Assembly: GCA_002730875.1 (NCBI GenBank)
Contig: PCBI01000018.1
Span: forward strand, 129,001 to 193,000
Reading direction: 5' to 3'
Length of the DNA: 64,000 nucleotides
Origin: Spirochaetaceae bacterium
Lineage (GTDB): Bacteria; Spirochaetota; Leptospiria; Leptospirales; Leptonemataceae
Position numbers and translations under genes: made by a program. Numbering within the stretch: the first letter of the stretch is position 1; each line of letters begins with the position of its first letter. Positions 1 through 64,000 of the stretch are shown here, piece by piece. The notes under the pieces are model-generated. The model was not told the DNA's origin. It made no database searches and saw only the letters and a list, made by a program, of their open reading frames with translations.

Positions 1-260
1 TCCTTGTATTCCTTTTCCAGATCCTGGGGACTAACGTCAGGCATTAGCTTTTGCACCACCTTTCGCACCGTATCCATATTCATGGAATAGACTACCCGTC
101 CGGTAACCTCCCCTGTAATGCCTATGAGAATGGCAACTTCGTAGCCGGGAGCCGGAGACTTCTTGATAGTGGTTTTTCCGCGTACAAGCTCCATTTGTAG
201 CATCTGACGAAATACCAGACCGGCAGCTTCCAGAAAGGGGTTTACTAGCTCTGCTTTCAC
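1..260 (-). CDS. cheX: CheX-like chemotaxis phosphatase, C-terminally truncated by the window
   Basis: The reading frame begins at a GTG (258-260) and runs off the left edge, giving about 86 residues. The N-terminus reads as a start methionine then KAELVNPFLEAAG and FRQMLQ, the typical opening of CheX/CheC-type proteins, followed by GYEVAILIGITGEVTGRVVYSM and a PDVS stretch. In the family, CheX dephosphorylates CheY-P and resets the flagellar motor signal in spirochaetes. The catalytic E-x-x-N motif would lie beyond the edge and cannot be checked. It lies 35 bases downstream of the SurA-N gene on the same strand and could be cotranscribed with it. No strong ribosome site is visible. Confidence 0.7.
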   Translation of the reverse strand, partial: MKAELVNPFLEAAGLVFRQMLQMELVRGKTTIKKSPAPGYEVAILIGITGEVTGRVVYSMNMDTVRKVVQKLMPDVSPQDLEKEYK

Positions 261-295
261 AATAGGATTACGCCCCGAAAGACTCAGACTCTTGA

Positions 296-1477
296 CTATT
301 GCACCGGAATCTGTTGCTCGTTTTCCGCGGCCAGTTCTTTGAACTCGAAGTTGCCCCGGCGCGCTTCGGTACGAATCATATATCTGTAGACTTCCTGCTG
401 GACCCGTGCGCCGATTTCCTGTTGAGTGCGTTCTTTTTCAGCGGCAGTAACGGCGCCGGTATTGATGTTCGTAATCTCAACGTACACTGTGGCTTCGCCG
501 TCCTGATAGGGGCCGTAGAACCGCTTCCCCGGCTGATAAGTCGTGATGTCGCGAAAGAATTCGCCAGTGGCCAGATTGGCCGGTTTTCCGTCGCCTACAC
601 GAACCTGCGATAGCGCTTCCAGGGGTACATTCTGCATTACTCGCGGATTGATACCGGTAATGTCGGCCACGGTCTGTAGACCGTCCTCAGGCTTCAGTTT
701 ACCCAGCTTTTCTTTCGCCTGGGCCAGCATGGTTCGCTTCTTGCTGGTCCGCACACGATCCAGCACCTGACCTTTGACTTTGTCCAGCGGCTCCAGATCC
801 GCCTTCTCTTTCTTCCAGTTTGCGTATTCGGCTTCCAGATCTTCATCGCTTATTTGGACCTGTTCGTCGAAGTTCGCAAGCAACCCGGTCTGCGTGTAAC
901 GTACCATACGAAAACTAATGGTGGTAGCCCGGGCTTGAGCGGCCGAATCAATAAGCGAAGGCGAATAATCCATGGAAAGAATGGCGGAGCTTACCTTGCG
1001 TGCGCTGGCTTCACGGCTCCGGAGTTGCACGGAGCCCATCTGAACAATTTCACGATAAAAATCCTGCACCGTTCGCCGATCCGCCTCTACCAGGACTTCC
1101 TGGGTCTGGTGCGCCTGACGCGCCATGTCTACCAGATCCTTTTCGATTTCTTCCCGGGCCACATCCAGACCCAGACGTTCGGCCATGCGGGGTAGGACAT
1201 AGAGTTCTTGAAGTGTGCTTTCCAGGCAGCCGTTAAGAAATACAGCCGGCACATCGCCAAACTGAGAGAACCGTTGATCGCAGGCATTCAATGCGAATCG
1301 GTAATTTTCGGCGCTGATGTCGTCTCCGTCAAATGAGCCAAACCTGGTTTTGCCGGCAAATATAGCCAGGATTTCGTCCATGGGCTGACTGGAGAAAGTC
1401 ACCCCCATCATCAAAACCAGAAAGATAACAATGATTCCTGCTCCCAGGCGTTTGGCATAATCGATGATGTTTTTCAC
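296..1477 (-). CDS. SurA-N/PpiD-like periplasmic chaperone, membrane anchored
   Basis: 393 residues. One N-terminal membrane segment (about residues 10-28, IIVIFLVLMMGVTF) precedes a long soluble, presumably periplasmic, helical region. The segment around residues 50-170 (NYRFALNACDQRF, LYVLPRMAERLGLDVAREEIE) resembles the SurA N-terminal chaperone fold found in PpiD/SurA proteins. I see no convincing parvulin PPIase domain, so it is more likely a chaperone than an isomerase. Such proteins bind unfolded outer-membrane proteins during export. The ATG at 1477 is close to the divergent envelope gene starting near 1583, so about 100 bases probably hold both promoters. The exact family is inferred. 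Confidence 0.65.
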   Translation of the reverse strand: MKNIIDYAKRLGAGIIVIFLVLMMGVTFSSQPMDEILAIFAGKTRFGSFDGDDISAENYRFALNACDQRFSQFGDVPAVFLNGCLESTLQELYVLPRMAERLGLDVAREEIEKDLVDMARQAHQTQEVLVEADRRTVQDFYREIVQMGSVQLRSREASARKVSSAILSMDYSPSLIDSAAQARATTISFRMVRYTQTGLLANFDEQVQISDEDLEAEYANWKKEKADLEPLDKVKGQVLDRVRTSKKRTMLAQAKEKLGKLKPEDGLQTVADITGINPRVMQNVPLEALSQVRVGDGKPANLATGEFFRDITTYQPGKRFYGPYQDGEATVYVEITNINTGAVTAAEKERTQQEIGARVQQEVYRYMIRTEARRGNFEFKELAAENEQQIPVQ

Positions 1478-1582
1478 GGGGCGATTTTGGCGGGCCCGAG
1501 CCTGTTGGCCAGTCTAAAAACCGCATTACAGGCCAAAAGAACCGTGCAGCCTTTTTCGCTCCGGGCCGATATTTTCCAGGAG

Positions 1583-2257
1583 ATGTACTACCTTGCCATC
1601 ACATTTATTTTCATCGGACTGGGTTGCTTGCTGTATCTGTTCGTTGTAAGAAACTTCCAGCATCGGACGGAAGCCGAACCTGAAAACGCTGAACCGGAAG
1701 TGGATCCTGCGGCAAGGCAGGCGCGCGCCGAAGAGCTGAATCGACGTGGATTCGACGCAGACCCGGAATCAGCGGAGCCCGAATACCATCGGAACCAGGC
1801 GCCCGCGTTCGGGGAAGAGTGGCAGCAACATAGGAATCCCCACGGAGTCGGACAGCCCGCAACAGGCCTCTACGAGGAATCGCAAAGACACAGGCTATGG
1901 AGCGACACCAGCGCCGCCACCGCTCCCCGGCCGGGTCAGAGGTATTCCTTTCAGGGAGTACTCTTTCTGGACGAATCCGGTCAGGCTGTAGGGGCCGCCG
2001 AACACTGGAAGTCCGTTTCTCCCGAGTTGTTCAGCAAATTGAAGCGAATGGGCCCCTGCCAGCTTCAATATTCGGACCGGATGTTTCTGATTCACAGTGA
2101 TACAGTGCGACTTCAATACCGGGTGGACGACCTGACCCGGATTTTGTTTCTGGACAGTGGATTCGCCTTCATCCCGGAACGCGGGGGCCCCTGCCCTCTG
2201 ATTCTCACCCGTGAAGTGGATCGATTTAAGAACTTTCTCAGAGACAATAGTTTGTAA
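1583..2257 (+). CDS. Single-pass membrane protein of unknown function
   Basis: From the ATG at 1583 the product is 224 residues: an N-terminal membrane anchor (YYLAITFIFIGLGCLLYLFVV), an acidic and proline-rich linker (about residues 30-110), then a compact C-terminal domain (YSFQGVLFLDESGQAVG to KNFLRDNSL). An upstream in-frame TTG at 1487 would add 32 residues, but that would place the start only 9 bases from the divergent chaperone gene and outside the membrane anchor, so 1583 is preferred. The AGGAG before the ATG is too close to be a normal ribosome site, so the start is uncertain. Its stop overlaps the next start by one base (TAATG). I do not recognise the family. Confidence 0.6.
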   Translation: MYYLAITFIFIGLGCLLYLFVVRNFQHRTEAEPENAEPEVDPAARQARAEELNRRGFDADPESAEPEYHRNQAPAFGEEWQQHRNPHGVGQPATGLYEESQRHRLWSDTSAATAPRPGQRYSFQGVLFLDESGQAVGAAEHWKSVSPELFSKLKRMGPCQLQYSDRMFLIHSDTVRLQYRVDDLTRILFLDSGFAFIPERGGPCPLILTREVDRFKNFLRDNSL

Positions 2258-3354
2258 TGCTCAAAATGCCCGAACCCATGTCCCGGCGAAAAAAGAGCCG
2301 TGGGCGCTTCTGGATCTGGTTAATCCCACTCGCACTCATTACCCTGGGCGGCGTATTCTACGGCCAGGATTTAGTGCGCTACTTCCAGGTGCGATTCGCA
2401 TCGGATAGTCTTCTTAGACTGCAGGGCCGCACCGATGCTTTCCTGGCCAGCTACCGCCGGTATTCGGAAATGGAACCGCCGGTTTCCACCGATAACCCGG
2501 CAGAGAACCCTTACTTCAAACTTCAGGACGCTCTCTATCAGCAGATCGATGAGAACCGCCGAATCATCGAAATCATAGCCCGAAACGAAGAGGATCTGGG
2601 CACCATGGCCGCCTGGCGGGGCCGGTACGAACTCTACGAATTACTATTACGGATTCAGCTGGATGGTCGAAACCTGGTGGAGTTCTCTGGTCGGGGGTAT
2701 CTGCCTCCGCTCCGCCCCAGTTTGTTGGAGGAGCGATCGGTTCAAAGCATTGGGTTTCAGCTGTCACGTTACATGCGCCGGGCCCTGGCCTATAGCCCGG
2801 ATAGCAATTATCGCTCCATTGCCCATTTTGGAATAGCTCTCGGGGATTTGATGTATTTTGGGCGCACCGACCCCGCCATTCTAGATCACTTGAACGCAGT
2901 GAACCCCGCGGAATTACCAGAACAATTGCGGGATGAATGGGTCTGGGTTTCGGCGGGTCTGTACGCACTTCTGGGCGACCATGAAAACCTGAAAGTGACC
3001 CTGGAACCCCAAAAGCAGGACACGGCGGAAGTTGCCGGAACCGAAACTCCGGAAGTTGCGGCCGCTGATGTTCCCGACTTCCTGGCCCCTTATCAAAAGC
3101 AGTTGCTTATCGGATATGCCAGGTTTCAGGCCAAAGATTACATGCAGGCTTTGTATGCGGTGAGGCAGGTTAAGTATGACGCTTCGGTGCCGGACTTTTA
3201 CCGGGCCGAGGCCGCCCGCATGGAAGGTGAAATCAATGCAAAACAGAATGGTCCTTATTTCGCCATTCCGTATTTGCAGGAGGCGCTACGTATTTCCGGC
3301 GATGATCCTTTTTTGAAAGAGAGATTATCCGCATTTATGCCGAAAAGTATGTAG
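2257..3354 (+). CDS. Membrane-anchored TPR-like helical protein upstream of mreB
   Basis: 365 residues. A basic N-terminus (RRKKSRGRF) is followed by one membrane segment (about residues 17-36, LIPLALITLGGVFYG) and a large helical, presumably periplasmic, domain. Repeating helical pairs such as SIAHFGIALGDLMYFG, VSAGLYALLGDHENLK and FAIPYLQEALRISGDD suggest degenerate TPR-like repeats. An alanine/glutamate-rich loop (about 255-275) interrupts them. Its start overlaps the preceding stop by one base, and mreB follows after 84 bases, so it probably belongs to the cell-envelope group. A second in-frame ATG lies 12 bases downstream of the annotated one. Role unknown; a link to cell-shape machinery is inferred from position only. 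Confidence 0.65.
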   Translation: MLKMPEPMSRRKKSRGRFWIWLIPLALITLGGVFYGQDLVRYFQVRFASDSLLRLQGRTDAFLASYRRYSEMEPPVSTDNPAENPYFKLQDALYQQIDENRRIIEIIARNEEDLGTMAAWRGRYELYELLLRIQLDGRNLVEFSGRGYLPPLRPSLLEERSVQSIGFQLSRYMRRALAYSPDSNYRSIAHFGIALGDLMYFGRTDPAILDHLNAVNPAELPEQLRDEWVWVSAGLYALLGDHENLKVTLEPQKQDTAEVAGTETPEVAAADVPDFLAPYQKQLLIGYARFQAKDYMQALYAVRQVKYDASVPDFYRAEAARMEGEINAKQNGPYFAIPYLQEALRISGDDPFLKERLSAFMPKSM

Positions 3355-3438
3355 CGACAGCGATTAGTTGACACCGCTACTGACTAACGGAGACCGGTAA
3401 TTTGATCTTCTTCTACCCTGGCAATCTGGATAAATTGT

Positions 3439-4461
3439 ATGCTTCTTGATAACTTATACGGACTTTTTTCCAACGACATGGGCATTGACCTTGGAACGGC
3501 CAATACCCTGGTTTATGTAAAGGGACAGGGCATTGTGCTCTCGGAGCCCTCGGTGGTGGCGGTGCAATCCTCCACCGGCAAGGTGCTGGCTGTAGGCCAT
3601 GAGGCCAAGCGCATGCTGGGAAGGACCCCGGGCGATATTGTTGCCATCCGACCCATGAAAGACGGGGTAATTGCGGACTTCGAAACCGTAGAGAAGATGA
3701 TCCGCTATTTTATCCAGAAGGTGCACAAAACTACCACTCTGGTGAAACCAAGGATGGTAATCGGGGTTCCTTCCGGAATTACCGAGGTAGAAAAGCGAGC
3801 CGTCCGGGAATCCGCCGAACAGGCTGGTGCCCGTGAGATATTCCTTATTGAAGAAGCCCTGGCCGCAGCCATCGGGGCCAACGTACCCATCCATGAACCC
3901 GCCGGTACCATGATTGTAGACATCGGCGGTGGAACTACAGAAATCGCTGTCATCTCCCTGGGGGGGATGGTAATTGCCGACTCCATCCGAATCGGCGGCG
4001 ACGAATTCGACGAGGCCGTAATCCGACATCTCAGAACGCAATACAACCTGGTAATCGGGGAACGGATGGCCGAAGATGTGAAGCTCACCATCGGTAATGC
4101 GTATCCCGAGAAAAAGCAGGAGGTGATGGAGCTTCGCGGTCGGGATGCCATCTCCGGTCTGCCCCGAACCCTGGAAATTGACTCCAACGAGATCCGAAAG
4201 GCGCTAAAAGAACCCATCGATGCCATTCTGGAAGCAGTCAAAAACTCTCTGGAAAGAACCCCGCCGGAATTGGCCGCCGACATCGTCGAACGCGGAATCG
4301 TAATGACCGGCGGTGGCTGCCTGCTCAAGGGCCTGGACAAGTTCTTGAGCAAGGAAACCGGCGTTCCCGTATTTAGAGCCGAAAACCCGCTCATCTGCGT
4401 GGCTCTGGGAACCGGTCGCTATTTGGACGAGCTCAAGAATATTCGATCCGGAATGAAATAA
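3439..4461 (+). CDS. mreB: Rod shape-determining protein MreB
   Basis: 340 residues, the normal MreB length. Actin-fold signatures are clear: phosphate-1 loop [13 protein letters not shown] near the N-terminus, the [16 protein letters not shown] segment, phosphate-2 [18 protein letters not shown] (about residues 157-174) and the adenosine motif [13 protein letters not shown] (about 289-301). MreB polymerises into short membrane-bound filaments that position the elongasome and so set rod or helix diameter. It is first in a tight mreB-mreC-mreD-mrdA-rodA cluster; mreC starts 3 bases after its stop. A TTGACA hexamer occurs at 3368-3373 in the 84-base leader, but no matching -10 box is obvious. 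Confidence 0.97.
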
Positions 4462-4464
4462 TCC

Positions 4465-5583
4465 ATGCTGTGGGAGATCCTCTGGAGAAAAAAGATCACC
4501 TTCAGCCTGGGGTTCTGCGTTCTATTTTCTATAACCTGCATCCTCTGGCAGCGTAACCCCTTTGCTGCCGGTGCGGCGCTGTTCGGCAAACTGGCCGACG
4601 AAATCGGCGGCGCCATAAACTCTGGACTCTCCCTGCCCGGTGAGCTCTGGGTGCGGGTGGACCAGTATCAGGATCTTCAAGAGAAGTATGATCAGGCTCA
4701 GAAACGCCTGGAAGAATACCGCCTGGAAAAGGACAAATTCGACGCCCTTCGCCGGGACAACGAAAAGCTACGCGAAGCCCTGGATTTCCCTCCGCTGGAC
4801 GGCGTGGATGAAATCACCGCCGAGGTAATCGGCACGCGATTAAACTCCATTAGCCCGCGAATTCTGATCCGGGCCGGTCGCAAGGATGGGGTCCGCCCTT
4901 TCATGCCGGTAATCTGCAAGGCGCACGACGAAAACAAAAACCTGATCCGTGCCGTGGTTGGAATTGTGGCCATTGCCGGCGACTCATCCTCGGTAGTACA
5001 ACCCTTGATTCATCCCGGGTTCAACATGGGAGTTCGTATGCCCCATACCGGCCAATGGGCGATCTTTTCCGGAAACAGCGGCTCGGTTACCCGCGGACTC
5101 CTGACCTATCTCAGCTCTGATTCTTTCGAACACCGCACGGTCTTTAAAGACCCCAGCGTGGAGATCCTGAAAACACCGGTGTATACCAGCGGTCAGGGGG
5201 GCATATTCCCGCCTGATATTCCCGTGGGCATCATCACCGGGGAAGGCAACCCGGACGGCGAATTCCGCACCGCCATGGTAAAGCCCTACGCTCCCATTGA
5301 TCGGCTGGACACAGTTGTCGTACTTCTTAAAAGTCCTTCCCCCTGGGCCGAACAATTCGAACGGGAAAAGATCGAGGACAACCTGGTTACCGAATTCGGG
5401 CCCCCCGTTTTTCCGGACCTGCCTGAAGTCGAAAAGCGACTGAAGGAGCAGGAAGAAGCCAGGAAGCGAGCGGCCCAGAATCAAGACCAGCAGGAGGAAA
5501 CCCAGGAAGAAGAAACTCCCGAGCCTCAAGGACCTGGACCGCGCCGAAGGCTGGAGAATCTGAATATACCGGGGGCCCAGTAA
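4465..5583 (+). CDS. mreC: Rod shape-determining protein MreC
   Basis: 372 residues. One N-terminal membrane segment (about residues 10-28), a periplasmic coiled coil (about 55-110, rich in E, K, R and L: DQYQDLQEKYDQAQKRLEEY) and the two beta-barrel subdomains of MreC (EVIGTRLNSISPRILIRAGR, YTSGQGGIFPPDIPVGIITG). MreC links cytoplasmic MreB to PBP2 and RodA. The tail after about residue 310 is unusually long, charged and Q/E/P-rich, and likely disordered. The gene sits 3 bases after mreB and one base before mreD, consistent with one transcript. Confidence 0.95.
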   Translation: MLWEILWRKKITFSLGFCVLFSITCILWQRNPFAAGAALFGKLADEIGGAINSGLSLPGELWVRVDQYQDLQEKYDQAQKRLEEYRLEKDKFDALRRDNEKLREALDFPPLDGVDEITAEVIGTRLNSISPRILIRAGRKDGVRPFMPVICKAHDENKNLIRAVVGIVAIAGDSSSVVQPLIHPGFNMGVRMPHTGQWAIFSGNSGSVTRGLLTYLSSDSFEHRTVFKDPSVEILKTPVYTSGQGGIFPPDIPVGIITGEGNPDGEFRTAMVKPYAPIDRLDTVVVLLKSPSPWAEQFEREKIEDNLVTEFGPPVFPDLPEVEKRLKEQEEARKRAAQNQDQQEETQEEETPEPQGPGPRRRLENLNIPGAQ

Positions 5584-5584
5584 T

Positions 5585-6112
5585 ATGTTTCTGGAAGCTA
5601 CAGTTGTTGCCGTAGGCCTTATTATTTCTTCGTTTCTGAAGGGAATCAACTTCCTCAGTCTAAACTTCGAATTTTTGAACACCGGGGCGATCTATCCAGA
5701 TTTTCTGCTGATTTTTGTAATCTTCTTCAGCATTCGTAAAGGCGATTTCAATGGCATCTGGATCGGCTTCTTTGCCGGTTTACTGGAAGACTCGCAACTT
5801 CTGGCCTACGACGAATCCGCCCGGGAGTTTGTATCCATCATCGGTGTGCACTCCCTGGTTTACTGTCTGGCCGGGTACACCATCGGACGACTGAATCGAC
5901 TGCTGGACAGGGATAGCATAGCGTCCATACTGGTGCTGGTTTTTGCCACAACCTTGATTGTACGCATTGCAGTCTGGCTGATTATGGGCATGGTGGATCA
6001 GTTTTCCGCAGCCTACCCGCTGCTGGGTCCGGCGGTATATACGGCCGGAATCGCTCCCATCTGGTTCTGGGTTCTGACCACGATCTATAGACTGGATTCT
6101 CAAAATCGATGA
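5585..6112 (+). CDS. mreD: Rod shape-determining membrane protein MreD
   Basis: 175 residues, almost entirely hydrophobic with about five predicted membrane segments (for example ATVVAVGLIISSF, YPDFLLIFVIFFSI, GIWIGFFAGLLED, ILVLVFATTLIVRIAVWLI). The FxxGxxxGFFAGLLEDS segment is characteristic of MreD. MreD is the integral membrane subunit of the elongasome. The stop overlaps the next start by 4 bases (ATGA), giving translational coupling to mrdA. Identity rests on topology, the GLLED motif and position between mreC and PBP2. Confidence 0.9.
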   Translation: MFLEATVVAVGLIISSFLKGINFLSLNFEFLNTGAIYPDFLLIFVIFFSIRKGDFNGIWIGFFAGLLEDSQLLAYDESAREFVSIIGVHSLVYCLAGYTIGRLNRLLDRDSIASILVLVFATTLIVRIAVWLIMGMVDQFSAAYPLLGPAVYTAGIAPIWFWVLTTIYRLDSQNR

Positions 6113-8031
6113 GTACTCGTTCGTCCACAGAATTCCGCCTGGAGCGAAGATTCCACGTAAGGATTTACTTCTTCACGGCGCTGGTTCTTTTTCTGTCCGT
6201 AGTATGCGTTCTGCAACTGGGCAACCTGCAAGTGCTACACGGAGCGGAAAACCATGTGCTTTCGCGAAAATTTGTAAGCAAGCAAGAGTTCAAAGAGGCG
6301 CCCCGAGGATTCATTTACGATCGAAACATGAATCTGGACAAACCTCTGGTTCAGAACATCCTGTACATTGACTTTAATATGTATCCGGGCCGGTTCAAGA
6401 CCCGGGAAGAAGGCGTTGAATTCCTGAAACGTTTCTGCGCCATCATGGGCTATCCGCTTGCGAAATATGCCGACATTCTGGAACCGGATAAGTGGAAGGA
6501 GCTTTCGCGCAAAAACGAAGAGGTAACCCTGGTCCACCGACTCAGCCGGGCGCAGCAGGTGCGGCTGGCCAGCCTGCAACTGCCAGGCAGCAAGACTCAG
6601 TTCGTCACTCGATTCCTGCGCTACTACACCATGGGACCCGCGCTGGCCCATGTTACCGGCTATACGGGCTCGCCTTCAAAACGCGAAATTAAAGAAGGAA
6701 AAGCACTGCCCTACCAGACCCTGGGAAAGGCCGGTGTGGAAGATTTCTACGATACGGATCTTCGCGGGAAAGATGGCATTCTGGTGCGAAACAAGGTGCT
6801 GGACAGCGAAGAAACCATCGAACGGAGCCAGCAGGGGAATCATTTAATACTGAACATAGATCGCAACGTCCAGGCCGCCGCCTACGAAGCGCTCATCAAG
6901 AGCGGCAAGCGCGGAGCCGCCATCGCCATTCGACCGGCCACCGGCGAAGTAATGGCCCTGGTTTCGGCGCCCACATACGATCCGAACATCCTTTCCAGCG
7001 GCACCGGCGATGTTCGATCCGAACACATTCGCAAAGTACGTCTTTACAATGGATTCTTGAACCTGGCCATACAGACCAAGTTTCCGCCCGCCTCTACATT
7101 CAAACCCCTGGTGGCCCTGGCGGGGCTGGAATCCTTTCCCGATGACTTCGTAAGCAAGCGAACCAAGTTCCATTGTCCTGGACGCTGGAGCCTGGAAAGC
7201 TCGGTGGCCGGCGTTCCGGATAGCGTCTACTACTGCCACAAGGCTTCCGGTCATGGAATGAACAATATGATCGGCGCCATTGCCCATAGCTGTAACGTGT
7301 ACTTTTACAGGCTGGGCTATAAAATTGGCCCCACTCCCATAATAGAGTTATCTAAAGCTCTGGGCCTGGATAAGAAAAGCGGAATTGATCTACCCGGCGA
7401 AGTGCAGGGATTCGTGCCGGATCAGAAATGGAAACAGATTACCTGGTCCAGTCGATGGTACGACGGCGATACAATCAACCTGTCTATTGGACAGGGATTT
7501 ATGCAAACGACCCCCATCGAACTTGCTGTGATGTATGCGGCCATCCTGAACGGCGGAAAAGTGCTCCGTCCGCACGTGTTGCGCGAAGTGCGAGATTCCT
7601 ATAACGGTAGAATCGTACGAAAGGTTCGTCCCGAGAAAATAGCCGAGGTTCCTCTGTCGCGCAATCATATAGAAACCATCGAAAAAGGAATGCGGGCCGT
7701 GGTCACTGCGGGTACCGCCAGCTACCTGAACCGAAAAGATATGGTGCCGGTGGCCGGAAAGACCGGAACTGCACAGACCCGGAGCGAACGGACCGGTCGT
7801 GACCATGCCTGGTTCGTGGGATTTGCTCCCTATGGAGCGCCAGTGGAAGAGCAGATGGTGGTGGTAATCTTCGTGGAATACGGTGTGGCGGGATCCTATT
7901 CGGCGGCGCCAGTGGCCATGAAGATGTTTGAAGCGGCGTACCCGAATTGGGATCGTCCGCTACCGGAAGATCCGGCGAAAGAGATGGCCATTCATCCAGA
8001 ACACAATGAATCTCCGGAGCTACAGCAATAG
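6109..8031 (+). CDS. mrdA: Penicillin-binding protein 2 (elongasome transpeptidase)
   Basis: 640 residues. A single N-terminal membrane anchor (about residues 17-39), a pedestal/dimerisation domain (ENHVLSRKFVSKQ, PRGFIYDRN) and the transpeptidase domain. Catalytic motifs are intact: S329-T-F-K, S394-C-N and K551-T-G-T. The enzyme cross-links new peptidoglycan side-wall strands together with RodA. The short C-terminal tail after about residue 620 (LPEDPAKEMAIHPE) is charged. It overlaps mreD by 4 bases. A 118-base gap with no convincing gene separates it from rodA. Confidence 0.96.
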   Translation: MSTRSSTEFRLERRFHVRIYFFTALVLFLSVVCVLQLGNLQVLHGAENHVLSRKFVSKQEFKEAPRGFIYDRNMNLDKPLVQNILYIDFNMYPGRFKTREEGVEFLKRFCAIMGYPLAKYADILEPDKWKELSRKNEEVTLVHRLSRAQQVRLASLQLPGSKTQFVTRFLRYYTMGPALAHVTGYTGSPSKREIKEGKALPYQTLGKAGVEDFYDTDLRGKDGILVRNKVLDSEETIERSQQGNHLILNIDRNVQAAAYEALIKSGKRGAAIAIRPATGEVMALVSAPTYDPNILSSGTGDVRSEHIRKVRLYNGFLNLAIQTKFPPASTFKPLVALAGLESFPDDFVSKRTKFHCPGRWSLESSVAGVPDSVYYCHKASGHGMNNMIGAIAHSCNVYFYRLGYKIGPTPIIELSKALGLDKKSGIDLPGEVQGFVPDQKWKQITWSSRWYDGDTINLSIGQGFMQTTPIELAVMYAAILNGGKVLRPHVLREVRDSYNGRIVRKVRPEKIAEVPLSRNHIETIEKGMRAVVTAGTASYLNRKDMVPVAGKTGTAQTRSERTGRDHAWFVGFAPYGAPVEEQMVVVIFVEYGVAGSYSAAPVAMKMFEAAYPNWDRPLPEDPAKEMAIHPEHNESPELQQ

Positions 8032-8149
8032 TGGATGACGGATGCCGTTTCAGGCATATTGACCCGAATGAGCCAAAAGTCGGCCCGGAAGCCAACAGCA
8101 AACAGGATAGAGTTCAAAGAGCATAAAGCGAGACCCAAAGAGCCATTAA

Positions 8150-9682
8150 ATGTTCAGTAAATACCGCATAGACTTTGTTTTGCTTTTCTCCGTACTCTTT
8201 GCTGCGGGAGCCGGTATTTTTGTACTTTATACCCAGGAGACCAACCCGGAGAACACATTCCCGGCATGGATGCGACAGAGTATCTTCCTGGCATTGGGCC
8301 TGGTACTGATGCTGGCTCTTCGCAAGGTGAACTACCAGGTTATCGGCGGCGTTGCTCTGCCGCTATACGGAATTGCTATATTTCTACTTCTAATAACTCT
8401 TGTTCCTTTCATCGGCTCGGAACACAAAGGCGCGCGAAGCTGGATTCGTTTTGGACCGGTGGGATTTCAAACATCGGAAATTGCCAAGCTGGCCACAATC
8501 ATTCTGCTGGCCAAGTATCTGGAACTCAAAGAACGGGAACTGGAGCACATCTATTCGCTTTTGATTCCCTTTGGTATCGCCGTTCTCCCCATGCTACTGA
8601 TTGTAGTGCAGCCGGACTTTGGCGGAGCCTTCGTAATCGCTCCCATCTTGCTATCCATGCTATATATGGCCGGAGCAGACATTTATCACATCGGCTCCAT
8701 TGTGATATTCTTTGCGGTTTCTATCTTTGTGCCCCTGTACATAGAATATCATAACATCATGCTGGTGGACTCGGTGCTTACACGGGTAGGCGAATTGGGC
8801 AAGGACTCGTTGCTGCCGGCTGTGCGAATCTTGAAATCGGATATATGGGCCTTCCTGGAAAAGGCGAAAATACCCGAAGGCATTACAGGGACGGATAGAG
8901 AGTATCTGGGAAACGTGCTGACCAACCAGAGCCTCTTTATTGATCTTCAAGATGCGGCAGAAAGCATCCGCATCGAAGAGGGTGGCATGCTGCTTCGCCT
9001 CCTGGACAACGACATTCTGCTTCTTGTGGTGGCCCTGCTATGTTCCTTTACTGCCCTGGGACTCTTCATATGGCGACTTACTCAGGGAGTGAGTTTCAAG
9101 CATCTGCGAAAGTATTATATTCCGCTGGGCGTAATTGGCATCTCCATTCTTTCGGCCCTGTCCATACACTGGACGTTCTCTTTCAAGTACCACCAGGTAG
9201 TGCGAGTTACTGCCTTCATTAATCCGGATCGTTTCCCTCGAGGGCATGCCTATCAGATTCGAGCCTCCAAAGCAGCCATCGGCTCGGGACAATGGGTAGG
9301 CCAGGGAATGTTCGACGGCGAAATGACCATTGGCGATACTCCAGTGGTTCCGGAAGCGCATACAGACTTCATCTACACCGCCTGGGCGGAGCGTACCGGA
9401 TTTCTGGGTAGCGTCTTCCTGCTGCTCATTCTGGCGGCGATTCCGTTGCGGGCCTTACAGATGTCCTATGATGCCCGGGATCGCTTCGGCTCCCTGTTAG
9501 CCGCAGGTTTGGGATTCATGTTTTTCTATCATATCTTCTTCAACATAGGAATTGCTCTGGGATTGTTACCGGTGACCGGTTTGCCGCTTAGCTTTGTGAG
9601 CTATGGCGGCTCACACCTCATCACCTGCCTCATGGCCACGGGCATTCTGCTAAGCATCTTCCGTAGAAAATACGTAAACTGA
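8150..9682 (+). CDS. mrdB: RodA SEDS glycosyltransferase with a central insertion
   Basis: 510 residues, against about 370 for typical RodA. The SEDS core is recognisable: GARSWIRFGPVGFQTSEIAK, LLIVVQPDFGGAFV with its catalytic Asp, RASKAAIGSGQWVGQG and a C-terminal GLLPVTGLPLSFVSYGGSHL motif. RodA polymerises glycan strands from lipid II for PBP2. A soluble, mixed-charge stretch of roughly 90 residues (about 205-290, TRVGELGKDSLLPAVRILKS to IEEGGMLLRLLDND) lies between membrane segments and accounts for most of the extra length. It is the last recognisable elongasome gene; the next gene starts 24 bases later. Confidence 0.95.
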   Translation: MFSKYRIDFVLLFSVLFAAGAGIFVLYTQETNPENTFPAWMRQSIFLALGLVLMLALRKVNYQVIGGVALPLYGIAIFLLLITLVPFIGSEHKGARSWIRFGPVGFQTSEIAKLATIILLAKYLELKERELEHIYSLLIPFGIAVLPMLLIVVQPDFGGAFVIAPILLSMLYMAGADIYHIGSIVIFFAVSIFVPLYIEYHNIMLVDSVLTRVGELGKDSLLPAVRILKSDIWAFLEKAKIPEGITGTDREYLGNVLTNQSLFIDLQDAAESIRIEEGGMLLRLLDNDILLLVVALLCSFTALGLFIWRLTQGVSFKHLRKYYIPLGVIGISILSALSIHWTFSFKYHQVVRVTAFINPDRFPRGHAYQIRASKAAIGSGQWVGQGMFDGEMTIGDTPVVPEAHTDFIYTAWAERTGFLGSVFLLLILAAIPLRALQMSYDARDRFGSLLAAGLGFMFFYHIFFNIGIALGLLPVTGLPLSFVSYGGSHLITCLMATGILLSIFRRKYVN

Positions 9683-9706
9683 CAGAAAAGCCGCCGATAC
9701 TGTACA

Positions 9707-10447
9707 TTGGTGAGCAATTCCAGAAAGATTCAGCTAGAAGAGGGATTGGGCCATGCCAGAGCTCTGGAAAAGCAGCTTCTGGACATGGAAACCCACATGC
9801 AGAAGGCAAGGGCGATCCTGGAAAGCGTGCAACAGGACGGAGCCAGCTTTCTCCATTCCTTCGAGGGTCCGGCTTATCTAAAGTCCAGGTTACAGCGGTT
9901 TGTGGCCATTTCCAAAAAGCTACAACAGCAACAAAAGCAAGACTCGGTCCTGCATGGCGCCCTGCGAAGGCAGCTCGAGAAATTTCTGGATCCGGATCTA
10001 CTAATGTACTATTCGCCTTCGGTGAGCCGTCGCCTGGAAGCGGCCTTCGGCGATGCATCGCCCAGGCTGAAGGCGCCGGGGCCCTCCGAGCATCGGTGTT
10101 ATCGGCTGGGACATTTCTACTACGTAACCCGGGCCGAGCCCTGCGAACGAATTGGTGCGGCCAGGCTTAGAAAAACCGGGAAAAAGCTTCCGCGAAGAGT
10201 AATTCTACCGGGATCCGGTCCCATTCAACTCTTTCCCGGTCATCCCGAACAGTATCATGCCGATGGACCGTCCGCCATCGTAATACTCCAGGGAACAAAA
10301 AAGATAGGACTATGGATCGACGAGGAACTGGCGCCGTTGGACATAGGGCCCTATATGGATGAAATGGAAGTGAGTCGTCGCGCGCCCTATCCGGTGGCCG
10401 GAAGGTTTCGCAAGCGAGGCCAACAGCATTACCTGCTGGAACCGTGA
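9707..10447 (+). CDS. Protein with helical N-terminus and degenerate CheW-like C-terminus
   Basis: 246 residues from a TTG at 9707 (a GTG follows at 9710; either could be the start). Residues 1-95 are charged and helical (RKIQLEEGLGHARALEKQLL, KKLQQQQKQD) and probably coiled coil. From about 130 the pattern resembles CheW: YRLGHFYYVTRAE, LPRRVILPGSGPIQLF, SAIVILQGTKKIGLWIDEEL and a closing GRFRKRGQQHYLLEP strand. CheW domains couple receptors to CheA kinases, but key sequence is weak, so this is a fold inference. Position directly after rodA suggests an envelope or localisation role. Hairpins follow the stop. Confidence 0.55.
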   Translation: MVSNSRKIQLEEGLGHARALEKQLLDMETHMQKARAILESVQQDGASFLHSFEGPAYLKSRLQRFVAISKKLQQQQKQDSVLHGALRRQLEKFLDPDLLMYYSPSVSRRLEAAFGDASPRLKAPGPSEHRCYRLGHFYYVTRAEPCERIGAARLRKTGKKLPRRVILPGSGPIQLFPGHPEQYHADGPSAIVILQGTKKIGLWIDEELAPLDIGPYMDEMEVSRRAPYPVAGRFRKRGQQHYLLEP

Positions 10448-10450
10448 AAA

Positions 10451-10466
10451 GGGGCCCGAAGGCCCC
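10451..10466 (-). terminator. Hairpin terminator at the convergent gene ends, minus direction
   Basis: A perfect 6-bp stem GGGGCC/GGCCCC closes a 4-base loop. Read on the minus strand the loop is TTCG and the hairpin is followed by TTTT, so it can end transcription of the marR gene. There is no T-run in the plus direction. Confidence 0.6.
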
Positions 10467-10477
10467 ATAGCTCAGAG

Positions 10478-10499
10478 GCGACCCGAAAGTCCGGGTCGC
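10478..10499. terminator. Second hairpin between convergent genes
   Basis: An 8-bp perfect stem, GCGACCCG/CGGGTCGC, with a 6-base loop. It lies between the stops of the CheW-like gene and marR. It lacks a T-run on the plus strand; on the minus strand the T-run comes before rather than after it. It may help end plus-strand transcripts or protect 3' ends. Confidence 0.4.
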
Positions 10500-10507
10500 T
10501 CAAAAAA

Positions 10508-10942
10508 TTAACCTGCGATTCGGGTTAGAAACTCGTTGAACTCGGTTACATCTTTGGAGAACTGAGTTACGCGGGTTTTTCCCCATTCCCTGGCCAGATT
10601 GCTGAGCAAACGGTTCTCGTTGTCCAGCAGGCTATCGCCCAGGGTTTTTCCTTTCTTGGTAATGGTCAGACGTTTTACGCGACGGTCTTCGTTGTCCGGT
10701 GCGCTGGTAACCAGCCCGGCATTCTGAAGGGCTCGAACGGCCTGACTCATAGTCATGGGATCTCTACGGAGCATTTTGCCAAGCTCGCCTTGTGAAATAC
10801 CCTGTTGTTGATCTACGTGGATTAGAATGGACAGAGCAAGTGTAGATAGTTTTTCTTTTTTGCTCATGCCATCCCGGATAATGTCCATGGCACCGCGAAA
10901 GGCCGTACCCATCGACAATACCAAATCATTAGAAGCACTCAT
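10508..10942 (-). CDS. MarR-family transcriptional regulator
   Basis: 144 residues from the ATG at 10942; a TTG at 10978 would add 12. The winged-helix core is typical: LALSILIHVDQQQGISQGEL, the recognition-helix region RRDPMTMSQAVRALQNAGLV, and the wing with the conserved D-x-R (NEDRRVKRLTITKKGK). MarR proteins are dimeric repressors or activators, usually responding to small phenolics or oxidants. The ligand cannot be told from sequence. An AT-rich segment with direct TTACAAAA repeats lies just upstream and may be the autoregulated promoter. The downstream neighbour on the same strand is convergent, so targets are unknown. Confidence 0.88.
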   Translation of the reverse strand: MSASNDLVLSMGTAFRGAMDIIRDGMSKKEKLSTLALSILIHVDQQQGISQGELGKMLRRDPMTMSQAVRALQNAGLVTSAPDNEDRRVKRLTITKKGKTLGDSLLDNENRLLSNLAREWGKTRVTQFSKDVTEFNEFLTRIAG

Positions 10943-10978
10943 GTATCGCAGGAAGCGACAAAATCCGGGCAGAGTCAA

Positions 10979-11015
10979 TTACAAAAATTATTTTACAAAA
11001 TTTTCTGACTTTTTT
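10979..11015 (-). promoter_or_regulatory. AT-rich promoter/operator region of the MarR gene
   Basis: A stretch much richer in A/T than its surroundings lies 37 bases upstream of the marR start. It contains two direct copies of TTACAAAA (10979-10986 and 10993-11000), 14 bases apart, followed by a T-run. MarR genes are commonly autoregulated from such sites; the operator role is inferred. Confidence 0.35.
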
Positions 11016-11141
11016 CCGGGCCCATCGTTGCGCGGATGGTAAACAGCATAGCCGGCCTTATTCCAGAAGCTCAATAGTTGAAGATTACAGAAGAAAGTAC
11101 CCTGGTACCCGCCCGGATACTGGCAACGTTAGCAATACGGA

Positions 11142-12197
11142 TCAGGGAGTGGTCTCCCAGTTTTCCGGCGGTCTGTCCAGGGATTTCATTCGCAGAACAA
11201 AGCAGGCCCAGTCGCGGACGCATTCATCAAAGACATGGGCGAAGTAATCGGTGCCGGAGTTATAGGCAAGATGGGACAGAAAATGAGCATTGTTGTAGTC
11301 CCTGGCCAACAGGCTCTCCAGATTCAATAGCTTGAAATCCGCCTTTTTGAACCTCTCCTTTAAATGCCGCAGAGCCGCTTGCTTTTTGGCCATTTTCGTC
11401 GCCTCGCTGAGGTTTGAAGTATAGATCTCCTGCAGTTCGCCTGCAGTATCGTGCATTATGCGACGATATTCCATACGCTCCGCGGTCAGGGCATCCAGCC
11501 TGGAAAGTCTTTCCTTTCCGTTTTCCAGCGAGCCCAGATATTGGCGGGAACCCTGCTCTTCTACAAAAGAGGCAAGAGACTCATTGAATCGAACCGAACC
11601 TGGAATCCAGACAGTGGAATGTACCCCTTCATGAATAACCAGCCGGACCAATCCATAGTCGGAATAGGCCAGCTGGGACGATAGTAGCGGATCCTCAAAC
11701 CAGCCCAGGGTGGAGTACCCCGCCACATCCTGAACCGCCACATCCATTCCGTCCTTTTCAAGGCTGGCCGCATGCTCCTGGGCCTCCTGACGACTGAAGA
11801 AACCCAGATAGGGTACCGAGCCCACTATGGGGAACCAGTAAGTATGCGCTTCTAGAGAGAGCGCGCCGGTGGCCACCACGTTGTAGGCGGCCGCATCCCG
11901 GCTAATCCGGGACAGAGACTGAAAGGAATTTGCAGTATCCAGGTGGAGCTCCGACCGGGCAAAACCCTGGACTTTCAGGACCAATTCCAACTTTCGACGA
12001 ATCTCAGGATCCAGATCCCCCTCTTCCAGGACTTCCTTTATGGGCTTTCGATTGCAGAGAATCTCGGCCTGGCCCACCGCAGCTTTCCATAAATAGAGAG
12101 GGGAGCCGGTAACACAGGAGGAAAATAGCCCTACCAGAGCGACCAGCAGGGGCAAGGACAGCAAAATGCCATACAGGGATCGTCGTTTGCGGCTCAT
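11142..12197 (-). CDS. Lipoprotein zinc metallopeptidase (putative aminopeptidase family)
   Basis: 351 residues from the ATG at 12197; upstream in-frame starts exist but would precede the basic signal-peptide start MSRKRRS. The lipobox VGLFSSC near residue 28 predicts a lipoprotein. [10 protein letters not shown] motif (H-E-x-x-H) followed about 15 residues later by [10 protein letters not shown] matches the zinc site of the predicted aminopeptidase family (Pfam Aminopep, COG4324). Other family hallmarks are [27 protein letters not shown] and [15 protein letters not shown]. It would act in the periplasm or on the outer membrane; the substrate is unknown. It is divergent from metK. Called with good confidence at family level only. 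Confidence 0.82.
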
Positions 12198-12327
12198 AGG
12201 ACCAAATAGCGGGCCGGCACCCCTTTCTGCAGCCCTTCTTTCCGTTGACATTCCATCCCCAGGCAAAAAAATAGGATATCAAGATAAATTGATGCCTTTT
12301 TCAGGCTCAAGTCAACAGGGGTATTAC

Positions 12328-13494
12328 ATGTCATTGAAGAATTTCCAGTTTACGTCCGAATCCGTATCGGAAGGTCACCCGGACAAGGTTTCAGACCAGA
12401 TTTCCGACGCCATTCTGGACGCCTATCTGGCCGGAGACCCGAAAAGCCGTGTGGCTTGCGAGACTCTGACCACCACTGACTTCATCTGCGTAGCTGGTGA
12501 GGTTACTTCTCAGTCCAATGTGGATGTAGAGAAGATTGCTCGTGAAGTGACCCGAGATATCGGTTACACTCACAAGGACATCGGTTTCAACTGCGACACC
12601 GCAGAGGTACTGGTAAAGCTGCACGCTCAGTCTCCGGACATCTCCCAGGGCGTTTCCGAAGGCGAAGGTCTTCACCTGGATCAGGGCGCTGGCGACCAGG
12701 GCTTGATGTTCGGTTTTGCCTGCAAGGAAACTCCCAGCCTGATGCCCATGCCCATCGATCTGTCGCACAAGCTGGTGAAATATCTGGCCGAACTGCGTCA
12801 TAACGGCACCATCAAAGAAGTGCTACCCGACTCCAAAAGCCAGGTAACCATCGATTACGTAGATGGAAAGCCGCATAAGGTAAACACTGTCGTAATCTCC
12901 ACTCAGCACCTGGCCGACCTGGAGCATAAGAAGCTGGAAGAGATGATGATCGAACTGGTTATCAAGAAGGTAATCCCGGCAGAAATGCTCAGCAAGGACA
13001 CCAAGTTTCTGATCAACCCCACCGGTCGGTTCGTGATCGGCGGCCCCCACGGCGACTGTGGTCTTACCGGACGAAAAATCATCGTAGATACCTACGGTGG
13101 ATATGGCCGTCACGGCGGTGGCGCATTCTCCGGAAAGGACCCGTCCAAAGTAGACCGTTCCGCAGCCTACATGGCACGCTATGCAGCCAAGAATGTTGTG
13201 GCCGCCGGCCTAGCCGAGCGCTGTGAAGTTCAGCTCTCCTATGCTATCGGTTATCCGGAGCCTACGTCCGTTCTGGTAGACACATTTGGAACAGGAACCA
13301 TGGACGATGACAAGATCGCTCAGCGAGTTCGCGACGCTTTCGACTTCCGCCCCGGCGGAATCGTGAAGGAACTGGAACTGCTGGATCCTAAAGGTAGAAC
13401 CTATCGAGATACAGCCGCTTACGGTCACTTTGGTCGAGAAGGTAAGACGTTTACCTGGGAAAAAACCGACCGGGTGGATGCGCTGAAAGGCTAA
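12328..13494 (+). CDS. metK: S-adenosylmethionine synthetase
   Basis: 388 residues, normal for MetK. The start at 12328 has an AGGGG ribosome site 7 bases upstream and gives the canonical N-terminus [20 protein letters not shown]; longer in-frame reading to 12166 overlaps the divergent lipoprotein gene and is rejected. Signatures include [13 protein letters not shown], the P-loop-like [20 protein letters not shown] and [19 protein letters not shown]. It joins ATP and methionine to make SAM. No convincing SAM riboswitch is visible in the short leader. A structured intergenic region follows the stop. Confidence 0.98.
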
Positions 13495-13503
13495 TCACGG
13501 AAA

Positions 13504-13593
13504 GGTCTGATCCGGCCATCCGGGCCCTCGGGTCCGGTTTCTGAAGAGCTCGCAATTCGGGCTAAAGCGCCTTCGAATTGTGGATCTCAGGCC
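13504..13593 (+). ncRNA. Candidate three-way-junction RNA between metK and the transketolase gene
   Basis: Base pairing read by eye: P1 pairs 13504-13513 with 13582-13593 (10 pairs, one G-U, a 2-base bulge at 13587-13588). P2 is CCGGGCCC (13520-13527) with GGGTCCGG (13530-13537). P3 is CAATTCGGGC (13553-13562) with GCC (13569-13571) and CGAATTG (13574-13580). A strong terminator hairpin starts 10 bases after P1. The layout resembles a riboswitch-terminator leader for the transketolase gene, but could also simply be a compound metK 3' end. No known class is matched. Confidence 0.4.
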
Positions 13594-13603
13594 CGAAAAA
13601 AGG

Positions 13604-13638
13604 AGCGCTCCTGCCAAATCGGTAGTGAGCGCTTTTTT
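13604..13638 (+). terminator. Strong intrinsic terminator before the transketolase gene
   Basis: AGCGCTCCTGCC (13604-13615) pairs with GGTAG-T-GAGCGCT (13621-13633), a 12-bp stem with one bulged T and a 5-base loop, followed by TTTTTT then GTTTT. It ends metK transcription or works as an attenuator for the next gene. Confidence 0.75.
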
Positions 13639-13722
13639 GTTTTGGACGCCAAAAGGGCCTCAGGAAGCTTAGCTATATGCCCTCAACTCCCGGGGGAAGT
13701 TTCGTATACAGGTACTATAGAA

Positions 13723-14658
13723 TTGGAAAAGAAAGCAACCAGAGATGGATACGGCCAGGCTCTAAAGGAGCTGGGCGAGGAAAGAAAGGACGTAGTGGTT
13801 CTGGATGCGGATCTCTCGGGGTCCACCAAGACCAGCGTATTTGCCAAAGCCTTTCCGGATCGATTCTATAATGTGGGCGTAGCCGAACAGAACCTGGTGG
13901 GCATGGCCGCAGGCTTCGCGCTCAGCGGACTGGTTCCCTTTGCCTCCAGCTTTGCCATGTTTCTGGCCGGACGAGCCTGGGAGATTGTACGAAATTCCGT
14001 AGCCTATCCGGGATTGAACGTGAAGCTGGTGGCCTCCCATGCGGGCATCACAGTAGGCGAAGACGGCGCAAGCCACCAGATTATCGAAGACGTGGCCCTC
14101 ATGCGCGCCATTCCGGAGATGCAGGTTTTCGTGCCTTCGGATTATAATGAAACCATCGCCATAGTAAAGGCAGTGGCGGATCTCAAAGGGCCCTGCTATG
14201 TTCGCTGCGGCCGTGCCGCCGTTCCGGTACTCAAACGCAAAGCGGGCTATAAGTTCCAACCCGGCAAAGGGGAAGTTCGCCGAGACGGCAAAGATGTTAC
14301 CCTCGTAGCCTGTGGTGTTATGGTGCAGGAAGCCGAAGAAGCGGCTGATCTGCTTGCGAAGGCCGGCATCGATGCGGCCGTCATCAACATGGCTTCCGTA
14401 AAACCTCTGGATGAGGCCCTCCTGGTGAAATATGCAAAAAAGACCGGGCTAATCATTACCGCCGAAGAACACAACATTATGGGCGGCCTGGGCTCCGCGG
14501 TCGCCGAAGCGCTATCGGAAAAGCATCCTACTCCCGTGCATCGAATCGGAATGAAGGACAAGTTCGGTCAAAGCGGCGAAGCCGGCAAACTGATGGACCA
14601 CTACGGTCTTAGAGCCAAAAACATCGCCAACCTGGCAAAGAAGCTTTTAAAGAAGTAG
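13723..14658 (+). CDS. Transketolase, C-terminal (pyrimidine-binding) subunit
   Basis: 311 residues from a TTG at 13723, giving [19 protein letters not shown], the usual opening of split C-terminal transketolase subunits; an earlier TTG at 13642 lies in the terminator T-run and is unlikely. The TPP pyrimidine-binding region is clear: [39 protein letters not shown] with the conserved Glu, then the transketolase C-terminal domain ([32 protein letters not shown]). It would act with an N-terminal TPP/Mg-binding subunit in the pentose phosphate pathway. No such partner is present nearby, which is unusual because the halves are commonly adjacent. Confidence 0.88.
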
Positions 14659-14725
14659 CGCGGAAGTTTGCGAACAAGATCATTCGCGAACGTTTGGTCA
14701 CCGGTGGGGCAAGCACGACGAGCCC

Positions 14726-14770
14726 GACCAGTCCAACAAGTCCTACAAGTCCTACAAGTCCTACAAGTCC
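14726..14770. repeat. Five-unit 9-bp tandem repeat
   Basis: Three perfect copies of TACAAGTCC (14744-14770) preceded by AACAAGTCC and GACCAGTCC. It lies in the 182-base gap between the converging transketolase and OmpA-like genes. No coding function is assigned; it may vary in copy number. Confidence 0.85.
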
Positions 14771-14840
14771 GACGAAGCGACATTGGCGCGGATATTATCT
14801 CCGGGACCCAGCAGCAGTAATCCTAATCCTATTTTAGTTC

Positions 14841-16679
14841 CTATTCCTTTACGACGAAATTGTCATCTTCCAGTCGGAATTCCATTCGATCGTTTCGATA
14901 GCTTTCGAACAGGCCGTTTGATTCGTAAAGAGCTTCGGTTTCGCCGGCCCCCATGTAAGTCATTCGGTCCAGGGGCCAGTATGTTCCCTGAAACTTCTGA
15001 AAAATCGTATAGGCCATCTCTTCGGTTCGTTCCAGGTTTTCTTCTTCGCGGCCAGGAATGGCGCTATGACACTCTACGCGCAAGAAGTAGCGCTGGTGCC
15101 GATTGATCCGGCCCAGAATCGCATCCACCACTTCTGCGCCTCTGGAGTTTATGACTCCGTTTTCGTCGAAATAGTTTTTGTTGGGAAACCTGGCCACAAG
15201 CTCCACACCGCCGTCTTTGATGGGCCGCAACACTACGCCGGTGCGAAGGGGACTGCCTTCGATGGTTCGAATCCTGCCGGCTTCGTTTCGAATACTCAGT
15301 ACAGGTATGATGGTTTCGTAGGATTCGAGATCCCTACCTTCGTAACCGGTTCCGTCCCAGAGTATACTCGACGGAAGCAAAGTCTTTCCTTCGAAAGCCA
15401 TGAACACCTCTTTGAGGTCCGGATGAGCATCGGAAACGATGACCAGGGAAAGGGTCCAGTCCTGCACGGGTACCGGTCCGGAGTACGAAGTTTCCAGGGT
15501 AACTGTATCGTTGATAAAGTCATGATCCGGGGTGAAGGTACTGGACGAAAGCGAAAGGGATGGCTGCGTACCCGATTGATCCAGATAGAAGACGAATTCA
15601 GGACTGATCTGCCTGCGCCCCCCACGCTCCATAATCACCCGAGCCCGGTAATAGCCTTCGGACATATCCGAATTCCCTTTCCAGGTGAATCCCGGGGGCA
15701 GACGGGATCCGCCGCCCTGGCGATACACAACGTCGCCGCCAGAATCCAGAATCTGAAATTCGTATCCGCTCACGGACAGCCCTCCGCTGATCGCCACGGT
15801 CTCCAAACTCAGGTTCGGCCCCGACGGAGAATAATAGCGGTTCCCGCGCAGGACAATGTCCGGCGCGCCTGCTGTGACATAGATTCCATGTTCCTCTACG
15901 CGAACAACGTTACCGGCCCCATCACGGACAGTCAGGCGATAACCGTAGTTCCCCGGGTCTACAGCCGAGCCTCCGGGCTCCCGTCCATTCCAGGAAATCG
16001 ATGTTGGAAGACGATCCTTCCATTTCCTTTCTTCGATTAAGTCGCCGTCCGCCGAAAGAATCTGTCCGGTAAAGTTATAGCCTGCGCCCGCGGGCGAGCG
16101 TTGAATGATGGTGATTTCGCCACGAGGCTGCTGAATGCTTCCATCGGGCGTGATGGCTCGAACAAGGACAGGCGTGGTGGCGGCAAGCGTGACCCGGGGT
16201 TTCTTGGTGTCGATGCGAACCCGAAAATCCTGATTCACATAGCCTCCAGACTTGAACTCCCCTTGCAATGAAAGTCGATAGGCCCCATCCCTGACCGGCT
16301 TGCCGTCTTTTCCGTAACCGTTCCAGTATATCCTCTCCGGCAGAATAGCCGGTTGTATTTCGTATTTGCCGGGAAGAAACAGGTTACCCACCCCGCGCGC
16401 AGGCCGAATCTTCCGCCGATCTGCATTGATTTGGCGAACGATGTTTCCTTCGGAGTCCCGAATTGTCAGTACCCAGTCGTTGGCGTACAGCGGCGACTCG
16501 CTGGAGCGTACATTTATCCATACGTGGTCCTGAAAACCATCGCCATCGGGCGAGAATTCTGCGTAACTGATAGTGACATCCACTCGTGGCGCCCCCTGGA
16601 GCGCGCCCACGGCCAGTAGCAATAGTCCCAGGGCTCTTCCCCTGTAGGATTTGAAACCGGATGACTTTGTAATTCTCAT
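14841..16679 (-). CDS. Secreted Ig-repeat protein with OmpA-like C-terminus
   Basis: 612 residues. Signal peptide (GRALGLLLLAVGALQGAPRV) followed by several beta-rich repeats of the FlgD-Ig/gliding-motility type: each has a S-P-D-G/D-x-x-D calcium-like motif (FSPDGDGFQDHVWINV, FTPDHDFINDTVTLE) and a W-x-G-x-x-x-x-G turn (RIYWNGYGKDGKPVRDGAY, SISWNGREPGGSAVDPGNY, ILWDGTGYEGRDLE). The last ~120 residues resemble an OmpA-like peptidoglycan-binding domain (FPNKNYFDENGVINSRGAEV, YFLRVECHSAIPGREEENLERTEE, RMEFRL), with GHTD degraded to ECHS. A surface or periplasmic scaffold anchored to peptidoglycan is likely. It is divergent from mnmA with 54 bases between starts. Confidence 0.75.
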   Translation of the reverse strand: MRITKSSGFKSYRGRALGLLLLAVGALQGAPRVDVTISYAEFSPDGDGFQDHVWINVRSSESPLYANDWVLTIRDSEGNIVRQINADRRKIRPARGVGNLFLPGKYEIQPAILPERIYWNGYGKDGKPVRDGAYRLSLQGEFKSGGYVNQDFRVRIDTKKPRVTLAATTPVLVRAITPDGSIQQPRGEITIIQRSPAGAGYNFTGQILSADGDLIEERKWKDRLPTSISWNGREPGGSAVDPGNYGYRLTVRDGAGNVVRVEEHGIYVTAGAPDIVLRGNRYYSPSGPNLSLETVAISGGLSVSGYEFQILDSGGDVVYRQGGGSRLPPGFTWKGNSDMSEGYYRARVIMERGGRRQISPEFVFYLDQSGTQPSLSLSSSTFTPDHDFINDTVTLETSYSGPVPVQDWTLSLVIVSDAHPDLKEVFMAFEGKTLLPSSILWDGTGYEGRDLESYETIIPVLSIRNEAGRIRTIEGSPLRTGVVLRPIKDGGVELVARFPNKNYFDENGVINSRGAEVVDAILGRINRHQRYFLRVECHSAIPGREEENLERTEEMAYTIFQKFQGTYWPLDRMTYMGAGETEALYESNGLFESYRNDRMEFRLEDDNFVVKE

Positions 16680-16733
16680 AATAATACTTTCCCCAGGATT
16701 GGGGCCGCACAGATACTGTAAAGCGATTGTGAT

Positions 16734-18029
16734 ATGGAACTAACCACCGAACCGTTTCTCCATCCGGAAATCCGAACCCTGGAGCCCACCGTTGAATCCG
16801 GCGTCAATTCCGATAGGAACCGGACCGGGAGTCAAAGTCAGGGCTCCCAATGGAACCTGGGCCGGGCCACCGGCATCCTGCCTTCCACCGATGAGAAGGT
16901 AGTGGTGGCCATGTCCGGTGGAGTGGATAGTGCGGTTTCGGCTCTTGCCTTGATGCAGGATGGCTATCAGGTAACCGGAGTGAATCTCAGGGTCTGGGAA
17001 TACGAAGAAAGCTGCGATCCACGGAAAAAATCCTGCTGCAGTCCGGAAGACATTCGGGATGCCCGGGATGTAGGTCTGCAACTGGAAATGCCCTTTTATG
17101 TAATTCGCATGGAAGAGGTTTTCAAAGAAAAGGTAATGGATCGATTCGTTTCTGATTACGCCTCCGGAAGAACCCCCAATCCTTGCGTGGAATGCAATAC
17201 TTTTGTTAAATTCGGCTCCCTGTTCGAGCAGGCCCGTGCGCTGGGAATCGACTGGATTGCCACCGGGCACTATGCCCGAACCTATAGAACTGCGGAAGGA
17301 CGGTGGGCCATAAGGGAAGGCGTGGACGAAAAGAAAAACCAGGCCTACTATCTATATGGTCTGGATCAATCCGCCATCGAACATACTATCTTTCCCCTGG
17401 GAGACCGCAAAAAGCCGGAAGTACGGGCCTTTGCCAGCGACGCCGGGCTTTCCATTGCAGAGAAAGAAGAATCTCAGGAAATCTGCTTTGTTCCGGATAA
17501 CGATTACAGAAATTATCTGCGAAAGCGGGGTCTGGAGTTCCAGCCGGGGTATTTCAGAGATCTTCATGGACGGATCCTGGGTAAGCATAAAGGGAAGGAA
17601 AACTTTACCGTCGGACAGCGTCGGGGGCTGGGCCTGGCCTGGAAGGAGCCTCTTTACGTACTCTCCATCGAAGAGAACGGGGATGTCATAGTAGGACCGG
17701 TGAGCGAAACCCGAAATCACAGCTTTATCGTGGAACAACTTAACTTCCAGGGACTGCATCCGGATCGATTCGTTAAAGACTTTGCCTCGCAGGATCTGGA
17801 GGTACGGGTCCAGGTGCGCTATCGTTCGGCGCCGGTGAAGGCCAGGATGCGATATCTGGATTACCAGGAAAAGCCAGCCTCCAACGGACAGCCGGTGGGA
17901 CATCGCGCAACCGTAGAATGCCTGGAAGATGTATTTAGTATAACCCCCGGACAGAGTGCAGTCTTCTATCCTTCCAGAGAAAACGAGGTCTCCGACATTG
18001 TCCTTGCTGGCGGAATCATTGCGCGTTGA
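16734..18029 (+). CDS. mnmA: tRNA-specific 2-thiouridylase MnmA
   Basis: 431 residues; typical MnmA is about 360-380. The PP-loop VVVAMSGGVDSAVSALAL begins near residue 56, so a tail of about 55 residues of low similarity precedes it; no later plausible start is in frame. Further hallmarks are NLRVWEYEE, the TPNPCVECNTFVKFG segment with the first catalytic Cys, DWIATGHYAR, KKNQAYYLYGLDQ, the second catalytic Cys in SQEICFVPDNDY, and FTVGQRRGLGLAW. It installs s2U34 in tRNA for Lys, Glu and Gln using sulfur relayed from a desulfurase. It stands alone between divergent and convergent neighbours. Confidence 0.96.
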   Translation: MELTTEPFLHPEIRTLEPTVESGVNSDRNRTGSQSQGSQWNLGRATGILPSTDEKVVVAMSGGVDSAVSALALMQDGYQVTGVNLRVWEYEESCDPRKKSCCSPEDIRDARDVGLQLEMPFYVIRMEEVFKEKVMDRFVSDYASGRTPNPCVECNTFVKFGSLFEQARALGIDWIATGHYARTYRTAEGRWAIREGVDEKKNQAYYLYGLDQSAIEHTIFPLGDRKKPEVRAFASDAGLSIAEKEESQEICFVPDNDYRNYLRKRGLEFQPGYFRDLHGRILGKHKGKENFTVGQRRGLGLAWKEPLYVLSIEENGDVIVGPVSETRNHSFIVEQLNFQGLHPDRFVKDFASQDLEVRVQVRYRSAPVKARMRYLDYQEKPASNGQPVGHRATVECLEDVFSITPGQSAVFYPSRENEVSDIVLAGGIIAR

Positions 18030-18126
18030 TTCAGAGACGGAACGTCGGGGAACGGCGGTTAAAGGCCGCTAATGGGCCCGCCTATAGAACCGAAACAGAA
18101 AAACACTGCGCAACCCTGATACTGAA

Positions 18127-18780
18127 TCATGATCGGGAGGCGCCGCTTTCACCCGGAAGGTCGCCGAACCGGTCGGCTTGCATCCACCGGGCCACTTCGC
18201 GATCCATGTAGTCGCCCGCGGCCAGGTTCTTGATGACCCGGTCTCGACGCTCCGCTGAATGATTCTGGCTCAACTTGGCCTTTCCTTCCAATTCATGAAC
18301 AGTCATTCTATAGCAGCGAATGCCTGTAAGCATACGATCCAGCCTTGCGTTATCCCAGTCCACGGTGTAAGGGTTGGGCCGGTGAGCTTCATATTCTGCC
18401 ACAGTCCGATCCAGGACTCGACGCACTGTATCCGGGTCGGTTAATTCCTGCAGGTTTCCTCTGGCATGGACGGCCACGTAATTCCATGTGGGCACCGTGC
18501 CTTCTTCCTCATACCAGGAGGGAGATATATACGCATGGGGTCCGTGAAAAACCGCCAGAGCAGAATTCACTCCCGGCTGTGGGTTGGCTCCTGCAACGTG
18601 AAACAGTAATTCGGGTGTGTTCGGAATGTGTTCGGTCCATGGGCTGTCCAGGACAAAGGGAATATGGGTTACGTTGGGAATACCGTCTTCGCAGGTAATG
18701 AGATTACCAAAACTGTTTTCGCTGATGACTCGTAGCATTGTCTCTTTAGACTCAATTCGGAAATGGGCTGGAGCGAACAT
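18127..18780 (-). CDS. PaiB-type FMN-binding protein
   Basis: 217 residues, the family length. Characteristic PaiB segments are MFAPAHFRIESKETMLRVI at the N-terminus, FGNLITCEDGIPNVTHIPFV, and AVFHGPHAYISPSWYEEEG followed by VPTWNYVAVHARG. The fold is a split-barrel FMN-binding domain. Bacillus PaiB was described as a negative regulator of sporulation and protease genes, but most members have no proven DNA binding; a flavoprotein role is equally possible. The stop is convergent with mnmA. No partner PaiA acetyltransferase is visible. Confidence 0.9.
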   Translation of the reverse strand: MFAPAHFRIESKETMLRVISENSFGNLITCEDGIPNVTHIPFVLDSPWTEHIPNTPELLFHVAGANPQPGVNSALAVFHGPHAYISPSWYEEEGTVPTWNYVAVHARGNLQELTDPDTVRRVLDRTVAEYEAHRPNPYTVDWDNARLDRMLTGIRCYRMTVHELEGKAKLSQNHSAERRDRVIKNLAAGDYMDREVARWMQADRFGDLPGESGASRS

Positions 18781-18868
18781 TCCCCTGAGTGCCCTTCATT
18801 GCCCCGGGGTCAAATCAATTGCACCTCGGGATCACAGCTTTTCGCTCGCGTTTCAGACGAATCCGGAG

Positions 18869-21382
18869 TTATTCTTTGAAAATACCCGGCAGATCCGGCT
18901 GCATCAAATCCTTTCGCCTGAAATAGCCCGCGGGAGCCGCATATTGCCATACCTCTTCGAAGCAATCCAGGAGAAGCTGGCTATAATAGCTTATGCTATA
19001 GTCCGGCTGCCTGTCCGGTCTTGCGCCAAAGGTCTGAAAGGCCATTTCTTCCGACATGTAACGCGACGGGCCGGCGGTTTTTTCCAGCACCAGATATTTG
19101 ATCTTTTCGCCGGCCTGAATCTGTATACCATAGGGTTCCAGTTCCCGCAGGGCCGCCGGGGCTGGCCCGTCCACCGAATAGTCTTCCAGACCTTTGCTTA
19201 CCGTTCGACGAAGTAGTAAATCTGTCCAGGGCACCGTGCGATGTAACAGCGCCTTTTTGAAATCCAGATACAGGGCCTCCATCTCCGGATGCATGGATTC
19301 CAGTTCCCTTGCGGTCTTACATTCTGCCATCCGATCAAGAAAGCAGTCCTGCGCCTGTTTAATCCAGGAGGGACGGTCCTTCCTCCTTACGGAAATGCCT
19401 CGAACCCGAAGCGTTCCGTCCCGAAATCTCCCGAAATAGCGATTCACTACCGCAATACCGGGCTTTGTACGCGAAGGCAGAAAAATCACCCAGTCGTATA
19501 TACCTTCCAGACTCATCTCTATGCCGGTGACCTGTCCAATCTCCTGACATACCGCTTTTAAGTGTTCGTGTTCGAAAGATTCCCTTCTTTTCGAGAACCG
19601 GCCAGTGTTTTTCTCGGGAATCTGCAGAAACAGGCAATCTGTAATTCCATGAATCACACGGTAACCGGCATCTTCAGCGATCTCCTTCGCCGTCAGAAGC
19701 TTGTCCCGACCGAAAGCAGTAACCGCTTCATGACTTTCGATCTTGCCGAATTTCGCATTACGGTACCCCAGATAGCCAAAGGAGGTAACCAGCATCCACT
19801 TCAGGCTGGACTGTCGGTGATCGTACAACTCCAGACTTCGCTCCAGGGATGCCCGCTTCTGCTCCAGGAACTGTTGCCCGTTCGGTGGCAACGGCTCGTT
19901 TTCCATACGGGACCTGTACCTTTCCATCTCGCCTTTCAGGCTTTTGATTTGATCTTTGTAATACTTCCGGCGTTTCAGGATGTGCGATAATGCATCCGAT
20001 ACAATTCCACGACGGCGAGCGCAGATGCGAAAACCTATCTCCGGCACATGTTCCGTTTCTTCATTACTGCAACAGAGACAGTTGATAGTTTCCGGCGATA
20101 CATTGTGTATACTCATAATCGAAGGATACATCTGGGAAAAATCGATTTGAGCTACGTTTTCCATAATTCTACCGGCTCGAGGCACAAATACCAGACCGCC
20201 CTTGTCCGCTTCTAGAAGCTCCATGACGCTACGCGGCTGCTCCAGAGCGCTCTTCTGCCAGGGGACCAGATAATTCTTGCGCAGAGCCACCTCCGACTCA
20301 ATGGCCGTAAGCGCGGCGCCGGTAGAGGATCGAGAAAGTCTCTGTACCGGAATCCGGCTCAGTCGCGAAAGCTCCACGATACCCATCAACTGTGCTTCTT
20401 TGAAAACGAAAGAATTGGCGCTATCGATATGCCATCGGCCAAACAAAGGATAGGAAGGAGCTCGATAGATCCAGTTTCCATAAGTATTATAGCTGGTCCC
20501 TTCCGTTACTATCTTTCGACTGGAACCCGGCGATATGTCCCGATCCAGAAAAGGAATTATATGTTGTTTCTGATAAGCCTGGAACAATACCGGAAAAAGA
20601 ACCTGATCGCCGTAGGCAGACAGTATGATGTCCGGATCAGTCGAATGCAAAAACTGGTTCAAAGACTCCAGGTCGGCGGCCCGTAGATCGGTAGGCAGTT
20701 CCAGTTTGTTGTCATTGCACTCCAGCTGAATTCTCTGATCCGGCGTATGGAAGCTCTTACGCGAACCCGAAGACAGTATCTGCTGATAGGTAAGACGATG
20801 CCCGTAGTTAAGATTCATTTTGAGAATTCGCACGGGCGGTAAGGCAAAATCCAGATCGAACAAATCGTCCAGAGCCTGTACCCATTTCAGGTTATATACC
20901 GGACGACTGATCCTATGGGAATCGTTGGAAGAAGCAGGAGGCCCGATTCTCACAAGGGAAGCTTTCAATCGGCAAAGAGGAAAGATGCCTTTTTGCTGCA
21001 TATAGCCGGTGGGCACTTCGAAATCTGTATGAAACAGATCCATTTTTCCATACATTGCATATAGTCGACTGCGAATCCTTCGAAGCAAAGACGGACGACT
21101 TATCTGGATAGAGAGAACATCTACCAGGCGGTTTTCGTAGAATAGCTTTCGTTTTGTATAATGCGGCTTACCCTGAATGCCTTCCATTTCATGGAGTCGC
21201 CTGACCAGGTTTCTCAATGTGCTTTCGGGGCCTCGGGCATAGATCACCGGACAGAAGTGATCCCGGCACAGATAGAATTTTCCCTGCTCATCCAGAATAC
21301 ATAGATAGATCTGATCCTCTAGATGATAGATATCAAAGAGCCATCCGCGGATCCGTATTTCTTCTGCCACCGAACGCTCCAT
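18869..21382 (-). CDS. Family-B DNA polymerase lacking exonuclease motifs (PolB2-like)
   Basis: 837 residues. Polymerase motifs are partly conserved: motif A VAQIDFSQMYPSIMS with D414, motif B LKWMLVTSFGYLGYRNAKFG with K528, and motif C as HGITDCLFLQ with D582. In motif C the usual YxDTDS has lost its first Asp but keeps the second, catalytic one. In the N-terminal half the exonuclease acidic residues are not apparent: where Exo I (DIE) is expected there is LKMNLNYGHRL, and Exo II reads DPDIILSAYGDQVLF (D249) without the usual N/D pair. This pattern resembles the PolB2 branch linked to damage tolerance in archaea. The gene follows the 88-aa gene by 75 bases. Confidence 0.85.
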   Translation of the reverse strand: MERSVAEEIRIRGWLFDIYHLEDQIYLCILDEQGKFYLCRDHFCPVIYARGPESTLRNLVRRLHEMEGIQGKPHYTKRKLFYENRLVDVLSIQISRPSLLRRIRSRLYAMYGKMDLFHTDFEVPTGYMQQKGIFPLCRLKASLVRIGPPASSNDSHRISRPVYNLKWVQALDDLFDLDFALPPVRILKMNLNYGHRLTYQQILSSGSRKSFHTPDQRIQLECNDNKLELPTDLRAADLESLNQFLHSTDPDIILSAYGDQVLFPVLFQAYQKQHIIPFLDRDISPGSSRKIVTEGTSYNTYGNWIYRAPSYPLFGRWHIDSANSFVFKEAQLMGIVELSRLSRIPVQRLSRSSTGAALTAIESEVALRKNYLVPWQKSALEQPRSVMELLEADKGGLVFVPRAGRIMENVAQIDFSQMYPSIMSIHNVSPETINCLCCSNEETEHVPEIGFRICARRRGIVSDALSHILKRRKYYKDQIKSLKGEMERYRSRMENEPLPPNGQQFLEQKRASLERSLELYDHRQSSLKWMLVTSFGYLGYRNAKFGKIESHEAVTAFGRDKLLTAKEIAEDAGYRVIHGITDCLFLQIPEKNTGRFSKRRESFEHEHLKAVCQEIGQVTGIEMSLEGIYDWVIFLPSRTKPGIAVVNRYFGRFRDGTLRVRGISVRRKDRPSWIKQAQDCFLDRMAECKTARELESMHPEMEALYLDFKKALLHRTVPWTDLLLRRTVSKGLEDYSVDGPAPAALRELEPYGIQIQAGEKIKYLVLEKTAGPSRYMSEEMAFQTFGARPDRQPDYSISYYSQLLLDCFEEVWQYAAPAGYFRRKDLMQPDLPGIFKE

Positions 21383-21457
21383 CCTTCTCTACATCTACTC
21401 GCCAATCCATCAGGCCTTTCCATCCAGGTATGCAGACTGGCCCTGACAACGCCCGGT

Positions 21458-21724
21458 TCAGGCCCCCGAAGAATGCTCCAGTTCATCCAATCGCTTTTCC
21501 AGTTCTATAATCCTCTTATGCATTTCTATCATCATACTCATGGCCATAGAATCGAATGGATTGGGCTGAGCCGCCATTACGCCGACCTGAAGCTGAGCCC
21601 GAGCGGCCATCATAAGCGCATCAAAGGAATCCCGATCCTCTTTCCTGAGCGCTTTTCTGAATTTCGAAAACCTTTCGTATACGCTATCTACCAGATGCGA
21701 ATAAGGCTGTAATGTTCTTCCCAT
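21458..21724 (-). CDS. Small helical protein of the PolB module
   Basis: 88 residues, probably all helical, opening MGRTLQPYSHLVDSVYERF and then KFRKALRKEDRDSFDALMMA, and ending with a heptad-like HKRIIELEKRLDELEHS coiled coil. An SD-like GGAG lies 6 bases before the ATG. From memory, similar small proteins with an MGR-x(n)-RRALR pattern occur beside PolB-type polymerases and Rad55-like ATPases in haloarchaea and some bacteria; this needs a profile search. It sits between the RecA-like and polymerase genes on the same strand. A role as polymerase accessory or adaptor is inferred. The acid/base pattern suggests a dimer. Confidence 0.72.
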   Translation of the reverse strand: MGRTLQPYSHLVDSVYERFSKFRKALRKEDRDSFDALMMAARAQLQVGVMAAQPNPFDSMAMSMMIEMHKRIIELEKRLDELEHSSGA

Positions 21725-21814
21725 AGCAGGCTCCGTGATTAAACTTCATATAACGTATGGCATTAGTGGATCAAATGAAAGCGTATCTTTACGCTATCGC
21801 ATTAAAGACTGAGA

Positions 21815-22528
21815 TCAAAGCATGACGTTTTGCCCAACGGCCGTAGCCGGGCGATCAAACCTGGAAAAAGGAAGCGAGCGATTCCGCTTAAGGTTCATAT
21901 CTCGTAAAAAATACGAACGTTCCTCTTTTCTGGACTTCAAACCGTCCAACTGCCATTGATACCGGGTTAGAGAGCTGAAGGCGGAAAGAGCGCTACCGAA
22001 GAGCTTACTCCTATAAGAAGCGCTTTCCACTATAAGATAAGGGATTCCCGCTTCATTCCAGAGGGATAGTACCGAGGCCATTTTCTGAAGGAGGAAACGG
22101 GCTTCCTCTTCCTGTACATCGCCGTCAAAGAACTGCTTGCAGGGTGCGTAGATAAAGTACAGAGTCCGCCCGGGTTTTCGCCTTTCGCGATGCCACACAG
22201 CCCGAAAAAGATCCAGAATCTGGTAGGGCGTAAAAGCTCGCTGAATCTGAATGGACCGCAGCATTTCCTCCCCGGGTATTTCCCGGCGCAGAGCCTCATC
22301 CATAAGCTGAAAGGCGTTGAATCGAATCGCGCAATCTATGTTAAAGATTTCGTAACCGCTCTGCCAGAGATGCACCTGCAGAACGTGACTCAAGGGAAAG
22401 ATAGGCGAAGCTCCGTAAAGAAGGGCCGGCGAACGGCGATCCCAGAAATGGACGGATTGTACAGACTCCACCAGCAGATGAGAGGACATACCTGGACGGT
22501 CGGAAAATGACCGTCTTTTGTAAAGCAT
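21815..22528 (-). CDS. Degenerate RecA/Rad55-like ATPase of the PolB module
   Basis: 237 residues from the ATG at 22528 (an ATG at 22489, giving SSHLLVES, is an alternative). The layout follows RecA/Rad55 paralogues: a beta strand plus P-loop position LLYGASPIFPLSHVLQ, where G-x-x-G-x-G-K-T is eroded, then EIFNIDCAIRFNAFQLMDEA, and the Rad51-like strand IQIQRAFTPYQILDLFRAVW. A Walker B-like hydrophobic strand TLYFIYAPCKQFFD follows. The basic C-terminus (RKEERSYFLRDMNLKRNRSL) may bind DNA. ATP binding looks unlikely with no Walker A lysine. It is first in a three-gene minus-strand module with the small helical protein and PolB, analogous in composition to ImuA-type mutasome cassettes. Confidence 0.65.
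   Translation of the reverse strand: MLYKRRSFSDRPGMSSHLLVESVQSVHFWDRRSPALLYGASPIFPLSHVLQVHLWQSGYEIFNIDCAIRFNAFQLMDEALRREIPGEEMLRSIQIQRAFTPYQILDLFRAVWHRERRKPGRTLYFIYAPCKQFFDGDVQEEEARFLLQKMASVLSLWNEAGIPYLIVESASYRSKLFGSALSAFSSLTRYQWQLDGLKSRKEERSYFLRDMNLKRNRSLPFSRFDRPATAVGQNVML
22495..22515 (-). promoter_or_regulatory. Inverted repeat at the start of the RecA-like gene
   Basis: A perfect palindrome of 7-bp arms, GACGGTC (22495-22501) and GACCGTC (22509-22515), with a 7-base spacer. It lies within the first codons if the start is 22528, or just upstream if the start is 22489. A repressor site for the PolB module is possible; the regulator is unknown. Confidence 0.4.
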
Positions 22529-22830
22529 ATATATGACGGCTGCCCCTTAAAAAGCAGAAATTCTACGGACTCCAAAGAGCCCCTCCTTTTACATCCGCCG
22601 TTTCGCCCCGCCTATGAATTATGTCGCATTCTATCCCATCGCGCACGAACTCCTGCCACATTCTGTCACAGCCTGAATGTATACTTATCGGGGGGCTAGA
22701 ATCGCGTATCAACCGTCCAGGACTATCTGCGGCGGCCTCATGACTGGGAACCTAACAATCGGGAGCCTCAGTACCGGGAGCCGGGCCGAAAAAAATGCAG
22801 GATCCACACCCTCCGACCACGGAAAACAGA
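22529..22830. other. 302-base intergenic region, promoter of the PolB module and a small repeat
   Basis: No credible gene is seen here. The end near 22529 must hold the promoter of the minus-strand PolB module. The far end (22741-22785) has three tandem 15-base units sharing the core GGGAxCC (TGACTGGGAACCTAA, CAATCGGGAGCCTCA, GTACCGGGAGCCGGG), just downstream of the esterase stop. The middle has no recognisable structure. Confidence 0.6.
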
Positions 22831-23772
22831 TCAGCGATCCAACTCGAAGAACTGGACAATCTTGCGCGAAGCGTCCAGTTCATTGGATACCTTGCCTATC
22901 ATAAACTCGAACAAATAAGGTCGCCCGGACGGCCAGGTATGCCCTCCCCCTTCGATTCGCACCAGCTCCACCGCAACCGAACAGTCAAATCGCATCAGTT
23001 TTGCCACGGTGCCATCGTCCGGATCATTGTTCCGAGTATCATACACGGCCGGCGAAAAATCCTGCGGCGCCGGGCAACCATTGGCCTTGAGCCACTTTCG
23101 CACGCTGTCATCCGTGGAACGGATTTTTCCCCGCTTGCGCCCCAGAACCTCCACATAGCCGCCATCATAGGGCACCAGCGGATCCTCCGTGCCATTTATC
23201 AGTAGCAAAGGTACTCCCCGGGGATTGCATTTCTCGAATAGATACTCGGACAGATTGGCGGTTACCGGAGCAATGCCATCCACGCGATCCGGATGTTCGC
23301 AGCCCATGCGAAAGGACATGAAGCCTCCGTTGGAAATGCCGGTGAAATAACTCTTTCGAACTCCATAATCTTTCTTAAGTCGGTCCTGAATGGCCAGGAG
23401 GAAACCGGCATCGTCAAATTTCTCCGAATGAGCCTTTGATTCCGGCACTTCTCGCCCATCGTTCCACTGATTTTCTATTCCGGCGGGGTAAACCACTATG
23501 AAGCCATGTTTGTCCGCCAGCTCATCGAAAGCGCCGTGGTTAAGTCCCATCATCTTTCCCGGATCGCCTCCTCCACCATGCAGAGCAAAGAGCACATCTG
23601 GATTCGGCTTCAATGTCTCGGGCACGTAGAGGTAGTAACTTCTCTCTTTTCCATCGTACAGGAATTCAAATTCCCTTGTGTTTTCGCCTCCACGATACCG
23701 GCGGCCCCGACAATCGAGGAGTAGCGGCAGCGAAAGAAGAATCAGAAGTATTGCCATGCTCTGCTTTTTCAT
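22831..23772 (-). CDS. PHB-depolymerase/LpqC-like esterase lipoprotein
   Basis: 313 residues from the ATG at 23772, which opens a signal peptide [20 protein letters not shown] ending in a lipobox Cys; upstream in-frame starts would put 31 polar residues before it. Alpha/beta-hydrolase features follow: the oxyanion region VLFALHGGGGDPGKMM, nucleophile elbow TGISNGGFMSF (Ser), an acid in GTEDPLVPYDGG and the catalytic His in EGGGHTWPSG. These match the COG3509 group of polyhydroxybutyrate depolymerase, feruloyl and acetylxylan esterases. It likely hydrolyses an ester outside the inner membrane; the substrate is open. It is a single gene with no clear partner. Confidence 0.88.
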   Translation of the reverse strand: MKKQSMAILLILLSLPLLLDCRGRRYRGGENTREFEFLYDGKERSYYLYVPETLKPNPDVLFALHGGGGDPGKMMGLNHGAFDELADKHGFIVVYPAGIENQWNDGREVPESKAHSEKFDDAGFLLAIQDRLKKDYGVRKSYFTGISNGGFMSFRMGCEHPDRVDGIAPVTANLSEYLFEKCNPRGVPLLLINGTEDPLVPYDGGYVEVLGRKRGKIRSTDDSVRKWLKANGCPAPQDFSPAVYDTRNNDPDDGTVAKLMRFDCSVAVELVRIEGGGHTWPSGRPYLFEFMIGKVSNELDASRKIVQFFELDR

Positions 23773-24189
23773 AGTCACCATCCCAGGAGAGTACGGGCTC
23801 ATGCAGACCTCGCTTAAGGTCCGTCTGGAGCCCTGCCGGAGGCGCTGAGGCCCTGAGGCCTGCAACGTTCAACGCCCCGAAAGCGCATTCAGACCTCATA
23901 TAGCGCGGTTCCGATTCTCTGTAAAGCGTAAGAAGAGCCATTGAAGCGCGGAAGAACACTCATGCCCAATCCTACCGGCATGGCGATTCCCGGGCTACGT
24001 TCCGGAAGATCCGCCTACCCGGAACCGCGCCAGGGGCACACCATATGCCGAAGACACCGGACCTGGTCGTACATCGCCCAGCCGCCAAAAAATCCCGGGA
24101 AACGGGCTCCTATGATTTGATCCGAATCCCGAAAAACGGGGCCTATATTTGGCTGCAGGCTTTGAACCGCCCTCCCGATAATTCCAACG
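23773..24189. other. 417-base divergent intergenic region with paired hairpins
   Basis: It separates the starts of the esterase (minus) and the DUF4015 gene (plus). Two similar hairpins lie 34 bases apart: AATCCCG-GGAAA-CGGG (24091-24106) and AATCCCG-AAAAA-CGGG (24125-24140). A separate inverted repeat TTCCGG/CCGGAA is at 24000-24005 and 24019-24024. No gene is supported; it presumably holds two promoters. Confidence 0.5.
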
Positions 24190-25788
24190 ATGCTCGGTCC
24201 ACGTAAATGGTTATCCTCAAGCCTGATTTTCTTTTTCATTGCCACGGCATTTTCTACAGTGCTGGTCTATTCCATCCCGGCGGAGGATCCCTTTGTGCCC
24301 GCGCTGCCGGAAATCCCTCCGCCCAGAAGCCAGGAAAAAGACGCTCTGTACCGGACTCTGATGGAGAACCGAAAGAACCATCCGCCCGCAGAGCAAAACA
24401 ACCGGGCGCTCCCTGAGTCGGCCCAGAAAAACCGCAACACATCACCCGGGGAATCGCCACAAACGAAAGCTTCGGAGGGTGCCGCACCATCCATAGACTC
24501 CACCGATACCGATCGGATGAAGTCCGACGATGCCGCCACGGAAAGCAAACCGCGAGAGCCGCAAAGTAATCAGGAAAAACCGAAAGGCAGCCCTAACGAC
24601 AAGTCCGTTGAGCGCAATGCTAGAAACATCCCGGCAGCGACAAAGGATCAACAGAGCAAAAAAGAATCGCGCGAAGAAAGCACTAATTCGCTGGCGAACT
24701 CGAAAGATCAGGATGATCCTTCGAACAAGGCAAGAAAGAATTCCGAAAGCCCTGAACCCAGTTTCCTTTCCCGGGATAAGGAGCAAGAGCGGTTCCAGAG
24801 CCAGAAGGAAGATATCGCCAGTCTGCTGGCGAAGGATATGCTGGACAGCACCAAGGAAAACCTGAAGGGCCTTTCAAAAGATCGAACCGCAAAAGTCAGC
24901 ACTGACAGCAAACAACAGCAGCAAGTGGATCAGTTACTGAAGGGCATTGATCCGGTTATGCCCCGGAACTACCGTTTCACGGCCCCCGTCTATTATCAGG
25001 GAATCTACTTAAACAATTACACGGCGCGTACAAAGAGTCGGTTTTTGCCGCTTCTGAAGCAGGCCAAGGCCACCGGAATCAATACCCTGGTCGTCGATGT
25101 TCAGCCACGACTGCCCACCGAAGAGTTCATGAAAACGGCGCGATCCATGGGCTTCTACCTGGTGAGTCGAGTGGTAGTCTTTGAGGGCGGCTTAAAAACA
25201 TACCCGGCGCCGGCCGGACACATTAATAAGGTTCGTAAACGCGCCGAAGAATCCGCCTTGATGGGATTCATGGAAATTCAGCTAGACTACATTCGGTTCG
25301 CGGATCGACTTCACATCAAAGGACTTAACCTGACCGAACGATACCGAACCATAGCTTCCATTCTCAGGTCCTTCGAAGAGACGCTGCGCCCCCACGGCGT
25401 GCGAATTGGCGCCGACATCTTTGGCCGAATACCGTTTAACAACAACGACATCATCGGTCAGAAAATGGAAGTCTTTGCCCGCTATATGGACACCCTGTAC
25501 CCGATGCTATATCCGTCTCATTTCTACGGAGATCCGTTTTACCAGAAGAACCCGTACCGGACTATCTATGACGGAAAAACCCGGGCTATCAAACGGGCGG
25601 GCACAACTCGAATCATCGCTTATATCCAGGGGTTCACCATGCTGGTGAGCAAGAGCGGCCTGAGCTACAAAGATTACATCAAAAAGCAACTGGTGGCATC
25701 GAAAGACTCAGGCGGAGCCGGATTTGTGGTGTGGAATCCCAAGAACGATTATGCGGTTTTTTTCCAGGCGCTCAAGGAAACCAATTGA
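24190..25788 (+). CDS. Secreted DUF4015 glycoside-hydrolase-like protein with disordered linker
   Basis: 532 residues. An N-terminal hydrophobic segment (LSSSLIFFFIATAFSTVLVY) acts as signal or anchor. Residues about 40-230 are low-complexity, rich in S, K, E, N and Q, and probably disordered. The C-terminal ~280 residues match the DUF4015 TIM-barrel family: YQGIYLNNYTARTKSRFLPL, KATGINTLVVDVQ, MEIQLDYIRFADR, RIGADIFGRIPFNNNDIIGQ, YMDTLYPMLYPSHF and GFVVWNPKNDYAVFF. The family is predicted to be glycosyl hydrolase-like but activity is unproven. It acts outside the cytoplasm, perhaps on peptidoglycan or surface glycans. hslO follows 14 bases later. Confidence 0.85.
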   Translation: MLGPRKWLSSSLIFFFIATAFSTVLVYSIPAEDPFVPALPEIPPPRSQEKDALYRTLMENRKNHPPAEQNNRALPESAQKNRNTSPGESPQTKASEGAAPSIDSTDTDRMKSDDAATESKPREPQSNQEKPKGSPNDKSVERNARNIPAATKDQQSKKESREESTNSLANSKDQDDPSNKARKNSESPEPSFLSRDKEQERFQSQKEDIASLLAKDMLDSTKENLKGLSKDRTAKVSTDSKQQQQVDQLLKGIDPVMPRNYRFTAPVYYQGIYLNNYTARTKSRFLPLLKQAKATGINTLVVDVQPRLPTEEFMKTARSMGFYLVSRVVVFEGGLKTYPAPAGHINKVRKRAEESALMGFMEIQLDYIRFADRLHIKGLNLTERYRTIASILRSFEETLRPHGVRIGADIFGRIPFNNNDIIGQKMEVFARYMDTLYPMLYPSHFYGDPFYQKNPYRTIYDGKTRAIKRAGTTRIIAYIQGFTMLVSKSGLSYKDYIKKQLVASKDSGGAGFVVWNPKNDYAVFFQALKETN

Positions 25789-25802
25789 GATAATCCGAGG
25801 CC

Positions 25803-26690
25803 ATGGGAAGCAGGCCCATGGCCTATAACCGCTATATAACCGGTATACTACCGGATCAGAACTACAGGTTCATCCTGGGCAGCCTGACCGATGTAGCCCT
25901 GGAAGTGGGCGCCGTGCTCCATGCCTCTGTACCGGTTACAGCCCTTCTCGGCGAAAGCATGCTGGCGGCATTCTTCCTGGCCGGACATAACGAAAAGGCG
26001 AAACGCACCGTCGTCGGAATCGATATGCAATGTAATGGGCCGGTGCGAAAGATTCTGTCCTTCGCCTCTTCCGATGGTATTGTGCGCTCTTTCTGTTCCA
26101 GCCCGGATGCATCCTGGGATGGTTCGATCTACGAGGGGAAGAAGAACGGATTGTTCACGGTAAACCGTTTTGTGGAGGAAAACAGGAAAGTCTATTCGTC
26201 CAGCGTTGAAATGCACGACCTTCCCCTGGAGAAAAACGTAGAAGAATATCTGGGGCGCTCCGATCAGAAACTGGGATTCATTCGCATGGAAAGCACAATC
26301 CAGAACGGCGTCGTGGTCGATATTTCCGGCTTCAGCTTTGAAGCATTACCGGGGGCTTCCATGCAGGATTCGGAGCGTGTGCTGGAAATGATTCGCAACA
26401 TGTCCCCTGCCGATATGGTGCATGGCTTGATCGCGGACGGCGACGGGGAAAGACGAGAATTCAGTTCTTCGTTGTCCCATGTAAAGATCCTAAAAACCGG
26501 TAGCTTCGAATACAGATGCGATTGCAGCAAAGAGAAGATTGAAAAGGTACTGCTGGCCATGGGCCGTCAGTCTATCGAAGAACTTGTGGAGGAGAAAGGG
26601 CATGTAGAAGTATTCTGCGAATTCTGTCGCAAGAGATACGAATTCCAGCCGTCCGAAATCTACAATCTCTTCCAATCTGACGAAGACTGA
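25803..26690 (+). CDS. hslO: Redox-regulated chaperone Hsp33
   Basis: 295 residues. The Hsp33 zinc switch is complete: C-D-C and, about 30 residues on, C-E-F-C near the C-terminus. Other family segments are GKKNGLFTVNRFVEENRKVY, LGFIRMESTIQNGVVVDISG and GFSFEALPGASM. On oxidation the cysteines release zinc and the dimer holds unfolding proteins. The ATG at 25803 has GAGG 3-4 bases before it; a second ATG at 25818 is also possible. It is close behind the DUF4015 gene and may share its transcript. Confidence 0.93.
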   Translation: MGSRPMAYNRYITGILPDQNYRFILGSLTDVALEVGAVLHASVPVTALLGESMLAAFFLAGHNEKAKRTVVGIDMQCNGPVRKILSFASSDGIVRSFCSSPDASWDGSIYEGKKNGLFTVNRFVEENRKVYSSSVEMHDLPLEKNVEEYLGRSDQKLGFIRMESTIQNGVVVDISGFSFEALPGASMQDSERVLEMIRNMSPADMVHGLIADGDGERREFSSSLSHVKILKTGSFEYRCDCSKEKIEKVLLAMGRQSIEELVEEKGHVEVFCEFCRKRYEFQPSEIYNLFQSDED

Positions 26691-26956
26691 ATCGTTTCCC
26701 GGATTCTCGTCAGCGCTTTCGCCCTGCCGGATGAACGTTTGTTTGTGCCAGGGGCAACGGTATTTCCTCGACTCCGGTGCATGAATCAAGAAAACCACTG
26801 CAGAGGATCACTGCAAAGAGCTACTTTGGGAATGAACGCCCTTCGGCGGTAACGGATGTCTGCCGCGCCGTACTCCTTTGCCAGGAAAAGATGGTATTTC
26901 CGTAAACACCGGGGACTCCTTTCCCGGGCTTTAATTTGGTTGCCAACTATTAAGAA

Positions 26957-27874
26957 GTGAATACATTTTGCACTGGTTGCAACTGCACTCCCCTGCAGAG
27001 GAGGCCTATCCTGGAATACATACCAATCGACTCCATCGATGAAATAGATCCTCGACGTATTTCCATTCGAGATCTCAACAAGAAATATATTGATCGGGAA
27101 GGGAACCGCTACGCTACCAGGTTCAACATCAAGACCCGGGAAGTAGAAATTGTACGGTTGGCCCGGACAATCGAAGAGGCCCGACGGCTTCAGTTAAAGA
27201 TAAAGAATGAAAAGTCAGGCATGCCCGGAAACCCGGCTGTCGGCGCTGGAAGTCCAAAGGCCAGCCCCGACTCCGGAGACACCGGGGACTCCGGAGACTA
27301 TTACCACACGCCGGAACAGATCTCCGCCCATGCCATCCTGGATAAAGACCTGTTAGACGAATGTGTCCAGGAAGTTACAAAAATCAGGGAGCGACAACAG
27401 GCTGTACTCAATGCGTTGAGAAAGCATCAAATCTTCGAGAGGGATCAGTACGACGGCTTCTCCGAACTGGCGCGCAAGATTGACACCGAATCCTGGCAGA
27501 TTGGCGAAGAAGCTATCAACTACTACAAAGAGCTGTATTCCTATCCCCGACCGGTTACGCATTATCTAAACCGCCTTGGATTGGACGATAGGCGCTGGGT
27601 GGAGTCCCTGGGAGACGAAGAGTCCAGACTGGATCTCGTAAGAAAGCTGGAGATGTACAATTCCTTTCACAAAGCCTTTCAATCCATCTATGCTGTGACT
27701 ACCGACCTGAAGGGTATGCTGGAAGAGATGCCGGACGATGCACAATCCAAACTGAATGCCAATCAGACCATGGCGCTACGGGATGCATTGCCCAGCCTGG
27801 AGATTATCCAGGAAAACTGCCTTGCCAAGATGGCTTCGCTGGACGAATGGCAGGAGCAGACGCGAACCACCTAG
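26957..27874 (+). CDS. Hypothetical charged cytoplasmic protein
   Basis: 305 residues from a GTG at 26957. No signal peptide or membrane segment. The N-terminal domain (LEYIPIDSIDEIDPRRISIR, YIDREGNRYATRFN) is followed by a Gly/Ser/Asp-rich linker (about residues 85-115) and a helical domain (ILDKDLLDECVQEVTKIRE to IIQENCLAKMASLDEWQEQ). I do not recognise the family. The start is unclear: a near-ideal AGAGGAGG (26997-27004) sits 6 bases before an in-frame CTG at 27011, directly before the region that looks conserved, so initiation may be there. It is preceded by a 266-base gap in which no gene is seen. Confidence 0.6.
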   Translation: MNTFCTGCNCTPLQRRPILEYIPIDSIDEIDPRRISIRDLNKKYIDREGNRYATRFNIKTREVEIVRLARTIEEARRLQLKIKNEKSGMPGNPAVGAGSPKASPDSGDTGDSGDYYHTPEQISAHAILDKDLLDECVQEVTKIRERQQAVLNALRKHQIFERDQYDGFSELARKIDTESWQIGEEAINYYKELYSYPRPVTHYLNRLGLDDRRWVESLGDEESRLDLVRKLEMYNSFHKAFQSIYAVTTDLKGMLEEMPDDAQSKLNANQTMALRDALPSLEIIQENCLAKMASLDEWQEQTRTT

Positions 27875-28064
27875 AAGGCGTTTCTTCTTCGGCCTGATCC
27901 CCGGTTTACGTCTCATGCAGCGTGGCTAAAACGGTCGCATCATTCGCAGGCCGGATTCGTAGTCCCTGGCGGCCTGCGCCGCGACTCCTCTATTGAACGC
28001 CTGCCTCCGGGGTGGCCTGGCCGGTGGCGCCGAATCGAGCGCCGGCACTGCAGAGATACGCGAA

Positions 28065-28664
28065 TCAGGACTTGCCCAGAATCCTTGCTTCGATTCGCTT
28101 GCATTGTTCTTCGGTGAGCGGAGCTCCGTTCTTTTGCAGATGAAACTGATCCTGGGCCCGACCGGCATTGTTAGTGCGAATCGTAGCCGTAACAATGTTA
28201 ATGTCTTCCAGATAAAAATGCCGGCTCAGGTGAATCAGAAGTCCCGTTCGGCCGGTGGTCTCAATGTAAAATCGCGTCTCTTTGCGCTCTGGATCCGTAT
28301 CGAATACAAGCTCCGGGGGCTCGTCAAAAAAAAAGGATGGGTCCGGAATGGAATGATCGTGCTGCTGTAGCAGTTTTTCCGGATCCACACGATCGGAAAT
28401 CAATGTCTCCATCAAAACGCCCAGGCTGTGGTACAGTTCGGCCCCGTCGCTTTCCTTACCTTCTACCGGCCGTAGAAAGAAGCGATCGCTGGAATACATC
28501 TCCCCTTCCTCTTCGACAGTATCCACGTCCCCGGAGTAGATATCCAGATCCAGACAGTAAATGGCTGCCGCCAGACGGTACAGTGTCCCTACTCTTACGG
28601 AGGGAGTTTTGATTTCCAAGAGTGTTTGTTCCGGTCCTACCGGTGTCCAGGAGAAGTTAATCAC
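28065..28664 (-). CDS. ACT-domain protein, coupled to the SRPBCC gene
   Basis: 199 residues from the GTG at 28664, which overlaps the upstream stop as GTGA (4 bases) and suggests translational coupling; a start at 28700 would overlap by 40 bases. The C-terminal half reads as an ACT domain of GlnD type: ETRFYIETTGRTGLLIHLSR, FYLEDINIVTATIRTNNAGR, AQDQFHLQKNG. The N-terminal half (LLEIKTPSVRVGTLYRLAAA, LDLDIYSGDVDTVEEEGE) looks like a first, weaker ACT unit. ACT domains bind amino acids or other small ligands and usually regulate an attached enzyme; here there is none, so this may be a stand-alone sensor. Function beyond this is unknown. Confidence 0.75.
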   Translation of the reverse strand: MINFSWTPVGPEQTLLEIKTPSVRVGTLYRLAAAIYCLDLDIYSGDVDTVEEEGEMYSSDRFFLRPVEGKESDGAELYHSLGVLMETLISDRVDPEKLLQQHDHSIPDPSFFFDEPPELVFDTDPERKETRFYIETTGRTGLLIHLSRHFYLEDINIVTATIRTNNAGRAQDQFHLQKNGAPLTEEQCKRIEARILGKS

Positions 28665-29539
28665 GGTTCTGCTTTGTGGGCCATAACGTCTTTGCACCAT
28701 CGACTGAACAGATCCGGATTAATCTCCGCCCCGGGAAGCCGATCGTAATTTCTGCCCACATGAATGTCCATATCCTGCTCTACCGTAAATCTGTCCGCAA
28801 AATCCTGCAGTTCGCGCCCAAGGAGCGGGTCCAGGTCACGCCAGGCCATTACCAGCTGGCCGTTTTTCAGGGCTCCAAAGATGCGAATCCCGCGAAAACG
28901 AAGTTCCATTTCGGTGCCATTTTCTTTGCAGAGCCAATCGCCCTGTCCGTCCAATTCCTGGAAAATCTTCCATAGATTCTTCGCCGCCTGCTTTTTCTCT
29001 TTCTTCGCACGGCTCTCTTCTTCGATCCGGCCGATAAAGTCTTTCAATTCGTTTAATTGAACGGTGAGAAAATCTCCGACCCGGCGATCGTCCTGCCACC
29101 ATGGCTTAAAATCCTTGCCGGCCAGAACGCATTCGAGGCCGGCCACCGCATCTTTCCAGATCTCGGCCTGCCGGTCCCTTTCTTCCTGGTCCACCCAGCC
29201 ATCATGGGATATCGTAAGTAGTATTCCTTCGCCGGTGCGCCCCCGACTTACGCCCTGGTCGGCGATTTCAAAGGTGATTACTGTAGAGGGCTTATCGTCT
29301 GGCCAATCCTTTCCGCGCCACGAGTAGCGCACCAGATGATTCTTTTCTTTGGTCACCGCCTTCATCTCCATGTCTTTTCCGTCCAGCTGAGTGACCAGGT
29401 TTCTGGACATAATGACCCGAGGAGCCCACCATTTACGCAACTCCGTCTGCGAAGTAAGAACCCGGAATACTTGAGCGGGTGTTGTCATCACCTCTAATTC
29501 ATGCTCTATAGCATCAATGTCATCTGAGTTGCGATTCAT
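28661..29539 (-). CDS. SRPBCC/AHSA1-like protein
   Basis: 292 residues. The first ~150 residues match the AHSA1/START-like fold: IEHELEVMTTPAQVFRVLTS, LRKWWAPRVIMS, YSWRGKDW, VITFEIADQG and LLTISHDGWVDQEERD. The rest (about 165-292) is a lysine-rich hinge and a second compact domain (LWKIFQELDGQGDWLCKENG, WRDLDPLLGRELQDFAD) that I do not recognise. SRPBCC folds form hydrophobic ligand pockets or act as Hsp90 co-chaperones. The stop overlaps the ACT-domain gene. The start near 29539 faces the divergent lipoprotein gene. Confidence 0.75.
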   Translation of the reverse strand: MNRNSDDIDAIEHELEVMTTPAQVFRVLTSQTELRKWWAPRVIMSRNLVTQLDGKDMEMKAVTKEKNHLVRYSWRGKDWPDDKPSTVITFEIADQGVSRGRTGEGILLTISHDGWVDQEERDRQAEIWKDAVAGLECVLAGKDFKPWWQDDRRVGDFLTVQLNELKDFIGRIEEESRAKKEKKQAAKNLWKIFQELDGQGDWLCKENGTEMELRFRGIRIFGALKNGQLVMAWRDLDPLLGRELQDFADRFTVEQDMDIHVGRNYDRLPGAEINPDLFSRWCKDVMAHKAEP

Positions 29540-29621
29540 GGCTCAATACAGATTCTCCATCCCCCCGGTGTATTTTTCAAACAGTATTTGCCAGCTGCGC
29601 TCACTGTGTTTTACTCCCGAT

Positions 29622-30578
29622 ATGCCACAGAAGTATTTGTTTCGACTCTTCGGGGGTCTGGCCGTTTCCACAATCCTGTTTTGCGGACAGGATGCACAGC
29701 AATATTCCGGCCCTGCGCACCGGTGGTCCTTCCTCCAATCCTCGCACTTCAAGGGAAAAGCGGAGATGGCCCGCTACACAGGAACAGTGCTACGCTACGG
29801 CAAGCCCAGAGAAGCGGAACTGATGCTGATCACGGTCCTGGAGCCATTCCGTCGCGAACAACTGGTGAAATCCGAGTCCGATACAGATTACTACGTAATC
29901 AAGCAGAATCAGGTGATGACCTACCAGACCGGAGTTTACCCCTATCGACAGATGAATTCGGTCTTCTGGGAACTGGAGTCCGGACGGTTTCGCAAGGCAA
30001 CCATGAGCACCCAGGAGTGGTGCGGCCAAACCTACAAGGAATTGCGAGTGAAAGGAAAGACAATGCAATTCTTCTACAGTAGCTACTGGGAGAATGAATC
30101 CAGAGGTTACGAAACTATTCGCAGACCTGGTCCCTCCTTTTCGGCCTTCCTCTACGATGAGCTACCGTTGCTAATCCGAAAGGATGACCTGAGCAATGCG
30201 GATTCCGCACGCATGTTTCCTATGCTGATGAGTTCGCGGGTCAAACAACCGGACTGGGACATTGGCAATCCGTTACGGAGACCGGAATATCGGCCGGCCC
30301 AAATGACTGTGGAAAAAGGCAAACTTACCTGGAAAGGCGAAGAGCGTGCCGTGCGCATCGTAACAGTTCTACAGGCGCCTGTAGAAACGAAGAAAGCCAC
30401 GATTCCCGAAAAGAAGGACGTCTTTTACGTCGACCTGGATTCGGAACTGCGGCCGCTGCTTCGCTGGGAAAGAAATGATGGAGGAGTACTGGAACTGCAA
30501 AGCCTGGACTACACCGACTACTGGAATCAGAACGATCCGGGAGATCGGTTGCCAGAGAAAGCGACAATTCCACAGTAG
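29622..30578 (+). CDS. Lipoprotein of unknown function
   Basis: 318 residues from the ATG at 29622, which opens a typical signal peptide QKYLFRLFGGLAVSTILFC with the lipobox Cys near residue 20; the frame is open upstream but would overlap the divergent gene. After a short spacer the mature part is beta-rich, with segments such as RYTGTVLRYGKPREAELMLI, YYVIKQNQVMTYQTGVYPYR, FFYSSYWENESRGYE and FYVDLDSELRPLLRWE. No catalytic motif is seen. Spirochaete lipoproteins are commonly outer-membrane or periplasmic. The riboflavin synthase gene starts 4 bases after its stop, so they are likely cotranscribed without an obvious functional tie. Confidence 0.8.
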   Translation: MPQKYLFRLFGGLAVSTILFCGQDAQQYSGPAHRWSFLQSSHFKGKAEMARYTGTVLRYGKPREAELMLITVLEPFRREQLVKSESDTDYYVIKQNQVMTYQTGVYPYRQMNSVFWELESGRFRKATMSTQEWCGQTYKELRVKGKTMQFFYSSYWENESRGYETIRRPGPSFSAFLYDELPLLIRKDDLSNADSARMFPMLMSSRVKQPDWDIGNPLRRPEYRPAQMTVEKGKLTWKGEERAVRIVTVLQAPVETKKATIPEKKDVFYVDLDSELRPLLRWERNDGGVLELQSLDYTDYWNQNDPGDRLPEKATIPQ

Positions 30579-30582
30579 GCCC

Positions 30583-31176
30583 ATGTTCACGGGCATAATC
30601 GAGTCGAGAGGAAAACTCCAACGTATTTCGCCTTCCGGGGGAAACCTTACTTTCCTGGTAGAGTCCACGCTGGCCGAAGAATTGAAACCCGGAGACAGCG
30701 TTTCGCATAATGGCGTCTGCCTGACTGTAGAAACGCTTCCGTCCTCGAACCAGTACACCGTAAGCGCCATACAGGAGACACTGGGCAAAACGAACCTGGG
30801 CGATCTGAAAGAAGGGGATTTCATTAACCTGGAAAGATCCCTTCGCGGCGATGGAAGAATCGACGGACACTTCGTACAGGGACATGTGGATGCCATAGGC
30901 GAAATCCTCGAGGTAACCGAATTAAGCGGAAGCCATGAGTTCTGGATCTCCTATCCGCCGGAGGAGCGGGATCTACTGGTTCCCCGAGGTAGCATTGCGC
31001 TGGACGGAATCAGCCTTACGGTGGCTGAACTCGAAGACCACCGATTCAAAGTGGCTATCATTCCTCATACGCTACAACACACCAATCTACAGCAAAGAAA
31101 AACTGGAGACCGCATCAATCTGGAATTTGATGTTCTCGGAAAATACATTCGTCGTATGGCTCAAAACAGAAGCTAA
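30583..31176 (+). CDS. ribE: Riboflavin synthase alpha subunit
   Basis: 197 residues, the standard length. The two lumazine-binding repeats are clear: repeat 1 starts MFTGIIESRGKLQRI with LKPGDSVSHNGVCLTVE; repeat 2 has DGHFVQGHVDAIGEI and LVPRGSIALDGISLTVAELE, with IIPHTLQHTNLQ at the end. The enzyme dismutates two 6,7-dimethyl-8-ribityllumazine to riboflavin. The start at 30583 matches the invariant MFTGI; the frame upstream lies inside the lipoprotein gene. No other rib gene and no FMN riboswitch are visible, so the pathway is dispersed here. Symbol ribC is also used for this enzyme. Confidence 0.97.
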   Translation: MFTGIIESRGKLQRISPSGGNLTFLVESTLAEELKPGDSVSHNGVCLTVETLPSSNQYTVSAIQETLGKTNLGDLKEGDFINLERSLRGDGRIDGHFVQGHVDAIGEILEVTELSGSHEFWISYPPEERDLLVPRGSIALDGISLTVAELEDHRFKVAIIPHTLQHTNLQQRKTGDRINLEFDVLGKYIRRMAQNRS

Positions 31177-31329
31177 CTACGATGCAGGTTAGCCGGTAGA
31201 CTCCCTCATCAGGAAAGCTACACAACAGGAAAAGTCCTACTTGCGCGAATTCCGATCTCCAGCATTTTTATGCCTGGCCTGCTTGACATTCACCCCGCGC
31301 TCCTGGCTTTCTGATTCCAGAGGCCGAAT

Positions 31330-32373
31330 ATGGCAAAACCAGAAGGGACATCGGAAGCAAAGTCCGCAAACCGGACCGAAAAAAAGAAAGGCCCGCGCCA
31401 CGATCACGGATCCCGGGATAGTCATTCGCATAGCCATTCTCACAAGGACTCCGAAGGTCAGCGAAATCATAGCCATTCGCACGCTTCCGGAGGCCATAGC
31501 CATGCGCCAATCGTTGAAGATACATCTTCGTTGCGACTCTGGCTCGGTATCATCATTAACGTGCTCTTTGCGGGCGCGGAACTGGCGGCGGGCTTCTGGA
31601 CTGATTCTCTGGCCCTTCTGGCGGATGCCGGCCATAACTTCAGCGATGTCATGGGTCTGGTGCTGGCCTTGATTGCCGTGCATCTGGGAAAACAGGCAGC
31701 CAGCGAAAGATTCACATACGGCAAAGGCCGAGCGTCCATTCAGATTTCGCTTCTCAACTCTGTTGTCCTGCTGGCGGCCGCAGGGGCCATCGCCGTCGAA
31801 GCGCTGCAAAGACTGCAGGAACCGGCCGACGTACCGGGAATGACCATCGTCTACATTGCTGCCCTGGGAGTTCTGGTAAACGGAATCTCCACCGCACTCT
31901 ACTGGCAGGATCGAAAAGAGGACTTAAATATGCGCGGGGCCTTCCTGCATATGGCCGCCGATGCGCTGGTCAGCTTGTCGGTAGTGGTGGGCGGATTGGC
32001 CATGCAATGGACCGGAGCCTATTGGATTGATCCTGCCCTGTCCATTTTGGTGGCCGGAGTGATTGTCTGGAGTACGGTTCAACTTCTCTGGAATGCATTG
32101 AAGCTTTCCCTGGATGCGGTCCCGGAAAGCATTGATCCAGGGGAGGTCCGCAACTATTTACAGGGACTGGAAGGAGTGATGGATGTGCATGATCTCCATA
32201 TATGGGCCATGAGCACCCGAAAAAGCGCGCTCAGTGTCCATCTGGTGGTAGATTCCCTGGAAAGAAGCCCGGCTCTCCTGAAAGAGATCAAAGCGAGAGT
32301 CAAAAGTGAATTCGGGATCGCTCATCCCACCGTACAAATTGAACAGAATGATGAAGATTGCCCGCAGTGCTAG
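31330..32373 (+). CDS. Cation diffusion facilitator (zinc efflux) transporter
   Basis: 347 residues. A histidine- and serine-rich N-terminus (about residues 20-60, HDHGSRDSHSHSHSHK, GGHSHAP) precedes six membrane segments. CDF metal sites are visible: ADAGHNFSDVMGL in TM2 (the HxxxD pattern) and HMAADALVSLSVVVGGLAM in TM5. The C-terminal cytoplasmic domain ends VQIEQNDEDCPQC, with a His-rich fold (MDVHDLHIWAMSTRKSALSV). It exports Zn2+, or possibly other divalent metals, by proton antiport. A TTGACA hexamer at 31283-31288 might belong to its promoter, but the -10 box is weak. AGAGG lies 7 bases before the ATG. Confidence 0.92.
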   Translation: MAKPEGTSEAKSANRTEKKKGPRHDHGSRDSHSHSHSHKDSEGQRNHSHSHASGGHSHAPIVEDTSSLRLWLGIIINVLFAGAELAAGFWTDSLALLADAGHNFSDVMGLVLALIAVHLGKQAASERFTYGKGRASIQISLLNSVVLLAAAGAIAVEALQRLQEPADVPGMTIVYIAALGVLVNGISTALYWQDRKEDLNMRGAFLHMAADALVSLSVVVGGLAMQWTGAYWIDPALSILVAGVIVWSTVQLLWNALKLSLDAVPESIDPGEVRNYLQGLEGVMDVHDLHIWAMSTRKSALSVHLVVDSLERSPALLKEIKARVKSEFGIAHPTVQIEQNDEDCPQC

Positions 32374-32547
32374 GGAAGCGCTGCCAGGGAAGATGTTTTC
32401 CAACGTTCAAAACGCTGCCCAGCGTTAGTACGGATGTGCCCGAGGCCCGCGAAGACTTTCTCGTCCAGAGAGGGCCCGCGAAAGCTTTGCCTCCCGAAGC
32501 GGATCGGCGCATAGCCGGAGAAGCAGCGCGAAGAGCGCCGGAAGGGC

Positions 32548-32739
32548 TTACACAGGTACTGCTTCGTTCAGATGCTTGCGAATAGCGCTGCGAATCACGT
32601 AAGTCAGATTGTGGCCGCAAGAAGGGCAGAGAATCGGTATTTCCATATGCACCGGCTGAAGCATCATCGGCAGATGATAATGGCAGGCGCTGCATTCAAT
32701 CTCTGCACGAAATGAAATGAAGTTTGCTGAATCTTCCAC
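32548..32739 (-). CDS. Small zinc-ribbon protein
   Basis: 63 residues starting with GTG, preceded by an AGAGGGG ribosome site 4 bases away. Two CxxC knuckles, IECSACHYHLP and PILCPSCGHNLTYVI, about 20 residues apart, predict a single zinc ribbon. The C-terminal helix (IRSAIRKHLNEAVPV) is amphipathic. No further similarity is recognised; such small ribbons often contact nucleic acid or another protein. It is transcribed towards the CDF gene (convergent), which may be chance. Confidence 0.7.
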   Translation of the reverse strand: MEDSANFISFRAEIECSACHYHLPMMLQPVHMEIPILCPSCGHNLTYVIRSAIRKHLNEAVPV

Positions 32740-32831
32740 CGTACCCCTCTGTGGCGTACATCGGAGAAGGGCAAATTTACTTTAGCAGAATAGAAAAGGT
32801 CCGGACCAGAAAAATCTGGCCAAGGCTCAAG

Positions 32832-33029
32832 TCAGGCCGGCGCCTTCAGTTCTTTGCCGTTTTCGTCTCTGGCCACAAAACGGTCCGTGGTATCCGGTTC
32901 GGACTGACGGAGTCTTTCGTTCAGGTTACGAACCTTTTCCAGAGCCCTTTCCTTGTTGGCTGTGGCGCCCATATTGGTGAGCTGAAAACTCTCGCCACCC
33001 GGGCTCACTCGCCAGATCGTATAACTCAT
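32832..33029 (-). CDS. Small hypothetical protein downstream of the GHMP kinase
   Basis: 65 residues from the ATG at 33029, opening SYTIWRVSPGGESFQLTN and ending in a charged tail (ERALEKVRNLNERLRQSEPD, RFVARDENGKELKAPA). A TTG at 33077 overlaps the kinase stop and would add 16 residues by coupled translation; both starts lack a clear ribosome site. No family is recognised. The same strand and immediate position after the kinase suggest a common transcript. Confidence 0.5.
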   Translation of the reverse strand: MSYTIWRVSPGGESFQLTNMGATANKERALEKVRNLNERLRQSEPDTTDRFVARDENGKELKAPA

Positions 33030-33073
33030 GGGCGGGCAAACTATTCTCGGGCCTTTGGACGGCAACTCCAAAT

Positions 33074-34162
33074 TCAAGATTCTATGCGCGCTCCAGGTTC
33101 GCTGTGTACCGGGAAATACCTGAGATCACGCTTCTGCAAGTAGGCCTCGAGTCGATTCGGATCCGAGCCCTGAACACAGAAAAAAGTACCGCCCCCTCCG
33201 GAGCCATTGATCTTCCCTCCCGGGGAGCCTTCGCCTCGGAGGGCGCCCAGGTGAGCATCTATCTTCAAAGTGGAAATCCCTACAGTACCGGCCAGGATCT
33301 CGTGCTCTTCGCGAAATAAAGCTCCCAGGACTCCGGGCTCTACCGGGCCATGCCGAAGCAATCGCAGCGCATCCTGACACAGATCCCGGTTACGAATCTG
33401 GTTTCGCACATGCATTCGGGCACGGTCATCTTTAAGTCTTCCGCCAAATAGGTCAAAGTAGGTGAGTGTGCTGGATTCCAGCGAAAAATTCGGAATACTA
33501 TCCACAGCATCCTTTACGTACTTTCGGGCCGTATCGCCTGCCCTGGATAAGACGCCCTGAGTATCCTTGGGATCCCCGGAATCCACCAGCAAGATTTCTC
33601 CTGGAGGATACGGCAACTCTTCTACACCGTAGGGCAAATCGCCGGAGTCCGGATATACATGCAATAAACCGCCAATATAGCATGTGTACTGATCCATCAT
33701 GCCGCCTGCGCCCTGAAACAGTTCTTTTTCTCCCCTGTACACCAGTTGCGCACAGAGTACTGGATCATTGATGTATTTTTCTTTTTCCGGATGCTCGCCG
33801 ATTTCCAGAAGCAGGCGCAACCAGGCGGCGGACATGGCCGAGGAACTGGAACAACCGGCGCGCACCGGTATTTTGGACTCGAAAGTGAACTCGCCGCCGG
33901 AAGGAAGAGTAAAGCCCTCATCCATCAGTACCCGGGCAATACCCCAGCAGTAGTCATCGCCCACAGGATCAACATGCAAATCCAGAGATCTTTCCTTTTC
34001 TGCCAGATCCGGAGTTCTAATCCTGTACGGACCGGCAGGCGCCGGATTGTATTGGATATAGAAGCGCAGGTCTACTGCCATGGCAATTACGGGTAGACCC
34101 AGATAGTCCTGATGTTCCCCGAATAAACATATTCTTCCGGGGGCGCTGGAAATAACCTGCAT
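33074..34162 (-). CDS. Galactokinase-type GHMP kinase
   Basis: 362 residues from the ATG at 34162 (QVISSAPGRICLFGEHQDYL); upstream reading would cross the divergent csoR promoter. GHMP motif 1 with the galactokinase signature is GRICLFGEHQDYLG; motif 2 is the P-loop PVRAGCSSSSAMSAAWL; the catalytic Asp lies in AGGMMDQYTCYIGG; motif 3 is KINGSGGGGTFFCV. Family members phosphorylate sugars such as galactose at C1. The GEH-x-DY and GMMDQ forms favour galactokinase over mevalonate or homoserine kinase, but a related sugar kinase remains possible. No Leloir partner (galT, galE) is visible. Divergent from csoR with 86 bases between starts. Confidence 0.83.
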   Translation of the reverse strand: MQVISSAPGRICLFGEHQDYLGLPVIAMAVDLRFYIQYNPAPAGPYRIRTPDLAEKERSLDLHVDPVGDDYCWGIARVLMDEGFTLPSGGEFTFESKIPVRAGCSSSSAMSAAWLRLLLEIGEHPEKEKYINDPVLCAQLVYRGEKELFQGAGGMMDQYTCYIGGLLHVYPDSGDLPYGVEELPYPPGEILLVDSGDPKDTQGVLSRAGDTARKYVKDAVDSIPNFSLESSTLTYFDLFGGRLKDDRARMHVRNQIRNRDLCQDALRLLRHGPVEPGVLGALFREEHEILAGTVGISTLKIDAHLGALRGEGSPGGKINGSGGGGTFFCVQGSDPNRLEAYLQKRDLRYFPVHSEPGARIES

Positions 34163-34248
34163 GGACGACCAGCCTGACTTTGTGTTTCCTGAATTAAAGC
34201 CATTTTCGATGCTGTTATTATGCCGGAAATGAACTCGAAGGAGAAACC

Positions 34249-34566
34249 ATGAAAGCCAAGACCTCCACCAAAAAGGCATCCCAGCGAAAGGGCAACGGAA
34301 CCGAGCCCCCTCCCGAAAAGGAAGCCTATGTAAGAAGAGCCAGGCGCATTGAGGGTCAGGTTCAGGCCATTTCACGAATGATTGAAGAGGAAAGATATTG
34401 CGTTGATATATTGATGCAGATCCGAGCCGCTCGATCGGCTCTCAAGTCTCTGTCTATTGAGCTGCTGGAGAGCCATACCAACCATTGCGTTCGTGAAGCG
34501 TTCGAATCCAACAACGGCGAGAAAACCATTCAAGAGCTGTTGGAAGTTTTTAAGACTTATTCCTAG
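34249..34566 (+). CDS. csoR: CsoR-family copper-sensing repressor
   Basis: 105 residues. The CsoR/RcnR fold is clear: RRARRIEGQVQAISRMIEEE, then YCVDILMQIRAARSALKSL and ELLESHTNHCVREAF. The spacing of Cys, His and Cys (His 25 residues after the first Cys, second Cys 4 later) matches the Cu(I) triad of CsoR, not the two-Cys pattern of CstR. The basic, disordered N-tail is unusually long. GAAGGAG lies 5 bases before the ATG. It precedes copA by 89 bases, with a pseudo-palindromic operator candidate between. CsoR releases DNA on binding copper. Confidence 0.93.
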   Translation: MKAKTSTKKASQRKGNGTEPPPEKEAYVRRARRIEGQVQAISRMIEEERYCVDILMQIRAARSALKSLSIELLESHTNHCVREAFESNNGEKTIQELLEVFKTYS

Positions 34567-34595
34567 AGCACCTGCCGGATCCCAATTCTCCGTAG

Positions 34596-34612
34596 GTACC
34601 CTGCCCTGGTAT
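34596..34612 (+). promoter_or_regulatory. Candidate CsoR operator upstream of copA
   Basis: GTACCCTGCCCTGGTAT: TACC and GGTA arms with a 7-base spacer, 43 bases before the copA ATG. It matches the site upstream of the SQR-like gene (37007-37023) at 12 of 17 bases, with both arms identical. GC-rich sites bounded by TACC/GGTA are typical for CsoR-family proteins. Confidence 0.6.
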
Positions 34613-34655
34613 TGGGTGGGGTTTGCGTTTTGCTGCAGATTGCTATTATGGTACT

Positions 34656-36959
34656 ATGACCGTCACCGAGGCCACCGCCGAAAAACAGAAGCAGGGTTTC
34701 TCCGTAGAAGGAATGACGTGCACTGCCTGCGCCAGCAGGATCCAAAAAGTACTCTCCAGAACAGACGGGGTCCAATCGGTGCGGGTGAACTTTGCCACCG
34801 AAACCGCCGGCATTAGCTGGGATCCGCAGAAGATCTCCGAGGCACAACTCCTGGAGAGAGTACATAAGCTGGGTTACGGGCTCAAACCGGCCATAAACGA
34901 ACTCATTGAAAGAAAGAAACAAAACCTCGAAAGAGAAAGAAAGGCGTACCTGAAAGATCGCTTGCTTTTCGCATTCAGCGCGTTGCTTACGCTGCCTCTT
35001 GTCCTTCCCATGCTCTACGAGCCCTGGATGTTGCCTCCTTTCTGGCAATGGATTCTGGCCACACCGGTTCAGCTCTTCGCGGGGTATCGTTTCTACAAAG
35101 GGGCCTATCATTCCCTGAAGAGCGGAACCGGAAACATGGATGTTCTGGTTTCTCTGGGCACCACCGTCGCATACGGCTACAGCGTAGCGCGAATGGTCAT
35201 GGGCACCGGCCATGTCTACTTCGAGTCCTCCGCCGTGATTCTTACTCTGGTATTGATGGGTAAGATCATGGAACGAAGAGCCCGTGCCCAGGCAAGCCGG
35301 GCCATGGAAGAGCTTCTGGGCCTGCAACCCGAGGAGGCCAGACTCATAGAACAGAAGGACGGACAGGAAATCGAAGAGATTGTAGACGTTCGAGTTGTGG
35401 CTTCCGGCGATCTAATCGCCGTGCTGCCGGGCGAACGCATCCCTCTGGACGGTATCGTAGAAACAGGCAGTAGCGAAACCGACGACTCGTTAATTACCGG
35501 CGAATCGGTGCCAGTGGCTAAGAGCTCCGGCGATACAGTATTCGCCGGGAGTATGAATCTCAACGGGCGCCTGGTATTGCGCGCCGCACGGGATGTGAAC
35601 CAGTCTTCGGTGGCACGAATCATGAACCTGGTAGAGGAAGCGCAGAATTCCAGGGCTCCCGTGCAAAGCCTGGTAGACCGGGTTTCGTCGATATTTGTTC
35701 CCACAGTGGTGGCAATATCTCTCATCACCTTTCTCGGAAGCTATGCATGGGGACTGGGATTCTCGGAGTCCTTGATTCGGTCTGTGGCAGTGCTGGTCAT
35801 CGCCTGTCCTTGTGCTCTGGGCCTGGCAAGTCCTATCGCAGTAGTAATCGCCACAGGCATGAGTGCGAAAAACGGAATCCTATTTCGCAACGCCATGGCC
35901 CTGGAGATTGCGGGCAAGATAAAGACTCTGTTTTTCGACAAGACGGGAACTCTCACTGCCGGACGTCCCCGGGTTACGGCTGTGGCCAATGCAAGGGTTG
36001 CCGACGCTACCCATAGCCTGGATGCCCGGGCTACCGTTCCCATCGATTCACGGGCTGGCTCGGTCCATTCCATCGAAGGCGAAACCAGCGAAGTCCGGGT
36101 AAGCGAAGAGTCCGCCAGGTTGCTGCGGGCTGCCTTTTCAGTGGAGAAGGGCTCCGAACATCCGGTATCGGTAGCCATTCGCGAATACTGCGAAAGCAAT
36201 TCCATCCGGCCACTGGAAGGCGATTGGGAGTACAGGACCGTGGCCGGGGCGGGCATTCAGTGTAACTCAAGTCAGGGTAAGATTCTGGCCGGCACGCGAG
36301 CTTTCCTGCAAGAAAACGGGATTACTCCCAACGTTGACGATCCGGACCGGGGCACCGTAGTTCACGTGGCTCAGGACGAAGAATACCTGGGCTGCTTTAC
36401 TCTGGAGGATACGCTTCGGCCCGGCGCAAAAGAGGCGGTGGACTCGCTGCAAAAAATGAACATAGTGCCCCTTATACTAACCGGAGATAGAAGAGAGGCG
36501 GCGGCGCCGGTAGCTCAGGCTCTGGGTATTGAATTTCGCGCCGAGCTCAGGCCCGAACAGAAGCTCTCTACTATACAGGACTGGAAAAGCGGCCCAACAG
36601 GAATGGTAGGCGATGGAATAAACGATGCGCCGGCGCTGAGCCAGGCCGATGCCGGGTTTGCCATGGGCTCAGGCACCGATGTTGCATCCGAGTCTGCCGA
36701 TGTAACTCTAATGGGAAGCGACCCTATGGAAATCGTAGATGCAGTGCGGCTTTCCAGATCTACAATACGCAAGATATATCAGAACCTGTTTTTCGCTTTC
36801 GTATATAACATTATTGGAATTCCCCTGGCCGCTTTTGGCTTTCTCAGCCCGATGGTGGCCGGCGCCGCCATGGCAATGAGTAGCGTAAGCGTGGTAGTAT
36901 CCTCTCTCACGCTTTATCGTTTCCGCTTCCATTCTGCCCTGTATTCAGGGAAAGAATGA
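34656..36959 (+). CDS. copA: Copper-translocating P1B-type ATPase
   Basis: 767 residues from the ATG at 34656 (TVTEATAEKQ); a TTG at 34623 would overlap the promoter. In order: one HMA domain with G19-M-T-C-T-A-C25, membrane helices, the actuator loop with TGES, the transport motif C384-P-C, phosphorylation site D428-K-T-G-T, an insert of about 45 Ser/Ala/Arg-rich residues after it, the SEHP motif in the nucleotide domain, GDGINDAPAL, and a last helix ending MAMSSVSVVVSS. CPC plus the M-x-x-S-S helix fits Cu(I) export. Neighbouring csoR and the operator candidate indicate copper-induced expression. Confidence 0.95.
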   Translation: MTVTEATAEKQKQGFSVEGMTCTACASRIQKVLSRTDGVQSVRVNFATETAGISWDPQKISEAQLLERVHKLGYGLKPAINELIERKKQNLERERKAYLKDRLLFAFSALLTLPLVLPMLYEPWMLPPFWQWILATPVQLFAGYRFYKGAYHSLKSGTGNMDVLVSLGTTVAYGYSVARMVMGTGHVYFESSAVILTLVLMGKIMERRARAQASRAMEELLGLQPEEARLIEQKDGQEIEEIVDVRVVASGDLIAVLPGERIPLDGIVETGSSETDDSLITGESVPVAKSSGDTVFAGSMNLNGRLVLRAARDVNQSSVARIMNLVEEAQNSRAPVQSLVDRVSSIFVPTVVAISLITFLGSYAWGLGFSESLIRSVAVLVIACPCALGLASPIAVVIATGMSAKNGILFRNAMALEIAGKIKTLFFDKTGTLTAGRPRVTAVANARVADATHSLDARATVPIDSRAGSVHSIEGETSEVRVSEESARLLRAAFSVEKGSEHPVSVAIREYCESNSIRPLEGDWEYRTVAGAGIQCNSSQGKILAGTRAFLQENGITPNVDDPDRGTVVHVAQDEEYLGCFTLEDTLRPGAKEAVDSLQKMNIVPLILTGDRREAAAPVAQALGIEFRAELRPEQKLSTIQDWKSGPTGMVGDGINDAPALSQADAGFAMGSGTDVASESADVTLMGSDPMEIVDAVRLSRSTIRKIYQNLFFAFVYNIIGIPLAAFGFLSPMVAGAAMAMSSVSVVVSSLTLYRFRFHSALYSGKE

Positions 36960-37006
36960 AAATTATCGGTTCCGGGGCCTCGGGGCTGGATTTTGATTGA
37001 TCTTAT

Positions 37007-37023
37007 ATACCCCCCGGTGGTAT
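37007..37023 (+). promoter_or_regulatory. Candidate CsoR-type operator upstream of the SQR-like gene
   Basis: ATACCCCCCGGTGGTAT: a perfect ATACC/GGTAT inverted repeat with a 7-base GC-rich spacer, 40 bases before the SQR-like start. It has the same arms and nearly the same distance to the start as the copA site, so both may bind the csoR product. Confidence 0.65.
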
Positions 37024-37063
37024 CGTAATCCTGGCGCAAGCAGAGGCGACGCCGGGGGGAAAA

Positions 37064-38521
37064 ATGGCAAGAGCAATCGTAATGGGAGGAGGCATTTCAG
37101 GTCATACCACGGCCATGATGCTTCGCAAGCTCCTGGGAAAGAAGCATTCCGTAATCGTAGTTACACCAAACGATAAATGGAACTGGATACCATCCAACAT
37201 ATGGGTGGGCGTGGGCGTCATGAAGCCCGAACAGGTAACGTTTGAGCTCAAACCCATCTATGAGAAGCTGGGAGTGGAGTACCATCAGGCCAGGGCCACA
37301 TCCATTCATCCGGAAGGCGACGGCAATTACGGCCCTTTCATCGAAATAGAATACACGGATGGCCGCCCGGAAGAGAAACGCAAAGATAGGTTGCACTACG
37401 ATTTCCTGGTGAATGCCACAGGGCCCAAACTGAAATTCGAAGCCACAAAGGGCCTGGGCCCGGATGAGCATTCCCATTCCGTATGCACTTTCGATCATGC
37501 TGCAGAAACGGCCATGCACCTGGACGAAGAAGTGGAACGCATGAGAAAAGGAGAAAAACGCACCTTCCTGATTGGGACCGGGCATGGAACCTGCACCTGT
37601 CAGGGAGCGGCCTTCGAATACATCCTGAATCTGGAGCATGAGTTACAGCAAAGAGGAGTAAGGGATAAAGCAGAGATTCGCTGGATCAGCAATGAAGAGG
37701 CTCTGGGCGATTTCGGCATGGGAGGATTGCACATTCGAAGAGGAGGCTATGTAGTCCATGCAAGGACCTTCGCAGAGTCCCTGTTCGCCGAACGGGGTAT
37801 CAAATGGACTGTACAGGCAGGGCCAAAGCAAATCGACAGGGATGGAGTGCATTATGAAACCCTGAAAGGAGAAGAACTGCATCAGGGTTTTGACTTTGCC
37901 ATGCTCCTACCTCCCTTCAGCGGAGTCCCTCTCAAGGCGTACAGTGCCAGAGGAAAAGATATCACCGCGGATCTCTTCGCCCCCAACGGGTTTATGAAGG
38001 TGGATGCAGACTACACTGCCAAAGACTACGATGACTGGCGTCCTTCGGACTGGCCCAGCACCTACCAGAATCCTTCCTACCCCAATATTTTTGCGGTGGG
38101 CATTGCTTTCGCCCCTCCACATGCTATCGCACGTCCCAGAAAAAGCCCAAATGGAAATCCCATCTTCCCTACTCCTCCCAGAACGGGCATGCCTTCTGCA
38201 GTAATGGGCAATGCGGTAGCCCACAGCATTGCATCCATGATCAAGAATGGGAATACGCAGGCCAGTTTCGCCGCCCCCATGAGTGAACTGGGCGCTGCAT
38301 GCATTGCTTCTGCAGGAGCTGGCCTGCTGAGCGGTTCCGCGGCCTCCCTTACTGTGTATCCTCTGGTGCCCGATTTTGAGAAGTATCCAGAAACCGGACG
38401 AAGCCTCCGATATACCACCGGCGAGATTGGCCTGGCCGGACACTGGCTCAAATACTTCCTTCACTACCTGTTCATGTACAAGGCCAAAGGACATCCCGGA
38501 TGGGCCTGGATACCGGAATAG
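37064..38521 (+). CDS. Sulfide:quinone oxidoreductase-like flavoprotein
   Basis: 485 residues with a GGGGGG ribosome site 4 bases before the ATG. The N-terminal FAD dinucleotide motif is AIVMGGGISGHTTAMMLRKL (G-x-G-x-x-G), followed by NDKWNWIPSNIWVGVG and LVNATGPKLKF. A second nucleotide-type segment is FLIGTGHGTCTCQGAAFEYI, then GFDFAMLLPPFSGVPLKAYS, IFAVGIAFAPPHAIAR and the C-terminal membrane-facing tail HWLKYFLHYLFMYK. This fits SQR-type NAD(P)/FAD disulfide oxidoreductases; Cys residues in TFDH-adjacent SVC, CTC and AACIA could form the redox centre, unproven. It would pass electrons from sulfide to quinone at the inner membrane. Candidate CsoR operator upstream. Confidence 0.8.
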   Translation: MARAIVMGGGISGHTTAMMLRKLLGKKHSVIVVTPNDKWNWIPSNIWVGVGVMKPEQVTFELKPIYEKLGVEYHQARATSIHPEGDGNYGPFIEIEYTDGRPEEKRKDRLHYDFLVNATGPKLKFEATKGLGPDEHSHSVCTFDHAAETAMHLDEEVERMRKGEKRTFLIGTGHGTCTCQGAAFEYILNLEHELQQRGVRDKAEIRWISNEEALGDFGMGGLHIRRGGYVVHARTFAESLFAERGIKWTVQAGPKQIDRDGVHYETLKGEELHQGFDFAMLLPPFSGVPLKAYSARGKDITADLFAPNGFMKVDADYTAKDYDDWRPSDWPSTYQNPSYPNIFAVGIAFAPPHAIARPRKSPNGNPIFPTPPRTGMPSAVMGNAVAHSIASMIKNGNTQASFAAPMSELGAACIASAGAGLLSGSAASLTVYPLVPDFEKYPETGRSLRYTTGEIGLAGHWLKYFLHYLFMYKAKGHPGWAWIPE

Positions 38522-38544
38522 ACAGAGAGCAAGGAGTGTGATCC

Positions 38545-38820
38545 ATGAAAACTGCAAAGAAAAGAGCGAAGAAAACCTCAAGAAAGAGCACCGGCAAGAG
38601 CCGAACCGGGGGAGCAAAAAAATCCGCCATTCAGAATAAAGCCACCTCAGCAACGAAAGAAGCAGAAATCAACCCTCAGCAGAGGATGTTTGCGTCCAGA
38701 CCCACCGGATTCACACTCTGGCTCCGAAAGAGTCTGGTATGGCAGTTCATTCGTTTTGTGGTAATAAACATTCGCATGCTGTTTATGATCGGAAAAGCTC
38801 AGCCCAGGAAGATTGGCTGA
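38545..38820 (+). CDS. Small basic protein with a hydrophobic C-terminus, SQR partner
   Basis: 91 residues, with AAGGAG about 8 bases before the ATG. The first half is Lys/Arg/Ser-rich (KKRAKKTSRKSTGKSRTGG), resembling a histone-tail-like disordered segment. The second half is amphipathic to hydrophobic (FTLWLRKSLVWQFIRFVVIN, IRMLFMIGKAQ) and could bind a membrane surface. It begins 23 bases after the SQR-like stop and likely shares its transcript. I do not recognise a family. A role in anchoring the oxidoreductase is only a guess. Confidence 0.65.
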   Translation: MKTAKKRAKKTSRKSTGKSRTGGAKKSAIQNKATSATKEAEINPQQRMFASRPTGFTLWLRKSLVWQFIRFVVINIRMLFMIGKAQPRKIG

Positions 38821-38905
38821 TTGTAATTGGCGTTAGATACCTTTACGGGTAACGAAAAGCGCCACGAAAAGTGATTGAAGGTCTCCTTACATGGTGTAGC
38901 CTGAT

Positions 38906-38940
38906 ACAGTCATTCCAAAAGCGGCTTCTGGAATGACTGT
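38906..38940. terminator. Long perfect hairpin downstream of the SQR-like unit
   Basis: ACAGTCATTCCA (38906-38917) and its exact complement TGGAATGACTGT (38929-38940) form a 12-bp stem with an 11-base loop. It lies between the small basic gene and the next lipoprotein. The following bases CCTTTACCC contain only a short T-run, so it may be a terminator or an operator. Confidence 0.45.
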
Positions 38941-38949
38941 CCTTTACCC

Positions 38950-39360
38950 ATGTCAGAAAACTCCGGTATCTATTCTCGTAAGCACCCGTGCAGGAAACCC
39001 GTGATGGGCTTCACTGCCATGCTATGTATTCTCATTCTTTGCGGCATTGGCTGCTCCGGATCTTACTATGGTGTTGATGGTCCCGACGTAATCTCCAGGG
39101 AGGAAGCGCTACAAAGAATCAACGATGCCAGGCTGGTGAAGATTGCCCAATGCGGACTAAATGAGACCAACGGGGCTTTTCTCTATGTTCAGTTTACCCA
39201 GAATCCGCGAAAGATTCTGGATGGCGCCTATTACTCCACGAAGGATGTGGATTCCTGTACAAACGTCATTCTGTGGGGGTCCTGCGAGGCGGCCGCCCAA
39301 CCCTGCGGACTGTCTCCTGCGGAATTCTTCGATGGCGCCCTTTTCCAGGGGGGATTCTAG
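38950..39360 (+). CDS. Small cysteine-containing lipoprotein
   Basis: 136 residues. A basic N-region (SRKHPCRKPV) and hydrophobic core (GFTAMLCILILCGIGC) end in a lipobox Cys near residue 34; an internal start at the second Met would give a shorter signal peptide. The mature part has several Cys (IAQCGLNETNG, DSCTNVILWGSCEAAAQPCG), suggesting disulfides in an oxidising compartment. Function unknown. It starts 10 bases after the large hairpin, so that element could act in its expression. Confidence 0.7.
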   Translation: MSENSGIYSRKHPCRKPVMGFTAMLCILILCGIGCSGSYYGVDGPDVISREEALQRINDARLVKIAQCGLNETNGAFLYVQFTQNPRKILDGAYYSTKDVDSCTNVILWGSCEAAAQPCGLSPAEFFDGALFQGGF

Positions 39361-39474
39361 TCGATTGGACGCTCGGTGTTCTGACTGCCCGCCACTGCGC
39401 CCGGTAGCAGAAAAAGACTACGGTCGCCAGATGACAGAACGTATCTCAAGCGCCTTACACTGACGACCAGACCC

Positions 39475-42408
39475 TCAGAATGTGTATTTGAAGGTAACCC
39501 AGTAGGTAGTGCCTTCCAGAGAAGCGGCCCCATCGGATAGATCTCTTCCTCCGGCATTGGCGTTCATGGGAAACGGATTTGTATAGTTCAGCAGGTTTTT
39601 ACCGGTAACGGCGATTTCCATATTCTCGGTAATGTCGTAAGCAACGCCGGCATTCAGCAGCTGACTGCCCTCCACTCGATTTCCATTGGGACTGTACCAG
39701 TTGGGAAAGTACAGATAGTTCAACGACAAAGCCAGCGGTTTGATTGGCGAATACAGGATAAAGAAGCGCGTAACGTTTTCCGGATACGCCCGATGATGCT
39801 TGTTTTCCGAATCCGTGGTAAGATACATCCCGCCAATGTTCTGGCTGGAGGCGGAAACCACGCGAACTACCGAATGATTGAGCCCCATCTCCAATGATCT
39901 GGACCGAAAGTTAAAGCCAAACTCGGCCCCTACCTGTCGCAGTTCGCCGTTGTTGTTCTTGTAGAACCAGAAGCCATTCCAGTCGCCGGGCTCGTCATTG
40001 CCCACCTGGGGCATCTGGAAGACGGCCGAGTCCTGAAACATCACGCCCACATCTATGATGTTCTTCACCCGGTTATAGAATGTAACGATCTCAAAATCCC
40101 AGTTTTCGTTGAAACGGTAGTTGGCGGCGAACTCGAAGCTCTTCATCTTCTCCGGTTTGGTTTTGGGAATATTGCGATAGTTTCCGCTACCGTCAGGATT
40201 GGGAATAGCCGCCGCTTCGATATCATCGAAGTTGTCCGTTCGCAAATGGCCATCCTTCTGAAAGCCTCCGGAATAGGCCACGCCCGGAGAGCCGCGAAAC
40301 CCCTCCTGATATGAGAGCCGAAACCTCAAGTCCTGGCTCCAACTGTAGAGGAAACCCAGTCGCGGAGAAACATTGGAGCCCCAGTACCGCTGTTTATCGA
40401 AGCGGAAGGCGCCAAAAAAGTCCAGGGAACTGCTAATACTGTAATAGTCTTCTACGAAAAAAGAACCCACATCAATGGTATTTGTGTACACATACTGATG
40501 GGTTTGATTCACATTTCCCAGCAGCGTGTCGTTGGCCTGATTTACGATGAAGTTGTTACCGTTCTTATCCGGAAGACCCATATCGTATTTTCTATACTCC
40601 GCTCCTATTGCCAGCCGGTTGTTTCGAGAGGTTTCCCAGTTAAGAAGCATGGAACCGCCATATCGCTCTTCTCGGGTTCCGCCCATAACGAAACCGCTAT
40701 GGGAATGGAGTATGATATCATCCTGAGTAAAGAAGCCTCCTATTCGCAGGCTGGCGCTGGAACCCAGATCAAAACGGTATTTCCCGTTTACATGTTTCAC
40801 TATGTTTTGAACTTCATTTCGATCGCGGTAGAAATTGTAGATGTCACGCTGCTGATCGGTGTAGAAAAGATCCAGTTCCAGGTTCCGATAGGCCAGAGTG
40901 GTCATTGCGGTAGTGTTGTCCGATCGCTTCAGGCGGTTACCGGAGGTATACACGGTGCGCCTTCGCACAAGGGAAAAGCCATCCTGCTGTAGTCCCGGGT
41001 TCCCCGCATTGTCTATTACGACCTGCTCGAAGGAATCGTTGATGTTCGCCGTAGGCTTTATCTGAAAATCGTAGAAGTTCTGGAGCCTGAGATCGTCTAC
41101 CCCCTCGTATCCCTTGTCCCGGGCATAGGCCTCATTTCGCAACCGCTGACCTGGATAATAAGTGCGGCCCATATAGGCATAGGCCCTGAGGTCCGGCACA
41201 TCCTCACCGCGTATACCTGACTGAAAGGAAAGATGACCGTATCCATCCTTACCGGTGGAGGCCGTAAGCACGGTGTCTGGATGGGTTTTCCCGTTCCTGG
41301 TTACGATGTTGATTACGCCAAGAAGCGCCCCCTGTCCCAGGGTAACCGATCCGGGCCCGCGAATCACTTCGATCCGCTCAATAAACTCCATATCCACGCC
41401 CTGCAGAATTCCGTCCGGCGGCCCCCAGAACCATTCCGTATTGATGTTCTGACCGTTGAGCAGCATCAGTACTTTCGCGTTGTTGTCCGGAGCCAGGCCA
41501 CGGAATGCGGCAATCACATCGTCCTGATCCTCGACCATGAAGAAGCCGGGAACATAGATCATGAGAAGTTCGTTGATTGTTCGGGCGCCGCTTAACCGGA
41601 TTTTCTTCCGGTCAATGACGGTTACCGATACAGGTTGCTTTTCAAGGCTACGGGCCACATTGGAAGCCACAGTGATGTCCTGCTCGGTAAGAATCTGAAA
41701 AACATCGTCTGTATCGCTACCGCCGGATTGCACCGAGAACTGCACTTCGTCGCTAAGCGGATGACTCAATAGGTTTTCGTCGATGTTAAATCTCCGCTCC
41801 TGCCGGTTAGGATTGGAGCGAATCCGAATAGAAACCTTCCTCGAGAACTCCTGGATTCTTTGCTCTCTGGACTCCTTTAGCTCTTCTTCGTCCAGCTGCA
41901 AATTCTCCAGGCCCTTCACATCCTGCAGACGCTCCAGGTTATCGGAAACGTTGATAGCATCAATAACGTAACCGGTTTCAGGATTGTATATCTGTCCAAA
42001 TACTTCCAGATTGATTTTTCCCTGACGATAGAAGCCAGACACGAGATAGGCCGCGCCATACTGCCTGGCTTCCTGCAAGGCCCCTTCCAGGGTCTGAGCA
42101 CGGGCAAAATAGACCTGATATCCGTTCTGCGAAAGCAGAAGCTCCAGCCGGCCACGAATGTCGGTCTGTAGCTCGTTGGAGACCGTAGACTGGTACGGTT
42201 GAAATGGACCGATGACTACGGTTTTTTCGGGTTCTCCTTCGGCATATAGATATCGGGGGATTGCCAGACATAGTAAGGGAAGAAGACCAAAAGCTACGAA
42301 GGCGGCCAGGGGGGACAGGTTTGCTACCCGGACAAAATGCAAGACTTTGCGACAGAGACAAACCCTGTTCTCTTTGACCGGAGTATTCTTGTTTCGCATT
42401 GGAATCAT
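39475..42408 (-). CDS. TonB-dependent receptor with N-terminal secreted domain (copy 1)
   Basis: 977 residues. After the signal peptide (LAAFVAFGLLPLLCLAIPRY) comes an unusual domain of about 180 residues (VVIGPFQ, YLVSGFYRQGKINLEVFGQI, YNPETGYVIDAINVSD). Near residue 245 a TonB-box-like DITVAS leads into the plug (VSVTVIDRKKIRLSGARTIN, ERIEVIRGPGSVTLGQGALL) and a beta-barrel ending with an aromatic C-terminus (TTYWVTFKYTF). Family members import siderophores, cobalamin, metals or sugars across the outer membrane; the substrate is unknown. A neighbouring receptor on the same strand has the same extra domain. Terminator hairpins separate the two. Confidence 0.9.
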   Translation of the reverse strand: MIPMRNKNTPVKENRVCLCRKVLHFVRVANLSPLAAFVAFGLLPLLCLAIPRYLYAEGEPEKTVVIGPFQPYQSTVSNELQTDIRGRLELLLSQNGYQVYFARAQTLEGALQEARQYGAAYLVSGFYRQGKINLEVFGQIYNPETGYVIDAINVSDNLERLQDVKGLENLQLDEEELKESREQRIQEFSRKVSIRIRSNPNRQERRFNIDENLLSHPLSDEVQFSVQSGGSDTDDVFQILTEQDITVASNVARSLEKQPVSVTVIDRKKIRLSGARTINELLMIYVPGFFMVEDQDDVIAAFRGLAPDNNAKVLMLLNGQNINTEWFWGPPDGILQGVDMEFIERIEVIRGPGSVTLGQGALLGVINIVTRNGKTHPDTVLTASTGKDGYGHLSFQSGIRGEDVPDLRAYAYMGRTYYPGQRLRNEAYARDKGYEGVDDLRLQNFYDFQIKPTANINDSFEQVVIDNAGNPGLQQDGFSLVRRRTVYTSGNRLKRSDNTTAMTTLAYRNLELDLFYTDQQRDIYNFYRDRNEVQNIVKHVNGKYRFDLGSSASLRIGGFFTQDDIILHSHSGFVMGGTREERYGGSMLLNWETSRNNRLAIGAEYRKYDMGLPDKNGNNFIVNQANDTLLGNVNQTHQYVYTNTIDVGSFFVEDYYSISSSLDFFGAFRFDKQRYWGSNVSPRLGFLYSWSQDLRFRLSYQEGFRGSPGVAYSGGFQKDGHLRTDNFDDIEAAAIPNPDGSGNYRNIPKTKPEKMKSFEFAANYRFNENWDFEIVTFYNRVKNIIDVGVMFQDSAVFQMPQVGNDEPGDWNGFWFYKNNNGELRQVGAEFGFNFRSRSLEMGLNHSVVRVVSASSQNIGGMYLTTDSENKHHRAYPENVTRFFILYSPIKPLALSLNYLYFPNWYSPNGNRVEGSQLLNAGVAYDITENMEIAVTGKNLLNYTNPFPMNANAGGRDLSDGAASLEGTTYWVTFKYTF

Positions 42409-42497
42409 TTATCTATTGGATAGGCTAGCGCCCCGCGCATACGGCTATACAAAGGAACACCTTTGAACACAAAATCAAGTAATTCCGCGTTAGAATC

Positions 42498-42520
42498 GAA
42501 AAATCCAGATAACGCTGGAT
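42498..42520 (-). terminator. Intrinsic terminator of the second TonB receptor gene
   Basis: Read on the minus strand: ATCCAG, 6-base loop, CTGGAT, then TTTTT. It lies about 60 bases beyond the stop of the gene at 42582-45503. A second small hairpin (ACTGCG/CGCAGT, 42523-42537) lies between. The two receptor genes therefore seem to be separate transcripts. Confidence 0.65.
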
Positions 42521-42581
42521 ACACTGCGGTCCGCAGTCTGAAGCAGACCTGGAAGTTAAAGGAAGCCCCGAATCATGTAGT

Positions 42582-45503
42582 CTAGAAGCGATATCCGACG
42601 GTTAGCCAGATATTTCGGTTCTCAATTGGATGCCTGGTCGGGTAGTAACCTCCGGTAGCCGTGCGGATACCGGGATCCCAGAACTGCTCATTGGTCAGAT
42701 TTCGAACCATAAGCTGCAAATACATGGAATCGACGCCGAATGGTCGGTCCCATCTAACGTTGCCCACCCAGAAATAATAGGCCGGAATGGTTCGCTCCGG
42801 ATTGGTGGAGATCGTCCTTCTCTCGGATACATAGTTCATCCGCAGGTTTAGAGAGAGACTCTTGATGGGATAATAAGTCACGCCCAGGTTGGCTTTATGT
42901 CGCGCAATATTCGGAATGGGCCCTTTTGCGGGGATTCCATCGAGTTCCAGCAATTGGGAAGGCAGGTTGCTCCGAATCTCTCGTACAAACTGCGCATTGT
43001 TCAGTAGTTCCGGATTCACGGCAGCCACAGCATTCAGTACCGATTGCTCTATCTGAGCCAGGATGGCCGCCTCCTGCGTGCGAATTGTCGAAAGAACGGA
43101 TACGGCAGCGTCGCGCAACGGATCTTCACCGGTTCGTCCCCGCGTTGTGGGAGAGGCGGTCAATGTGTAGGGCAGATTCATGTAATGGCCCTCGGAAAAG
43201 GTATGATTCAGGTTCAATGACAGATTGTCCAGAATCAGAAACTCGGTTTGCGATTCCACTCCCACCACCCGGGCATCCCCTACATTCTGATTCTGGTTCC
43301 AGTTACCGCCGGCCGGATTGTTTTGTGAGGTCTGTACCTCCAGGATGAGATTCTCGATCTCATTCCTGTAAGCCTGCACCGAGAAGTAATACCGCTTCTT
43401 GAAGCGATAGGCCACCCCCACCTCTACGGATCGCATCCGCTCGGGCTCCAGGGATTCGTTTCGTAGTCGCTGAGCCGTTTCGTTGTACAGTTCCCAGGCT
43501 GTAGGGGCACGGAAGCCAGTTCCGAGCAGAAGCTTCAAGGTAAGGTCGGGACTGGCCTGGTACACGGCTCCCAGTCGCGGCGTATGGGACTGGCCGTAGT
43601 CGGTGCTGTAGTCGTAGCGGTAACCGCCCGTAACCTGCAAGGGCGAAATGGGCCTGTACATCTGCTGACCGTAGATTGCATAGTTGGATGTGCGAATTCG
43701 CTTTTCCGAACCATACGCTTCCGGAACCACGGTATGATTGCCCTCCCAACCAATAACCGTGGTAGCCCGGGCGCCCGGGTTGTATGTGATTCTTTGCTTG
43801 AAGTCGTAAGCCCGGTCCGGTCGGGAATAATCGAAAATCACGCTGGTATCTGCTGGATCCGGAAGGAAATAAGGCCTTACCCCCGCCGTATTGGGATACT
43901 GTTCGCCGGAACTGGATAGAATTTCCGTATGCCGGATACCCGCTTCCGTATCCAGGCTCAAGAAGGGGCTGAATTCGTGCAGATATCCGAAAGTGAAGCT
44001 GTGGTTTTCGAAGTTCCACGATGAGCCACGATAACCCAGCTTGTGAGTATCAATCTGCTGTGTTCCATTTGCGAAGGTTCCATCGCCTTGCAGATACTGC
44101 CAGTTCACAGTTTGAAATCTGAAGTTACCCAGCTGAAACTTACCCGTAATGTTGTAGGTGTCAAGGTCTGCCACGTCGAAATAGGGAGACCACCAGTAAC
44201 CCACCGAATTGGGCCCAGGATTGCATTGCCCGCCGCAGATCTCGGATTCTACGGCATAGAGCGGATCATTCTTTCCCATATCGGCCCGGTCCAGACGACC
44301 CACATGACTGAAACCAGGCCCCTTGGTTCGATGCATATAGCCGCTAACGGAGTAGCTGAATGGTTTCGCAGTGCCCGGCGTACTTCCCCTTAGCGAGACG
44401 TTCGCTTCGTATCCGGGCCGGGAAAGGTTATTGTAGCCGCCCATTGTGATTTCGGCTTCGTTCTCGGGGTCGCCTTCATAATCCTGGGTTATGATATTAA
44501 TGACTCCATTGAATGCGTTGGCGCCGTACAAAGCCGACGCCGGACCTGCGATTACTTCAATTCGCTTAACGTTGTGCAACGGGAACCGGATGCTACCCGC
44601 CAGAATGGCGGCCTCGGTCAGGTTGTTGTCCAGAACACCGTCTACATAAAGGAGGGTTTTCTGATTATTACCCACCAGCCCACGCTGATGAATCAACTCG
44701 GGAAAGATGCCATAGTTGCGTATGATGTCGAAACCCGGCAGATCCTGCAACGCTTCCACAAGAGTGCGATATCCCCTTTCTTCGATTTGCTGTTCCGTGA
44801 TCACATACACGGCAGCCGGAGCTTCCCGTAGTGTACTTCGCGTTCGAGTGGCGGTGATCACTTCCTGTTCTTCCAGAAGTTGAAACACTTCGCTACCACT
44901 TACATCCGGATCGGTTTTGGCCAGAGGGAAATACAAATCTTTCCCGAGTTCGGTTGTGCGAATGTATTGATCCAGGTTGTCCGATTTTACTCTCCTGGCC
45001 GAGTTCACCCTGATTTGTATGGCCACCCGTCGCGAGACAACAGCCAGCACTTCCTCATCGGGTACTTTGATCTCCTCTTCGGGAAGGTTTATGTCGGCGT
45101 ATTGATCCACCCTCTCGGCCACATCCACTCTATTGAAGGCATCAATAACCTGGCCAGTCTCCGGATGATAGATCTGAACATAGACATTCAGAACCCCGTT
45201 TTCGCTTCGCGCATAAAATCCGCTCACGAACAAATGCGCCCCATCCATTGTAGAGTCCGGGACAGCCGTTGGCCGCATGGCATCGGCAAGAACTACCGAC
45301 ATGCCGGCTATTTCCAGTTCCTTGCGAATGGAATCCCTTAATTGGCGCTCCACCACGGCCTCCGAGCGGGACCGGGCCTGGAAGCTTCCGAGAACGACCT
45401 TTTCGGCCTGGAGCACATCCGGCATTAGCAGAAGCGAGAACGCCATGCTCAACGCCCAGTATACGAGTCTCCAGTATGGCTTTTTGCAACGATTGTAACG
45501 CAT
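42582..45503 (-). CDS. TonB-dependent receptor with N-terminal secreted domain (copy 2)
   Basis: 973 residues from the ATG at 45503 (RYNRCKKPYWRLVYWALSM, then a hydrophobic signal region). The extra N-terminal domain mirrors the neighbouring receptor: VVLGSFQ, LFVSGFYARSENGVLNVYVQ, IYHPETGQVIDAFNRVD. Then a TonB-box-like EVITAT, plug (AVYVITEQQIEERGYRTLVE, VKRIEVIAGPASALYGANAF, NGVINIITQ) and a barrel ending IWLTVGYRF. Plug and barrel look like the group importing siderophores or vitamin B12. Two Cys in a loop (ESEICGGQCNPG) may bind metal or form a disulfide. The start codon lacks a strong ribosome site. Substrate unknown. Confidence 0.9.
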   Translation of the reverse strand: MRYNRCKKPYWRLVYWALSMAFSLLLMPDVLQAEKVVLGSFQARSRSEAVVERQLRDSIRKELEIAGMSVVLADAMRPTAVPDSTMDGAHLFVSGFYARSENGVLNVYVQIYHPETGQVIDAFNRVDVAERVDQYADINLPEEEIKVPDEEVLAVVSRRVAIQIRVNSARRVKSDNLDQYIRTTELGKDLYFPLAKTDPDVSGSEVFQLLEEQEVITATRTRSTLREAPAAVYVITEQQIEERGYRTLVEALQDLPGFDIIRNYGIFPELIHQRGLVGNNQKTLLYVDGVLDNNLTEAAILAGSIRFPLHNVKRIEVIAGPASALYGANAFNGVINIITQDYEGDPENEAEITMGGYNNLSRPGYEANVSLRGSTPGTAKPFSYSVSGYMHRTKGPGFSHVGRLDRADMGKNDPLYAVESEICGGQCNPGPNSVGYWWSPYFDVADLDTYNITGKFQLGNFRFQTVNWQYLQGDGTFANGTQQIDTHKLGYRGSSWNFENHSFTFGYLHEFSPFLSLDTEAGIRHTEILSSSGEQYPNTAGVRPYFLPDPADTSVIFDYSRPDRAYDFKQRITYNPGARATTVIGWEGNHTVVPEAYGSEKRIRTSNYAIYGQQMYRPISPLQVTGGYRYDYSTDYGQSHTPRLGAVYQASPDLTLKLLLGTGFRAPTAWELYNETAQRLRNESLEPERMRSVEVGVAYRFKKRYYFSVQAYRNEIENLILEVQTSQNNPAGGNWNQNQNVGDARVVGVESQTEFLILDNLSLNLNHTFSEGHYMNLPYTLTASPTTRGRTGEDPLRDAAVSVLSTIRTQEAAILAQIEQSVLNAVAAVNPELLNNAQFVREIRSNLPSQLLELDGIPAKGPIPNIARHKANLGVTYYPIKSLSLNLRMNYVSERRTISTNPERTIPAYYFWVGNVRWDRPFGVDSMYLQLMVRNLTNEQFWDPGIRTATGGYYPTRHPIENRNIWLTVGYRF

Positions 45504-45694
45504 GAAACATGCGGAGCTTTCTCGGGGGAGAATTACTGAAGCCGCTGCCATGCGTCGGCTACAGAGTTGGTATGCCAGGGAAAGCAAAAGCCGGCAATGG
45601 CCGTGCAATCCATATTGGGATGTCCCTATTTCTTTCTCGACATCCACAGTGTCCGGTTTCTAACCGTAATGCCCGAAACGCGCAAGCAATTATT

Positions 45695-47905
45695 CTATAG
45701 ATTTGCCAGAAGTCGGGCCGCTCTCTCATCGGAAGGATCCATCTTCAAAGCCCTTTCTGCATGCAATCGCGCCTGTTCGGTGTCGCCCAGATCCAGATAG
45801 ACCCGGCCCAGTAGACGCAACATGGCCGAATGATTGGATAGATGCTCTTCTACCTGCCGAAGCGATTCCAATGCCTCCTGGCTTCGCCCGAGCTTCCACA
45901 GACAAAGCCCCCGATGATATAGATCGATCGTAGAATCCGGCTCCTCCTTCTCATCCAGGTAGTCCAGGGCTTCCTGAAACCTTTTCTGCTGGAGCAAAAT
46001 CTTCAGGTCGCGGGCCGGTCTTCGAGCTACCCGCTGCGGCATAAACTCGATCCGCACCAGGGAAAGATCGTCCGTGATGCTTCCGTGCTTCTTCAGCGCA
46101 TCCTCCACGCCGTCGAGCTCGCCCTGCACTTCTTCGCAAATCGAAAGGAAGAGCTCCTCATCTTGATTGATTTGTCTGCCTTCGGTGTTAGAAGAGATTT
46201 CCAGATCGTCTCGGCCATCCGACCCGGCTATCAGAACGTCCCCGGCCTCCAATTGAAATTCGAATATCCTGGGCTCCGTAACTCCCGGCATGCCGAACTT
46301 GCGAGTGCTCATTTCCTCTTCCAGAAAAGAAGCCTTGCCGTTGCGATACAGCACGCTGAATGGATGCTCTGCATTCAGATAATACATTCGTCCGGATTCC
46401 TCTTCAATAATCCCCAGAACACCGCTTACATACATACTGCCATCGAAGGTTTCAAAGATTCGCTGTATCTCCATGTGGGTCTGTATCATCCAATCCCGTG
46501 GGTCTATCTGGAGGTTGCGTTCATTCGCCGAAGAACGGACCATTATGGAATTAACGATGGATCCCATAACCAACGCCCCTCCGGCGCCCTGCATGGATTT
46601 TCCCATGGCATCCCCGTTAAAGAACATGACCCAGCGCATCCCGTTAAATTTAATGTTACCGCTAACGCACAGATCGCCACCCAGTTCCGCCTCCCATCGC
46701 CTGAAACGAAAGGCCTTTTTCTGCTTCAGAAGAAAGTCTGTAGAAACTCTGTCGCTTTGATTCCGGTTTTTGAACAAGGGATTGGTCAGAAGCGTCGAAA
46801 GGTAATAATCCCCGTCCTGCTGATCTTTCAGTTTCTGCACCTGCTGCAGCGATTCTTCCAGTTTCGCAGTACGATCCGCCACCATGCTTTCCAGATGCTC
46901 CGAGTGAATCCGGATCTCGCGCACCATGTCATTGAAAGCATCGGCCAGCAGTTCCAGTTCATCGCCGCTCTTGACATCCACCACCGTGGTGAAGTCCCTT
47001 TCCTGTACCTGCTCGGCGCCCTGTCTCAATACCGCAATAGGCGAAGTCAATATTCGCGCAATGGCGTAAGCCGCCGCGCCGGTCACAAAGAAAATCACAA
47101 TAAGGCTGGTTACAGCTACCCAGAAAAACCAATCAAGCAGGTTCAGGTCCGAATCTACATCCATGTCCAGACCCAGAACGGCAATCACCTTGCCGTCCCT
47201 GTCTTTTATGGGAACCATGGCGCTGTACCAGACGCCCCAGGAGTCCTCGAATGCATCGTCGGTGTTGGTAACCTTTCCCGTGAGGAATGCTTCCTTCATA
47301 CGTGGCTGTTCCGAGATGTTATAGAGAAGCCCGGCGGGCACTCCTACCTCATCGTCGTCTATCTTGCCATTTCCGTTCATGTCTATCTCTTCATAGTCGG
47401 CGTCGCCTATGAATCGAACGACGTTCAGATCGGGATCTTCGTCGATGGGCGCCAGCAAGTAGGTGTATTTGAGGGTGGACTCCTTGTCCGGTTGATTCAG
47501 ATTCTGATCCAGTTTTTCCGGATATACGGGATCGCGCAACGTGCCCGCTTTGATCAATCGCAGGACCTGAGTAATCATCTGGAATTCCGGGGTTTCTTCG
47601 ATTTCCAGGGATCTCTTTCGCGGAATGGCCTCGTCGAACTCATCGGGCGGAATAGCCGCCAGAAATTCCGGACTCGCATCCTCCTGGCTTTCCTGCATCC
47701 ACCGGCTCAGTGTTACAATGGCCTCACGGTGCTCCGGGGTAAACATGGCCTGACCGGTTTTGCCGATGTCTCGCAGTCGGCGGCTCATCTCCGACCAGAT
47801 CTTATCCTTCAATTGCAGATAGTAGTAACTCATGGCCGAAGTGGAAGCCGCAAGGGAAACGAAGGCTATGGCAATGGCCACTTTCAAGCTGAAGGATATT
47901 CGCAT
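45695..47905 (-). CDS. Membrane sensor phosphatase: HAMP, SpoIIE-PP2C and TPR, with EF-hand-like loop
   Basis: 736 residues. Two membrane segments (about 8-28 and 262-285) bracket a periplasmic sensor; within it is a calcium-loop match D175-M-N-G-N-G-K-I-D-D-D-E186. Next come HAMP (TSPIAVLRQGAEQVQERDFT), a coiled coil, and a SpoIIE-type PP2C phosphatase with metal-binding aspartates in FFNGDAMGKSMQGAGGALV, GSDGRDDL and TDDLSLVRIE. The last ~110 residues are TPRs (YHRGLCLWKLGRSQEALESL, YLDLGDTEQARLHAERALKM). Such proteins act on anti-sigma-antagonists or other phospho-proteins. A paralogue occurs at 59235-61781. Divergent from the metallophosphoesterase gene. Confidence 0.88.
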   Translation of the reverse strand: MRISFSLKVAIAIAFVSLAASTSAMSYYYLQLKDKIWSEMSRRLRDIGKTGQAMFTPEHREAIVTLSRWMQESQEDASPEFLAAIPPDEFDEAIPRKRSLEIEETPEFQMITQVLRLIKAGTLRDPVYPEKLDQNLNQPDKESTLKYTYLLAPIDEDPDLNVVRFIGDADYEEIDMNGNGKIDDDEVGVPAGLLYNISEQPRMKEAFLTGKVTNTDDAFEDSWGVWYSAMVPIKDRDGKVIAVLGLDMDVDSDLNLLDWFFWVAVTSLIVIFFVTGAAAYAIARILTSPIAVLRQGAEQVQERDFTTVVDVKSGDELELLADAFNDMVREIRIHSEHLESMVADRTAKLEESLQQVQKLKDQQDGDYYLSTLLTNPLFKNRNQSDRVSTDFLLKQKKAFRFRRWEAELGGDLCVSGNIKFNGMRWVMFFNGDAMGKSMQGAGGALVMGSIVNSIMVRSSANERNLQIDPRDWMIQTHMEIQRIFETFDGSMYVSGVLGIIEEESGRMYYLNAEHPFSVLYRNGKASFLEEEMSTRKFGMPGVTEPRIFEFQLEAGDVLIAGSDGRDDLEISSNTEGRQINQDEELFLSICEEVQGELDGVEDALKKHGSITDDLSLVRIEFMPQRVARRPARDLKILLQQKRFQEALDYLDEKEEPDSTIDLYHRGLCLWKLGRSQEALESLRQVEEHLSNHSAMLRLLGRVYLDLGDTEQARLHAERALKMDPSDERAARLLANL

Positions 47906-47988
47906 GACTCAGTCCTTTTTTTGTTTCCCTCTGTGCTAACTTTCTCAGTAAAGTGAGTCAAGGGAAATCGGTACCTCTGTACGATGAT

Positions 47989-48873
47989 ATGATTAGAATT
48001 GCGGCCATAGGAGATATTCACACCTGCTTTGATGATACGGATGTAGAGCTATTCAACGATAGCGACTATGACTTGATCCTGATTTGCGGGGATTTGCCCG
48101 GGCGGTCCCATAAGCAGACCCTGACGGTGGCCTCCACTCTTGCCGGGTTGTCCAGGCCGGCCCTCTTAATTCCCGGAAATCACGATTCCACCACAGTGCT
48201 TCAGCTCCTGGGCGAAGTAACAGGAAGCAAAAGGCTTAAACAATGGGATGAGCGTGGTATTGAGAAGATGAGGTCCCGGGTAAAAGATTTGGAGCAAGCC
48301 CTGGGCCCGGTAAAACTGGGCGGCTACAGTTTGCATCCATTCCATCCGGACCGTGGCTGGGTCGAATCCGGCCCGTTGGACATTATTGTAGCCAGACCCC
48401 ACTCAATGGGCGGTCCCGGAATCGGTTTTGCCCCGTATATTGAGTCCGCTTTCGCAGTCAGAAATATAACCGAATCCGGCGAAAAAATACAGGAGCTTAT
48501 TCTTCGCAGCAAAGCCAAAACTCGTCTTGTACTGGCGCATAATGGGCCAGAAGGCCTGGGGCACAGGCCAGATGACATCTGGGGTTGCGACTTTGACCCC
48601 TCCCGGGGAGACTTTGGAGATCCGGACCTGAAGATGGCCCTGGACAATGCAGCGGCAAAGGGTCAGGAAGTGCAAACCGTTCTGGCCGGGCACATGCATC
48701 ATGCGTTGAAAGGGGGCGGACAACGGAAATGGTATGTTTGCCGGGAAAAAACTCACTATGTCAATGCGGCCCGGGTGCCTCGCATATTCAGCAAAAACGG
48801 CGAAAAACAAAGACATCATGTTCGGATAGAACTGGACAACACCGATGTTCGAGTAGAACAGATATACTGGTAG
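47989..48873 (+). CDS. Calcineurin-like metallophosphoesterase
   Basis: 294 residues from the ATG at 47989; an in-frame GTG at 47953 would add 12 and cannot be excluded. Metallophosphoesterase motifs are complete: IAAIGDIHTCFDD (D-x-H), LILICGDLPGR (G-D), LIPGNHDSTTV (G-N-H-D), a middle His in LVLAHNGPEGLGH and GHMHHAL (G-H-x-H). These bind two metals and hydrolyse phosphomono- or diesters. No signal peptide, so it is cytoplasmic. The 674-aa gene starts 3 bases after the stop, so they are probably cotranscribed. Confidence 0.88.
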   Translation: MIRIAAIGDIHTCFDDTDVELFNDSDYDLILICGDLPGRSHKQTLTVASTLAGLSRPALLIPGNHDSTTVLQLLGEVTGSKRLKQWDERGIEKMRSRVKDLEQALGPVKLGGYSLHPFHPDRGWVESGPLDIIVARPHSMGGPGIGFAPYIESAFAVRNITESGEKIQELILRSKAKTRLVLAHNGPEGLGHRPDDIWGCDFDPSRGDFGDPDLKMALDNAAAKGQEVQTVLAGHMHHALKGGGQRKWYVCREKTHYVNAARVPRIFSKNGEKQRHHVRIELDNTDVRVEQIYW

Positions 48874-48876
48874 TAC

Positions 48877-50901
48877 ATGGAACCTACGGCGGAATCCCAG
48901 AGTTCACAGAGTCCGGATTTGATATCCAGCACTGATCTGAAGAGCCTGCTCCTTTCCTTTAGCCCGGGCGCAGAAAGAGAAATCACCCAGGTTGAAAAGG
49001 GCGTGCAGAATTTCTTCATGTTTCATCAGTCCCCCCGCGCCCTGGTAAAGATCCAGGAATTGAAAATACTGTCCGAAACCGATCTGAAAAACCTGGAGGA
49101 TCGCGAAGTTCTCAGAATCGGCCATTATCTGGAATACTCCGATGAAGAGCAGAGACTCGTTCTCCAGAAGGTAGCGGTTCGTCCGGCGTCGCTAAAGGGC
49201 GAGCAAGTGGACACAATCCTCCGAGCCTGTGTTCGTACCGGATTGAGTAGCGTGCTGCGCTATATACGCCATCGCGATCTGCGGGTGCTGGAACAGGAAA
49301 GACAGGGCGAACTGGGCCCGCAGCTCAAAGAACATCTGCTGATGAAACAAGACGTGCTTCTTGAAAGAACGGCTTTTGTTCAACAGCTGGGGCGCCTGGA
49401 AAGCTGCGCTTTCGAAAGCTTACTGGAAAGCGAAACCGGCGCCCCCCGAGAATACCTGGCGGAGATTATCCGGCACCTGGCGCGACCACAGGAAGATCTT
49501 CGAGGCGAACTGGAACTGGAAAAGGAAAAGTTCAAGGAAGCGTACGAAATCCTGGACCAGCGACCGGAACGGCCTGTGCTTTTTGCATTGCGACGGGATT
49601 TTCACGTTATCTATCCTCCAGGGTTTGCCATGGTGGATTTTGAAGAAGACTCATTCACCGAACGGGTAACCGAGATTGAGTGGATTCATCGCATATTTGT
49701 GGACGTTGCTGCCCGGATCATCAAGTTCCTCATGCCGGATATTGAAGTAGAAAAAGGGGAACTGGGGACCGGGTACCATACCGAGCTTGCCCGTCACCCG
49801 AGCTTCACCGCCGGCGAATCCTGGCCAGGGGGAATGGAGTTTCTGGAAGCATTCGGCAAACTCATTCAGCTCGCTCAGGGACTGCGCTCCATGCGCGCTG
49901 AAGTGCTTCTGGGCTTCGTCTATCAGCAAACCCTTAAGATGCTGAACATGAAATTTGAACCGATTTATTTCGATCGCGAAAGCTTTCAACCCCCGGAACA
50001 AGTAGCCCAGAAATTCTCCGACAAAAAGAAGATATTCGAATCTGTGCTGTCCAACTTTAAGAAAGATCCGGAGGTTCTGGTCAGCCTGGATAAGCGATCC
50101 GCTCCCGCCGAAGCCTCAGGAGCGCCTTCCGGTGCTTACCTGCTCTTTCGCTCCAACCTGCCTCGCTCCTTTATTCGAAACAAAGATCGAAGATCCTTTC
50201 TACATATGATGGCCAAAGAAGGCGGTATGTCCGGCGGAATCTACGACGCACTTATCGACATGAACATGCCGGGGCTGGACACCGACGTACTCAGCGAGCA
50301 GCGGGAGCTCACCGAAGCCATCAAGAAGTGGGAAGAGGAGCTGGAGAAAGAACGCAAAAAGAAAGCGAAGAAAGGACGAGGGTTCTTTGCCCGGCTACTG
50401 GACTGGTTTCTGGCTCTTTTTGGAATGTCCGGCGCCCCCGCTCGGAAAGGCTCTGCCTACGAGGATCCTGCCGGCGCTATTGAACAGGACGACTTCGAGT
50501 CAGAACCAGACAAGAAAAGGAAGAAGAAAACCGGCGGACGATCGGGGCCCAGGGCAAGAACACATCTGGTACCTCCCAACGTATCGAAAGCCGTTTCCTA
50601 CGTCGAACGAGCGAACAACGGTTTGATATGGCTGGATGAAGTGGTTAAGGCGTTGAACTCGGTGAAGTTTGACATGAACAACACCGGAGATCTGCTCTAT
50701 TATGACCAACAAGACCGGTTCGATGAGATGCGCCCCTTGATGAAACACCGCCGTGTCTTTATCCGCAAGGACAACCTGGAAAAACCCGACTGGCTCCTGA
50801 ATACAGCAGCATGGCTGGAAAACATGACCAATCGCAAGGAAGAGCACAGCATTCTGGCTCAGCACTTACGGCATCGGGCTTCCGACCTGGGAGACTATTG
50901 A
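48877..50901 (+). CDS. Large hypothetical cytoplasmic protein
   Basis: 674 residues, without signal peptide or clear membrane anchor. Mainly helical: LKSLLLSFSPGAEREITQVE, YLEYSDEEQRLVLQKVAVRP, FALRRDFHVIYPPGFAMVDF, VQNFFMFHQSPRALVKIQE. A Lys-rich stretch (EKERKKKAKKGRGFFARLLD, about 485-505) is followed by a hydrophobic FLALFGM patch and an acidic linker (PAGAIEQDDFESEPDKKRKK) before the C-terminal helical domain. No family is recognised; it is probably lineage specific. Its start is 3 bases after the metallophosphoesterase, which suggests a shared function. Confidence 0.6.
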   Translation: MEPTAESQSSQSPDLISSTDLKSLLLSFSPGAEREITQVEKGVQNFFMFHQSPRALVKIQELKILSETDLKNLEDREVLRIGHYLEYSDEEQRLVLQKVAVRPASLKGEQVDTILRACVRTGLSSVLRYIRHRDLRVLEQERQGELGPQLKEHLLMKQDVLLERTAFVQQLGRLESCAFESLLESETGAPREYLAEIIRHLARPQEDLRGELELEKEKFKEAYEILDQRPERPVLFALRRDFHVIYPPGFAMVDFEEDSFTERVTEIEWIHRIFVDVAARIIKFLMPDIEVEKGELGTGYHTELARHPSFTAGESWPGGMEFLEAFGKLIQLAQGLRSMRAEVLLGFVYQQTLKMLNMKFEPIYFDRESFQPPEQVAQKFSDKKKIFESVLSNFKKDPEVLVSLDKRSAPAEASGAPSGAYLLFRSNLPRSFIRNKDRRSFLHMMAKEGGMSGGIYDALIDMNMPGLDTDVLSEQRELTEAIKKWEEELEKERKKKAKKGRGFFARLLDWFLALFGMSGAPARKGSAYEDPAGAIEQDDFESEPDKKRKKKTGGRSGPRARTHLVPPNVSKAVSYVERANNGLIWLDEVVKALNSVKFDMNNTGDLLYYDQQDRFDEMRPLMKHRRVFIRKDNLEKPDWLLNTAAWLENMTNRKEEHSILAQHLRHRASDLGDY

Positions 50902-50974
50902 GCAACGCCGCTTCGGGAATCCGGAACACCGTTACGGCGACGGTAATACGTAAAAACCAGTCCCGGCAGCCTGA

Positions 50975-52153
50975 TCAGCGAAGGACCTCGATGTTTCTTA
51001 TAAATCCATCGTCATTCCAGACAGAATCTATATCAAGGGATTCGTAGCTCAAGCCTTCATCCACAGACATTGCCAATCCGCCATCCGTACCATCGCCGGT
51101 ACGATAGGAGACAAGGATTCGGTCGTTCAAGGTAGCCAGAGCCGGCATATGCCCGGGGGAACCGGATAAATCCGAACAGGGCACATTACTGAAGGGCGCA
51201 TCATCCGGCGGAGTGGACCCATCCAGAAATTTGTAAACGCGGCAGACCCCGTCCCCCGAGTCAGTCACCGTTACGTAATAGTGCGAATCTCCGAAGGCGC
51301 TACCTCCGGGTATTCCAAAATCATCGTATCTGAAGGAAATCGGAAACTGACCATTATCCTGAATGTTGAACGGCACCCGTGTGTCATAGCCGAGAGCGGA
51401 CTCCCCATTATAATTGAAGAGTCCAATTACCCCCTGGTCTCCGGCCACAACGTCGACGTAGTCTGTGTACAGGAATGTGTGATTATCGGCAATTACTCCG
51501 TTGTTTAGATTACTGATGGGGGCCCACTGAATGGGTTCGGACTGACTGATGGTAGTAGCGATGATGACTCGATCTTGATTGCAATCCATACCCTGCACGG
51601 TGACGTCGCCGCTCCCCTGAGCGTGCCAGCGCTGGAAATTTCGTCCGTTATCATAGGATACGTAGGCAGGATATGCATCTTCTTCGCCCTGGGAAATACT
51701 GCTGTAGCTGACAAGCACTGCATTTCCGCAGGACAAAACGTTTGTCAGATTCTCATCTTCGTTATCCGCCGGCGCCTCAAAGATCTCCCAGTTTTCTCCC
51801 TGATCCCGGCTAATCCAGAGCTCATCTTCGCCATCGTCTTGCAGGATGTAGATTACGCCATTGTTCACGGCAGCTTTCCAATTGTTGGCCGGCCCGCCAG
51901 GGAAAGGGACCCATTCCAGATTTAGTAGCTGCGGGCTCTGGCCGTCAGCCGTGGCGCGAATCATACCGTTGCTCTGGCCGGAGGCATCGGCTTCATAAGG
52001 AAATAGTAGGAAGCTCTGGGGCCCTCCGTCCATCGCCGAGATCAGCGCCGCCAGGTTACTGGCCGGATTCGTTTCGAGCTGGAGGCAATGGGATCCGAAG
52101 CCCAGAAGAGTCATTGAGGTTAAAGCGAGAAACATCCTCCGAAAAACGATCAT
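50975..52153 (-). CDS. Asp-box repeat lipoprotein, copy 1 of 4
   Basis: 392 residues. Signal peptide with lipobox near residue 23 (LTSMTLLGFGSHC), then the family opening LQLETNPASNLAALISAM. Repeats of the BNR/Asp-box kind are visible (WISRDQGENWEIFEAP, YVSYDNGRNFQRWHA, AMSVDEGLSYESLDID), which predict a beta-propeller. GGAAG lies just before the ATG, and upstream the DNA has two A7 tracts in 11-base phase. No catalytic sialidase residues are seen. It is the most distal copy in the tandem set and lies after the 674-aa gene, convergent. Confidence 0.78.
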   Translation of the reverse strand: MIVFRRMFLALTSMTLLGFGSHCLQLETNPASNLAALISAMDGGPQSFLLFPYEADASGQSNGMIRATADGQSPQLLNLEWVPFPGGPANNWKAAVNNGVIYILQDDGEDELWISRDQGENWEIFEAPADNEDENLTNVLSCGNAVLVSYSSISQGEEDAYPAYVSYDNGRNFQRWHAQGSGDVTVQGMDCNQDRVIIATTISQSEPIQWAPISNLNNGVIADNHTFLYTDYVDVVAGDQGVIGLFNYNGESALGYDTRVPFNIQDNGQFPISFRYDDFGIPGGSAFGDSHYYVTVTDSGDGVCRVYKFLDGSTPPDDAPFSNVPCSDLSGSPGHMPALATLNDRILVSYRTGDGTDGGLAMSVDEGLSYESLDIDSVWNDDGFIRNIEVLR

Positions 52154-52359
52154 ACTTCCAGCCTAACATGATCAGCCGGTCTTTTGTAGGATTTTTTTAA
52201 TGTTTTTTTGCGTCGGCTCATTAACGCCATTGCTCGACGTCAACGATGTAGGAATGCGCACCACCCCGATCTATGGGCACAAACTAAAGCAGAGCTCTTC
52301 TGCAAGGAGGAGGCGAAATATGCTAATTCCGTCTACAGCAACAGGGTGGCTCGATCCCT

Positions 52360-53478
52360 TTACCGAGCACGAGCAATGCTGGTAATGTAGCCCGATGAAG
52401 TCCACACGGATGAGAGGTCTACGTTTGTGAAATTCGCACCGTCATCAGCCGAAAAATACAGTCCTGTACTTGCCTGACCGTTGAACCTGTAAGAGAAGAG
52501 GATTCTGTTCGAATCAACCAGCATTGCCGGAATAGCCATATCGGTAGAGCTTCCGCAACTCAAATCATTGGGGGTTAGCTGTGTGTTCGGGTCCTCGCTG
52601 CCGGAACTCGTAGTATATACTCGGCACAAGACACTGGGTGAGTTCTGCGCAACAGCGATCCGGTATCGGTTATTTCCAAAATCACCGCCATTTACATACT
52701 GAGAGCCCAGAGGGAAGTAGCCTGCGTTTGTCATTGCATTACCCCGATCGGTGCTGTAGTTGATCCGAAGCTCGGTTGAACTGGCGATCCCCACCAGGCC
52801 AGTATCGGAAGCGACAATTCCCGTGTAGAATGAATGCACAGACGGATGCGTCGGCGGTTGCTCCCACGATGTGAGGTTAGTCAGAAGAGCTCGGCTAATG
52901 TAATTCGCTGAGCCCACAGCCACGAAAGCATGAGTGCTGTTGCAATCCAGGCCCCTCACGGGCACCGGACTCGTCGATCCGCTGGCAACGTGGAAGTTGG
53001 AGAATGAACTTCCTCCATCGGTGGAAAAATAACCCTGGGGTGTTTGCACCGCATCCGTGGAGATATTTGCGTAGGTCGCTATCACGGTTCCGTTGCAGGC
53101 AGCCAGCCGCTGGAATGCGCTGCTCTGAGGTGTGGAATTCGTCCATGATTCCCAGGTGTTTCCCTGGTCCCGGCTCATCCAGATGGTGTCGTTGGTAGAG
53201 CCATCCAGAGCAAAAATGACCCCGTTGGCTACCACGCCCTTAATAATGTTTCCCGGACCCCCATTCCAGGACTGAAGCTGAAGGGTACCGTCAGTGCGAT
53301 AGGTAAGCAAGGTCCTGGGGCTGCCGCCGTTTGGTTGGTCCGAGAGGAATAGAAAGTAAGAATTACCGCCCAATGCACTCAGAATGGCGGATGGATCCAG
53401 GCGCTTCTCGATCTTCAAGCAATTGGTGCCCATCAAGAACACGAGAGCCATGGCAATCCGGGAGACAGGAGAATTCAT
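52360..53478 (-). CDS. Asp-box repeat lipoprotein, copy 2 of 4
   Basis: 372 residues. Signal peptide SRIAMALVFLMGTNC with lipobox, then LKIEKRLDPSAILSALGG, matching the other copies. Asp-box repeats are clear: WMSRDQGNTWESWT, YFSTDGGSSFSNFH, YSTDRGNAMTNAG, YFSADDGANFTNVDLSSVW. A conserved LDCN motif and a C-terminal S-V-W...GYI...I motif are shared with the neighbours. The predicted fold is a beta-propeller on the cell surface or in the periplasm. Function unknown. Copies 1 and 2 are separated by 206 bases, so each may have its own promoter. Confidence 0.78.
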   Translation of the reverse strand: MNSPVSRIAMALVFLMGTNCLKIEKRLDPSAILSALGGNSYFLFLSDQPNGGSPRTLLTYRTDGTLQLQSWNGGPGNIIKGVVANGVIFALDGSTNDTIWMSRDQGNTWESWTNSTPQSSAFQRLAACNGTVIATYANISTDAVQTPQGYFSTDGGSSFSNFHVASGSTSPVPVRGLDCNSTHAFVAVGSANYISRALLTNLTSWEQPPTHPSVHSFYTGIVASDTGLVGIASSTELRINYSTDRGNAMTNAGYFPLGSQYVNGGDFGNNRYRIAVAQNSPSVLCRVYTTSSGSEDPNTQLTPNDLSCGSSTDMAIPAMLVDSNRILFSYRFNGQASTGLYFSADDGANFTNVDLSSVWTSSGYITSIARAR

Positions 53479-53602
53479 GTACTTTACAACAGGATTGGCG
53501 GCTCTTTTTGCAAGCTTCTTCTGGCTCGGGGCTCAAGGGATTCTGGCCAATGGGTATCACCGTTAACGGCCGGGGCACCATTGCGGCCCCGGCGGCCCGC
53601 AT

Positions 53603-54763
53603 CTAAGGCGATTCTTCAATGTCGATGATATACCCGGAATCGCTCCACACAGTGCCGATATTCAGTTTCTGGAAGCTCTGGCCACCATCGCTGGAGTACA
53701 ATAGGCCCGTAGCGGTACGCGAAGCGTCCACATAAGACACAAAAATACCTTGAAAGCCATAAAGAATGCCAGGCATATCCCCCAAATTCACCACATCAGA
53801 ACAGTCATAGGAAAAGGCCTCCGGGGTGGTAGGCGCGCTGGCCAGACTGCTTTTGGTATAGACCCTGCATACGTCCGACAATGTGTCCGGTTCCGCAATG
53901 ATGATGCGTTCATTTCCGTTCGGCGATCCCGATCTAAGCCCGCCGTTACACGCGGCCAAATTGGGCATAAAGCCCGACTCAGTTACCGAGGCACCGCCAT
54001 TTGTAGAATAGTTGAGTCCGCACTGGGCCGCGTTGCCATCATCTTGAGCCAGGCCGGCAAAGCCGGTGGAGGTGGCTGTGAGATCGGTATAGTCAAGATA
54101 ACTGACACCCGCATTGGGTGCGCCAGTCCAGCTTGACAGGTTCGACAGAGAAGCATATTGAATCCGATTCGTTGCGCCGGAAGAAGCGATGTAGATATTG
54201 TCAGCGTTGCATGCAATTCCGCGAACGCCAATATCGCCGGTGCCAGTAGAAGACGGCCCAATACCGGCGCGAAATTCGGTCCAGGTAGCACCATTGTCCC
54301 GACTGATGTATCCGGGGCGACTACCGGTGCCGTCGTAGGCTATGTTGGCCTGAGTCACAACAACGGCATTTCCGCATTCCAGAACGTAGAAAATCCCCTG
54401 GGATTCGTTTCCCGACGGCAGATCCACCGAAGACCAGTTTCTTCCGCCATCTCTGGAAATCCAGAAATCGTCTGAATTGGATGTGTCCGCCGCAACAATC
54501 ACTCCATTCACTATGGCCGCATCGCGAATCTGCGCCGGTCCGGCAGTCCAATCAATTCGTTCGAGATTGTCTGAAGAGTTGATTCTTAAAAGGGAGCGGG
54601 CCTGGCCGTCACCCGAAGCGTCATTAAAAAAGGCGATAGCTGTCCGCGATGAGACAAGCGAAAGCAAGCTGGGCAAATCCAGTCCGGTGTCCAGTTTCAA
54701 GCAGCTGGACCCGGAGCAGAGAAACCCGAATAGAACTACGATTCCGAAGCTTTGCCTGACCAT
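53603..54763 (-). CDS. Asp-box repeat lipoprotein, copy 3 of 4
   Basis: 386 residues from the ATG at 54763; a TTG at 54817 would add 18 residues before the basic start of the signal peptide, VRQSFGIVVLFGFLCSGSSC. The mature start LKLDTGLDLPSLLSLV matches the other copies. Asp-box repeats: WISRDGGRNWSSVDLP, YISRDNGATWTEFR, YSTNGGASVTESG, YSSDGGQSFQKLNIG. It keeps the internal conserved RGIACN and the closing VWSDSGYIIDIEES. Predicted beta-propeller; no catalytic motif recognised. Confidence 0.78.
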   Translation of the reverse strand: MVRQSFGIVVLFGFLCSGSSCLKLDTGLDLPSLLSLVSSRTAIAFFNDASGDGQARSLLRINSSDNLERIDWTAGPAQIRDAAIVNGVIVAADTSNSDDFWISRDGGRNWSSVDLPSGNESQGIFYVLECGNAVVVTQANIAYDGTGSRPGYISRDNGATWTEFRAGIGPSSTGTGDIGVRGIACNADNIYIASSGATNRIQYASLSNLSSWTGAPNAGVSYLDYTDLTATSTGFAGLAQDDGNAAQCGLNYSTNGGASVTESGFMPNLAACNGGLRSGSPNGNERIIIAEPDTLSDVCRVYTKSSLASAPTTPEAFSYDCSDVVNLGDMPGILYGFQGIFVSYVDASRTATGLLYSSDGGQSFQKLNIGTVWSDSGYIIDIEESP

Positions 54764-54973
54764 ATACAATAGAACAGGCTGGCCGCTCTTTTTTGCAGAA
54801 TTTGATGCAGAAAGCAAGAGATACTGGTGTGAGAACTTCGGGTAAGGCGCAAAGCGGACCCTATTCGTCGATTTTCATCGAAATGATCCAGATTAAAAAT
54901 AACCGCGCCTCATCCGAAGTCCCGGCCAGGAAGCATGGTGCCAGAGAAGCCCCCGCCTGGTCAGATTCCCCCA

Positions 54974-56107
54974 TTAGCGCACTCGCTGAATACTGGAAAT
55001 ATGACCGGGACCATTCCACACATCAGACAGATCCAGGGCGCGAAAGTTGGCGCCGTCGGTGGAATAAAGTAGCCCGGTGGCGGAATCGCTGTTGGCCTTG
55101 TAGGCGGCGATTATCCCGGACGGACCGGCAACAATGGATGTGATGGCCACGTCCGAATACGGGCCACAGTCCACAGAGGCCGGCTGTAGCGAGGCGGGAT
55201 TTTCCGAACCAGTGGAAAAGCGATAGAAATAACAGCGCTTACCGGTCTGATCCACGGTAGCCAGATAAAACTCGTTGAAGGCCGCCAGCGGCCCTTCGCC
55301 ATTAGTAGAACTCAGATAGTCTTCCGCCACGGGCAGATTTCCGTTGGCGTTAAATGTGCTGCCGCCATCCGTCGAGTAACCCAGCCCGCGCTGAGGGTCT
55401 CCATCGTGCGCGATCATGATCGTGGTTTCTGTTGCGGCCATGGCCAGAGGTTCCCGGGATGGGTTGTAGGTTCCTGCAGAGGTCCAGTTGGTTGGGTCCG
55501 ATGCAGGAGCGCTGATTACGTAGGGAGTGAAGTCTATCGCAGCAATCAATCGATCATTGGAGCAAGCCAGGGCCCCGGGAATCGATTCCAGGGAGGGACC
55601 GACGCCTCTCCATTCGGTGAAGGTATCCGCAGAAGAGTCTGTAAAGTAGCCCGGAGTATAGGCGGACGGATCCGTTGCCAGTAGGCCCTTCGTTAGAAAC
55701 AAACGATCTCCGCATACCTGCATGTGCGTGAAGACGTCGGATGTGATACCGGTGACGTCACGAACGGTCCAGTTATTCCCTTGATCTTTACTGATATAGA
55801 TGCGATCGTTTGTGGTACCGTCGATGGCGAAAATGGTACCGTTCAGGATCCGGGCTTTCTTAATCGTAGCCGGGCCACCGGAGTACTGAATTTTATCCAG
55901 GCTTCCGTTCCGGAACCTCAAAATCGTTCGGGGCGGCGTACTGGAATGATTGAGAAATATGTAGTATTCTTCTCCCGACAGACTGGCCAGAGCAGAAATC
56001 AAATTCGCCGCCGCTTCTCGAGAATCCACGCTGGGATCCAGACGAAGGCAGGCTGTCAAAGGTACAAGGCCGAGAATTAGCAAAAAGAGGCTACGAACCG
56101 CAAACAT
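54974..56107 (-). CDS. Asp-box repeat lipoprotein, copy 4 of 4
   Basis: 377 residues. Signal peptide FAVRSLFLLILGLVPLTAC followed by LRLDPSVDSREAAANLISAL. Repeats: YISKDQGNNWTVRDVTG, YFTDSSADTFTEW, YSTDGGSTFNANGN, YSTDGANFRALDLSDVW. Near the end GPGHISSIQRVR corresponds to the closing motif of the other copies. It is the first copy in transcription order and lies about 156 bases after the operon ending at 56264. Function unknown; a surface-exposed, variable family is inferred from the tandem duplication. Confidence 0.78.
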   Translation of the reverse strand: MFAVRSLFLLILGLVPLTACLRLDPSVDSREAAANLISALASLSGEEYYIFLNHSSTPPRTILRFRNGSLDKIQYSGGPATIKKARILNGTIFAIDGTTNDRIYISKDQGNNWTVRDVTGITSDVFTHMQVCGDRLFLTKGLLATDPSAYTPGYFTDSSADTFTEWRGVGPSLESIPGALACSNDRLIAAIDFTPYVISAPASDPTNWTSAGTYNPSREPLAMAATETTIMIAHDGDPQRGLGYSTDGGSTFNANGNLPVAEDYLSSTNGEGPLAAFNEFYLATVDQTGKRCYFYRFSTGSENPASLQPASVDCGPYSDVAITSIVAGPSGIIAAYKANSDSATGLLYSTDGANFRALDLSDVWNGPGHISSIQRVR

Positions 56108-56263
56108 GCGAACAATGGAATTTCAGCGCTTCAGAGCGCACCCCTTTTTCCGGAGTCCATCGTAGCCAGCCTGTTAGTGAAATGGTCTGGCGGAATCCCA
56201 TGATTACAGAGCTGTCCAGGTTTTCCCCCAGGACAGATGCGCCGGCAACCGTTCTTCCAATTC

Positions 56264-57262
56264 CTAGAAATGTCTGGTGTATCCAAACTCCATAGATGTC
56301 TCGGGCCTACGGGCATTGTTCAGGATGGCATCCGGCCCTTGTTGATAGGCGCCTGCGAAAGGTCCCGGTGTTAGCTCAAGTCCCGTGTAGGTGGGAAGTT
56401 TACCCGGCATGGACCGACCATAGGTTACATTCAGACTGAACCCGTCCCGGGCGTTATCGTTCTCTACTACCAGACCCTTTTCCCAGGCAAATCCGTTAAA
56501 AATGATGTGCGCAAGCTGAGCGCCGTACAACGTGAGCGCCGCCATCACCGCGTAGTTGTAATCGTCCACTTTTGCCTGGTATTCTGCTGTTGCTCTTCTA
56601 TTGAGTTCAACAAAGTACACGAACCGAACATTGGAAGGGATGGTAGAATTCTGCCCTGCCAGAGCAAGAGCCGTACTGAAGTCTATCTGTTGCTGGTTTT
56701 CTGCTTTGGCCGCATGGGCCGGGCCCCAGGTTCGTCCCAGATTGTACAATGCCAGGCCTGAAAGCGCCATATAGGTATAACCAATGTAGGGTCTTCCGAT
56801 GGCTACGTGCCCCCAGCCCGGTACCAGCGCCGAACGCCAGGCGAAATCGAAATAGGAAATGGGTTCATCCGGCTTTTCCATCTGGCCTTTCTCTACCTGT
56901 TCGCGGAGATAACGGGCTCTTTCGGCTCGGGCCATGGCCTGCTCGGAAAGAAATTGCTGACGGGCTCTTTCCAGTTCCGCTTCTTCCTTCTGGCGCTTCT
57001 CTGCCGCCAGCCTTCGCTGTCGTTCCAGGGCCTGCTGTCGGCGGATTTCGCGTATTTCTTCTTCTGTTTCGAAAGTAATTCTAGCGATCTGACTTTTTGG
57101 GATTACGCGAGTGCGTCCTTCGATAATCACGGTCACCGAACGCTCGGTCTGCTGGGTAATGGTACCCACCAGAATTTCTCCGTTTCGCATATAAATGGCT
57201 TCTGCGAAAAGGGAACCCAGGGATGCAAAGAACAGTATTGCGAAGATGAGAGAACGTTTCAT
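56264..57262 (-). CDS. DUF5683-like membrane/envelope protein
   Basis: 332 residues. Signal peptide (SLIFAILFFASLGSLFAEA), a short beta domain (GEILVGTITQQTERSVTVII, PKSQIARITFETEEEI), a long charged coiled coil (about 75-130, RRQQALERQRRLAAEKRQKE), then SALVPGWGHVAIGRPYIGYT with hydrophobic segments resembling the DUF5683 family, and a beta-rich C-terminal end (SMEFGYTRHF) that may contact the outer membrane. Function unknown. It begins 3 bases after the 125-aa gene stop, in a probable four-gene operon with the sensor phosphatase and the ABC/TPR protein. Confidence 0.7.
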   Translation of the reverse strand: MKRSLIFAILFFASLGSLFAEAIYMRNGEILVGTITQQTERSVTVIIEGRTRVIPKSQIARITFETEEEIREIRRQQALERQRRLAAEKRQKEEAELERARQQFLSEQAMARAERARYLREQVEKGQMEKPDEPISYFDFAWRSALVPGWGHVAIGRPYIGYTYMALSGLALYNLGRTWGPAHAAKAENQQQIDFSTALALAGQNSTIPSNVRFVYFVELNRRATAEYQAKVDDYNYAVMAALTLYGAQLAHIIFNGFAWEKGLVVENDNARDGFSLNVTYGRSMPGKLPTYTGLELTPGPFAGAYQQGPDAILNNARRPETSMEFGYTRHF

Positions 57263-57265
57263 TGT

Positions 57266-57643
57266 CTATTCCAGTATGAAGTCATATACCTTGATGACCT
57301 CAAACTGCCAGTAGGAGGAATCAGACGCCTGGCAGCGAATTGTATCTACAGCGTTGGCGGATGGAGGCAATGGCATATAGACGGTGCATTCCTTCTGACC
57401 CGATCCATCCTGAATGGTGATCTTGCCATGTACCGTCCGTTCGGACGACTTGGTGTTGCTGATTTCAATCCTGAATTCCAGGATGCCAGGAACATCGCCT
57501 TTTTTTCGGACTATGTTGATTTCCAGCGAATTTGCCTTATCCACGGTCTGAAATGAGCCCGAATTCCTGGGCGCAGCCAGTATAGAACCGGAAAGGAAGA
57601 TCATTACCAGTAACAGGCAAACATTACGGCGATCCGCGAACAT
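57266..57643 (-). CDS. Small secreted hypothetical protein
   Basis: 125 residues. A signal peptide (NVCLLLVMIFLSGSILAAP) is followed by a mature beta-sandwich-like domain (LEINIVRKKGDVPGILEFRI, TVHGKITIQDGSGQKECTVY, WQFEVIKVYDFILE). Two Cys (KECTVY and TIRCQ) could pair. No family recognised. Lies 30 bases after the ABC/TPR gene and 3 bases before the next gene, so it is an operon member, and probably periplasmic. Confidence 0.7.
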   Translation of the reverse strand: MFADRRNVCLLLVMIFLSGSILAAPRNSGSFQTVDKANSLEINIVRKKGDVPGILEFRIEISNTKSSERTVHGKITIQDGSGQKECTVYMPLPPSANAVDTIRCQASDSSYWQFEVIKVYDFILE

Positions 57644-57673
57644 ATAGGCAGGTACGCACCCATTGCTATGTCA

Positions 57674-59242
57674 TCAATTCTTTTTTCTTTCCAGTAATCG
57701 ACGAACCGCTTCCTGTTTTTGTTGCGACAGGCGAAGATATTCGGTGGCCTCTTTGTGCCCGGGATTAACTAGAAGTACGTTCTGGAACCTCTGAATGGCC
57801 TGCTCATAGTTACGCAGGTTATACTCTCGGAGCCCGTCCTGCATATAGGCCGGGATACGGGCGGACTCCTGCCCACGGAGATTCGCCAGTTCCGCCCTTG
57901 CTCGACCATTTTGCGGCCAAATACTCAATGCGCTGATGTAGGACCGTATAGCCGCAAATGGTTTTCCGGCCCCGCTAAGAGCTCGGGCCTGATTGGTTTC
58001 CAGTTCGCTTTGTAGCCGGGAAGCTTCAGCAAGTCCTTTTCGAGCCCCCTCATAGTCCGGATTAAGTCTTAGCACCCTGGCATACTCGGCGCGGGCCTGG
58101 AGATAACGTCTGGTCTTCATGAACTCGTTGGCCCGGGCCATATACCGTCTGGTCTGGTCCCCGGTAAGTCTTTCAATAATCAAAGAGCGGTAGCTTTTTG
58201 CCGCACGGTTTTCTTTATCTTTTTGTAGAATGGCTTCGAATATCTTTCGCGCGGAGTTCAGCTTGTCTTCGCTGTAAAGATCCACGCCCAGCTTCATCAA
58301 GCCGGCCAATCGAGCTCGCTCCCTGATGGCCAGGGAAAGCTCCAGTCCCTGCGACCTCGCGTAATCCTCGTTAAGATAGAAGGCGGTCTGGGTGGGCACC
58401 TTTACAAGCTCCCGGGAACATTCGCTTTGCCGGGACAGGATCCGATTCACCATTTCCCCGGTTGAGATTCCCAGGTTTGTATAATCGGGACTGATTCCAA
58501 AGGTCGCCCCCAGGCGAACCAGGGCCGGATAACCGGTCATCAGAGTGATTCCGTTCTCTCGCGCGAAGTCAGAAAGCAACTGAAAGTTTTCGCGGTCGTA
58601 GAGCGGGTCTGTAACCATATAGATAGCGTCCGCTTTCTCCTTTACACGCTCCAATGCCGAGGCGAAGGACTCCCCCGGGCCCACGGAAACCGCCTCTAAA
58701 AGCAGGCCATGTTGCAGATCCAGATACTCCCCGGCCAGAGCCGACTCCCTGCCCTGGTCGGTGGAATAGAAAGCGTAGACATAACGGGCGGATGGATCCA
58801 CCTCTCGGAGAGTATTAAAAAATCTCTCGGGACCAATGTCCATGCTTATTCCGCACAGGTTTCCCTGCTTCAAGTTAAGCTGCTTGGGCGAATTGAGCAT
58901 GGAAAAGACAACGTTAGTTCCTCGAAGATTTTCGGCCGCCAGTTGCGCTGCCGCTCGACCAAACGCTACGTAGACCACCGCGCCCGAGGCTTCAATATCG
59001 TTAAAGTACGCGCCCAGATCCGGATGTTCGGCCTGCAGCACTTCCAGATACCGCACCCTGGTCTGCCCCTGTACCACCGATTGCAGACCGGCCAGTCCCT
59101 CTTCGTAAATCGAAGAGTCTGACGACAGGAGCACCTCGATCACCGGGACTTCCTCAGCGCTGACAGGGAACGCCAGAAAGAGGATAAGTCCGAGTAACGG
59201 ACCGTGCAGTATCCGCGGTGTCCGGCCGTCCAGATCAGGCAT
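57674..59242 (-). CDS. ABC substrate-binding-like domain fused to TPRs
   Basis: 522 residues from the ATG at 59242, which has GGAGG 8 bases upstream; it overlaps the previous stop by 8 bases. Signal peptide (LLGLILFLAFPVSAEE), then about 300 residues like ABC_sub_bind (COG2984, the peptide/sugar-binding type used with TrpX-like transporters): VVYVAFGRAAAQLAAENLRG, VVFSMLNSPKQL, YVYAFYSTDQGRESALAGEY, ADAIYMVTDPLYDRENFQLL, ISPDYTNLGISTGEMVNRIL. The C-terminal ~200 residues are TPRs (YLQARAEYARVLRLNPDYEG, YEQAIQRFQNVLLVNPGHKE). No permease or ATPase lies nearby, so it may sense a ligand for the adjacent phosphatase. Confidence 0.83.
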   Translation of the reverse strand: MPDLDGRTPRILHGPLLGLILFLAFPVSAEEVPVIEVLLSSDSSIYEEGLAGLQSVVQGQTRVRYLEVLQAEHPDLGAYFNDIEASGAVVYVAFGRAAAQLAAENLRGTNVVFSMLNSPKQLNLKQGNLCGISMDIGPERFFNTLREVDPSARYVYAFYSTDQGRESALAGEYLDLQHGLLLEAVSVGPGESFASALERVKEKADAIYMVTDPLYDRENFQLLSDFARENGITLMTGYPALVRLGATFGISPDYTNLGISTGEMVNRILSRQSECSRELVKVPTQTAFYLNEDYARSQGLELSLAIRERARLAGLMKLGVDLYSEDKLNSARKIFEAILQKDKENRAAKSYRSLIIERLTGDQTRRYMARANEFMKTRRYLQARAEYARVLRLNPDYEGARKGLAEASRLQSELETNQARALSGAGKPFAAIRSYISALSIWPQNGRARAELANLRGQESARIPAYMQDGLREYNLRNYEQAIQRFQNVLLVNPGHKEATEYLRLSQQKQEAVRRLLERKKN

Positions 59243-61781
59243 TGGAATCGCCTCCGGAACTTGAAGCCACGGGTTTTCGGTCAGCATACGCTTCGGATGC
59301 CTCGCTGGCTCCCTGGCCACGGTTGCTCAGCATTTTCTGAACCTGTTCCAGATTCCGTTGAGCGGGTTCAAAATCCGGCCGTACCTTCAGGGCTCGTTGC
59401 AGACTCAGCAGAGCCTGATTATACTCCTTTTGCTCAAAAAACAGCACGGCCAGGTTGTTATACGCATGATGATTCTGCGGGTCCAGCGCGATGACACGAT
59501 TGAAGTAATCCATGGCCTGGGCATGATTCTTTAAATGCGCATTGCAGTTCGCCGCTCGATAGATTGCCTTTCGATTGTTGTGCTCCAGATCCATTACCTT
59601 CTCGTACTGTTTCAGCGCCCGGGCGTACTGCTTCTTCTTATATAGATGGTTTGCCTTTTCCATCAGCTCCAGGATCTCCCTGGTTTCGCTGGAGCTCTCC
59701 ATCTTCTGAACGATTTGATCGCGGAGATTGGCCGCTTGCGGGCTTTCCGGCTCCAGCTGAAGCGCTTTGTCCACGAGATTCAGTGCGCGTTTGGTTTTCT
59801 CCAGGCTCTTGTAAATATCAGCCAGGTTTAGAAGGTTCAGCACGTTTGAGGGTTCCCGCAGAAGCAATCTTTCGCCAAAGTCCGCCGCTTCTTCGAATCT
59901 TTCCGCCAGCCGCAGGCTGTTGGAAACGACATACAGATACTCCTGATCATCCGGGACAATGCTCACATACTCTTTGAAGCATTCGGCCGCCTGCGTATAC
60001 TCTCCCTTGTTGAAGTACAACCTGCCCACAGTCTTCAGTAATTCCGGCAGATCTCGGCCATGGTGCAGGAAGTGTTCAATGGTGTTCAGCGCCTCTTCTT
60101 CCCGGCCTTCGGCGATTAGCTCCCTGCTCCGCTCCATGCTTTCGCGAACCGGCACGGGAACTTGCGGGCCCATTGAGTCCGGCACATTCTCTTTATAAGA
60201 GATTCGCAGAAGGGATATGTCGTCCATCAATGTAAAGTTGGTGCGCGTGTAATCCAGTATCCGGCCAATATCGCCGTCACAGAGCTCCACATGTCGCAGG
60301 AATAAAAACTCGTCTTCGTTTATGCTTTCGGTTCCGTCGGGCTTCACAGTAATCAAATCGTCCCGACCGTCAGAGCCGCATATGATAACATCGCCGGCAT
60401 GTAGCTGAAAGCTCTTTATGCTGACCTTTTCTTCTTCGCCGGGCACGCCCAGTTTCCGGAGCTCCAGCTCCTCCTCCAGAAAAGATGCCTGGCCCTGTCG
60501 ATATAGCACGGTAAACGGATGTTCGCAGTTCAGAAAATACATGAACCCGGTCTCTTCGTCTACCAGCCCCATAAGGATGGACATATACATGGTGCCATCG
60601 AAGGAAACGAATATGTTTTGCAGATCACGGTAGGTATCCCGTAGCCAGATTTCCGGATACTGAATGGATGACTTGCCCAGCTTCGCCTGTATCAGTGTTG
60701 CGTTAAAAGCGGCCCCCAGCACAAGTGCGCCCCCGGCGCCCTGAATGGATTTACCCATGGCATCCGCATTCAGAAAGACAGTGTAGTTTCGTCCGTCCAG
60801 GCGAATGGTATCGGTGATGCAATAGTCTCCGCCTATCTCGGAATTCCATTTACGAAAGCTAAACTTCTTTTTCTGCTCAATTACAAATTCGCTGGAAATG
60901 AAGTTGCTCCGATTCTTGTTCGTTTGTAGCGGATGGGCCAGCAGGCTGGTCAAAAAGTAATCCCCGTCCTGCTGGACTTTCAGAGCCCGTACCTGCTCCA
61001 GGGTTTCGTTCAATTCCTGCGTACGTTGCTCTACCTTCTCTTCCAGATTCTGTGTAAAGTCCTGAATTCGCTCGGTCATATTGTTGAACGATGAAGCCAG
61101 TTGCCCGATCTCATCCTTGCTATGAATCCGAATTCGATGGCTCAGGTCTCCGCCACCGATAATGGTAGCGCCTTCGCTCAAGGACAGGATGGGCCGGGTA
61201 ATCAGTATGGCCGTGCTGATGGCAATTATTATTGCGATGACGAAGATAATCCCGGCCACCAGAAAAATGGTGGTTCGAGTTCGCTCGATTGGTTCGTAAA
61301 CCTGCGCCTCATTAAACTCAAAGATGGCCTCGCCCACCCGTAGCTGCTGACCTTTATATTGAATGAAGATGGGATAGACGAACCTCAGCAGATTCGTATC
61401 GCCCTTGATCTGCTGCATCTTCAATTCTTTGATTTCGCGGAACTGACCAAGTAGGTCCGGGCTTGCCGTCTGGCCAAGATGGTCCTTGTGCATGTCGGCA
61501 ACGTACTCTCCGTCGAGGTTCAGTACGTAGGCATTCATAAGCCCGCTTACGCCGGCTTTTGTCAAACCCTGTACGGCAGAGCGAGTGCCATCGTAGGTAA
61601 CGTCGACCAGCAATTCTTCGGTGGCCGAAGAAGCGATATTGTGCGCCAGATTTCTACATACCTCGAAGGTTTTTTCAGTGACTACCTCCTGGTTTCGCCA
61701 GAGAACAATGAAGGACAATGGAAAGACGCTCAGCACCACCACACCGGAGATGAGCAAAATCATCTTCATTTTTATTTTCAT
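59235..61781 (-). CDS. Membrane sensor phosphatase: HAMP, SpoIIE-PP2C and TPR
   Basis: 848 residues. An N-terminal membrane segment (ILLISGVVVLSVFPLSFIVL), a periplasmic sensor (about 30-170), a second membrane segment (TIFLVAGIIFVIAIIIAIS), HAMP (RPILSLSEGATIIGGGDLSH), coiled coil, and a PP2C/SpoIIE phosphatase with FLNADAMGKSIQGAGGALVL, CGSDGRDDL and DDISLLRISY. The C-terminal ~280 residues are TPRs (YFNKGEYTQAAECFKEYVSI, ALKQYEKVMDLEHNNRKAIY, FEQKEYNQALLSLQRALKVR). It probably dephosphorylates a partner such as an anti-sigma antagonist in response to a periplasmic signal. It overlaps the ABC/TPR gene by 8 bases, which favours a joint signalling role. Confidence 0.9.
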   Translation of the reverse strand: MKIKMKMILLISGVVVLSVFPLSFIVLWRNQEVVTEKTFEVCRNLAHNIASSATEELLVDVTYDGTRSAVQGLTKAGVSGLMNAYVLNLDGEYVADMHKDHLGQTASPDLLGQFREIKELKMQQIKGDTNLLRFVYPIFIQYKGQQLRVGEAIFEFNEAQVYEPIERTRTTIFLVAGIIFVIAIIIAISTAILITRPILSLSEGATIIGGGDLSHRIRIHSKDEIGQLASSFNNMTERIQDFTQNLEEKVEQRTQELNETLEQVRALKVQQDGDYFLTSLLAHPLQTNKNRSNFISSEFVIEQKKKFSFRKWNSEIGGDYCITDTIRLDGRNYTVFLNADAMGKSIQGAGGALVLGAAFNATLIQAKLGKSSIQYPEIWLRDTYRDLQNIFVSFDGTMYMSILMGLVDEETGFMYFLNCEHPFTVLYRQGQASFLEEELELRKLGVPGEEEKVSIKSFQLHAGDVIICGSDGRDDLITVKPDGTESINEDEFLFLRHVELCDGDIGRILDYTRTNFTLMDDISLLRISYKENVPDSMGPQVPVPVRESMERSRELIAEGREEEALNTIEHFLHHGRDLPELLKTVGRLYFNKGEYTQAAECFKEYVSIVPDDQEYLYVVSNSLRLAERFEEAADFGERLLLREPSNVLNLLNLADIYKSLEKTKRALNLVDKALQLEPESPQAANLRDQIVQKMESSSETREILELMEKANHLYKKKQYARALKQYEKVMDLEHNNRKAIYRAANCNAHLKNHAQAMDYFNRVIALDPQNHHAYNNLAVLFFEQKEYNQALLSLQRALKVRPDFEPAQRNLEQVQKMLSNRGQGASEASEAYADRKPVASSSGGDSNA

Positions 61782-61971
61782 GCTCGAGCACTCCTGTTCG
61801 GTCAGCCCTTCTATCTGTGTAACGTTGCCGGGCGCACCGGGCCGAACCGGCTTTTTTATATTCCCGGGTATCGGCCTTGCAAGAGTATTTTTGCAGGCGG
61901 ATCAAAAACCGGCCTTTAATGGCCGGGTTGAAGGAAAACCCTGGCTAAAATGGCAAGGATTATGTAGCCCA

Positions 61972-62622
61972 TTAGCCGGCGGCGGGCTTTTCATCGATCA
62001 TGTTCCCATCCGGGATGCCGCCCTTCAGGAAGTGAGGGTAGAATTCTCGAAAACCGTTCATGATTGTATCGAATGGTAGATCTGCATGCACACCGCGATC
62101 CTTAACGTACTCCATGAACCGGTTCCCTTTTTCATCGTAGGATTGAAACATTGCATCGGCGGTGCCATCGAACTCCAGAGGGGCCGCGCCGTATTTTTCG
62201 CAAAGCTTCTTATCGAAGGTGGGGGTAGCTTTGATCCATTGGTCCAGATAGACTTCGGCAAAACCATGGAATGCAAATATCCGGGTTCCCAGTTTCTGGA
62301 TAAACCTTTCGCTGGATAGATGGTTTACCACATCCGCAAGGCCGATCCGGGACGGGACTCCCACCGCCCGGGCCAGAGCAGCGAACAGTACAGCCTTGGG
62401 GATGCAGTAATTTTGCTTCCTGCCAAGTATATAGCTGGCCCTATACTGTTCCCTTTTCAGTCCTACGCGATAGGGGTTGTATCCGATCTCATCTCGAACA
62501 AAATAGTAAGCCTTCACCACTGCCTCGCGCTTTTCCAGACCGGCGAGACGATCTTGAACGAACTGCTGGATGGATGTCTCCTCAAAGTCCAGAAAGTATG
62601 TAGGCTGCAGATACTGTTCCAT
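61972..62622 (-). CDS. Transglutaminase-like cysteine protein
   Basis: 216 residues, no signal peptide. The papain-like triad is visible in order: Cys in RKQNYCIPKAVLFAALARA, His in IFAFHGFAEVYLDQWIKATP and Asp in ATPTFDKKLCEKYG. The N-terminal segment VVKAYYFVRDEIGYNPYRV is typical of the transglutaminase-like superfamily. Members are proteases, deamidases or cross-linking enzymes; the substrate is unknown. It is followed by the sensor phosphatase on the same strand after about 190 bases, and diverges from the PCuAC gene. Confidence 0.85.
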   Translation of the reverse strand: MEQYLQPTYFLDFEETSIQQFVQDRLAGLEKREAVVKAYYFVRDEIGYNPYRVGLKREQYRASYILGRKQNYCIPKAVLFAALARAVGVPSRIGLADVVNHLSSERFIQKLGTRIFAFHGFAEVYLDQWIKATPTFDKKLCEKYGAAPLEFDGTADAMFQSYDEKGNRFMEYVKDRGVHADLPFDTIMNGFREFYPHFLKGGIPDGNMIDEKPAAG

Positions 62623-62748
62623 AACGCAGTGTTTCTAAGAGAAAGCCGCTTGTCAAGGCTTCGGTGCGGCAGGCCCTGTAGTGGAATGACAAGTATTAGC
62701 CATGGAAAAAGGCCCTCGCATCCCATTGCGCTGGCCCAATTGTTCGGA

Positions 62749-63180
62749 ATGCGGTTTCTTTGCCTGGTCCTGCCGGCCCTGCCCGCGCTGGTGCAGTGCA
62801 CGCCTTCCGGCCTTTCCATCGATGAGTCTTTTATGCCGGCGCCGATGCATAATAAGTCTGCGGCTCTATATATTCACATCAATAATGGAACCGATGAGTT
62901 ACGGGTCCTGACTGCAGTCAGCAGTCCAATCGCAACCTCCGTGGAGGTTCATGAAACGGTGCAGGAGGATGGCCTGATGAAGATGCAGAGGCTTTCCCTT
63001 CTGGCATTACCGCCCCGTTCTATAACGGTGATGGAGCCCGGCGGTCTTCACATTATGTTGAAGGATCTGGATCGGCTACCGGTGTCCGGGGATGAAATAG
63101 AATTGACGCTTCACTTTCAGAACAGGACTACTATGACCATACGCGTTCCAGTGGTTTCCCCCGAGACCGTACTTGAATGA
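62749..63180 (+). CDS. PCuAC-type copper chaperone lipoprotein
   Basis: 143 residues from the ATG at 62749 (RFLCLVLPALPALVQCTPSG, lipobox); an ATG at 62686 would add 21 residues. The PCuAC/DUF461 signature is present: PAPMHNKSAALYIHINNG, the first His in ATSVEVHETVQEDGLMKMQR, and the closing GGLHIMLKDL. His and Met residues bind Cu(I) in the periplasm for delivery to cytochrome oxidase CuA. No Sco or cox gene is seen nearby. It is 25 bases upstream of the alpha/beta hydrolase gene. Confidence 0.82.
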   Translation: MRFLCLVLPALPALVQCTPSGLSIDESFMPAPMHNKSAALYIHINNGTDELRVLTAVSSPIATSVEVHETVQEDGLMKMQRLSLLALPPRSITVMEPGGLHIMLKDLDRLPVSGDEIELTLHFQNRTTMTIRVPVVSPETVLE

Positions 63181-63205
63181 TGTCCAGGAGATCAGGAAGA
63201 ATTCC

Positions 63206-64000
63206 ATGAGTAAGAGCAACAAGAAGAAAGGCAAGATCCTGGCCGGTGTAGTGATCGTAATCGGCGTAATGTATTTCGGAGTGAGCTGGTATTTTTCCAG
63301 CGTCCTGGTGGATTTTGAGCCCAGGCCTCTGGAAGAGGATCGCACAAACCTCAAGATCGAGAGTCCGGCGCAGTTTGGTCTGGAAGGAGCCCAGGATTTC
63401 GAACTGGAGTCCCAGGGCATATTGCTAAAAGGCTGGTTTTATCCGTCCGAGTCCGCCGGCAAATGCGCTATCGTGTATCATCATGGATTCACAGGCACTC
63501 GGTACGGCGGCATGAAATATGCCCCCATCTTCGCCAGGTACGGCTGCGATCAGCTCTTCTTTGATGCTCGCCGCCATGGAGAAAGCGGGGGGGATTTCGG
63601 CACTTTCGGATTTCATGAGAAGCAGGATCTCTTAAACGTAATAGACTGGCTCAAGAAAGAGCGAGGTCTGAAAGACTTGAACATTGGAATCATGGGCGAA
63701 AGCTTCGGCGCCGCCACCTCCTTGATGGCCGCGGGCTTTTCGGGTCGCGAATTCGCATTCATCGTGGCCGAATCGCCGTACAGAGATCTTCCGGGAATCG
63801 TGGTTCAGAGAGGCGAAGCGGATTATGGCCCGATTATACATCTTTTCATTCCCATGGCATTCTTCTTTGCCGAATGGCGGGCAGATTTCGATGCGGACCT
63901 GACCTCGGTGATAGCAAAAGCGGATCAGATCAAAACCCCTGTATTTCTGATCCATTCCAGGCAGGATACCTACACGGCTCCGGAGAATTCAGAGGCGGTG
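63206..64000 (+). CDS. Membrane-anchored alpha/beta hydrolase, C-terminally truncated by the window
   Basis: At least 265 residues; the frame runs off the right edge. An AGGAAG ribosome site lies about 6 bases before the ATG. A basic start (SKSNKKKGK) and one membrane segment (ILAGVVIVIGVMYFGVSWYF) precede the hydrolase domain: IVYHHGFTGTRYGGM (oxyanion HG), FFDARRHGESGG, the nucleophile elbow IGIMGESFGAATSLM (Ser), and IKTPVFLIHSRQDTYT with the acid near the edge. Features fit the serine aminopeptidase S33/DUF1749-like hydrolases. The catalytic His should lie beyond the window. Confidence 0.88.
   Translation, partial: MSKSNKKKGKILAGVVIVIGVMYFGVSWYFSSVLVDFEPRPLEEDRTNLKIESPAQFGLEGAQDFELESQGILLKGWFYPSESAGKCAIVYHHGFTGTRYGGMKYAPIFARYGCDQLFFDARRHGESGGDFGTFGFHEKQDLLNVIDWLKKERGLKDLNIGIMGESFGAATSLMAAGFSGREFAFIVAESPYRDLPGIVVQRGEADYGPIIHLFIPMAFFFAEWRADFDADLTSVIAKADQIKTPVFLIHSRQDTYTAPENSEAV

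Follow-up and report, generated by a model that had tools for sequence, protein, structure and literature searches.

What is a family-B DNA polymerase with an altered active site doing beside a small helical protein and a broken RecA-like ATPase in a bacterium of the Leptospira class? The three genes lie on the minus strand of the 64,000-nucleotide stretch of DNA that we analyzed as a whole (hereafter, the window), from a Spirochaetaceae bacterium genome. An earlier note on this DNA had read them as a PolB2-like damage-tolerance module, and had proposed that the module is a bacterial counterpart of the ImuA-ImuB-DnaE2 cassette, built on an unrelated polymerase. We asked whether the locus is a system in its own right or a copy of one already described. 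The reading frames were confirmed where the note had placed them, and the features discussed below are collected in Table 1.

Table 1. Features of the PolB2 locus and of related loci, with coordinates in the window unless another locus is named.
Feature	Coordinates	Strand	Remarks
iRadA, Rad51/RadA-family protein without Walker A	21815-22528	minus	ORF of 237 aa; probable start 22489 (224 aa)
PPB2 (arCOG07300-type), small helical protein	21458-21724	minus	88 aa; N-terminal MGRT
PolB2 (bacterial group G2), family-B DNA polymerase	18869-21382	minus	837 aa; genus-specific insertions
Motif C HGITDC codons (H578-C583)	19628-19645	minus	position computed from ORF coordinates
D(K/R)GG motif codons (D393-K394-G395-G396)	20195-20206	minus	position computed from ORF coordinates
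Conserved stretch upstream of the probable iRadA start, CATATATATGCTTTACAAAAGA	22490-22540	minus	by-eye comparison of four sister genomes
Copy of GGATTATGTCNCATT	22616-22630		1 mismatch
GTACA-N7-TGTAC palindromes	L041 about 7074-7090; L046 2183-2228		candidate LexA operators
Trio on phage-deposited and IMG/VR records	L028 5183-8439; L029 5225-8277; L110 9192-12256; L111 9192-12256		
PolB2 with genus-specific insertions, second example	L032 7953-10805		
SRAP-like ORF adjoining PolB2 (G022)	L153 4828-5439		read from sequence only
SRAP-like ORF adjoining umuDC (G016)	L149 2581-3210		read from sequence only

Makarova et al. 2014 (PMC4104785) reported, from archaea and from several bacteria, an operon of PolB2, arCOG07300 and an inactive RadA, in some cases together with lexA. 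Timinskas et al. 2025 (PMC11791011) renamed the two partners PPB2 and iRadA and modeled a PolB2-PPB2-iRadA heteropentamer – one PolB2, one iRadA and three PPB2 – for 40 complexes. According to the same study, iRadA-PPB2-PolB2 is the sole gene order in bacteria, PPB2 starts with a conserved MGRT arm, and PolB2 carries a D(K/R) motif, has in most cases lost the first Asp of DxD and has an inactive exonuclease (PMC11791011). A 2026 survey assigns bacterial PolB2 to group G2, in which the DnaQ-like domain is inactivated (PMC12926913). Every published hallmark that we tested is present in the window, and we therefore identify the locus as a PolB2 mutasome operon. It is a bacterial copy of a known operon of archaeal origin – a well-preserved further example rather than a new system – and the match to these hallmarks supports the proposal of a damage-tolerance module.

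The polymerase is matched by the Pfam DNA_pol_B model (PF00136, E 4e-30) and, under their equivalog cut-offs, by the NCBIfam archaeal type-B polymerase models (E 3e-104). Its AlphaFold model has a pLDDT of 87. When we aligned the protein with proofreading-type B polymerases (L113, L116, L126 and Escherichia coli Pol II, L131), DIE of Exo I was replaced by NLN, F-D of Exo II by V-L, and Y-x3-D of Exo III by F-x3-E. As judged from these substitutions, the 3'-5' exonuclease has lost all of its motifs and is dead; the missing Exo I and degraded Exo II had been noted before, and Exo III proves to be lost as well. Motif C reads HGITDC, as claimed earlier, against YGDTDS or YSDTDS in the proofreading-type enzymes, so that the first Asp of DxD is an Ile while D582 is retained. 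D393 and G395 of the D(K/R)GG motif, which is predicted to contact the PPB2 arm (PMC11791011), are invariant in 29 relatives. The clamp-binding motif pattern finds no match at the C-terminus of the window polymerase (QPDLPGIFKE) and is matched by 8 of 30 relatives; a beta-clamp motif in PolB2 or iRadA occurs in a fraction of PolB2 mutasome members. Polymerases of the window's genus also contain long lineage-specific insertions, both in the fingers and downstream of motif C, giving lengths of 837-950 aa versus about 765.

Losing the first Asp of DxD along with all three exonuclease motifs is what might be expected of a catalytically dead PolB2 kept for a structural or regulatory role, and inactivation was indeed inferred in early papers (PMC4104785). 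We nevertheless regard this reading as highly unlikely, because the remaining catalytic residues, D414, K528 and D582, are all intact in the window – as the earlier note had stated – and invariant across the 29 aligned archaeal and bacterial relatives. Moreover, the PolB2 of archaea, in which the first Asp is lost too, is stated to be an active polymerase (PMC11791011).

Both proposed partners of this presumably active PolB2, the 88-aa helical protein and the Rad55-like protein without a Walker A motif, are present. The latter, iRadA, shows LLYGASPIFPLSH at the expected Walker A position. Searches of Pfam and the PDB with its sequence alone gave no match, but a profile of 41 family members matches solved RadA (E 4e-13), with DMC1/Rad51 below that, and 12 of the 41 members match Pfam Rad51. 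Foldseek searches with its AlphaFold model (pLDDT 85) return RadA and DMC1 with probability 1.00 and E about 3e-10. The alignments used for structure modeling contained no phage sequences. Translation of iRadA probably begins at the Met at 22489 (MSSHLLVES...) rather than at 22528, since homologous DNA of a sister genome (G004) has an in-frame TAG upstream of that Met and since the model shows disorder over residues 1-12; we have corrected the start accordingly. PPB2 has no significant match among solved structures. Its MGRT start is shared without change by 15 Leptospirae and phage homologues and is almost fully conserved among the archaeal homologues.

The window genes follow the order iRadA-PPB2-PolB2, and a neighborhood search found that homologues of the polymerase nearly always adjoin the other two genes. 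Of the named Leptospirae-type loci, 26 of 27 carry the full trio in the same order and on one strand, as do 7 of 8 loci from other bacteria and 27 of 44 from archaea. Several of the misses are truncated by contig ends or may reflect partners too divergent for the profiles. The archaeal relatives were recovered using profiles built from Leptospirae, and the trio is kept from Leptospirae to Bathyarchaeota. The one Leptospirae-type exception (L033, the same match as G007) has no recognized partners and a transposase-like ORF upstream; PolB2 likewise stands without recognized partners in G024. Because the three genes recur together, in order and on one strand across loci, we do not attribute the arrangement to chance.

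Phylogenetic analysis placed the window polymerase inside a PolB2 clade (SH-aLRT 100) with E. coli Pol II far off, so the clustering with Pol II that would have spoken against the module was not found. Within the clade, bacterial (95) and archaeal (89) sequences form separate halves, in agreement with the published view of a single PolB2 transfer from archaea to bacteria. This 72-sequence tree is a quick build with several long branches, and the names of metagenome bins in it are not always reliable: L056 is titled Hydrogenedentota, yet its genome (G306) is identical in size, score and match position to a genome of the window's class (G044). The window polymerase groups with its genus within Leptospirae, and its close named relatives are metagenome bins labeled Leptospiraceae, Leptospirales and Turneriella. 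Of 48 genomes sampled from the window's class, that of Leptospira, 35 have PolB2, and none of the 248 other genomes of the phylum sample has it. Among the spirochaetes sampled, the operon is thus a trait of the Leptospira class.

Copies of the operon also occur on mobile elements. Two phage-deposited Leptospira records hold the complete trio: KF114880, which is 89.6 kb long and also has genes for ParA/ParB and for portal-like and baseplate J-like proteins, and KF114878. The trio is likewise complete on two IMG/VR contigs; records KF114879 and KX656785, in which the polymerase alone was examined, carry it at the same 42.8% identity. RHS, cytochrome and lipoprotein genes are present on KF114878 too. 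This record is possibly a chromosomal island rather than a phage, so only the KF114880-type record can be called 'phage-borne' with reasonable security. These occurrences raise the idea that the window copy belongs to, and works for, a prophage or plasmid, which we judge most improbable. On our reading of the ORFs, the window trio is flanked by housekeeping-type genes, one mnmA-like (upstream on the map) and others resembling flavin reductase and esterase genes, with no integrase or phage structural genes seen near it. Orthologues occur in genomes of the same genus, and the mobile copies included in the 72-sequence tree nest inside Leptospirae. An independent joining of a PolB and a RecA-like protein into a new system convergent with ImuA-ImuB-DnaE2, which the shared outline of a RecA-like protein plus a low-fidelity polymerase might suggest, deserves next to no credence, as each of the three proteins has its homologue in the archaeal trio and the gene order is kept (PMC4104785, PMC11791011); the 'unrelated counterpart' of the earlier note is this same operon, whose presence in bacteria was pointed out in 2014 (PMC4104785) and which was modeled in 2025 (PMC11791011).

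Having identified the window locus as a PolB2 mutasome operon, we examined how it might be regulated. A conserved stretch precedes the probable iRadA start; the homologous DNA of G004, with its in-frame TAG, is noncoding, and the stretch is a probable promoter/operator. Within the window's genus lexA is located elsewhere, away from the operon. We compared the promoters of lexA, recA and iRadA by eye in four to five sister genomes of the genus: the lexA promoter contains GTAACTTTTGTTAC (GTAACTTATGTTAC in the window genome), the iRadA promoter contains a different conserved element, and no box common to the three promoters was recognized. Nor did we recognize a LexA box upstream of the window operon. 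A separate candidate, GGATTATGTCNCATT, lies upstream of both lexA and iRadA but was rejected as a common damage operator. It occurs in 11-16 exact copies per genome in five same-genus genomes (G000-G004; reversed control, 0), often clustered at intervals of about 33-35 bp. We take it to be a dispersed intergenic repeat, because its copies are clustered and also lie beside flhF-, glycine-cleavage- and rpsB-like ORFs, labels that come from reading the ORF starts.

A different arrangement is found in two Turneriella-type genomes (G033 and G041), in which the PolB2 operon and a LexA-family (Peptidase_S24) gene are divergently oriented. Between iRadA and this lexA-like gene are exact GTACA-N7-TGTAC palindromes, one in L041 and two in L046, and among 228 loci the palindrome was found only in the loci of these two genomes. 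The palindromes are candidate LexA operators, and their position facing a lexA-like gene may be a new lead. S24 matches are similarly close to PolB2 and divergent in three further genomes (G032, G037 and G045).

We also considered how PolB2 relates to umuDC within the class. An adjacent S24/Y-family pair of the umuDC type is present in seven class genomes. PolB2 is absent from 6 of these 7, versus 7 of the 41 without umuDC (Fisher p 8e-4), a count in which four of the six PolB2-less genomes come from one genus and some genomes are incomplete, leaving about three independent events. A partial exclusion of PolB2 and umuDC in Leptospirae is therefore suggestive only, though possibly a new lead. 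Together with the copies on mobile elements, this partial exclusion suggests that PolB2 fills the role of Pol V. Adding the divergent lexA-like genes and shared palindromes of some lineages, we tentatively propose, at slightly less than even confidence, that in the Leptospira class the PolB2 mutasome replaces Pol V as the inducible mutagenic polymerase. As a separate observation, an SRAP-like ORF (abasic-site protection) adjoins PolB2 in one genome and umuDC in another.

Overall, the locus is very probably a bacterial PolB2 mutasome operon of archaeal ancestry whose products most likely act as one damage-tolerance complex, with mutation as the cost. Against this reading stand the unrecognized LexA box, the clamp-binding pattern that the C-terminus of the window polymerase does not match, and the related genomes G007 (L033) and G024, in which PolB2 has no recognized partners. 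In the proposed mechanism, PolB2, PPB2 and iRadA would assemble into a single complex, as the literature and the models of others lead us to infer. The ATPase-dead iRadA would dock onto PolB2 through a motif like that used in RadA oligomerization, and one MGRT arm of a PPB2 trimer would reach the cleft between PolB2 and iRadA, and the DNA. PolB2, using the motif A Asp, the second Asp of motif C and the motif B Lys, would extend mismatched or lesion-containing primer ends without proofreading, permitting survival of DNA damage at a mutational cost. In Sulfolobus, Dpo2 is induced by DNA damage and accounts alone for targeted mutagenesis (PMC7390963). By analogy with that enzyme, the bacterial copy may have translesion activity and be inducible, and primer extension past lesions, without proofreading, is the most likely activity of the bacterial complex. 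The papers cited here describe no experiments on bacterial PolB2. Our results place an archaeal-type PolB2 mutasome firmly in one spirochaete class, that of Leptospira, and this class offers a bacterial setting in which the function of the mutasome could be tested.

Comparison with known systems clarifies where the window operon belongs. The ImuA-ImuB-DnaE2 cassette contains a family-C DnaE2 and a Y-family-like ImuB, whereas the window polymerase belongs to family B; the window genome has a single Y-family match, a DinB-like ORF on contig C6. A likeness to mutasomes that combine a recombinase with a polymerase, Pol V among them, has already been drawn (PMC11791011): in the published models, Pol V (UmuC/RecA) resembles the PolB2 complex in joining a polymerase, a recombinase-type protein and an arm of a small subunit. 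UmuC is, however, a Y-family enzyme and its RecA is active, and neither polymerase nor small subunit is homologous to the PolB2 trio. E. coli Pol II (PolB, group G1) shares the family-B fold and palm motifs with the window polymerase but has DIET, NVVQFD, YNLKDC and YGDTDS, none of which the window polymerase contains, and branches far away. The Dpo2/PolB2 operon of Sulfolobus islandicus (PMC7390963, PMC11791011) has the three families and the substituted motif C in common with the window; it differs in its archaeal host and regulators, and damage induction has been demonstrated for Sulfolobus. Bacterial G2 mutasome operons (PMC11791011, PMC12926913), such as Leptospirillum ferriphilum LFML04_0990-0993 (PMC4104785), differ from the window in that some have an adjacent lexA, which the window genome lacks, and in that the window's genus has the extra PolB2 insertions. 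With these operons the window shares the gene order and the three families and, likewise, MGRT, D(K/R)GG, the lost first Asp of DxD, the dead exonuclease and the dead RadA.
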